Shown piece after piece: positions 1 through 32,383 of a stretch of DNA of 32,383 nucleotides. How positions within the stretch are numbered: the stretch's first letter is position 1; every line of letters begins with the position of its first letter. The DNA comes from Halothiobacillaceae bacterium (GTDB lineage Bacteria; Pseudomonadota; Gammaproteobacteria; Halothiobacillales; Halothiobacillaceae). Under the pieces are notes generated by a model, which searched no databases, was not told where the DNA came from, and was given only the letters and a program-made list of their open reading frames with translations. The stretch is taken from NCBI GenBank assembly GCA_016938615.1, contig JAFGUH010000178.1, positions 1-32,383 on the forward strand, written 5' to 3'. Both the position numbers and the translations under genes were made by a program.

Positions 1-1
1 C

Positions 2-274
2 GCGCTGGGCTTCGCCTTCTTCACCATCGCCACCATCCTCGGCGCCATGTGGGCGGCCGAGGCCTGGGGCGGCTACTGGAGCTGGGACCCGAAAGAGACC
101 TGGGCGCTGATCGTCTGGCTGAACTACGCCGCCTGGCTGCACATGCGCCTGACCAAGGGCTGGCGCGGCCCGGTCATGGCCTGGTGGAGCATCGGCGGGC
201 TGTTCATCACCAGCTTCGCCTTCCTGGGCGTAAACATGTTCCTGTCCGGGCTGCACTCCTACGGCGAACTCTGA
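2..274 (+). CDS. ccsB: Cytochrome c biogenesis protein CcsB (C-terminal part)
   Basis: This is the last 90 codons of a membrane protein of the CcsA/CcsB (ResC) family; the frame is open to the left edge of the window, so the start lies outside. The tryptophan-rich haem-handling signature WGGYWSWDPKETW is present, followed by transmembrane-like segments that end in NMFLSGLHSYGEL. Family members, together with ResB/Ccs1, form the system II complex that exports haem and ligates it to apocytochrome c at the outer face of the inner membrane. Finding dsbA immediately downstream fits, because apocytochrome thiols must be managed before haem attachment. Family assignment is secure; the exact name (CcsA versus CcsB) rests on usage in gammaproteobacteria. 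Confidence 0.9.
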   Translation, partial: ALGFAFFTIATILGAMWAAEAWGGYWSWDPKETWALIVWLNYAAWLHMRLTKGWRGPVMAWWSIGGLFITSFAFLGVNMFLSGLHSYGEL

Positions 275-297
275 TCCATCGAGATCGCGCCGGATGA

Positions 298-337
298 ATG
301 GGGCGGCCCGCTTGTAATGGCGGCGGGTCCGCCCCAT
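298..337 (+). terminator. Hairpin after ccsB (possible terminator)
   Basis: The arms at 298-311 and 323-337 pair along 14 bp with a single bulged base, around an 11-nt loop. It lies 23 bp after the ccsB stop. No T-run follows, so it may be a weak or Rho-assisted terminator or an mRNA 3'-end stabiliser. Its position also argues against a dsbA start at 317, which would fall inside the loop. Confidence 0.5.
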
Positions 338-391
338 GCCTCGTTCCGGGGCAACCTTTTCCAACCACGCACACTTCGGGGACTTGCCAAG

Positions 392-1060
392 ATGATCGAT
401 TTCCGGGCGCTCGCCTCCCGTCTCCAGCCCGGCCGGCTCGGCCTTCTCGCCCTTGCTACCGCTGCCCTGGTTAGCCTCGCGGTCCTGGCGGTTCCGGCGC
501 TCGCCGCGCCGGCCGACGGGTACCGCGAGGTGAAGACCGATGTCGTCGCGCCGGAGGGCAAGATCCTCGTCCAGGAGTTCTTCTGGTACGGCTGTCCTCA
601 CTGCTATCGCCTCGAGGCGAACCTCGAACCGTGGCGGGAAGCGCTGCCCGATGACGTGGCCTTCGAGCGACGGGCCTTGGCGTTGGGCGAGCACTGGCTG
701 CCGCTGACCCGTGCCTTTTACGCCGCCGACCTGCTCGACGCTGTCGAGACGACCCACCACGCGGTGTTCGTCGCTGTCCACGAAGACGGCAAGCGGCTGG
801 CCGACCTCGATTCGATCGCCTCCTTTTACGCTGACCTCGGCGTCGACGAGTCGGCATTCCGCGACGCCTACCAGGGTTTCTCGGTACAGAACGAGATCCG
901 CCGTACCGCGCAGATCGCTCATTCGGCGGGCATACGGGGCGTGCCTGCCATACTGGTCAACGGCCGGTACCTGGTTACCGGTCGGCTCGCCGGCGGTAAT
1001 GCCGAGATGCTCGAAGTAGTCGATTCGTTGATCGACACCATTCGCGACGAGCGTGGCTGA
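392..1060 (+). CDS. dsbA: Periplasmic thiol:disulfide interchange protein DsbA
   Basis: This 222-aa secreted oxidoreductase introduces disulfide bonds into periplasmic proteins and is normally re-oxidised by DsbB. An N-terminal hydrophobic signal segment (about residues 15-38) ends in LAAPA. The active site is CPHC (C68, C71) in FFWYGCPHC, and the conserved cis-proline lies in the GVPAILVNGRY loop near the C-terminus. This is the DsbA pattern rather than that of reductive thioredoxins. The ATG at 392 is preferred over the in-frame start at 317 because it places the signal peptide normally and because 317 lies in a hairpin. The stop is 6 bp before the next gene, suggesting co-transcription. 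Confident. Confidence 0.93.
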   Translation: MIDFRALASRLQPGRLGLLALATAALVSLAVLAVPALAAPADGYREVKTDVVAPEGKILVQEFFWYGCPHCYRLEANLEPWREALPDDVAFERRALALGEHWLPLTRAFYAADLLDAVETTHHAVFVAVHEDGKRLADLDSIASFYADLGVDESAFRDAYQGFSVQNEIRRTAQIAHSAGIRGVPAILVNGRYLVTGRLAGGNAEMLEVVDSLIDTIRDERG

Positions 1061-1066
1061 GCGCCG

Positions 1067-2710
1067 ATGAGCTCCGGAGCCCAACTGCTGCTGCGTTGCC
1101 TGGAGAACGAGGGCGTCCGGCATGTCTTCGGCATCCCGGGCGAGGAAAACCTCGATTTCGTCGACGCGCTCAACGAGTCGTCGATCGAGCTGATCGTCAC
1201 GCGCCACGAGCAGGGTGCGGCCTTCATGGCCGACATCGTCGGCCGGCTGACCGGCAAGCCGGGGGTGTGTTTCTCCACCCTTGGCCCCGGCGCGACGAAT
1301 CTCGTCACCGGGGTGGCCGACGCGAACATGGACCACGCCCCTCTGCTCGCGATCGCCGGACAGGCGGGCATCGACCGGCTGCACAAGGAGTCGCACCAGG
1401 TCCTCGACCTGGTGCGCATGTTCGAACCCATCACGCGCTACGCCTCGCGCGTGGTCACCCCGTCTGCGATCCCGGAAACCGTGCGCCGAGCCGTCAAGTT
1501 CGCGGAGGCCGGCAAGGGGGGCGCGAGCTTCATCGAGCTACCCGAGGACGTGGCCGCGACCCCGGTCGAGGCCGGCTTCGCCGAGCCGCTGCCGGTCACC
1601 GCCAACGGCCCGAGCGAGCCCCGCGAGGCTTCGCTCGAACAGGCCGCGCGCTTGCTGAACGAGGCCCGTCACCCGATCATCCTCGCCGGCCATGGCGTGG
1701 TACGCGCCCGGGCGAGCGAGGCGCTGGCGCACCTGGCCGAGCGGCTCAACGTGCCGGTTGCCAACACCTTCATGGCCAAGGGGGTGATCCCGTTCCGCCA
1801 CCCGATGGCCCTCGGCTCGGTGGGGCTGCAATCCAAGGATTACGTCAACGTCGGCTTCGATCAGGCCGACGTGATCGTCTGCATCGGCTACGATCTGGTT
1901 GAATACCACCCGCAGCTCTGGCATCCCACCCGCGACCGCCACATCATCCACCTCGACACCGAACCCGCCGAGGTCGATGCCTTCTACCCGGTGGCCGCAA
2001 GCATCGTCGGCGACATCAATACCGCAATGAACCGGCTCGGCGAACTGACCTCGCCGCGGGACGGCCTGGCGTTCCGCGATCTGCGCGAGGCGCTGATCGA
2101 GGACATGAACCGTCACGCCGACGACGATTGCCTGCCGATCAAGCCGCAGAAGCTGATCTGGGACCTGCGTACGGCGCTCTCCAGCCGTGACATCGTCATT
2201 TCGGATGTCGGCGCGCACAAGATGTGGCTGGCTCGCATGTACCGCTCCGAGCAACCCAACAGCTGCCTCATTTCCAACGGCTTCGCCAGCATGGGCATCG
2301 CCCTGCCCGGCGCGATCGCGGCCAAGCTGCTCCACCCGGAACGCCACATCGTCGCCGCCACCGGCGATGCCGGTTTCCTGATGAACGTGCAGGAACTCGA
2401 GACGGCGGTGCGCTGCAAGACGCCGATCATCGTCCTGATCTGGAACGACGGCGGCTACGGCCTGATCGACATGAAACAACGCCGTGGTTTTGGCCGCGCC
2501 ACTGGCGTGCGCTTCGGCAATCCGGACTTCGTCCAACTCGCCGAAAGCTTCGGCGCGAAGGGTTACCGGGTCGAATCCGGCGACGGCCTGCTGCCGATCC
2601 TCCAGGAGGCGATGGCCAGCGATTCGGTCTGCGTGATCGACGTGCCGGTCGACTACCGCGAGAACGACCACCTCACCCGGCGCCTTGGCGAGACCCTGGT
2701 GGGCGGATGA
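1067..2710 (+). CDS. Acetolactate synthase-like ThDP-dependent enzyme
   Basis: The 547-aa protein has the three-domain fold of the acetolactate synthase/pyruvate oxidase family. The N-terminal pyrimidine domain carries the catalytic glutamate E48 (RHEQGAAFMA) and GPGATNL. A central domain covers about residues 190-330. The C-terminal ThDP-pyrophosphate domain has GDAG (433-436) with N460 completing the GDG-N metal motif. By family, it would condense two pyruvates to 2-acetolactate with release of CO2, using ThDP and Mg2+. No IlvN/IlvH regulatory subunit gene lies beside it, so it resembles stand-alone AlsS-type enzymes more than the branched-chain biosynthetic IlvB. The stop overlaps the next start in an ATGA. 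Substrate cannot be settled from sequence; another 2-oxoacid is possible. Confidence 0.85.
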   Translation: MSSGAQLLLRCLENEGVRHVFGIPGEENLDFVDALNESSIELIVTRHEQGAAFMADIVGRLTGKPGVCFSTLGPGATNLVTGVADANMDHAPLLAIAGQAGIDRLHKESHQVLDLVRMFEPITRYASRVVTPSAIPETVRRAVKFAEAGKGGASFIELPEDVAATPVEAGFAEPLPVTANGPSEPREASLEQAARLLNEARHPIILAGHGVVRARASEALAHLAERLNVPVANTFMAKGVIPFRHPMALGSVGLQSKDYVNVGFDQADVIVCIGYDLVEYHPQLWHPTRDRHIIHLDTEPAEVDAFYPVAASIVGDINTAMNRLGELTSPRDGLAFRDLREALIEDMNRHADDDCLPIKPQKLIWDLRTALSSRDIVISDVGAHKMWLARMYRSEQPNSCLISNGFASMGIALPGAIAAKLLHPERHIVAATGDAGFLMNVQELETAVRCKTPIIVLIWNDGGYGLIDMKQRRGFGRATGVRFGNPDFVQLAESFGAKGYRVESGDGLLPILQEAMASDSVCVIDVPVDYRENDHLTRRLGETLVGG

Positions 2711-3609
2711 GGCGTCGGCCGGCCAGCCGTCGCAACCTGACGACCAGCCGGCCGGCGGAGGGCCCACGCGACTTCACCGCGGTGCGCGGCCACCAACCGC
2801 TGCGCTTGCTGTCGCACAACATCCAGGTCGGCATCGCCACCCATCGCTACCGCGATTACCTCACCGGTGGCTGGAAACACCTGCTCCCCAGTGCCGACCG
2901 CGACCGGAGCCTCGCCGCCCTCGGACCAACCCTGGCGCACTTCGACATCATCGGCCTCCAGGAGGCCGACGCCGGCTCGATACGCAGCCGATTCCTGAAC
3001 CAGGCAGAGCAGCTGGCCGAGCTGGCCGAGCTCGACCACTGGGCCGTGCGCGTCAATCGTGACCTTGGCCAGTTCGGCAAGCACGCCCTCGGGCTGATCA
3101 GCCGGATCGCACCCGGCCACGTCGAGCAGTGCCCCCTGCCCGGTCGAATGCCGGGACGGGGCGCGCTGGTGGCCGACTTCCTCTGGGACGGTCATCCGCT
3201 GCGGGTGATCAGCACGCACCTGGCGCTGAGCCGGCGCGCCCGCAACTGGCAATTCGACCAGCTCGGCACGCTCTGCGACGTCCCCGGGCATGTCGTGGTC
3301 ATGGCGGACTTCAACTGCGAGCCCCACGATCCAGGCATGCAGCAATGGTGCATCGAGAACGGGCTCAAGCTGCCGCTCCGCCCGCCGTTGACCTATCCGC
3401 GCTGGCGACCTCAGCGCGCCATCGATCACATCGCCGTCAGCCAGGGGCTCGATATCCGGGGCGCCGAGGCCAGACCCATTGGCGGCTCGGACCACATCCC
3501 CGTCGCCATGAGCCTCGCGCTCCCCTCGTTCCGTCTCCCAGGCGAACCGTGGGGAGCGGACACGGCCGTTGTCGACACCACGGATCGGACACGAGGAGAC
3601 AGGGACTGA
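2707..3609 (+). CDS. Endonuclease/exonuclease/phosphatase (EEP) family hydrolase
   Basis: This is a 300-aa protein of the DNase I-like EEP superfamily, a Mg2+-dependent phosphodiesterase/phosphatase fold. The expected catalytic landmarks are visible in order: N38 (LLSHNIQ), E86 (IIGLQEAD), H171 (VISTHLALS), D201 and N203 (VVMADFNCE), D240/H241 (RAIDHIAV) and SDH at 261-263. No signal peptide is apparent; the basic N-terminus (MRRRPASRR) looks cytosolic. The start ATG overlaps the upstream stop (ATGA), and the stop shares a base with the next start (TGATG), so it sits in a tightly coupled operon. The family includes nucleases, inositol and lipid phosphatases and sphingomyelinases, so the substrate is unknown. 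Confidence 0.85.
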   Translation: MRRRPASRRNLTTSRPAEGPRDFTAVRGHQPLRLLSHNIQVGIATHRYRDYLTGGWKHLLPSADRDRSLAALGPTLAHFDIIGLQEADAGSIRSRFLNQAEQLAELAELDHWAVRVNRDLGQFGKHALGLISRIAPGHVEQCPLPGRMPGRGALVADFLWDGHPLRVISTHLALSRRARNWQFDQLGTLCDVPGHVVVMADFNCEPHDPGMQQWCIENGLKLPLRPPLTYPRWRPQRAIDHIAVSQGLDIRGAEARPIGGSDHIPVAMSLALPSFRLPGEPWGADTAVVDTTDRTRGDRD

Positions 3610-5030
3610 TGGCCGACGAGGCGACCCCCAACCCGTCAGAAGACGAGGACTACCGCGAACGTTACGAACAACTGCTCGGCGAGCTCGGCCGGTTGGAAGA
3701 GCACGACCAGGAACTGGGCGGACTGCTCAGGCTGACGCTCACGCGTGTGTTGTTCGCCGTCGACAAGGCCTATCCGGCCCTCGCCGACGCGGCGAGTCGC
3801 ATCCGTGACAAGGCTCGCAAGCAGGACGATCACGCCTTCGAGGTCGGCCGACTGCGCGGCGAGCTCGAGGAACTCGCCAGCCGCATCCGCGAGGCCGAGG
3901 CCAGGAGCCAGCCGGAAACCGTCGCCACCCGGACCGACGCCGCTCCGGCCAGCCACGGCACCCACAACGGCTCGGCCTCGCACGTGCGCGAGGTGCTCCC
4001 CCTGCTGCTCGACCGCGTCGCCTTCGTCGACTCGCTCGAGGGGCGACGCGCCCGATTGATCGCGACCATCGACGACCCGGGCGATCGCACGCTGCCAAGC
4101 ATCCTGATCGACCGCACCGCGACCCTGATCAACGACATGCGCCAGGCGATCGAGCAGGAGAAGTCCGAGCTGACCCGGTTTCTCGAACAGGTGACCCAGG
4201 CGCTCGCCGACATCGACCAGCACACCCAGCTGCAGAGTGACGATCTCGCGGTGCAGCGCGACGCCCGTCTCAAACTCGACGATAGCCTGCGCCAACACGT
4301 TGACCTGATCGACGCCCACGTCGAGTCCGCCGAGGATCTCGACGGGTTGCGGCAGGTGGTGCGGGAACGGATCGCCCGCATTCGCCAACAGGTGCAGTCA
4401 TTTCACCAAAGCGAGGAACGGCGCCAGGATGAAGTCGAGGCGGACAACGAGCGGCTGCGCCAGCGGCTGGCGCAACTCGAAGGGCAGACGCGCCTGCTCG
4501 AGGAGCAACTCAAGCAGAGCGAAGCGAAGCTGTTCCGCGACAATCTCACCGGGCTGCCCAATCGGCTGGCCTTCGACCATCGCGTGCGCCTGGAAATGGC
4601 GCGCATGCGTCGCGACGAGACGCCGTTGGCCCTCGCGATCTGGGATCTCGACCGCTTCAAGGAGATCAACGACCAGCTCGGCCACCAGGCCGGCGACAAG
4701 ACCCTGATCATCGTCGCCCAGACCTTCATGAAGCAGATCCGCGACGTCGACATGATCGCGCGCTTCGGCGGCGAGGAGTTCGTGATGCTGCTGCCGGCCG
4801 CCGCCGGCGAGGGCGCCCTAAAGGTGGTCGAGCGCATCCGCGAGAAACTGGCGCGCACCAAGCTGCGCTACCGCGGCCGCGAGATCGGCGTGACCGCGTC
4901 CTGCGGACTGGCCGAGTTCGCGACCGGCGAGGAGATGGAAACGGTCTTCACCCGCGCCGACGCCGCGCTCTATCAGGCCAAGGAGCAGGGCCGCAATCGC
5001 TGCGTGCTCTCGGCCGACACGGTCGACTGA
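3609..5030 (+). CDS. GGDEF diguanylate cyclase with coiled-coil N-terminus
   Basis: This 473-aa protein is predicted to make c-di-GMP from two GTP. Residues 1-300 are helical and charged, with heptad-like stretches (about 15-100 and 245-310) separated by a Ser/Thr/Ala-rich linker near 100-125; no known sensor domain is recognised. The C-terminal GGDEF domain (about 305-470) has DNLTGLPNR, the active motif GGEEF (387-391) and an RxxD inhibitory I-site (RDVD, 378-381) exactly five residues before it, so product inhibition is likely. No transmembrane segment is seen, so it is probably cytosolic and regulated by coiled-coil oligomerisation or a partner protein. The start overlaps the previous stop by one base. 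It converges on ubiD with only 12 bp between stops. Confidence 0.92.
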   Translation: MADEATPNPSEDEDYRERYEQLLGELGRLEEHDQELGGLLRLTLTRVLFAVDKAYPALADAASRIRDKARKQDDHAFEVGRLRGELEELASRIREAEARSQPETVATRTDAAPASHGTHNGSASHVREVLPLLLDRVAFVDSLEGRRARLIATIDDPGDRTLPSILIDRTATLINDMRQAIEQEKSELTRFLEQVTQALADIDQHTQLQSDDLAVQRDARLKLDDSLRQHVDLIDAHVESAEDLDGLRQVVRERIARIRQQVQSFHQSEERRQDEVEADNERLRQRLAQLEGQTRLLEEQLKQSEAKLFRDNLTGLPNRLAFDHRVRLEMARMRRDETPLALAIWDLDRFKEINDQLGHQAGDKTLIIVAQTFMKQIRDVDMIARFGGEEFVMLLPAAAGEGALKVVERIREKLARTKLRYRGREIGVTASCGLAEFATGEEMETVFTRADAALYQAKEQGRNRCVLSADTVD

Positions 5031-5042
5031 TTCTTTGAGGTT

Positions 5043-6623
5043 TCAGTCCTTCTGCACGGCCTCGGCGCGCGCCATCACCGATTCGAACACCGAGGCCATC
5101 GCCTGCTCGGCCTGCCGGTCGGCGCGGATCGGCCGGCCCCACTCGCGGTCGGTCTCGCCTGGCCACTTCGTGGTCGCATCCAGCCCCATCTTGCCGCCCA
5201 GCCCGGAGACGGGCGAGGCGAAGTCGAGGTAGTCGATCGGGGTGTTCTCGACCAGGTGCGTGTCGCGCACCGGGTCCATGCGCGTGGTCATCGCCCAGAT
5301 CACGTCCTCCCAGGAACGCGGGTCGACGTCGTCGTCCACCACGATCACGAACTTGGTGTACATGAACTGGCGCAGGAAGCTCCAGACACCCATCATCACG
5401 CGCTTGGCGTGCCCCGGGTACTGCTTTTTCATCGACACCACCGCCATCCGATACGAGCAGCCCTCCGGCGGCAGGTAGAAATCGACGATCTCCGGGAACG
5501 GCTTCTGGATCAACGGCACGAACACTTCGTTCAGGGCCACGCCGAGGATGGCGGGCTCGTCCGGCGGCCGGCCGGTGTGGGTGCTGTGGTAGATCGGGTT
5601 CTTGCGATGGGTGATGCGCTCGATGGTCATCACCGGGAAGGACTCGGTCTCGTTGTAGTAGCCGGTGTGATCCCCGTAGGGGCCCTCGATGGCCGTGTCG
5701 TCGGGGTAGATGAAGCCCTCGAGCACCATCTCGGCGTTCGCCGGGACCAGGAGATCATGCGACAGGCACTCGACCAGCCGGGTGCGCTCGCCGCGCAAGA
5801 GCCCAGCAAACGCATACTCGGAGAGGGTGTCCGGCACCGGCGTGACCGCGCCCAGGATGGTGGCCGGGTCGGCCCCCAGGGTCACGGCGATGGGAAACGG
5901 CTCGCCGGGGTGCGTCTCCTGCCAGTTGGCGAAGTCCAACGCCCCGCCACGATGCGCCAGCCAGCGCATGATCACCCGGTTGCGACCGATCACCTGCTGG
6001 CGATAGATGCCCATGTTCAGCCTTTCGCGGCCGGCGGCCGCGGCATCCTCGGGATTGGACTCGAGCCCGCCGCCCTTGCGCGGCCGGCCGCGCGTGGTGG
6101 TCAGCCCCCAGGTGATCAGTGGCGCGACGTCTTCCGGCCAACAGGTCTGGATCGGCCACTGCGCGAGATCCACCTCGTCGCCCTCGATCACCACCTCCTG
6201 GACCGGCGCCTTCTTCACCCGCCGCGGCGCCATGTCGAGCACCTTCTTGAAGATCGGCAGGCTCCGCCAGGCCTCCTTGAGACCGGCCGGCGGATCCGGC
6301 TCCTTGAGAAAGGCCAGCAGCCGACCGATCTCGCGCAGATCCTCGAGTGTCCGACCACCCATGCCCTGGGCCACGCGCTCGGGCGTGCCGAACAGGTTGA
6401 GCAGCACGGGCGCATCGAAGCCGACCGGGTTCTCGATCAGCAGCGCCGGACCGCCGGCACGCAGGACGCGGTCGGCCAGCACGGTCATCTCCTGGTTTGG
6501 ATTGACCGGCTCGGTGACCCGCACCAATTCACCGGACGCCTCGAGGTGGTCGAGGAATCGCCTCAGGTCGCCCAGGGCCTTCCGCGGCGCGAGCGGCGGT
6601 TCACGGGGCGACTCAGTGGTCAT
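5043..6623 (-). CDS. ubiD: 4-hydroxy-3-polyprenylbenzoate decarboxylase UbiD
   Basis: The 526-aa protein matches UbiD, which uses prenylated FMN (made by UbiX) to decarboxylate 4-hydroxy-3-polyprenylbenzoate in ubiquinone synthesis. Hallmarks include LRDxLRxLExxGELVRV-like N-terminal spacing, [38 protein letters not shown] and the C-terminal [16 protein letters not shown] block. Length is close to the roughly 500 residues of E. coli UbiD. The ATG at 6623 is chosen because it lies 22 bp after hemY and directly before the conserved region; an in-frame ATG at 6662 would overlap the hemY end and add 13 non-conserved residues. It is the last gene of a likely hemC-hemD-hemX-hemY-ubiD transcript. 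ubiX is not in the window. Confidence 0.95.
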
Positions 6624-6645
6624 CGCTCGGGCGCATCGACCGGCG

Positions 6646-7965
6646 TCATCCGTCGCGGGCATCGGCGGGGGTCGGCTCCGGAGGAATCACCATTCCTTCG
6701 AGGCCCGCGCGCGCCAGGGCCCGCTCGTAGAGAACGGCCGCCTCGCTGCTGTCTCGAAGTCGGACGTGTACCCGTGCGGCAACCGCGAGGTAACGCAGAT
6801 CCTGATCGAGGGGACCCAGTCGCCCGACCCACAGGCGGGCGCCGCCGGGGTCGGACTCGGCCAACGCCAGCCGAGCCATGGCATAGGCAAAGGCGGCCCG
6901 CTCGCGAGGCCGACCGACATCGGCGGCTTCGGCCGGCTCGGCCCAGTCATCGGGCACCAGCTTGAGCAGGCGGCCTCGAGCCGCCGCGGGATCGTCATGC
7001 GGCACCTCGGCCCAGGTCTGCAAGGTGCTGGCATCCAGGGAGCGCGCCAGCCGTTTTTCCAGCACCCGCGCCGCCGATTGGGCGGCACCCACGCTCACCA
7101 GTGCCCGGGCGTAAGTCACGGTGACCGCGTCGTTGTCGACCACCGATCGGTTTGCCTCGGCCCACAGGCGCGACAAGCGGTCCGAGTCGCCTGACCGGGC
7201 GGCCGAATCCATACGACCGAGCAACACGTGACGCTCGATCCGGAGCAGTTCGTCCGCCGTCAGGCGACGATCCTTCACGCGTCGCAGGGTTGGCAGCAGG
7301 GTCGCCAACTGGTCGACGTCGCCCGACATCTCGAGCAACTGCGCCCGAATGAGCAGAATTGCCTCGTCCCGGGGATGCCCCTCGACCAACGGCTCGAGCA
7401 TCACACCGGCCCACTCGATCTCGCGGAGCGAGATCAGTCTCTGGACGATGTGCAAGCGCAGGAACTCGGCGAACTTGGGAAAACGCCGGTCGACCGTCTC
7501 GAACAGGTCACCGACCTCCTCCCGTATCGAGCTTCGATGCTGCCCCGGTGCCCCCTTGCGCGACGGATCGAGGCCGTCGAGCAGGGCGTCGATCGCAACC
7601 TGGAAGTGCATCGGCGGCAGACTGCCGTCCTCGACGCCTGCCAGGGCGTAGCGCTGCGCCGCCTCGGCTTGTCCGCGCTGGCGCTCCGCCCAGGCGCGCA
7701 GCAGCTTGTCGTCGGCGGCGCGACGACGTTTTCGCGCCGAGCGATTGGCCAGCCAGTTCGGCAGGTTGAGCACACCGCCGATCAACCGCCAGAGGATCTG
7801 CAGGCCCATCAGCGCGAGCAACAGGATCACGAGCAGGCCGATAGCAGTGGTTTCGACGCGCCATCCGGCGATCTCGACCATCGCGACACCGGCGCCAGGC
7901 AGGTAATAGACGCCCGCCGCCAACAGGACGGCCAGCAGGACGATCCAGACGATCAGGCGTTTCAT
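6646..7965 (-). CDS. hemY: HemY, haem-biosynthesis-associated TPR membrane protein
   Basis: This 439-aa inner-membrane protein has two N-terminal hydrophobic segments (about residues 3-25 and 40-65) flanking a short periplasmic loop, then a HemY_N region with [15 protein letters not shown] and a long helical, TPR-like C-terminal domain rich in Ala/Leu/Arg. It belongs to the proteobacterial HemY family encoded after hemC/D/X, not to the unrelated protoporphyrinogen oxidase of the same name. Its molecular role is not firmly established; proposals centre on organising late haem synthesis at the membrane. The start overlaps the hemX stop in an ATGA, showing translational coupling. Assignment rests on topology, length and gene order. 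Confidence 0.9.
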
Positions 7966-9506
7966 GACGGCGTCTCCTTGTCACTCTCCTCGGCTCGGGC
8001 CTTTTCGTGGTCCGAAGCGCGCTCCCAGGCGCGCAAAACCGCATCCAGGGAGGGGAATTCGCGCTGGGCGAACCGGGCGCGGACGGTCTTGAGCGCGTCG
8101 ATGGCCTTTGCCGGCCCGGGAGCCTCGGCGGCGTACTGCGAGCGCAGCCAGTCAAGCGATTGGTCGAGCGTCGCGACCAACGCTTCGTGGTCACGCGAGA
8201 GCAGCGCCTCGCGCACCGCGGTCAGCCAAAGGCGCATCTCACGGTCTGTGCTCACCCGCTCGCGCAGGCGCGCAGGGCGGTCCGAACGGGTCACGCTGAC
8301 CTGGCTCGTCAACCAGCCGGCACCGGTCGCCCAGAGCCTTTCGTACCACGGTGCATCCGGCGCGAGCGCCGGGTCATCGACGCCGGCGGCATCGCTGGGG
8401 TCGGGGTCGCTCTGCGACACCTGCCCCGTCAGCGGCCACTCCTCGACCCGGTCGGCCAACCGACGCAATGCCAGTGCCTGGCCGACCCGATCCCCTCGGC
8501 TCGCCTTCTCGAGCGAGGCGATCGCATCGCTGATCGCCGAGCGCAGCGGCAGCCAATGAGGGCTCGCCAAGGCGGCCACGCGCTCGTCGGCCAGCTCCAG
8601 GGCCAGCCTTGCCCCTGCCGGATCGCGGGCGATCGAGAGACGTTCCTGGGCGCGAGTGATAAGAAAACCGACTTCCGCCGTTCTCCAGGCGATCTCGCCG
8701 CGAGACAGCCGATCGTCGATCCGCGCCACGCGCTCACCGAGATGGTCCTGGCGCTTGGCCAACTGGTCCAGCCGATCGCCCAGGGCGGACTCGACCTCCT
8801 TGCGGATCGCCTCGTCACGCTGCTCTAGCGACTGGATCGAGGTTCGAGTATCGGCCAGTTCACCCGATAACGACTTGATTCGTTCGGCCAGCCGGTCACG
8901 GTCGGCCTGGGCAGAGGCCGTCTGTGCCTGGCGTGCCTGCTCGAGTTGCCAAAATTGCCAACCACCGAGCCCCGCCAGCACGAACAGCAGGATGACAGCC
9001 GCAACCAGCCAGGGCCATGCCTTGCCTGCACGCGCCGACGGGCTCCGGGGGGAAGACGTGCCATCGCGCGTCGAGCCGCTCTTGCCGTTACCTCGGGCCG
9101 AGGTCGTCCCGCGCTCGTCCGACTCGGTAGAGTGCGTCGGCGCGCCGTCTTTGGCAGTGCCAGCCTGATCGGCCCTGCCCGTGGCGGTCTCCTTGCCAGT
9201 GGTGCTGGCACGCTGCGCCTTCGCGGTGTCGCCCTTGGCGCTGTCGGCTCCGGCCTTGCCCGTCGACGCGCGGGCCTTGTCGCCGGGGCCTTTGGCCGAG
9301 TCGGCTTGCGGCTTCGTGCTCGCGGCTTTGCCGGCGACGCTGTCCCGGCCGCGCTTCGCGCGACGGCTCGCACCGGGACTCCGGTTCGAGGGTTTGCCGG
9401 AATCGGCACCGCTGGCCGAGGACGCCGCCGAAGCCGGCGGTGTCGTTTCGTTCGGTTTGTCGACAGGCGGCTCCCCGCGTTGATTGTCGCCTTGCTTGTT
9501 ATCCAT
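7962..9506 (-). CDS. hemX: HemX-family membrane protein
   Basis: The 514-aa protein has a long low-complexity N-terminus (residues 1-165, rich in Ala, Ser, Lys, Gly, Thr), one transmembrane helix (about 168-190, WPWLVAAVILLFVLAGLGG), then a periplasmic coiled coil (about 195-260) and a helical HemX domain to the end. HemX lies between hemD and hemY in many gammaproteobacteria and is often annotated as a uroporphyrinogen-III methyltransferase, but no SAM-dependent methyltransferase motif is visible here, so that name would mislead. Its biochemical function is unknown. The gene is 51 bp downstream of hemD and overlaps hemY by 4 bp. The disordered N-terminal stretch is longer than typical and repetitive in composition. 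Confidence 0.88.
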   Translation of the reverse strand: MDNKQGDNQRGEPPVDKPNETTPPASAASSASGADSGKPSNRSPGASRRAKRGRDSVAGKAASTKPQADSAKGPGDKARASTGKAGADSAKGDTAKAQRASTTGKETATGRADQAGTAKDGAPTHSTESDERGTTSARGNGKSGSTRDGTSSPRSPSARAGKAWPWLVAAVILLFVLAGLGGWQFWQLEQARQAQTASAQADRDRLAERIKSLSGELADTRTSIQSLEQRDEAIRKEVESALGDRLDQLAKRQDHLGERVARIDDRLSRGEIAWRTAEVGFLITRAQERLSIARDPAGARLALELADERVAALASPHWLPLRSAISDAIASLEKASRGDRVGQALALRRLADRVEEWPLTGQVSQSDPDPSDAAGVDDPALAPDAPWYERLWATGAGWLTSQVSVTRSDRPARLRERVSTDREMRLWLTAVREALLSRDHEALVATLDQSLDWLRSQYAAEAPGPAKAIDALKTVRARFAQREFPSLDAVLRAWERASDHEKARAEESDKETPS

Positions 9507-9557
9507 TGCGCATCCCCAAGTGTGCGTGCGGTCGGCGTTCGGGTGAGACCGGCCCCG

Positions 9558-10367
9558 TCAGGGTCCGGGCACCGAGCGCGATTGCCGCTCCATGATCAGC
9601 GTCCAGGCGGCCTCGGCCAGGGTCGCCGGGGCCGGGCCGCCTGCCAACGCGATCGGGCCACGAAAGCCGAGTCGGCGCGCCTTCGCGCGCGCCCGGTCGT
9701 TGATGACCAGTAACGAGGAGTCTAGCAGTCCCCGCGACTCGCCTTGATTCGGTGCGCCCAACCCGGCGAGACAGTCGAGCGCCTGCGGCGCGGTGACGAT
9801 CCAGAGTCGCTCGGGTCCCGCGGGCAGGCGGGGCGGCAGGCCGGCACACGTTCGTTGGTAGACGGCGACAAACCGGGGACGAGCGCCCCGCGCGGCCAAC
9901 GCCTCGGCCAGCAACTCGCGTCCGTCCTCGCCCCGAATGATCCACACGCGCCGGCCCGCCATCGCCAAGTCGTCCAACCGATCGAGCAGACCTTCGCTAT
10001 CCTCGGAGCCCGCGGGAACCAGGGCGTCGGGACGGCCCTCACCGGTCAGCGCCTGCCCGGTGGACTCGCCCACCGCCGCCACATGGCGGATCGGCCAGTC
10101 CGCCAGGGCTCGAACCCCGGCGGCAGCGGCCACCGCGCGTGGACTGACGAACACCACCAGGTCCTCGGGCCCCATCTCCGCCAACGCCTGCGGCAGTTCC
10201 CCACCGTCAGGCAGCGGCCGGACGGCAAGCAGGGGCAAGGCCGTCCATGTGGGTCGCCGACCGTCGACCCCTGCTGGGCGGGCCGCCTCCAGCGCCGCCT
10301 GCAAGGACGCGTTACTGCCCTCCGGGCGGGTGAGCACGACCTCGTCGATGGCGGGGAGGGCGGGCAT
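9558..10367 (-). CDS. hemD: Uroporphyrinogen-III synthase HemD
   Basis: The 269-aa enzyme cyclises hydroxymethylbilane to uroporphyrinogen III with inversion of ring D, the step after HemC. Sequence identity between HemD proteins is always low, but the N-terminal VVLTRPEGSN, the mid VVFVSPRAV, AVGESTGQAL and the later RRVWIIRGEDGRELLAEAL blocks are typical. The frame stays open far upstream into hemC, but the ATG at 10367 starts just before the conserved VLTRP motif and leaves a 10-bp gap after hemC, so it is the likely start. It is followed by hemX in the same direction. Confidence 0.9.
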   Translation of the reverse strand: MPALPAIDEVVLTRPEGSNASLQAALEAARPAGVDGRRPTWTALPLLAVRPLPDGGELPQALAEMGPEDLVVFVSPRAVAAAAGVRALADWPIRHVAAVGESTGQALTGEGRPDALVPAGSEDSEGLLDRLDDLAMAGRRVWIIRGEDGRELLAEALAARGARPRFVAVYQRTCAGLPPRLPAGPERLWIVTAPQALDCLAGLGAPNQGESRGLLDSSLLVINDRARAKARRLGFRGPIALAGGPAPATLAEAAWTLIMERQSRSVPGP

Positions 10368-10377
10368 CGACAGCCGG

Positions 10378-11346
10378 TCAGCCCCGATCCGGCGCCTCGG
10401 TCTCGATGCCGACCTCGGCGAGAATCTTGTCGGCACCGGAACGCAGCACGCGCTCGGCCAGTTCGATGCCCAGCGCTTCGGCCTGATCGCGCGGCCCGGT
10501 GATCTCGTCGCGCAGGGTCTCCGAGCCGTCCGGGCGACCGACCAGGCCGCGCAGCCACAGCTGGTCGTCCTCGACCAGCAGGGCATGCCCGCCGATCGGC
10601 ACCTGGCAGCCGCCGTTGAGACGGGTATTGAAGGCCCGTTCGGCGGTCACGCGGGTGGTGGTGTCCCAGTCCACCAGCGGTTCGATCAGCGCGTGGACGG
10701 CGGCATCGTCGCGGCGCGCCTCGATGCCGAGCGCTCCCTGGCCCATGGCCGGTAGCGATTCTTCGGCCGAGAGGCGATGCGTGATCCGGTCGGCCAACTC
10801 GGCGCGCTTGAGGCCCGATGCGGCGAGGATGATGGCGTCGTATTCGCCGTCGTCGAGCTTCTTCAGGCGGGTGTGGATGTTGCCGCGCAGGGTCTTGACC
10901 TGGAGGGCCGGGAACCGCTCGCGCACCTGGGTTTCGCGACGCAGGCTTGAGGTGCCGACCACAGCACCGGCCGGCATCTGGTCGAGGTTGCCGTACTTGT
11001 TGGAGACGAAGGCATCGTGCGGGTCGTCGCCCTCGAGGATGGCGATCAACCCGAGGCCGTCCGGGAACTGCATCGGCACGTCCTTCATCGAATGCACGGC
11101 GATGTCGGCCCGGTCCTCGAGCATGGCGACCTCGAGCTCCTTGACGAACAGCGCCTTGCCGCCGATCTTGGAGAGCGGGCTGTCGAGCAGCTGGTCACCG
11201 CGGGTGGTCATCTTGACCAGCTCGACCTCGAGCCCCGGGTTGCGTTTTTTCAGCTCCGCGGCGACGAACTCCGCTTGCCACAGCGCCAGCAGGCTGGCTC
11301 GGGTGGCGATCCGCAGCACGCGGCCCTCGGGAAATGCCTTGCTCAT
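10378..11346 (-). CDS. hemC: Porphobilinogen deaminase HemC
   Basis: The 322-aa cytosolic enzyme polymerises four porphobilinogens into hydroxymethylbilane. Signature elements are all present: [18 protein letters not shown] at the N-terminus, HSMKDVP (85-91), GTSSLRR (131-137), LRGNIHTRL (153-161) and the cofactor-carrying cysteine C247 in [11 protein letters not shown], which covalently holds the dipyrromethane primer. Length matches the family (about 310-320). It is the first gene of the - strand hem block; the 185-bp gap to the divergent thioredoxin-like gene must hold both promoters. In Pseudomonas hemC follows algR, which is not the case here. Confidence 0.97.
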
Positions 11347-11531
11347 CTGTCATCCTCGTCGTTCTGTACCCGGCCGCCGCACGCGAAGCCCGAATGCGCG
11401 CGGTTTCTCGGGAAACTCTATCGAATCCCATGGTAACCCGGATGGCACCCGCTCGATACGCCACTCCGGAACCCGGCGGGGCGGCTATAGTCGAAAGCGT
11501 ATATACCCCGATTCTTTCCTCGGAGGCATCC

Positions 11532-12152
11532 ATGCCCATCAGATTCCATCCTCCCCGCTCGACACGGTTGGCCGCTCTGCTGCTGGCACCGCTGGCACCG
11601 CTGTTCCTGCTCGGCATGGCCGCCCCGCCGGGCCAGGCGGAGGAGGACGCGCCCACGAAAGGCAAGGGCGCCGCACCCTTGATGGACGACCTGAGCGACG
11701 TCTCGCGTGACCTTGATGTGCTCCAGGCACGCCAGATCCCGATGTTGCTGTTCTTCCACGCGACCTACTGCGCCTACTGCCAAACCGTGGACGAGGAGTT
11801 CCTGCAAACCATGGCCGAGGACCCGGCCTACGCCGATCGGCTGATCATCCGTCGGGTGGAAATCGACTCACCCCGGCCAGAAATCCAGTGGCAAGGCACC
11901 TCTTACGCACCGGTCGAGTTCGCCCGGCTGCAAGGCGTCGAGCTGGTGCCGCAGGTGATGTTTTTCGCCCCGGACGGCAAACAGGTGGTCGACGAACTCA
12001 AGGGGCTGACCGTGCCCGATTTCTACCCGGCCTATCTCGATCAACGGCTTGCAGCGGCCGAGCGTTGTATCGACGAACCTACCCTGCCCGTCTGCACCGC
12101 CGACATCGACGAGCCGCGCCGCCAGCTGGCCGGCGACCGACCAACCGATTGA
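11532..12152 (+). CDS. Secreted thioredoxin-fold protein
   Basis: This 206-aa protein starts with a signal peptide (basic RFHPPRSTR, hydrophobic core about 13-30, likely cleavage near GQA/EE at 36). A thioredoxin fold follows, with the motif CAYC (C80, C83) after LLFFHAT and the cis-proline at P140 (ELVPQVMFF). Two further cysteines (C179, C188) lie near the C-terminus. Periplasmic proteins of this SoxW/DsbD-gamma-like type usually act as reductants of partner disulfides. A strong Shine-Dalgarno GGAGG lies at 11522-11526, 5 nt before the ATG. It stands upstream of the RiPP operon on the same strand, 148 bp before hvfA; a role in keeping the precursor cysteines reduced is only a guess. Confidence 0.82.
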   Translation: MPIRFHPPRSTRLAALLLAPLAPLFLLGMAAPPGQAEEDAPTKGKGAAPLMDDLSDVSRDLDVLQARQIPMLLFFHATYCAYCQTVDEEFLQTMAEDPAYADRLIIRRVEIDSPRPEIQWQGTSYAPVEFARLQGVELVPQVMFFAPDGKQVVDELKGLTVPDFYPAYLDQRLAAAERCIDEPTLPVCTADIDEPRRQLAGDRPTD

Positions 12153-12178
12153 ATCGGCTACCAAATCGCGGCGACACG

Positions 12179-12250
12179 CACTAGAGTTGACGCACACTAG
12201 TCTTATGGGCTATTCACTAGCGTGTAACGGATCGTTGCCGGATCTCGTTT
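12179..12250 (+). promoter_or_regulatory. Putative promoter/operator region of the RiPP operon
   Basis: Three copies of CACTAG lie at 12179-12184, 12195-12200 and 12215-12220. Between the first two is a TTGACG (12187-12192) that could act as a -35 box. Just downstream, GTAACG (12224-12229) is followed after exactly 16 nt by CGTT (12246-12249), a layout like ECF sigma factor promoters known for related DUF692 operons. Which element drives transcription is unproven. The hvfA ATG is at 12301. Confidence 0.4.
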
Positions 12251-12300
12251 ACTCGTTTTGCGGCCCCGACCGTGTCCACCCAACCAGAGGACCAGACGAC

Positions 12301-12537
12301 ATGAAAGCCAAATCCAAGACCCCCCTGACCAAGAAGCAGCTTCTGATCGGCTCCACCGCCCTGGCCACCGCTCTGGCCGGTTCCACCGCGATGGCCGCCG
12401 GCAACGGCAACCCCTTTGCCTCCGAGTCCACCCACGCGGGGACCTTCCAGACCGCGGAAATGGCCTGCGGCTCCGGCCAGTGCGGCAGCAGCATGGACGA
12501 CGACAAGGGCGAGGAAGAAGAGAAGGACGGCGCCTGA
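12301..12537 (+). CDS. hvfA: HvfA/bufferin-type RiPP precursor peptide
   Basis: A 78-residue secreted peptide. Residues 1-32 form a signal peptide (two lysine-rich patches, hydrophobic SGSTALATALAG-like core, cleavage likely after AMA/A). The mature part opens with GNGNPFA, a feature of HvfA-like precursors, and carries two Cys-Gly pentapeptide units, EMACG (53-57) and SGQCG (58-62), in the same five-residue spacing as the EGKCG repeats of Haemophilus HvfA. It ends in a very acidic tail (DDDKGEEEEKD). In the characterised family the DUF692/MNIO enzyme converts the EGKCG cysteines to oxazolone/thioamide groups that bind copper. The maturase and partner genes follow directly (hvfB, hvfC). The modification and metal are inferred from family and context; only two units is few for the group. 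Confidence 0.85.
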   Translation: MKAKSKTPLTKKQLLIGSTALATALAGSTAMAAGNGNPFASESTHAGTFQTAEMACGSGQCGSSMDDDKGEEEEKDGA

Positions 12538-12558
12538 GGCCGCTGACAACGTCGCCGG

Positions 12559-12648
12559 CCAGCCTGGGCTGGTGACAACGACGACGGTCGGCGACGACAA
12601 ACCGCCGCCGACCACCAGTATTCCCGTGCCCCGGCACTCGTGCCGGGG
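12559..12648 (+). promoter_or_regulatory. Three tandem hairpins between RiPP precursor and maturase
   Basis: Three perfect inverted repeats follow the hvfA stop: 12559-12564 with 12567-12572 (6 bp), 12586-12593 with 12606-12613 (8 bp), and 12629-12637 with 12640-12648 (9 bp, CCCCGGCAC and GTGCCGGGG). No T-run follows the last, so they probably act as a partial terminator or RNA-stability element, giving more precursor mRNA than enzyme mRNA. The hvfB ribosome-binding site GGGAGG is at 12662-12667. Confidence 0.55.
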
Positions 12649-12673
12649 GACTTCGCTTTCCGGGAGGCCTGCC

Positions 12674-13531
12674 ATGCGCCCCCAGTCCGCCAACCCCAAC
12701 ACGATCCACCACGTTCCCGTCGGCATCGGCCTGCGTCGCGGCCCGCTCATGCGCGAGATCGAGGAAACGCGTCCCGACATCGATTTTCTCGAGGTCGCCC
12801 CCGAGAACTGGCTGCGCTTCGGCGGGCCGGTCAAGGAACGCTTCAAGGCCCTGCTTGAGGACTACCCGCTCTACACCCACGGCCTGTCGCTTTCGATCGG
12901 CGGGCCGGCGGACCTCGACCTCGACTTCGTCGACGCCGTTGGCGAATTCCTCGATGAGTACCAACCGGCGCTCTACAGCGAGCACCTGTCGTTCTGCTCG
13001 GACAACGCGCACCTCTACGACCTAATGCCGATCCCCTTCACCGAGGAGGCGATCGACCACGTCGTCGCGCGCATCGACACGGTCCAAGAGCGCCTCGGCC
13101 GGCGGCTGGCACTGGAGAACGTCTCCTACTACTCGCCAGTCGAGTCCACCATGGACGAGCGGACGTTCATCCTCGAGATTCTCGAGCGCTCCGGCTGCGA
13201 CCTGCTGCTCGACGTGAACAACGTGTTCGTCAACAGCGTCAACCACGGCTACGATCCCTACGCCTTCATCGACGCGATGCCCGCCGAGCGGGTGCGCTAC
13301 CTGCACGTCGCCGGCCACCATCAAGTCGAGGAGGACCTGATCATCGACAGCCACGGCGCGCCGGTCAGCGCCCCGGTCTGGGACCTGCTCGAGCACACCT
13401 ATCGCCACGTCGGCCCGGTGCCGACGCTCCTGGAACGCGATTTCGACATCCCGCCGCTCGACGAGTTGATGGGAGAGGTCGCGCAGATCCGCCGCGCCGC
13501 CGAACGGGCGCTGGGCAGCAAGGCCGCATGA
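12674..13531 (+). CDS. hvfB: HvfB/BufB-family MNIO (DUF692) RiPP maturase
   Basis: This 285-aa enzyme belongs to the multinuclear non-haem iron-dependent oxidase family (DUF692, MbnB-like), a TIM-barrel oxygenase that modifies precursor cysteines. Likely metal ligands are in place: H69 (YTHGLSLS), E103/H104 (YSEHLSF), E148/N149 (LENVSYY), D180 with N183 and H191 (LLLDVNNVFVN, NHGYDP), H211 (YLHVAGHH), D225/H227 (IDSHG) and E254 (LLERDFDIP). Length fits the family (about 270-290). The ATG at 12674 has GGGAGG 6 nt upstream. The stop overlaps hvfC in an ATGA, so the enzyme and partner are made together, as in other operons where BufB/HvfB and BufC/HvfC form a complex. Family assignment is firm; the product is inferred. 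Confidence 0.95.
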   Translation: MRPQSANPNTIHHVPVGIGLRRGPLMREIEETRPDIDFLEVAPENWLRFGGPVKERFKALLEDYPLYTHGLSLSIGGPADLDLDFVDAVGEFLDEYQPALYSEHLSFCSDNAHLYDLMPIPFTEEAIDHVVARIDTVQERLGRRLALENVSYYSPVESTMDERTFILEILERSGCDLLLDVNNVFVNSVNHGYDPYAFIDAMPAERVRYLHVAGHHQVEEDLIIDSHGAPVSAPVWDLLEHTYRHVGPVPTLLERDFDIPPLDELMGEVAQIRRAAERALGSKAA

Positions 13532-14295
13532 TAGATGGGCAGGGCTTCAAGAAGACCCAGGAGGCGTTCACTCGGTACGTGCGCGATCCCGAGGGCAACC
13601 CGCCGCCCCCGGGCAGTGACCCCGAACGCATGGGCTGGTACGCGACGATCTTTTTCAACAACGTCGACACCACGTTAGGCAACGCCTTCCCGGCACTGAG
13701 CGCCGGCCTGGGCGGGGACGACTGGCAGACCCTCACCCGATCGTTCTTCCGCGATCATCCGGCCCACTCGCCGATCCTGCGTGATCTGCCGGCAGCGTTC
13801 CTCGATTTTCTGCAAAGCCGCCCGGAACTCGCCGATTGGCAGCGTGAGCTGGCCACCTACGAATTGGTCCGGTTCGAACTGATCGCCGAAGACGCCGACC
13901 CACCTCCCGCCGACCTCGACCCGGATGCCAACCTGCTAGCAGGCCGCCCGGTGGTCTCCTCGCTGGTCCGGCTAATGGTGACCGCCTATCCGGTCGATCG
14001 AATCGCCGCGAGTCTCGAGTCCGGCCACACCCCGTCGATAGGGGCAGTGGGCATGCACCACCTGGCCCTGCACCGCGACCGACAGGGGGCGCCATTCGCC
14101 CTCGACCTGTCGCCTGGCAGCGCACAACTCCTGCTCGCCCTGATCGAGGCCGACGGCCGCACCGGATACGAGACGGTGCACCACTTGGCGAGCGTCTTCG
14201 ACCACCCGCTCGACGACCTGCTGCGCTTCGCCGGCGAACAACTCGACCAATGGCGAGAACAGGGCCTGCTGCTCGGGGCACGCCCACCGGACTGA
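13528..14295 (+). CDS. hvfC: HvfC/BufC-family RiPP maturation partner (DUF2063)
   Basis: The 255-aa protein is the usual partner of DUF692 maturases. The N-terminal DUF2063 domain (about residues 1-100) is recognisable by FxxYVRDP, the [20 protein letters not shown] region and the [23 protein letters not shown] segment. The remaining C-terminal part is less conserved and ends in a helical region (about 195-245) resembling a winged-helix. Older annotation calls the family a putative DNA-binding domain; in characterised systems it binds the precursor leader and the MNIO enzyme. It starts inside the hvfB stop (ATGA). No DoxX-like hvfD follows; radC is next after 50 bp. Confidence 0.9.
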
Positions 14296-14345
14296 ACCGA
14301 TTCACCATCACCAACCGTCATGTCCGTTTCCAGGGAGGGAAATGC

Positions 14346-15017
14346 ATGTCCATTACCGATTGGCCGGCCACCGAGCGGCCACGCGAACGCCTGCTGGCCC
14401 GAGGGCCGGCAAGCCTATCCGACGCCGAATTGCTGGCGATCTTCCTGCGGACCGGGGTCACCGGCCGCTCGGCCGTGGATCTCGCCCGCGATCTGTTGTC
14501 GCACTTCGGCTCGATCAGCGCACTGCTCAATGCCTCGCGACAAGATTTTTCCCGAGCCCGCGGCCTTGGCGATGCCAAGTTCTGCCAGCTGCAGGCGGTG
14601 CTTGAACTGGCACGCCGACACTTCGCCGAGGAACTGCGCGTCGGGCCGGACATCGCCAGTCCGCAGGCCGTGTTCCGGTTCCTGCAAGCCGAGCTCGATG
14701 GCGAAACGCAAGAGGTCTTCGGCGTGCTTTATCTCGACAACCGCCACCGGGTGCTCGCCTTCGAGCGCCTGTTCTTCGGCACCATCGACCAATCGGCCGT
14801 CCACCCGCGCGAAGTGGTGCGCGCCGTGATGCGTCACAACGCCGCGGCGGTGATACTCGCCCACAACCACCCCTCCGGCGTCGCCGAACCCAGCAGCGCC
14901 GACCGGCGCATCACCGAGCGCCTGCGCGACGCGCTCAACCTCATCGACGTGCGCCTGCTCGATCACGTGGTGGTGGGCCGCCCCTGCATCTCGATGGCCG
15001 AGCGAGGCCTACTGTAG
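14346..15017 (+). CDS. radC: RadC-family JAB/MPN domain protein
   Basis: The 223-aa protein has the RadC layout: an N-terminal helical UPF0758 segment ([26 protein letters not shown]) with a helix-hairpin-helix-like stretch near [16 protein letters not shown], and a C-terminal JAB/MPN metalloprotease-like domain with the zinc motif HNHPSG followed by SSADR (HxH-x7-SxxD). Despite the name, a role in DNA repair has been questioned and the function is unknown. The ATG at 14346 has GGGAGG at 14333-14338; an ATG 4 bp upstream is out of frame. The stop codon TAG lies inside the first REP element, so the repeat has landed exactly at the gene end. Confidence 0.93.
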
Positions 15018-15300
15018 GAGCGGCTTTAGCCGCGAAATGCAGAGGTGGCTCCCCATCCGATCGTGCCTAAAGGCGCTCCTACGGCCACCACACCCCTGTA
15101 GGAGCGGCTTTAGCCGCGAAATGCCGCAACGACACCCGATCCCATCGCGCCTAAAGGCGCTCCTACGACACCCTATTGTGGGAACGAGCCCAGCTCGCGA
15201 AGGTCGCCCCAGCGGCCGTCCCGATCAAAACGCCACACATTATCCAGCCCTGGACTCGCGCGTCCCGCGCGATTCGTAACCAAGGGTCGCTCCCACACAG
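15013..15300. repeat. REP/BIME-like cluster after radC
   Basis: Two head-to-tail copies of a unit of about 70 bp lie at 15013-15083 and 15097-15167. Each unit has a REP arm (15013-15036; 15097-15120; core GGAGCGGCTTTAGCCGCGAA) and an inverted partner (15061-15083; 15145-15167; core GCCTAAAGGCGCTCCTACG). A second REP subtype follows at 15177-15201 (TGTGGGAACGAGCCCAGCTC...), with a partial inverted copy near 15284-15299 (GTCGCTCCCACACA). These are like the dispersed REPs of pseudomonads. The 384-bp gap between radC and the antitoxin holds this cluster and the antitoxin promoter; no gene is seen. No REP-associated transposase is in the window. Confidence 0.8.
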
Positions 15301-15344
15301 GGGTGCGTTTGAAAGCCGTGCCAGCGACACGCCATGCGAAGCTG

Positions 15345-15373
15345 TTGCATGCGCACATTTTTGACCCTATCGT
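15345..15373 (+). promoter_or_regulatory. Putative promoter of the xre-res module
   Basis: A -35 TTGCAT (15345-15350) and a -10 TATCGT (15368-15373) are 17 bp apart and upstream of the antitoxin ATG at 15401. Short inverted arms GTTGC (15344-15348) and GCAAC (15382-15386) flank the -10 and could be the autoregulatory operator usual for such antitoxins. An alternative -35, TTGACC, is at 15361-15366. Confidence 0.4.
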
Positions 15374-15400
15374 TGGATTACGCAACATAGGAATCGTGAC

Positions 15401-15769
15401 ATGACCCTCGCCATCGCCACCAACAACGCCTCCAAAGACAGGGCCATGGTGCTGGCCAAGGCCCTGTTCAACGCCGGACGCGGGCTCAGCCTGAGCCAGA
15501 CCCGAATCGGCCGGATCGTCGGCAAGAATCGCTCGACGATCTCCCGGTCCGGCATCGATCCGGAAAGCCAGAACGGCCAGCTGGCCCTGCTGCTCGTGCG
15601 CTGCTACCGCAGCCTGTATGCGCTGATGGACGGCGACGAGGAGCAGATGAAGCACTGGATGCATACGCCCAACCGGCACACCGGTGGCATCCCGGCAGAA
15701 CAGCTGCTCTCCGTCGCCGGCCTGGTGCATGTCTGTGACTACCTGGACGCGATTCGCGGCAAGGTCTGA
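15401..15769 (+). CDS. Xre/MbcA/ParS-type antitoxin
   Basis: The 122-aa protein has a helix-turn-helix-like N-terminal half (about residues 28-55: LSLSQTRIGRIVGKNRSTISR) and a C-terminal half typical of the Xre/MbcA/ParS toxin-binding domain (about 62-120: LLLVRCYRSLYALMDGDEEQMKHWMHTPNRHTGG...). The MHTPNRHTGGIP box corresponds to the partly conserved toxin-facing motif of the family. Such antitoxins neutralise RES toxins and repress their own operon. The toxin gene follows after 3 bp. Confidence is high because domain and partner agree. Confidence 0.9.
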   Translation: MTLAIATNNASKDRAMVLAKALFNAGRGLSLSQTRIGRIVGKNRSTISRSGIDPESQNGQLALLLVRCYRSLYALMDGDEEQMKHWMHTPNRHTGGIPAEQLLSVAGLVHVCDYLDAIRGKV

Positions 15770-15772
15770 CCG

Positions 15773-16525
15773 GTGCGGAATCTGTGGGAGGAATGCGGAC
15801 TCGAAGGGCACATCGAGCCCGTCGACGGCACGCTGACGCGCATCGTCGAGAGCCAGGAGCAGGTGGCAACGACAGGCCTGGTGGATACCCTCGAGGAACA
15901 GGGCCTGCTCGAGGACATGCTGGATACGGCGAAGCCGCCGCCACGCCTCGGCAGCGAGGGGCTGCACTACCTGTTGATGACGCCGTTCCGCTACCCGCCG
16001 CTGCGACACGGCTCGCGCTTCGGGCGCCGATACGAGCCATCCATTCTCTACGGGTCCCTGTCGGCCGAAGCCGCCCTGGCGGAAGCCGCCTACTACCGGC
16101 TGGTCTTCCGCGCCGGCATGGAGACACCGCCCGCCTCACCGATCCGCAGCCGCCACACCCTGTTCCGGGCGAACTACCAGACCGATCGAGGGCTGCGGCT
16201 GCACCAGCCACCCTGCAGCGAGAAGCGCTCGATCCTGACCGACCCAGCCGATTACGCCGCCACCCAGGCGCTGGGCAGTGCCATGCGCGACGCGGGCGTG
16301 CTGGCGTTCGAGTTTCACTCCGCCCGCGACCCGCAGGGCGGCATCAATGTCGGCCTGTTCGAACCCACGGCACTGGCCTCCCGCGCCCCAACCGGGCAGG
16401 AGCAATGGTTATGCGAGGTGACCGGCGATCAGGTGACGTTCCTGCACCCCACCAGCCGTCGGATCGAGCGATTTCCCGCCACCACATTCCATGTCGACGG
16501 CCAGCTGCCGCAACCCGCTGTCTGA
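15773..16525 (+). CDS. RES-domain toxin
   Basis: The 250-aa protein starts with GTG 3 bp after the antitoxin stop. The RES fold is recognised by FRYPPLRHGSRFGRRYEPSI with conserved arginines (about 72-86), YGSLSAEAALAEAAYYRL (Y93 and E104, active-site candidates) and a later NVGLFEPTALAS segment with a serine. RES toxins degrade NAD+ (NAD phosphorylase or glycohydrolase activity) and arrest growth unless bound by the Xre-type antitoxin. Here about 60 extra N-terminal residues precede the RES region. The pair lies between REP elements (15013-15300 and 16604-16627), consistent with a mobile or replaceable module. Confidence 0.88.
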   Translation: MRNLWEECGLEGHIEPVDGTLTRIVESQEQVATTGLVDTLEEQGLLEDMLDTAKPPPRLGSEGLHYLLMTPFRYPPLRHGSRFGRRYEPSILYGSLSAEAALAEAAYYRLVFRAGMETPPASPIRSRHTLFRANYQTDRGLRLHQPPCSEKRSILTDPADYAATQALGSAMRDAGVLAFEFHSARDPQGGINVGLFEPTALASRAPTGQEQWLCEVTGDQVTFLHPTSRRIERFPATTFHVDGQLPQPAV

Positions 16526-16603
16526 ACGCGCGACCGCGGGACCCCCGAGTTTTGATGTCGGCTTGGTGCCGACGCCGGATCGGTACGGCGGCCAGGGCCG
16601 CCT

Positions 16604-16627
16604 TCGCGGGCAGGGCCCGCTCCCACA
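16604..16627 (-). repeat. REP element between res and ung
   Basis: Read on the - strand this 24-bp element begins TGTGGGAGCGGGCCCTGCCC, the classic pseudomonad-type REP with arms GCGGGC and GCCCGC. Another small dyad, GTCGGC/GCCGAC at 16557-16573, is nearby. Nothing coding is seen in 16526-16649. Confidence 0.75.
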
Positions 16628-16649
16628 GTGGGGCGCCTTTGACCTGCGC

Positions 16650-17369
16650 TCAGCCGCTCGGCGGCGAACCAGACTCCATCCCCGTCCGCCAGTCGATCGG
16701 CGCCAGATTGTGCGATTCGAGGAAGGCGTTGATGCGCGAGAAGGGCTTGGAGCCGAAAAAACCGCGGTAGGCGGACAGCGGCGAGGGGTGGGGGCTCTTG
16801 ATCACCAGGTGTTCGGGCCGGTGGACGTGCGCGGCCTTTTTCTGCGCCTGCGCGCCCCAGAAGACGAACACGATCGGGCGGGGCTGCTCGGCGAGCACGC
16901 GGATGGCCCGGTCGGTCAGCGCCTCCCAGCCCATGCCCTGATGCGAGGCCGGCTGGCCCGATGCGACGGTGAGCACGGCATTCAGCAGCAGCACCCCCTG
17001 GTCGGCCCAGTGGGTGAGGTCGCCGTTGCGGTTCTGGATGCCGAGATCGTCGGTCAGCTCCTTGAAGATGTTCAGCAAGGATTTCGGCAGCGGGCGCACG
17101 TCCCGGCGCACGGAAAAGCACAGTCCATTGGCGTGCCCCGGGGTGGGGTACGGGTCCTGGCCGAGGATCACCACCCGCACCTGGTCGAGCGGGGTGTGGT
17201 TGAAGGCGCGGAACCACTCGTCCGGTTTCGGGTGGATCACGGTGCCGCGCTTGCCCTGTTCCAGCAGCCGTTCGCGCAGCTGCTGCATCGGTGTATCGAG
17301 CAGCACCGGGGCGAGCGCCTCGCGCCACGCCGGCTCCATCTGGACGCGTTCGAGACTACTTTGAGTCAT
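16650..17369 (-). CDS. ung: Uracil-DNA glycosylase (family 1)
   Basis: The 239-aa enzyme removes uracil from DNA to start base excision repair. All family-1 motifs are visible: GQDPYP (70-75) with the catalytic water-activating D72, the uracil-stacking FSV (about 85-87), LLLNAVLTV with N130, and the minor-groove loop HPSPLSAYRGFFG with H194. Length (about 230) is normal. The ATG at 17369 is chosen; a TTG at 17372 would add one residue. That ATG overlaps by one base the stop of a 44-codon ORF that fills the gap to pdxH. Confidence 0.96.
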   Translation of the reverse strand: MTQSSLERVQMEPAWREALAPVLLDTPMQQLRERLLEQGKRGTVIHPKPDEWFRAFNHTPLDQVRVVILGQDPYPTPGHANGLCFSVRRDVRPLPKSLLNIFKELTDDLGIQNRNGDLTHWADQGVLLLNAVLTVASGQPASHQGMGWEALTDRAIRVLAEQPRPIVFVFWGAQAQKKAAHVHRPEHLVIKSPHPSPLSAYRGFFGSKPFSRINAFLESHNLAPIDWRTGMESGSPPSG

Positions 17370-17503
17370 CAAGACCTCGAAAAACCGTCATGAGCCGCCC
17401 GAGCGCAAGGAGCCGCGGAGCGAGCGACGAGACATATCGGATAGATAGGCGAGGAGCGAGTGAGCACGCGACGCCGCGATCGGGTGGCGCAATAGGTTTT
17501 CAT
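17369..17503 (-). other. 44-codon ORF / possible dispersed repeat between pdxH and ung
   Basis: Between pdxH and ung lies one 44-codon ORF (MKTYCATRSRRRVLTRSS... to ...DGFSRS). Its ATG overlaps the pdxH stop as ATGA and its stop overlaps the ung start as TGATG, so it fills the gap exactly. The composition (Arg, Ser, Ala; many GAGCGAG-type words in the DNA) looks more like a repeat element than a normal protein. The ends carry a weak inverted match (GAAAAACC near 17380; AGGTTTTC at 17495-17502). It may be a dispersed intergenic repeat that happens to be translated, or a short real peptide. I do not recognise a function. Confidence 0.4.
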
Positions 17504-18147
17504 GGCATCAGCCGGTCGATTTTCCAGCCGTCGCCCTCGCGGACATAGGCGAATCGGTCGTGCAGGCGCGAGGCGCGGCCCTGCCAGAACTCCCATTCGC
17601 GCGGCACCACGCGATAACCGCCCCAGGCGGGATTGCGCGGCACTTCGCCCTCCGGGTAGCGCTCGGCCATTTCCTCGAAACGTGCCTCCAGTGCCTCGCG
17701 CGACTCGATCGCCGCGCTCTGGGTGGAGGTGATCGCCGCCAGCCGCGAGCCGCGCGGGCGCTGGCGGAAGTAGGCCTCGTTGTCCTCCTCGGACAATCGC
17801 TCGACCGTGCCGGCGACGCGCACCTGCCGATCGACCTCCGGCCAGAAGAAGGTGATGGCGGCGCGCGGGTTGGCGTCGAGCTCCCGCCCCTTGCGGCTGC
17901 GCGTGTCGGTGTAGAAGCACAGGCCGCGGGCGTCGAAATGCTTCAACAGCACGTAGCGCGCCGAGGGCCAGCCGTCGGCGTCGACGGTGGAGACGCACAT
18001 CGCGGTGGGATCGAAGTTGCCCGCCTCGCGCGCGGCGATCAGCCAGTTGGCCAGCTGATCAACCGGGTCGGTGGCCAGGTCGCGGCGATGCATCTCGCCG
18101 TGAAGGTAGTCGCGCCGGTCGGCACGGTGGTCGAATTCGCCCGCCAT
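17500..18147 (-). CDS. pdxH: Pyridoxamine 5'-phosphate oxidase PdxH
   Basis: The 215-aa FMN enzyme oxidises pyridoxamine or pyridoxine 5'-phosphate to pyridoxal 5'-phosphate. Typical features are RRDYLHGEMHRRDLATDPVDQ at the N-terminus, AMCVSTVDADGWPSARYVLLK, FYTDTRSRKGRELDANP (FMN/PLP contacts), the QVRVAGTVERL strand and the C-terminal GGYRVVPREWEFWQG and RLHDRFAY motifs. E. coli PdxH is 218 aa. The ATG at 18147 is preferred over upstream in-frame starts because it begins next to the conserved region and has an AGGAG 5 nt upstream. It diverges from the esterase gene at 18278. Confidence 0.96.
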   Translation of the reverse strand: MAGEFDHRADRRDYLHGEMHRRDLATDPVDQLANWLIAAREAGNFDPTAMCVSTVDADGWPSARYVLLKHFDARGLCFYTDTRSRKGRELDANPRAAITFFWPEVDRQVRVAGTVERLSEEDNEAYFRQRPRGSRLAAITSTQSAAIESREALEARFEEMAERYPEGEVPRNPAWGGYRVVPREWEFWQGRASRLHDRFAYVREGDGWKIDRLMP

Positions 18148-18277
18148 GGGAGCTCCTGTTGCAACGTGTTTGCCGTGCGAGACTATAGGGAACCTCTGCA
18201 CGGTTCGCCAACGACTCTGCGGGTCAGCCCCGGGTCCGATTGGACGAACCACATGCTTTAAGAAAGGACCACGGACG

Positions 18278-18913
18278 ATGAACCGACCGCTGCACCTGTT
18301 CCTGTTCCACGGCCTCGGTGCCGACGGCGACGACCTCGCCCCGATCAGCGACCTGATCACCGAGCGCGTGCCGCTAACCGACTACCACTGGGCCGTGCAC
18401 CGCCCCGATGCGCCGGTCTCGCCGGTGTCGCTCAACGGCGGTATGCCCATGCCCAGCTGGTTCGACCTGATCGCCGACAACGGTTCGATCGACGTCGACC
18501 GCGACAGCCTCGCGGGCATCACCGCCGACCTGCAGCAGGAGATCGCCGACCAGGTCGGTGACGACCCCTACATCCTGGGCGGCTTCTCGCAGGGCGGCGT
18601 GCTCACCGCCCGGCTGGCCCTGACCCTGCCGCGACCGCCGCTGGCCGCGATCATGCTCTCCACCTGGCTGGCCGCCCCCGAACAGATCGCCAAGCCCACC
18701 GATGGCCGCAACCCGGCCGTGTTTATCGGCCACGGCACGCACGACCCGCTGGTGCCGGTGCATGCCGCTAGCAAGCTAAATGCGTTTCTGCAGGACTGCG
18801 GCCTGAGCAATATCACCGAGCGGCACTACCCGGTCGAGCACGGGATCCTTCCTAACGAGTTGGACGACATCTCAGCTTGGCTAGGTGACACCCTGGCAAG
18901 ATCCTCGTCCTAA
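18278..18913 (+). CDS. Alpha/beta hydrolase (carboxylesterase/phospholipase family)
   Basis: The 211-aa cytosolic protein is an Abhydrolase_2/EstB-type serine hydrolase. The oxyanion motif FHGLGADGDDL is near the N-terminus, the nucleophile serine lies in GFSQGG (about 107-112), the aspartate in GHGTHDPLVPV, and the histidine in PVEHGI near the C-terminus. Members hydrolyse short-chain esters, sometimes S-acyl groups. The last 45 or so codons (from about 18765) use more A/T and rare words such as CTAG, unlike the first part; this may mark a recombination joint with the lower-GC island that follows. The ribosome-binding site is AAAGGA upstream of the ATG. Confidence 0.9.
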   Translation: MNRPLHLFLFHGLGADGDDLAPISDLITERVPLTDYHWAVHRPDAPVSPVSLNGGMPMPSWFDLIADNGSIDVDRDSLAGITADLQQEIADQVGDDPYILGGFSQGGVLTARLALTLPRPPLAAIMLSTWLAAPEQIAKPTDGRNPAVFIGHGTHDPLVPVHAASKLNAFLQDCGLSNITERHYPVEHGILPNELDDISAWLGDTLARSSS

Positions 18914-18963
18914 GTAGTTAGGAACAACTGACATCACGGAACGCTTAAAAAAGAGAGGAAAGC

Positions 18964-19446
18964 TTGTCCAGACCAAAGATGAGCGAGGTCGCTCGCCTAG
19001 AGCTAATCGCGGAGGCAGTCCGCTACTGCCAGCGCGTTAGCACTCTAGGAATGCCACCCTCCGCATATTCAAAGGCGCTGCGTGAACCAGTCCATTTCCT
19101 CTGGGAGCGGAGGTTTGGTTCCAAGTTGGCGGCTGCTAAATATCGTTCACAAGCAGCCACCGGCCTTTCAACAGGGCAAAGCGAGATGGTCTACGACCAC
19201 GCTGTCCCATTCGTCTATTTGCAACGAAGGCTTCTATCTCTTGAGACGATCACTCTAGGTTCCGTTCGCTCGACACTTGACCAATTCAACACAACCGTCT
19301 GGATAACGAAGAAAGAGGACAGGCTTCTAAACTCCGCAGGCCTCAACAGGAAAATGCCTGACAGCTGGGATGGAAAAGATCCGTTAGCCCGTTACAAAGC
19401 TGTGGGGATTACTCTCTGGCCTAACGCTGACTACGAAGGCGAATAA
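18964..19446 (+). CDS. Unknown protein, HNH-like C-terminal pattern, atypical base composition
   Basis: I do not firmly recognise this 160-aa protein. The TTG start at 18964 has a good GAGAGGA 5 nt upstream; an ATG at 18979 is an alternative. The second half has YDHAVPF (78-84), resembling the (D/E)HxVP of HNH-type nuclease folds, and a block WITKKEDRLLNSAGLNRKMP...DPLARYKAVGI (113-149) that reads like the tail of some HNH-related proteins. A complete HNH zinc/metal motif is not visible, so nuclease activity is only a possibility. The base composition is clearly lower in GC than the neighbours, suggesting recent transfer. No partner methylase or immunity gene is recognised. Confidence 0.6.
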   Translation: MSRPKMSEVARLELIAEAVRYCQRVSTLGMPPSAYSKALREPVHFLWERRFGSKLAAAKYRSQAATGLSTGQSEMVYDHAVPFVYLQRRLLSLETITLGSVRSTLDQFNTTVWITKKEDRLLNSAGLNRKMPDSWDGKDPLARYKAVGITLWPNADYEGE

Positions 19447-19544
19447 CTACTAATTTCGACAGACTCGCTCACCAAAGCCACAAACATCCATTACCAAAAA
19501 ATGGACGCTATCGCCTTGGCTGAACTATTCCCTAATGGATCAAG

Positions 19545-19578
19545 CAATCTTAAACGCATCCAGCGCCGCCACGGCCCG
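19545..19578 (-). repeat. Remnant copy of the argH 3' end
   Basis: This segment matches the true argH tail at 20182-20224: 26 nt with two mismatches (CAATCTTAAACGC...), then a 9-nt gap, then ACGGCCCG. Read on the - strand it would encode RAVAALDAFKI, like the C-terminus of ArgH (ALEAFKIV). The toxin-antitoxin pair lies exactly between this remnant and the intact argH. Confidence 0.75.
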
Positions 19579-19636
19579 GGCTCGGAGCACTCCAGTAAGG
19601 CATACTCAATTTCCAGCGTAAGACCGGAGGTGACCG

Positions 19637-19861
19637 ATGGACACCAAACAACTGCTCGACGAGGCGACGTCCCTCCCGGTGGAGGAGCGCGCGTTGCTCG
19701 TTGATTCCCTGCTCAAAAGCTTGAACCAGCCAAAGACCGAATTGGATGATCAGTGGGCGGAAGAGGCCCGCAAGCGGCTGGCGGAAATCCGGTCCGGCTC
19801 TGCCACCCCGATCGCTGGCGATGACGTGTTCCGCAACCTCTGGACCCGCTTGCGGGGATGA
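19637..19861 (+). CDS. Addiction-module antitoxin (short helical family)
   Basis: The 74-aa protein has the form of the putative addiction-module component family: a start like KQLLDEATSLPVEERALLVDSLLKSL, then a linker and a WAEEARKRLAEIRSG segment that contacts the toxin. The start at 19637 has CGGAGGTG 6 nt upstream. It overlaps the toxin by 4 bp (ATGA), the usual coupling of such pairs. It is expected to bind and neutralise the ParE/RelE-like toxin and repress the operon. The region between 18964's end and this start (about 190 bp) holds only the argH remnant. Confidence 0.9.
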   Translation: MDTKQLLDEATSLPVEERALLVDSLLKSLNQPKTELDDQWAEEARKRLAEIRSGSATPIAGDDVFRNLWTRLRG

Positions 19862-20148
19862 GGGTCGCTTTTCATCCGGCCGCTGCGGAAGAACTGGAAG
19901 TGGCGGCGGTGCATTACGAATCGCTCGAACCGGGACTCGGGCAGGATTTCGCGCTCGAAATACACTCGGCAGTCCAACGTGCCGTCGAGTACCCACAGGC
20001 ATGGCCGCACCTGGACGAGACTGTCAGGCGGACATTGGCAAGACGATTCCCTTACGGCGTCATTTACACCCATGACGCCGACGAACTGCTGGTGTTGGCG
20101 ATCATGCACCTGCACCGCCAACCGGGCTACTGGAAGGAAAGGCGCTGA
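19858..20148 (+). CDS. RelE/ParE-family toxin
   Basis: The 96-aa basic protein has the ParE/RelE fold pattern: MRVAFHPAAAEELEVAAVHYESLEPGLGQDFALEI at the start, then PQAWPHL, a central RRTLARRFPYGVIY strand with conserved arginines and the C-terminal HLHRQPGYWKERR. Family members inhibit gyrase (ParE) or cut ribosome-bound mRNA (RelE); the RRFPYGVIY element is shared by both, so the target cannot be told. It is translationally coupled to the antitoxin by an ATGA overlap and points toward argH, whose stop is 28 bp beyond its end. Confidence 0.9.
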   Translation: MRVAFHPAAAEELEVAAVHYESLEPGLGQDFALEIHSAVQRAVEYPQAWPHLDETVRRTLARRFPYGVIYTHDADELLVLAIMHLHRQPGYWKERR

Positions 20149-20176
20149 TTTTCAGCGCCGGTAGCGCCCCAGACGT

Positions 20177-21589
20177 TCAGACAATCTTAAACGCCTCCAG
20201 TGCCGCCCGCGCCGCCACGGCCCGTCCCCGCACGCGCTTGGGCGCGGTGCCGCCCGGCAGGTCGCGGGCGGCCATGGAGCCGTCGACGGTGAGCACGTCG
20301 AAGACGTCCTTTTCGATGTGCCCGGAGATGGCCTGCAGTTCGACCAGCGGCAGGTCGGCGAGATCGCAGCCCTGCTCGGTGGCGTGGCGCACGGCCTTGC
20401 CGACGATCTCGTGGGCATCGCGGAAGGCGACACCACGGCGGACGAGGTAGTCTGCCAGATCCGTGGCGGTGGAGAAGCCCTGGCGGGCGGCCTCGCGCAG
20501 GCGCTCGCGGTTGGGTTGGATCGCCGGGATCATGTCGGCGAAGGCCCGCAGTGAGCCCATCAGGGTGTCGACGGTGTCGAAGACCGGCTCCTTGTCCTCC
20601 TGGTTGTCCTTGTTGTAGGCCAGCGGCTGGCTCTTCATCAGGGTGAGCAGGGAGAAGAGGCTGCCGTAGACGCGGCCGGTCTTGCCGCGCACCAGCTCGG
20701 GCACGTCGGGGTTCTTCTTCTGCGGCATGATCGAGCTGCCGGTGCAGAAGCGGTCGGGCAGTTCGATGAAGTTGAACTGCGCCGAGGTCCACAGCACAAG
20801 CTCCTCGCTCATGCGCGACAGGTGCATCATCAGGATCGAGGCCGCCGAGAGGAATTCGATCTGGAAATCGCGATCGGAGACCGCGTCGAGCGAGTTCTCG
20901 CTGATGCCGTCAAAGCCCAGTTCGTTGGCCACCCAGTCGCGGTCGAGCGGGTAGGAGGTGCCCGCGAGCGCGGCCGAGCCCAGCGGCATGATGTTGATGC
21001 GCTTGCGGGTGTCGATCAGGCGCTCGACGTCGCGCTCGAGCATGTCGTGCCAGGCGAGCATGTGATGACCGAAGCTGACCGGCTGGGCGACCTGCAGATG
21101 GGTAAAGCCGGGCATGACGGTGTCGGCCTCGGCCTCGGCGAGATCCACCAGCCCGCGGCGCAGGCGGTTGGCCTCTGAGATGATCGCGTCGACGGCGCGA
21201 CGGAGAAATAAGCGGATGTCGGTGGCGACCTGGTCGTTGCGCGAGCGGCCGGTGTGCAGCTTCTTGCCCACGTCGCCTATCGACTCGATCAGGCGCGCCT
21301 CGATGTTCATGTGCACGTCCTCGAGCGCCACCGACCAGGCGAAGTCGCCGCGCTCGATCTCGCCGCGGATGCCCTCGAGCCCGCGGACGATCCTCGATGC
21401 CTCGTCCTCGGTGATCACGCCAACGCGCGCCAGCATGCGGGCATGCGCGATCGAGCCGGTGATGTCCTCATCAAAGAGGCGCTGGTCGAAGCCGATCGAG
21501 GCGGTGAAGGCCTCGACGAAGGCGTCGGTGGGCTCGGAAAAACGGCCGCCCCAGAGCTTGGCGGCTGGCTTGTCGTCGCGATCGGTCAT
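20177..21589 (-). CDS. argH: Argininosuccinate lyase ArgH
   Basis: The 470-aa cytosolic enzyme splits argininosuccinate into arginine and fumarate, the last step of arginine synthesis. Expected motifs: [10 protein letters not shown] (11-20), the SRNDQVATD region (116-124), the general acid H164 in FTHLQVAQP, and the fumarase/aspartase signature [10 protein letters not shown] (284-293) with the catalytic S285. The ATG at 21589 is used; a TTG further upstream would add five residues. The 3' end is the sequence duplicated at 19545-19578. It diverges from the AlgZ-type kinase, as in Pseudomonas. The gene is intact. Confidence 0.97.
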
Positions 21590-21657
21590 GGTGGTCCTCG
21601 ACAATTAGGGGGTTCGCATCGACCCGGCCCTTCCCGGGCCGGCGCGAGAATGGCGCG

Positions 21658-21663
21658 AGTATA
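21658..21663 (-). promoter_or_regulatory. Possible -10 box of argH
   Basis: TATACT is present on the - strand, 69 bp upstream of the argH ATG, in the 212-bp divergent region. No convincing -35 is seen at 16-18 bp. A GC-rich hairpin, 21624-21630 with 21636-21642, lies in the argH leader. No gene is seen in the gap. Confidence 0.35.
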
Positions 21664-21801
21664 TCGCAGCCCCCCACCCGCAGCCTGAGCCGCGCATGAC
21701 TCTCGCGCACGACTCGCGCTCCTTTTCGCGCTCCTGTTCGCCGCGATTGTCCTGAGGCAAGATAGGACGCCCCGGCCATCGATGCGAAAGGAGTCGCCCG
21801 C

Positions 21802-22944
21802 GTGCAAAACCCGTCGCCCACCTCTCGCTTCGCCAACCCCGCTCGGGCCGACACCGCCCGGGACAACGCGCTGCTGCCGGCCGCTCTGCCGGCATTCTGC
21901 ACCGCGCGAGTAATCCTGATCACCCTCGCGCTCGGTGTGGCGCTCTCCCTGCTTCTCTCGCTGGTGCCCGGGCTGGGCGCTGAGCGCTGGAGCCGGTTCG
22001 GCACGACGCTCTGGCTGGTCACCTGGATCGCGCTGGTGACGGTGGCCCTGCTCTGCGCGGCGCGAGCGTGGCTGCAACGCCTGCCGCTGGCAGCCCTCTT
22101 GACCACCGTGGTGCTCCTGCTGCTCGCAGTGACGGCCATCAGCAGTGTCGTGGCTTTCTCGGCCCTGCTCTCTGTAGGCTGGGAGTCTAACGAGACGGCG
22201 GCGCGATTCGTGCTGCACAACCTCGCCATCGCGTTGGTGGTCGGCTTGCTCGGCATCTGGGTGTTCTCGCTGCATCTGGCCAACGCCCGGCAGATCAACG
22301 CCGTGGCGCAGGCCGAGTTGTCCGCATTGCATGCACGCATCCGGCCGCACTTTTTGTTCAACAGCCTCAACACGGTGGCCGAGCTGGTCCACGAACGCCC
22401 GGAGGCAGCCGAACAGGCCGTGCTCGACCTCGCGCGCGTGTTCCGTGCGGCGCTAGCCGCCGACGAGCAGGTGACGCTGGCCGAGGAAATCGAACTGGCG
22501 CGGCGCTATCTCGAGCTCGAGCAGTGGCGCCTGGGCGAGCGACTGGTGGTCGACTGGCAACTCCCCGAGAAGCTGCCCGAGTTGCACCTCCCGGTGCTGA
22601 CCCTGCAACCGTTGGTGGAGAACGCCGTGCGTCACAGCGTGGAACGTCAACAGAACGTCGGCCCCATCCGGATCGAGTGCCAACCCGGGCGGCACTCGGT
22701 CGGCCTGGTGATCGAGAACGACCGTATTCCGGGCGAGGCGCGCCACGGCAACGGCGTGGCGCTGGCGAACATCGCCGATCGGCTCGCGCTGGTGTTCGGC
22801 GAGTCGGCCACGCTACGGGCCGGGCCAGTGGACGGACGTTTCCGGGTCAAGCTGGTGATCCCACGCCCGACGCCCTCAGCCCGGGAAGAATCGGCCCGGA
22901 AGGAATCGGCCCAGGAGCAATCGCCCCGGGAGGAATCGACCTGA
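21802..22944 (+). CDS. algZ: AlgZ/LytS-type sensor histidine kinase
   Basis: The 380-aa membrane kinase has four N-terminal hydrophobic segments (about 33-55, 68-88, 95-120 and 138-158), then a His_kinase domain with the phosphorylation site H183 in RPHFLFNSLN and an ATPase domain with the N-box LQPLVENAVRHSVE and a G-box-like NGVALANIADRL. This is the AlgZ/FimS/LytS type, which lacks a classical HisKA dimerisation domain. The start is GTG with AAAGGAG 8 nt upstream; the nearby ATG at 21782 is out of frame. The C-terminus has four 15-bp tandem repeats (see separate entry). It shares one base with the regulator (TGATG). Symbol is by homology and synteny. Confidence 0.85.
   Translation: MQNPSPTSRFANPARADTARDNALLPAALPAFCTARVILITLALGVALSLLLSLVPGLGAERWSRFGTTLWLVTWIALVTVALLCAARAWLQRLPLAALLTTVVLLLLAVTAISSVVAFSALLSVGWESNETAARFVLHNLAIALVVGLLGIWVFSLHLANARQINAVAQAELSALHARIRPHFLFNSLNTVAELVHERPEAAEQAVLDLARVFRAALAADEQVTLAEEIELARRYLELEQWRLGERLVVDWQLPEKLPELHLPVLTLQPLVENAVRHSVERQQNVGPIRIECQPGRHSVGLVIENDRIPGEARHGNGVALANIADRLALVFGESATLRAGPVDGRFRVKLVIPRPTPSAREESARKESAQEQSPREEST
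22876..22935 (+). repeat. Four tandem 15-bp repeats at the 3' end of algZ
   Basis: Four near-identical 15-mers (22876-22890, 22891-22905, 22906-22920, 22921-22935), each like TCGGCCCGGAAGGAA, encode four S-A/P-R/Q-E/K-E/Q pentapeptides in the acidic/basic tail. Being in multiples of three, copy number changes would alter tail length without frameshift. Confidence 0.85.
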
Positions 22945-23672
22945 TGCGTGCGTTGATCGTCGACGACGAGGCCCTCGCCCGGGGGCGCCTGCGCCGATTG
23001 CTCGACGGCATCGGCGGGGTCGAGGTCGTGGCCGAGGCCGGCAATGCCGTCGAGGCGCGCGAGGCGATGCGCACCGTGCCGGACCTGGTCTTCCTGGACA
23101 TCGAGATGCCGGGCGAGGACGGGGTCCGGCTGGCGCATCGATTGCGCGAGGCGGACCCGCCGCCCGCGATCATCTACACCACGGCCCATACCGACCGGGC
23201 ACTCGCGGCCAGCGAGACCGCCCCGGCCGGCTACCTGCTCAAGCCGATCGAAGCGGAATCGTTGCGCGCGGCGATCGACCGGGCTGCCCGACCCACGCGC
23301 TGCCAGCAGGCCGAGCGGCCGACGCTGAGCGTGCGCCTGGGTCGAGAGGCGTTGTGCCTGGGCGCCGAACACCTGGTCGCGGCACTCGCCGAGGACAAGG
23401 CCACCCGCCTGTATTTTCTCGACCCGGCCGACGGCCGGCGACGCGAGGCGTGGATCGAGGCGAGTCTCAACGAGCTGGAGGCACGCTTCGAGCGCTGCCT
23501 GCTGCGGCTGCACCGCAACAGCCTCGCCAACCCGCGCCACCTCGTTTCGGTCACGCACGAGGGCGGCCTCCACCACGGTCACCTGCGTCATCTCGACACC
23601 CCGCTGACGATCAGTCGGCGCGCCTGGCGCACGGTGCGCGCGGCGTTCGAAGGCTCCGAACCCGGGCCTTGA
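22944..23672 (+). CDS. algR: AlgR/LytTR-family response regulator
   Basis: The 242-aa regulator has a receiver domain (about 1-115) with the acidic pair D7/D8, phospho-acceptor D52 in LVFLDIEMPG, T80 and K100 (LLKPI), and a C-terminal LytTR DNA-binding domain (about 130-240) with LYFLDPADGRRREAWIEASLNELEARF and the LRLHRNSLANPRHL segment. AlgR-type regulators control surface, pilus and polysaccharide genes in Pseudomonas; the targets here are unknown. It overlaps the kinase stop by one base. In Pseudomonas hemC follows directly, here a metal-efflux permease does. Confident on family; symbol by homology and synteny. Confidence 0.88.
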   Translation: MRALIVDDEALARGRLRRLLDGIGGVEVVAEAGNAVEAREAMRTVPDLVFLDIEMPGEDGVRLAHRLREADPPPAIIYTTAHTDRALAASETAPAGYLLKPIEAESLRAAIDRAARPTRCQQAERPTLSVRLGREALCLGAEHLVAALAEDKATRLYFLDPADGRRREAWIEASLNELEARFERCLLRLHRNSLANPRHLVSVTHEGGLHHGHLRHLDTPLTISRRAWRTVRAAFEGSEPGP

Positions 23673-23686
23673 GCGACGGCGTTACG

Positions 23687-23702
23687 GTCGCAACTGTGCG
23701 AC
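23687..23702. promoter_or_regulatory. Perfect inverted repeat after algR
   Basis: GTCGCA-ACTG-TGCGAC forms a perfect dyad 14 bp after the algR stop, with partly matching outer arms (GTTAC at 23681-23685 and GTAAT). It could be a short terminator stem or an operator for the permease. The other 200 bp to the permease shows no gene. Confidence 0.35.
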
Positions 23703-23891
23703 ACTGGTAATCGATGTCGGCGACACGAATCCCGTGCCGCTCGACCCCGCGTACCGATACCCGCCGCTTGCCCACCCCGTGACGAGATGGGCGTCGCGCG
23801 GGTCAGGACGCAGTTGCCCTTGCCCGATTCGTGGCGCGATGGCGGGGCAGATTCCAGCACTGATCCAAGCGCAGACCAGCGGAGATCGACG

Positions 23892-25046
23892 ATGAGGCAA
23901 TGGTTCGAGGAGTTGTGGTTCCTGACCCTGGAGGCCGCCCCATGGCTGCTGCTGGGTCTCGTAATCGCCGCTCTGATCAAGGCTTTCTCCGACCGATTGG
24001 CCATAGCCCGCTTCTTGTCGGGCGAATCGACCGGCGCCGTGGTGCGCGCCTCCCTGATCGGGGCGCCACTGCCCCTGTGCTCCTGCGGTGTGGTGCCCGC
24101 GGTACTCGGCCTGCGCTCGGCGGGCGCCGGCAACGCCCCGTCGATGGCCTTCCTGGTCGCCACGCCGGAGACCGGGCCGGATTCGATCAGCGTCAGTTAC
24201 GGCCTGCTAGGCCCCGTCTATGCCATCGCCCGGCCGATCGCCGCGGTCATTGGCGCGATCGTGACCGGGCTGGTCAGTGGGCGCTTTGGCGGCGCGACTC
24301 CGACCCTCGGAGCCGAGACGGGCGGTTGCTGTGGCGGCGAGGCATCCACGAGCTGCTGCGACTCAACCCCCGCCCCGACGACCGGGACTTGTTGCGACGG
24401 CGAGAAGACGCACGGCGACGCCGGCGATGAACCGGCGACACCGCGCACCGGCAAGCGGCTTGCCCACGGCTTCGAATATGCCTTCGGCCAGGTGTTGATC
24501 GACATCGTGCCGTGGATGGTATTCGGGCTGGCGATCGCGGCCACCGCGGTGGTACTGATCCCCGCAGGCTTCTTCGACCAGCCCTGGGGTATCGTGGGCA
24601 GTTACCTGCTGATGGCGGTGATCGGCGTGCCGATGTACGTCTGCGCGACCGCCTCGACTCCGATCGCCGCCGGGCTGCTGGTGGCAGGCATGTCACCGGG
24701 GGCGGCGCTGGTGTTCCTGCTCGCCGGCCCGGCGACCAACATTGGCACGCTCGGCATTCTCCGGCAGCACTTTGGCACCCGACGGATCGTCCTTTACCTC
24801 GCCACCGTCATCGGCTCGGCGCTGATCGCAGGCATCGTGCTCGACCTGCTCTGGGCACGGTTCGACTGGGCGCTGCCGCAATCGGCACCGACCGGCCATG
24901 CCATGGCGGGCAACGGGATCGCCGTGGCCGCGCTGGTGGTGCTGGTCCTCGCGACACTGTCCGCCTACTGGCGCCGGTATCGAAAACGCCAGACGCCAGG
25001 GGAGGGAGCCTGTGGCCGTTCGGAAGACCGGGATGGATGTCAGTGA
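23892..25046 (+). CDS. SO_0444-type copper/zinc efflux permease (DUF318)
   Basis: The 384-aa polytopic membrane protein belongs to the permease/DUF318 superfamily (ArsP-like). Two halves of transmembrane helices are joined by a hydrophilic loop. The first half has GAPLPLCSCGVVPA (C63, C65) and GNAPSMAFLVATPETGPDS; the second repeats the fold with GVPMYVCATASTPIAAGLL and GPATNIGTL. The loop (about 140-180) carries three Cys pairs (C146/C147, C155/C156, C167/C168), characteristic of the SO_0444 subgroup implicated in Cu/Zn efflux; the tail has more cysteines (ACGRSEDRDGC). The ATG at 23892 follows GGAG by 7 nt. The next gene starts within its 3' end. Substrate is inferred. Confidence 0.88.
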   Translation: MRQWFEELWFLTLEAAPWLLLGLVIAALIKAFSDRLAIARFLSGESTGAVVRASLIGAPLPLCSCGVVPAVLGLRSAGAGNAPSMAFLVATPETGPDSISVSYGLLGPVYAIARPIAAVIGAIVTGLVSGRFGGATPTLGAETGGCCGGEASTSCCDSTPAPTTGTCCDGEKTHGDAGDEPATPRTGKRLAHGFEYAFGQVLIDIVPWMVFGLAIAATAVVLIPAGFFDQPWGIVGSYLLMAVIGVPMYVCATASTPIAAGLLVAGMSPGAALVFLLAGPATNIGTLGILRQHFGTRRIVLYLATVIGSALIAGIVLDLLWARFDWALPQSAPTGHAMAGNGIAVAALVVLVLATLSAYWRRYRKRQTPGEGACGRSEDRDGCQ

Positions 25047-25614
25047 TCGGCAAGAGGTCACCTTGGGGCTGATCAGCGACACGCACGGTACGCTGGTCCC
25101 CGATCTCCTGCCCTTGCTGGCCGAATGCGACGTGATCGTTCACGCCGGCGATCTGCTCGATCCCGACGAGTTGCGCCAGCTCAACCCGCGTTCCGGCCAT
25201 GTGGTGGTAGTGCTCGGCAACAACGACACAGTGGCCCAATGGCCCACGGGATACGACTCGATGCTCGACTCGCTCCCCGAGCAGGCCGAGATCGCGCTGC
25301 CCGGCGGGCTTCTGGTGGTCGAACACGGCCACCGGGTCAACCCCGCCCGCACCCGCCACCAACGGCTGCGCGCGCGCCATCCCGAGGCCCGCGCGATCGT
25401 CTACGGCCACACCCACCGGCGAGTGATCGACACCGACGAGACGCCCTGGGTGCTCAACCCGGGTGCCGCCGGGAGGCAACGCGCCTTCGGTGGCTCGGGT
25501 TTCCTGCGGCTGACCGCCTCGCGTGAGGAATGGCGCGTCGAGCCGATCACCCTCCCCAAGCACCCGCGCGGCACGTACACTTCGGCCAACCGACAACCCG
25601 AAGGGCGGCCATGA
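25012..25614 (+). CDS. YfcE/MJ0936-type metallophosphoesterase
   Basis: The roughly 200-aa calcineurin-like phosphoesterase has all metal motifs: LISDTHG, HAGDLLD, LGNND, EHGHR and YGHTHRR. YfcE-like enzymes hydrolyse small phosphodiesters; the substrate is unknown. The GTG start at 25012 is preferred because GGAGGGAG (25001-25008) precedes it; an ATG at 25033 with a weaker site is an alternative. Either way the gene overlaps the permease end, and its stop overlaps the next ATG (ATGA), so the permease, this gene and the kinase form one operon. Confidence 0.85.
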   Translation: MAVRKTGMDVSDRQEVTLGLISDTHGTLVPDLLPLLAECDVIVHAGDLLDPDELRQLNPRSGHVVVVLGNNDTVAQWPTGYDSMLDSLPEQAEIALPGGLLVVEHGHRVNPARTRHQRLRARHPEARAIVYGHTHRRVIDTDETPWVLNPGAAGRQRAFGGSGFLRLTASREEWRVEPITLPKHPRGTYTSANRQPEGRP

Positions 25615-26882
25615 CGAAGGTACTGGGCGTGGGCATCGCCACGCTGGACATCATCAACGAACTCGACCACTACCCCGCCGAGGACAGCGAGCAGCGGGCC
25701 CTGGCACAGCGTGTCGAGCTGGGGGGCAACGTCGCCAACAGTCTGCGGGTGTTGCGCCAGCACGGTCATCCCTGCGATTTCGCCGGCGTGCTGGCGGACG
25801 ACCCCGACGGCCGTCGCATCGCCGATCTGTTGGAACGCTACGGCGTGGACACGCGTCACGCCCATCACGTCGAAGGTCACGCGCCGACGTCCTACATCAC
25901 CGTCAATCGAACGACCGGCAGCCGCACCATCGTGCACCACCGCGACCTTCCGGAGTTCGACCTGGGGTCTTTCATGACCCTCGACCCCAGCGCCTACGAC
26001 TGGCTGCATTTCGAGGCACGCGCCTGCGACGAAACCGCCGCCATGCTTGCGCTTGCCCGGGCGCAGGTCACCGACCAACCGATCTCGCTGGAAGTGGAAA
26101 AGGACCGCGAGCACCTCGACCAGCTGTGGTCGTTCCCCGACGTGATCTTCTTTTCCCGAGCCTTCGCCAACGGACGCGGCTTCGACGGGCCGAACGCCTT
26201 CCTCGGCGAGGCGCGCCGCTGGGCGCCGCAGGCGATCCTCGTGCTGGGCTGGGGCAGCGCCGGGGCGTGGCTGTCGATCCCCGATGCAAAACAGCCCGCT
26301 CATGTTCCGGCGCAACCGGTCGATACCGTAGTTGACAGCATCGCTGCCGGGGACACGCTGATCGCGGGCTTCATCCACGCGCGGTCGCTCGGGTCGAGCG
26401 CACTGGAATCGCTGGAATTCGCCGCCCGCCTGGTCGAACGCAAGCTGACACAGACAGGACTGGCGGGGCTGGGCGACGACGATCCAGCCAGCAACCCGCG
26501 GCTGCTCTGCCGGCTGGAGGACCTGGATGACCTCGACGCCATCGGGGTCTGGCCAAAGGCCTGGCCCGGCCGCCAGCGCCAGGGCGCGGCACCTGTCATC
26601 GTCGCCCGCGAGGGCGACCGTGTCTGCGCCTGGCGCAACGTGTGCCCGCACAACGGCTCGCCACTCGCTCGCGGGCGCCACGACTTTCTCCAGGCGCACG
26701 AGGGTCGCACTCGACTGCGCTGCAACGTCCACGGCGCCTACTTTCGCCTGGCCGACGGCGTATGTATCGCTGGCCCTTGCGAAGGCCAGCGACTGGAACC
26801 GGTCAAGTTGCAGCGAATCGACGACCACGTTTATTTGGCAGACGGGCCGACTGGGGCAGACGAGCCGCCACGGGGATATTGA
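25611..26882 (+). CDS. PfkB sugar kinase fused to a Rieske [2Fe-2S] domain
   Basis: This continuous 423-aa ORF carries two unrelated domains. Residues 1-285 form a ribokinase/PfkB-family kinase, close to ketohexokinase-like members: LGGNVANSLRVLRQHG near the start and the C-terminal signature VDSIAAGD with catalytic D248. Residues 297-405 form a Rieske iron-sulfur domain with ligands CPH (C345, H347) and CNVH (C371, H374), preceded by the usual LCRLEDL opening. The kinase would phosphorylate a sugar with ATP; the Rieske part would carry one electron. The loop 286-297 is a plausible linker. No frameshift is present. The start overlaps the previous stop in an ATGA. Function of the fusion is unknown. 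Confidence 0.85.
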   Translation: MTKVLGVGIATLDIINELDHYPAEDSEQRALAQRVELGGNVANSLRVLRQHGHPCDFAGVLADDPDGRRIADLLERYGVDTRHAHHVEGHAPTSYITVNRTTGSRTIVHHRDLPEFDLGSFMTLDPSAYDWLHFEARACDETAAMLALARAQVTDQPISLEVEKDREHLDQLWSFPDVIFFSRAFANGRGFDGPNAFLGEARRWAPQAILVLGWGSAGAWLSIPDAKQPAHVPAQPVDTVVDSIAAGDTLIAGFIHARSLGSSALESLEFAARLVERKLTQTGLAGLGDDDPASNPRLLCRLEDLDDLDAIGVWPKAWPGRQRQGAAPVIVAREGDRVCAWRNVCPHNGSPLARGRHDFLQAHEGRTRLRCNVHGAYFRLADGVCIAGPCEGQRLEPVKLQRIDDHVYLADGPTGADEPPRGY

Positions 26883-26888
26883 GATCGG

Positions 26889-28901
26889 ATGAAGGTATTC
26901 CACCAAGACATCACGCACTGGCTGGAAGACTGGCCCGAGCCACTCATCGGCCGGGACGCGGACGACCGGTTGCAGCCGATCAACCGGGCGGCCCGGTCAA
27001 TGCCGCAGGACGGCCAGTGGGAGCGTTTGCTCGAGGCGGTTGATAGCCACTCGCCGCCCCGGCTGATCAGCCACGCGGTCGGCGAACGCCAGTACGTCTA
27101 CCGGCACCAGTCGCTGGGCGCCCACCCGGACCCCGACGCCGACCTGCGCGAGTTGCACCTGCTCCGGGACGTGACTCGCGAACAGCGCGCACGGGCGGAA
27201 CTGGCCGAGAACGAACGCCTGGTCCGACTATTGATTGACGCCTGCCCAGACGTGATCGTGATCAAGGACGCAGCCGGCCGTTGGCTGCTCGCGAATCAGT
27301 CCGCGCTCGATCTGTTCCACCTCGAGGGTCTTCCCTGGTGGGGACGCGACGATGACGCGCTCGCCGAACTGACCGACCCGGGATTCCGTGACGTGTTCTA
27401 CCACTGCCGGCAATCCGACCACCGGGCCTGGGCGGCGCGAGAGAGCCGGCGCACCACGGAAGTGGTGATCTCGATGACGGGTGAAGAGCATGTCTTCGAC
27501 GTGATCAAGCGCCCGGTCTTCAATGCCGACGGGGCGCGCCATGCGCTGATCGTCATCGCCCGCGACATCACCACCCAGCTCAAGACCCAGGCGGAATACG
27601 AGGATCTCGCGATCCACGACGAGCTCACTCACCTGTACAACCGGCGCTTCTTCCAGATCGAGGCCCAGCGACGGCTCGAAGAGTTCGGACGCGAGAATCG
27701 CGGTGCGGCGGTGGTGATGCTGGACATCGACCGTTTCCGGACGATCAACGACTGCCACGGCCACGACCCGGGCGACCAGGTGATCCGACAGACCGCCGAC
27801 CGGCTGCGCGAACTCGGCGCACGCCAGGACTGGCTGGTCGCGAGGCTCTCCGGCGACGAGTTCGCCATCCTCGCCGGCGATCTCGATGCGCGCGACGGAC
27901 TCGAGGTGATCGGCCACGAGCTGCGCGAGCTGATGCGCCGATCGTTCGAACTCGAGACCAGCCACCTCAGCCTGACCGCCAGCGGCGGCATCGCCTACTG
28001 GCCCGCGCACAGTCGGCACATCTCCCAGCTGCTCAGCCAGGCCGACGCGGCCATGTTCGAGGCGAAGAAGAACGAGCGCGAGCCGGTGGCCGAATTCAGC
28101 CCACGTCTGTCCGAGCGGCAGCTCTGGCGTTCGGAAATGCTGGGCGCACTGCGCGAGAGCCTGGAAAACGACCGCTTCCACCTGGTCTACCAGATCCAGC
28201 AGGACGCCCTTGGCCTGGCCGTCACCGGGGTCGAGTCCCTGTTACGCTGGGACGCGCCGGACCCGCAGCTGCAGTGCGGACCACAGGAGTTCATCCCGTT
28301 CCTGGAGCAGTCCGGCCTGATCGTCGAGGTCGGCGGCTGGGTGATGACCGAGTCGGCCTGCCAGGCGGCACGGTGGGGTCGGGAGACCGGCCAGCCGGTC
28401 ACGGTGTCGGTTAACGTCTCCAGCGTGCAGTTGCACGCGCCGTGCTTCGCCGACCGGGTGGCCCGGGCACTGGAAATCTCCGGACTGCCGCCGGCCTTGC
28501 TGGAACTGGAACTGACCGAGTCCGCGCTGGTCCATGATCCGGAGCAGGCCGCGACGACGCTCGGCGCCGTGCGCGACCTGGGCGTGCGACTGGCGCTGGA
28601 CGACTTCGGCACCGGCTATTCGTCGCTGAGCTATCTCAAGCGGTTCTCCTTCGACCGGCTCAAGATCGACCAGGGGTTCGTACGCGACATTCTCGGCGAC
28701 CGCAACGATCTGGAAATCGTCAAGGCGATCATCGCCATGGGCAACGCCTTGTCGCTGGAGATCATCGCCGAAGGCGTCGAAACCACCGATCAACGCGACC
28801 TGCTCGACTCCCTGGGTTGCCATTCGTTCCAGGGGTACCTGATCGGCCGGCCCGCCTGCGCGGAAACCATTCGTCCACTGCTGGGCGTGCGCCTGCTTTG
28901 A
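26889..28901 (+). CDS. PAS-GGDEF-EAL signalling protein
   Basis: The 670-aa soluble protein has an N-terminal region with a PAS-like segment (about 108-230, LLIDACPDVIVIKDAAGRWLLANQSA), a GGDEF domain (about 235-400) whose active motif is SGDEF (321-325) instead of GGDEF and which lacks the RxxD I-site, and an EAL domain (about 415-665). The EAL part keeps ESLLR (449-453), LTESALV, DDFGTGYSSLSYLKR, KIDQGFV, EIIAEGVET and GYLIGRP, so phosphodiesterase activity is likely. The altered GGDEF may be weak or act as a GTP sensor. It follows the kinase-Rieske gene after 6 bp. A c-di-GMP degradation role opposite the cyclase at 3609 is inferred. Confidence 0.9.
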   Translation: MKVFHQDITHWLEDWPEPLIGRDADDRLQPINRAARSMPQDGQWERLLEAVDSHSPPRLISHAVGERQYVYRHQSLGAHPDPDADLRELHLLRDVTREQRARAELAENERLVRLLIDACPDVIVIKDAAGRWLLANQSALDLFHLEGLPWWGRDDDALAELTDPGFRDVFYHCRQSDHRAWAARESRRTTEVVISMTGEEHVFDVIKRPVFNADGARHALIVIARDITTQLKTQAEYEDLAIHDELTHLYNRRFFQIEAQRRLEEFGRENRGAAVVMLDIDRFRTINDCHGHDPGDQVIRQTADRLRELGARQDWLVARLSGDEFAILAGDLDARDGLEVIGHELRELMRRSFELETSHLSLTASGGIAYWPAHSRHISQLLSQADAAMFEAKKNEREPVAEFSPRLSERQLWRSEMLGALRESLENDRFHLVYQIQQDALGLAVTGVESLLRWDAPDPQLQCGPQEFIPFLEQSGLIVEVGGWVMTESACQAARWGRETGQPVTVSVNVSSVQLHAPCFADRVARALEISGLPPALLELELTESALVHDPEQAATTLGAVRDLGVRLALDDFGTGYSSLSYLKRFSFDRLKIDQGFVRDILGDRNDLEIVKAIIAMGNALSLEIIAEGVETTDQRDLLDSLGCHSFQGYLIGRPACAETIRPLLGVRLL

Positions 28902-28935
28902 ACCGAACACGCCATTGACACGAGGCCAGACTGCG

Positions 28936-29244
28936 ATGACCACGCGTGCAAAATGGATCGAGGATACGCTGAGGGACACCCTTGCCCCGAGCCACCTGGA
29001 ACTCACCGACGAGTCCGATCAACACGCCGGCACCCGGGTGGAGAGCCATTTCCGGGTGGTGGTGGTCAGCGACCGCTTCGAGGGGCAGACCCTGATCAAG
29101 CGACACCGGCTGACACAGGACCCGCTCAAGCCCGCCTTCGCCGAAGGGCTGCACGCCCTGGCGCTGCACACCTACACGCCCGACGAGTGGGCGGAACGCG
29201 GGGACGCCCCCGCCTCGCCGCCTTGCGAGGGCGGCGACCGCTAA
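28936..29244 (+). CDS. bolA: BolA family protein
   Basis: The 102-aa protein has the BolA fold: LRDTLAPSHLELTDESDQHAG, HFRVVVVSDRFEGQTLIKRHRLTQ and the family's ALALHTYTPDEW C-terminus. BolA proteins work with monothiol glutaredoxins in [2Fe-2S] handling and affect morphology and stress gene expression. The ATG at 28936 fits; it lies 34 bp after the GGDEF-EAL gene. The last 15 or so residues after DEWAER are an extension rich in Ala/Pro/Gly. Confidence 0.88.
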   Translation: MTTRAKWIEDTLRDTLAPSHLELTDESDQHAGTRVESHFRVVVVSDRFEGQTLIKRHRLTQDPLKPAFAEGLHALALHTYTPDEWAERGDAPASPPCEGGDR

Positions 29245-29417
29245 GGAAAACACAGCCGAAGCCATGCCGCCGACGGCCTGGCGAGTCGCTCGAGAACAAG
29301 GCGCGCCAATACCGCCGTGGTCACGTCAAGACGACGCGATACCACGATTGGGGTGACCCGAGGCGGCGGGCTGGCAAGCCTGGACTCGATCCCTCGCCCA
29401 CCCCAGCCCAGTCCCGA

Positions 29418-29464
29418 GTAAACCCTCCGGATTCGTTTACAACCCTGTGGCGACCGACTAGGCT
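29418..29464 (+). promoter_or_regulatory. Promoter with overlapping dyad upstream of DUF481 gene
   Basis: A -35 TTTACA (29436-29441), a 17-bp spacer and a -10 TAGGCT (29459-29464) form a plausible sigma-70 promoter. The perfect inverted repeat GTAAAC (29418-29423) / GTTTAC (29435-29440), with an 11-nt spacer, overlaps the -35, as a repressor operator would. Confidence 0.5.
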
Positions 29465-29487
29465 CAGCCACATTCGCCGCGCCAAGC

Positions 29488-29512
29488 CCATGCCCCGAGA
29501 TCCGGGGCATGG
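29488..29512 (+). promoter_or_regulatory. 10-bp hairpin in the DUF481 leader
   Basis: CCATGCCCCG (29488-29497) and CGGGGCATGG (29503-29512) form a perfect 10-bp stem with a 5-nt loop. It lies about 62 bp before the start codon, within the probable 5' UTR, and may stabilise or attenuate the mRNA. Nothing coding is seen from 29245 to 29574. Confidence 0.5.
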
Positions 29513-29574
29513 TCGTATCCGGGCATGTGCGGCCCGTTTCCCATACCGATCCGTCCATCCATCTGGAGTGTCCA

Positions 29575-30306
29575 ATGAATACCCGCCCGTTGCTACTGAC
29601 CCTGACCACCCCACTAATCCTGGTCCCACTCGCCGGTCAACCGGTGCTGGCCGAAGAGGCCGAGGAAGGCTGGTCGGGTTCGGCCGAGTTCGGCGCCTCG
29701 ATCACTACCGGAAACACCGACTCGTCAACGATCGACGGCAAGTTCAAGCTGGGCTACCTGACCGGTCCGTGGACACATCGCTTGCGGCTGGAAACGCTCC
29801 AGTCTAGCGAAGAAGGGGAGGAGACCGCCAACCGGACCCTCGGCGAGTTCGAAAGCAACTACGCCCTGAGCGAACGCGACTACCTGTTCGGCGTGCTGCG
29901 CGGCACCCACGACGAGTTTTCAGGCTACAAGTACCAGTCCAGCATCGCGGCGGGTTATGGTCGCAAGCTGTGGGTCTCCGACCGGGGCTTCTGGGATGCC
30001 GAGATCGGTCCGGGTCTGCGGGTTTCCGAGACCGATACGGGCGAGCGCGAGACCAATGCGATCGCCCGTCTGTCGAGCGGCTTCGAATACCGTTTCTCGG
30101 ATTTCGCGAAGTTCAGTCAGGACGTGACCGTGCTTGCCGGCCAGGACAACACCGAAATCGAATCGATCACCGGGCTGACCTCCTCGCTGACCGAAACGTT
30201 GGCCATGAAGCTCTCCTACACCGTCCTGCACAACACCGATGTGCCGGCGGATACCGAGGAAACCGACACCTACACCTCGATCAACTTGGTCTACAAGTTC
30301 GACTGA
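29575..30306 (+). CDS. DUF481 (YdiY-like) outer-membrane beta-barrel protein
   Basis: The 243-aa protein begins with a signal peptide (MNTRPLLLTLTTPLILVPLAG, cleavage likely after VLA). The mature part is made of alternating aromatic/polar strands, with the DUF481 opening GWSGSAEFGASITTGNTDSSTIDGK, a YLFGVLRGTHDEFSGYKYQSS segment and the C-terminal YTSINLVYKFD ending in an aromatic before the last residue. It is predicted to be a small outer-membrane beta-barrel of unknown role. The ATG at 29575 follows GGAG. An acidic linker (EEAEE) follows the signal. It is monocistronic, ending at a hairpin shared with ridA. Confidence 0.88.
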   Translation: MNTRPLLLTLTTPLILVPLAGQPVLAEEAEEGWSGSAEFGASITTGNTDSSTIDGKFKLGYLTGPWTHRLRLETLQSSEEGEETANRTLGEFESNYALSERDYLFGVLRGTHDEFSGYKYQSSIAAGYGRKLWVSDRGFWDAEIGPGLRVSETDTGERETNAIARLSSGFEYRFSDFAKFSQDVTVLAGQDNTEIESITGLTSSLTETLAMKLSYTVLHNTDVPADTEETDTYTSINLVYKFD

Positions 30307-30310
30307 TCAC

Positions 30311-30388
30311 GGCCGGTTCCGGCCGGCTAGTTCGATCGGCCACGCCGATACGCAAGAGAAGGCCCGGTGGCAAGGTTCACCGGGCCTT
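30311..30388. terminator. Convergent terminator hairpins
   Basis: Two hairpins lie between the convergent DUF481 and ridA genes: GGCCGG/CCGGCC (30311-30324), and a strong 11-bp perfect stem 30359-30369 with 30378-30388 (AAGGCCCGGTG and CACCGGGCCTT, 8-nt loop). The second probably ends transcription from both sides. Confidence 0.7.
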
Positions 30389-30413
30389 CCTCGGTTCGGA
30401 CGAACGGGTCAGG

Positions 30414-30803
30414 TCAACCCGACAGGACCATCACCCCGTCGATCTCCACCTCGGCGCCCTTGGGGAGGGCGCGCACGCCGAGTGCCGCCCGCGCCGGGAA
30501 CGGCTCACTCAGATACTCCTTCATGATGCCGTTGACGGCCTCGAAGTGAGACAGGTCCGGCAGGTAGACCTGCAGCTTGACCACGTCCGCGAGCTCGCCA
30601 CCCGCGGCGCGGCAAACGGCCGCGAGGTTATCGAACACCCGCCGGGCCTGGGCCTCGATCCCGCCCTCGACCAGGGTCATGCTGGCGGGGTCGAGGGCGA
30701 TCTGCCCGGAGAGATAGACGGTGTCGCCGACCCGCACGGCCTGCGAGTAGGGGCCGATGGCGGCCGGGGCGTCGTTGCTGTGGATGATTTCGCGTTGGCT
30801 CAT
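30414..30803 (-). CDS. ridA: RidA family enamine/imine deaminase
   Basis: The 129-aa protein matches RidA, which hydrolyses reactive 2-aminoacrylate and other imines made by PLP enzymes. The hallmarks are IGPYSQAV (16-23), GQIALDP, VVKLQVYLPDL, PARAALGV with the active-site R105 and EVEIDGV with E120. It forms homotrimers in the known members. It lies 17 bp downstream of spoT on the same strand, a common gammaproteobacterial order. The start at 30803 has GGAGA upstream on the - strand. Confidence 0.95.
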   Translation of the reverse strand: MSQREIIHSNDAPAAIGPYSQAVRVGDTVYLSGQIALDPASMTLVEGGIEAQARRVFDNLAAVCRAAGGELADVVKLQVYLPDLSHFEAVNGIMKEYLSEPFPARAALGVRALPKGAEVEIDGVMVLSG

Positions 30804-30820
30804 GGTCTCTCCGTGAAAGG

Positions 30821-32383
30821 TCAGTGGCGCGAGACGCGCACCACATCACGCAGTTGCTTGATTGAGCGCATCACCCGGGCCAGATGGATCCGGTCGGTGA
30901 CGCGCACGGTGATGTCGATGATGGTGAGGTTCACGTCGCGGTCGTCGAAGCGGACGTCGTCGATGTCCGAGCCGGCATCCGACACCGCCGCGGCGATGCG
31001 GGCCAGGCCACCGCGGACATTGTTGGCCTGGATGCTCATCTGCGACTGGTACTCGCCGGAGGGCGGCTTTTCCCAGTCGACCGCCAGCCAGCGCTCCGGA
31101 TGCTCGCCGGCATCGGCGGCGTTGGAGCACCCTTGACGATGGACGACGATGCCGCGCCCAGTGCTCAAAAAACCAACCACCGAGTCCCCCGGCACCGGGT
31201 GACAGCAGCCGGCAAAGGTCACCACCAGCCCCTCGGTCCCGCTGATGATCACCGGCGCCTGTTCCGGCGCGGCTCGCCCGGCGCCCTGTTCCGAGTCGGC
31301 CATGCCGGCCTCGGCCTTTAGCAGGCGCACCACCAGCGGGGCCATGCGATTGCCGAGCCCGATCTCGCGCAGCAGGTCGTTGAAGCTTTCCTGGTGGTAT
31401 TCGCTCAGCAGCGTGTCGACGCGACCTTCGTCGAGCTGGTCGATGTCGCAGCCCTCGGCGGTCATGGCTTTCGACAGCAATCGATAGCCGAGCCGGATCG
31501 CCTCGGCGTCCTGCAGGTGCTTCAAATAGGCCCGGATGTTCGCACGGGCACGGGCAGTGACCACGAACGACAGCCAACTCGGGTTGGGGACCGCGCCGGG
31601 CGCGGTGATCACCTCGACAGTCTGGCCGGATTCCAGTGGTGTCGACAGTGGAGCGAACCGTCGGTCGATCTTGCAGGCAACACAGGTATTGCCGACGTCA
31701 GTGTGAATCGCGTAGGCGAAGTCCACCGCCGTGGCCCGGCGCGGCAGCTCGATGATCTCGCCCATCGGGGTGAAGACGTAGACCTCGTCGGGGAACAGGT
31801 CGACCTTGACCGACTCGAGGAATTCCTGCGGATTGCCGGCCTTTTGCTGGATCTCCAGGAGATCGCGCAGCCATTCGCGGGCACGGGTCTGGGTGACCGA
31901 TCCCTGATCTCCCTGGGCCTTGTAGAGCCAGTGCGCCGCGATACCGGACTCGGCGAACTGGTGCATCTCGTGGGTACGAATCTGCACCTCGAGCGGAATG
32001 CCGTGCGGCCCGAACAGGATGGTGTGCAGCGACTGGTAGCCGTTCGCCTTCGGGATCGCGATGTAGTCCTTGAAGCGCCCGGGCAGCGGCTTGTAGAGAT
32101 TGTGCACTATGCCCAGCGCCCGGTAGCAGTCGTCGACCGAGTCGACCAGCACCCGCACCGCAAACACGTCGAACACTTCCTTGAACGAGAGGTGCTTGGA
32201 CTGCATCTTGCGGTAGATGGAATAGGGACGCTTCTCGCGCGCCAGGCTGTCAGCGATCAGCCCCTCGTGGGAGAAGCGCTGTTCGAAGCGCTCCTGGATG
32301 CCGGCGACGATCTCCTTGCGGTTGCCGCGCGCCCGTCGCACCGCCTCGCTCAGCACGCGGTGGCGCACCGGGTGGAGCGAGGC
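30821..32383 (-). CDS. spoT: SpoT, bifunctional (p)ppGpp synthase/hydrolase (5' truncated)
   Basis: The C-terminal 520 codons of a RelA/SpoT protein; the frame is open at the window's right edge, so the N-terminal HD hydrolase part lies beyond. The synthetase domain has DVFAVRVLVDSVDDCYRALG, RFKDYIAIPKANGYQSLHT and EVQIRTHEMH. RFKD is the RXKD form found in bifunctional SpoT/Rel enzymes, not the EXDD of RelA. A TGS domain (VYVFTPMGEIIELPRRATAVDFAYAIHTDVGN) and a C-terminal ACT domain (about the last 80 residues) follow. It makes and degrades ppGpp in response to nutrient stress. An internal GTG near 32368 is not the start, because homology continues upstream. Confidence 0.95.
   Translation of the reverse strand, partial: ASLHPVRHRVLSEAVRRARGNRKEIVAGIQERFEQRFSHEGLIADSLAREKRPYSIYRKMQSKHLSFKEVFDVFAVRVLVDSVDDCYRALGIVHNLYKPLPGRFKDYIAIPKANGYQSLHTILFGPHGIPLEVQIRTHEMHQFAESGIAAHWLYKAQGDQGSVTQTRAREWLRDLLEIQQKAGNPQEFLESVKVDLFPDEVYVFTPMGEIIELPRRATAVDFAYAIHTDVGNTCVACKIDRRFAPLSTPLESGQTVEVITAPGAVPNPSWLSFVVTARARANIRAYLKHLQDAEAIRLGYRLLSKAMTAEGCDIDQLDEGRVDTLLSEYHQESFNDLLREIGLGNRMAPLVVRLLKAEAGMADSEQGAGRAAPEQAPVIISGTEGLVVTFAGCCHPVPGDSVVGFLSTGRGIVVHRQGCSNAADAGEHPERWLAVDWEKPPSGEYQSQMSIQANNVRGGLARIAAAVSDAGSDIDDVRFDDRDVNLTIIDITVRVTDRIHLARVMRSIKQLRDVVRVSRH

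Follow-up and report, generated by a model that had tools for sequence, protein, structure and literature searches.

A three-gene MNIO-PME1 operon with a single-cysteine-pair precursor in Halothiobacillaceae, probably encoding a captophorin-type peptide

The DNA analyzed here (the window; 32,383 nucleotides of contig JAFGUH010000178.1 in assembly GCA_016938615.1) contains three co-directional open reading frames, hvfA, hvfB, and hvfC, spanning positions 12301 to 14295 of the forward strand. We consider it probable that they form an MNIO-PME1 RiPP operon of the captophorin type with a single-cassette precursor, whose product would carry two 5-thiooxazoles and bind Cu(I). The operon type is already known, MNIO-PME1 operons being present in about half of the Pseudomonadota reference genomes according to the available text of PMC12668002; as judged from the sequence, the distinctive part is the precursor, which is unusually stripped-down, with one Cys pair and no EGKCG repeats. 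The window's genome (2.40 Mb in 267 contigs, 94.7% complete) most likely belongs to the genus Guyparkeria. The family's second large genus (g4; here, the sister genus) is taken to be Halothiobacillus, because the locus of an H. neapolitanus MAG (L058) falls among its rows in the HvfB tree.

The two enzyme genes are assigned by curated models. HvfB (12674 to 13531, forward strand; 285 amino acids), an MNIO (DUF692) RiPP-modifying oxidase, matches PF05114 (E = 1.1e-104) and passes the NCBIfam HvfB model NF003818 (390.1 bits; cut-off, 360), while it stays under the cut-offs of the BufB model (289.1 bits; cut-off, 310), the methanobactin MbnB model TIGR04159 (63.5 bits; cut-off, 325), and the ApyH and ChrH models. 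It is present as a single copy in the genome, and its closest solved sequence is 3BWW (E = 2.8e-68). HvfC (13528 to 14295, forward strand; 255 amino acids), the DUF2063/PME1 partner, overlaps hvfB by 4 bp, matches PF09836 (DUF2063; E = 6.8e-22) and PF22106, and passes the NCBIfam HvfC model NF050145 (166.7 bits; cut-off, 142); among solved structures it matches 3DEE (E = 2.8e-6). A three-gene operon of a precursor, a DUF692 oxidase, and a DUF2063 partner, as an earlier sequence-only reading had proposed, is thus borne out in its genes and families.

That reading had also credited the oxidase with all expected ligands, and the alignment agrees as far as motifs go: 15 of the 16 motif residues checked are identical in 45 of 45 HvfB-type rows, and R21 is Arg in 44. 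This check and the HvfB tree used 45 of 49 rows, leaving out L026 (at a contig end) and the more distant MNIOs L028, L029, and L030. The N, D, and H motifs appear to correspond to the site-3 residues N175, D242, and H244 of Haemophilus influenzae HvfB described in PMC13419390, equated by motif and not by numbering. The conserved residues include an Arg-Arg pair and an Asp-Phe pair, which the available text of PMC12668002 ties to enzymes of the Lys-Cys group, to substrate choice, and to catalysis; Asp in place of that Phe, as the same source describes for the Cys-Lys group, occurs in two rows of the earlier 49-row HvfB set.

The precursor gene hvfA (12301 to 12537, forward strand) encodes 78 amino acids, in which we placed boundaries by eye: a signal peptide (residues 1 to 32, 12301 to 12396) whose N-terminus is rich in Lys and which has a hydrophobic stretch and a cleavage-like AMA|A site after residue 32; a leader with an NPF motif (residues 33 to 52); a core, EMACGSGQCGSS (residues 53 to 64); and an acidic tail after the core. 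HvfA thereby keeps the general HvfA layout of signal peptide, NPF leader, and Cys-Gly core, with EMACG-SGQCG as its core and with two Cys only, Cys56 (12466 to 12468) and Cys61 (12481 to 12483). That hvfA is a real gene follows from its position directly before hvfB in all 10 same-genus loci having hvfB and from purifying selection across the 10 same-genus genes, with a pN/pS of 0.27 overall, 0.18 in the signal peptide, and 0.11 in the leader plus core versus 0.62 in the acidic tail. Two Cys, in the consensus AEMACG(A/S)G(Q/K)CGS, are found in all 10 same-genus precursors, none of which has the repeated EGKCG motifs that characterize the HvfA/Buf_EGKCG (oxazolin) family; the spacing of four residues between the Cys (CxxxxC) is likewise constant in 10 of 10. 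In the sister genus, the five two-Cys precursors (L011 to L015) have five residues between the Cys (C-x5-C), three further loci (L016 to L018) encode four Cys, and L058 encodes three, with SCGANMKK-like units. All 15 two-Cys precursors retain both Cys, each with its following Gly.

Searches of hvfA against family models, which the sequence-only reading had suggested, gave a divided result: no Pfam family matched, and only two NCBIfam models responded (E = 0.08 to 0.1), both far under their cut-offs, whereas a profile of our own, built from the 15 two-Cys precursors (10 from Guyparkeria and 5 from the sister genus) and run over 274 genomes of the class, linked HvfA to the EGKCG precursors. It matched 26 of the 274 genomes, 3 of them Guyparkeria; from the 23 others (E = 3.4e-8 to 5.6e-4 per genome) came 24 precursors bearing EGKCG-like motifs and between 5 and 15 Cys each, counted on precursor sequence irrespective of an adjoining MNIO gene. 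Among EGKCG-like relatives, some cores are nearly identical, such as AEMTCGEGKCGGM in L188 and EMVCGEGKCGG in L071. Since the two-Cys profile retrieves EGKCG-like precursors, HvfA is a homologue of them and not a chance small ORF, and on this sequence comparison we regard the Guyparkeria precursor as a divergent homologue of EGKCG HvfA. The assignment to the HvfABC type consequently holds, B and C by curated models above cut-off and A by profile homology. At least five genomes with KCG or SCG repeat precursors (G027, G030, G033, G035, and G036) escaped the same profile.

How unusual the single Cys pair is can be gauged from the best 80 named loci of a longer list fetched by HvfB similarity. 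A recognizable xCG precursor was found in 56 of them, the simple ORF picker giving none or an unrelated ORF in the other 24; within these 56, two Cys occur in five precursors (all same-genus, L053 to L057), three in one (L058), four in two (L067 and L071), and five or more in 48. In the HvfB tree, for which the bootstrap had not converged, the 15 two-Cys rows cluster (92/97) beside repeat rows, and one group of 19 rows, comprising Guyparkeria, the sister genus, and L058, stands apart from the other 26 (100/100). G014 (L028), also of this family, lies outside the tree, its MNIO being more distant (47% identity).

The sequence-only reading had rested its case for a minimal operon, and possibly a new subgroup, on the absence of the DoxX gene hvfD and of a local ECF sigma/anti-sigma pair. 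Both absences were confirmed: no DoxX was found in the window's genome or in any of the 11 Guyparkeria genomes (its own included), and there is no sigma/anti-sigma pair beside the operon, the genome having a SigF-NrsF pair elsewhere. These absences do not make the operon new, because the fon operon of Fontimonas consists only of precursor, MNIO, and PME1 (PMC12668002, available text), the mmr operon of Microbulbifer comprises mmrABC, the ORFs on either side being unrelated (PMC12538549, available text), and no DoxX is seen in 42 of the 75 named loci (from the best 80) whose downstream sequence extends for 2 kb or more, five of the 42 being same-genus. Phmmer searches with the DoxX proteins of L037 and L038 found DoxX in 35 of the best 80 named loci and in 33 of those 75, counts that may be low since one further DoxX (L019) appeared only on iteration. 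Within the family, 2 of 27 genomes have it: in G018 it lies near that genome's only, partial, MNIO match, and in G023 the MNIO that it lies near is a second one (42% identity) and not the hvf copy. Thus, of the first interpretation, the HvfABC assignment stands and the argument for a new subgroup does not; the single Cys pair, by which this group does differ, had received no emphasis there.

The chemistry that such operons carry out has been described in relatives. In the available text of PMC12668002, MNIO-PME1 systems convert Cys to 5-thiooxazole with the loss of four H each, their products generally bind copper, and the oxazolone/thioamide chemistry formerly given for HvfA, which the sequence-only reading repeated, has been revised to 5-thiooxazole. 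The FonBC enzymes studied there modified a two-repeat substrate and not a one-repeat substrate, tolerated Ala, Arg, or Thr before Cys, and at position five accepted only Ala besides the natural Gly; Gln before Cys is not among the variants named in that text. A two-Cys MmrA cassette from Microbulbifer lost eight H, and the 12-residue product obtained from it bound Cu(I) and did not appreciably bind Fe(III), Ni, Zn, or Mn (PMC12538549, available text). According to the same text, mmr proteins went undetected in the Microbulbifer proteome with or without added copper, the protection that mmr gave to Escherichia coli was slight and not robust, and the authors hesitate on copper protection.

By analogy with these systems, HvfA would be synthesized with an NPF leader behind a Sec signal peptide, and HvfC (PME1) would recognize the precursor by binding its N-terminal part and would support the active mixed-valent diiron state of HvfB; the available text of PMC13419390 reports that H. 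influenzae HvfB requires HvfC for its mixed-valent state. HvfB would oxidize Cys56 and Cys61 by four electrons each, giving two 5-thiooxazoles and an expected mass loss of about 8 Da, and the modified peptide would be exported to the periplasm, where the two rings may chelate Cu(I) and might contribute to copper protection. Because EMACG-SGQCG reads as one two-site cassette like that of Microbulbifer, we infer that each peptide bears two thiooxazoles and, in the simplest case, a single Cu(I) ion. This single-cassette reading is favored by the HvfB and HvfC model scores, with BufB, ApyH, MbnB, and ChrH under their cut-offs, by the conserved HvfB residues, by the two-Cys precursor in 10 of 10 same-genus loci and its constrained leader and core, by the profile matches, and by the FonBC, MmrA, and HvfC precedents. 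Against it count the missing EGKCG repeat and the Gln before Cys, the C-x5-C of the sister genus (which breaks the five-residue register within the group), the repeat precursors that the profile missed, the undetected mmr proteins, and the fact that no copper-responsive promoter was identified upstream of hvfA.

The alternative that survives best, though we hold it unlikely, is that HvfBC modifies one Cys only or installs another oxidation and that the product has a different role, with another metal, in redox, or in sulfur stress. Several altered 5-mer substrates received a single modification from FonBC (PMC12668002, available text), L005 (AGKCG) is the sole same-genus precursor with Lys before Cys, and a gene for a thioredoxin-like protein with a signal-like N-terminus (11535 to 12152, forward strand; PF13899, E = 3e-14) lies directly upstream in 10 of 10 same-genus loci. 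The invariance of both Cys and their following Gly speaks against this alternative, as does the statement in the available text of PMC12668002 that all characterized MNIO-PME1 cases install 5-thiooxazole. A precursor unlike the repeat type and without a curated family match could also suggest that the Cys pair stays unmodified, as a disulfide or plain thiol metal site, with hvfBC acting elsewhere; no other match to HvfA exists in the genome at E up to 1, the hvfA-hvfB-hvfC order is kept in 10 of 10 same-genus loci, and the profile homology leads to repeat-type precursors, all of which makes this very improbable. A decaying or silent remnant, with repeats and regulators lost and little function left, would fit the smaller number of Cys than in the other 51 of the 56 named-locus precursors (best 80), the lack of a sigma/RskA-like pair in the 11 Guyparkeria genomes, and the undetected mmr proteins, but it is hardly credible given the pN/pS of 0.11 in the leader plus core and an hvfB that is 85 to 95% identical and stop-free in all nine same-genus relatives having it (G004, a 64% complete same-genus genome, has no hvfB match).

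Gene neighborhood is shared within the genus. A divergent hemC, the thioredoxin-like gene, and hvfABC occur together in 10 of 10 same-genus loci, radC is next in 9 of the 10 short loci, a longer locus (L053) showing it for the remaining one, L004, which is on the same contig, and the same neighbor set is found in the sister-genus loci L011 and L015. The gap between hvfA and hvfB, folded as a whole, contains three stem-loops on the forward strand, at 12551 to 12576, 12586 to 12613, and 12629 to 12648, the third being a near-perfect G+C-rich inverted repeat with no T run after it. The window's gap folds better than 100 shuffles (z = -3.76), as do all 10 Guyparkeria gaps (z = -1.64 to -4.96) and 6 of the 8 sister-genus gaps, while the other 2 do not; because the folded gaps run to the start of the hvfB match, some of the first codons are part of a few of them. 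A T run comes straight after a stem in L012 and L013, resembling, by eye, an intrinsic terminator. Such elements could yield more precursor than enzyme; an RNA role for the stem-loops stays a suggestion because covariation is weak (term, +0.18; two-sided change in 7 of 32 pairs among nine sequences, L010 left out). There was no Rfam match to a known RNA element in the window.

Regulation appears to differ between the two genera. The SigF-NrsF pair of the window's genome lies on another contig (C6), adjoining genes for a cytochrome b561 and a molybdopterin oxidoreductase, and NrsF is present in 14 of 27 family genomes. The SigF site GTAACC-N16-CGAA (PMC3511200, available text) occurs exactly in 12 of the 14 NrsF loci, with two exact sites in the window's genome, one on each side of the pair; a genome scan allowing one mismatch gave 90 matches versus 56 for the reversed control, and the sole SigF-like site listed on the window's contig (21997 to 22022) is far from hvfA. 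Upstream of hvfA there is no exact site, and control of hvf by SigF-NrsF in trans was rejected, given only a three-mismatch look-alike (TGTAACG-N16-CGTT at -78) that, of 18 upstream regions compared, only the one in the window contains. A simple scan found no sigma-70 promoter for hvfA either.

In the sister genus, genes for an ECF sigma factor and an anti-sigma factor adjoin hvf, divergently in G015, G019, and G021 and, in G022, immediately upstream with the same orientation. The G015 pair matches Sigma70_r2 and r4 and RskA_C (34.2 bits; cut-off, 29.4) in Pfam. Matches to its anti-sigma factor were found in 7 of 27 family genomes and to its sigma factor (E up to 1e-15) in 6 of 27, both in 0 of 11 Guyparkeria genomes; these counts, which include G040 and G041, refer to presence in the genome irrespective of adjacency to hvf, and the anti-sigma match in G024 has an internal stop and no accompanying sigma match. 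A motif, G(T/C)A(A/T)C(C/T)-N16-CG(T/A)A, in practice (T)GCA(A/T)C(C/T)-N16-CGTA, lies upstream of hvfA in 6 of 8 sister-genus loci; at eight other spacers of 12 to 20 it was found once in 1 of 8 and seven times in 0 of 8, and upstream of Guyparkeria hvfA in 0 of 10 at every spacer. Having been chosen by eye from the same sequences before counting, it is a lead and not a test. In L016 to L018 the motif recurs, oriented towards the divergent sigma gene, in G017 (L014) the motif sits inside an inverted repeat with no sigma match, and G013 and G023 have neither motif nor sigma match. The simplest account is that Guyparkeria and two sister-genus genomes lost, or never had, the ECF/RskA-like switch.

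Among known systems, the H. influenzae hvf operon (product, oxazolin) shares the precursor, HvfB, and HvfC families and a secreted Cys-Gly precursor, but oxazolin comes from three AEGKCGEGKCG motifs and has six thiooxazoles (PMC13419390, available text), whereas Guyparkeria has two Cys, no EGKCG, and no DoxX. The fonABC operon of Fontimonas thermophila likewise has three genes, a Lys-Cys-group MNIO with Arg-Arg and Asp-Phe, and a PME1 partner, but fontiphorin carries seven thiooxazoles (PMC12668002, available text). In mmrABC of Microbulbifer (bulbicupramide), also three genes, a Cu(I)-binding two-Cys cassette is modified on both Cys; it is a cut-down construct, natural MmrA having five to eight Cys in EGKCG units (PMC12538549, available text). 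Bufferins share a signal-peptide precursor, an MNIO, and a DUF2063 partner (PMC12452194, available text), but Buf1 has a DUF2282 domain with four Cys and Buf2 has 6 or 12 Cys, whereas Guyparkeria HvfA has no DUF2282 or other Pfam match and two Cys. Guyparkeria HvfA might belong to the CxxxxC group of Antoine et al. (PMC12452194, available text), whose spacing is seen in all 10 Guyparkeria precursors and not in the five two-Cys precursors of the sister genus, which have C-x5-C. According to the same text, the signal-peptide ORFs that precede MNIO genes include hundreds left unclassified, their Cys counts ranging from 1 to 18, and the two-Cys precursor may be among those of its Table S2. In a literature search with most subscription journals outside its scope, we found no work joining Guyparkeria with DUF692 or with RiPP and copper, Halothiobacillus with DUF692, or RskA with DUF692.

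We speculate, tentatively and with the balance somewhat against the full proposal, that Guyparkeria and part of the sister genus naturally make a captophorin from a single cassette, whose mature form, about 46 residues long, would carry exactly two thiooxazoles and form one discrete Cu(I) site as opposed to the multisite EGKCG peptides, and that in the sister genus an ECF sigma/RskA-like pair belonging to the operon switches it through a TGCA(A/T)C(C/T)-N16-CGTA promoter, a switch lost in Guyparkeria. The EGKCG products studied in PMC12668002 (available text) are multisite, and the stoichiometry is blurred by the aggregation of fontiphorin with copper. A natural precursor with one Cys pair, matching in size the smallest substrate taken by FonBC in vitro, would permit clean work on stoichiometry, structure, and mutants, and the ECF/RskA-like pair beside hvf in the relatives offers a concrete handle on the signal that switches such operons.

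A thioredoxin-like protein gene carrying a CAYC motif lies upstream of hvfA in the window (11535 to 12152, forward strand), and in the locus comparison such a gene was found 5' of hvfA in all 10 loci from the same genus, as well as in two loci, L011 and L015, of the sister genus, taken as Halothiobacillus. When the region before hvfA (window positions ~12160 to 12300) and its counterpart in L002 to L010 were compared by eye, most same-genus relatives kept a block, TAACAAATC..CAG..CTCTGG, as well as an ACGCGG/CCGCGT-like hairpin 5' of the hvfA ribosome-binding site, whereas the window's own copies of both appeared weakened. Downstream, directly 3' of radC, the window harbors a RES/Xre-type toxin-antitoxin pair (15401 to 16525, forward strand), in which an Xre/MbcA/ParS-type antitoxin gene precedes a RES-domain gene.

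Elsewhere in this genome (G000:C6), the L032 locus (899 to 3661) encodes a SigF-type ECF sigma factor and NrsF; the cytochrome b561 and Oxidored_molyb genes next to them are divergently oriented, and both sides carry exact SigF sites. On the sigF side, this site runs into the annotated sigF ATG, and therefore the true start probably lies downstream. In L034, an ECF sigma factor and an anti-sigma factor adjoin the MNIO operon 5' of hvfA (5651 to 7121, reverse strand); this anti-sigma factor has an RskA_C domain and is not of the NrsF kind that the consulted publications name. TGCA(A/T)CC-N16-CGTA sites are paired in L016 to L018 of the sister genus.

The predicted precursors of L016, L017, L018, and L058 (Halothiobacillus neapolitanus) consist of three or four SCGANMKK-like units in place of EGKCG, which gives the sister genus another unusual type of precursor besides the two-Cys one. 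Four Methylophaga records encode related-looking CGC-motif proteins directly 5' of hvfB, where HvfA would be expected; these were returned by an ORF picker with an upper limit of 250 aa and measure 247 to 250 aa (L070, L078, and L091) or 128 aa (L094). The Methylophaga protein may be a neighbor or another substrate.
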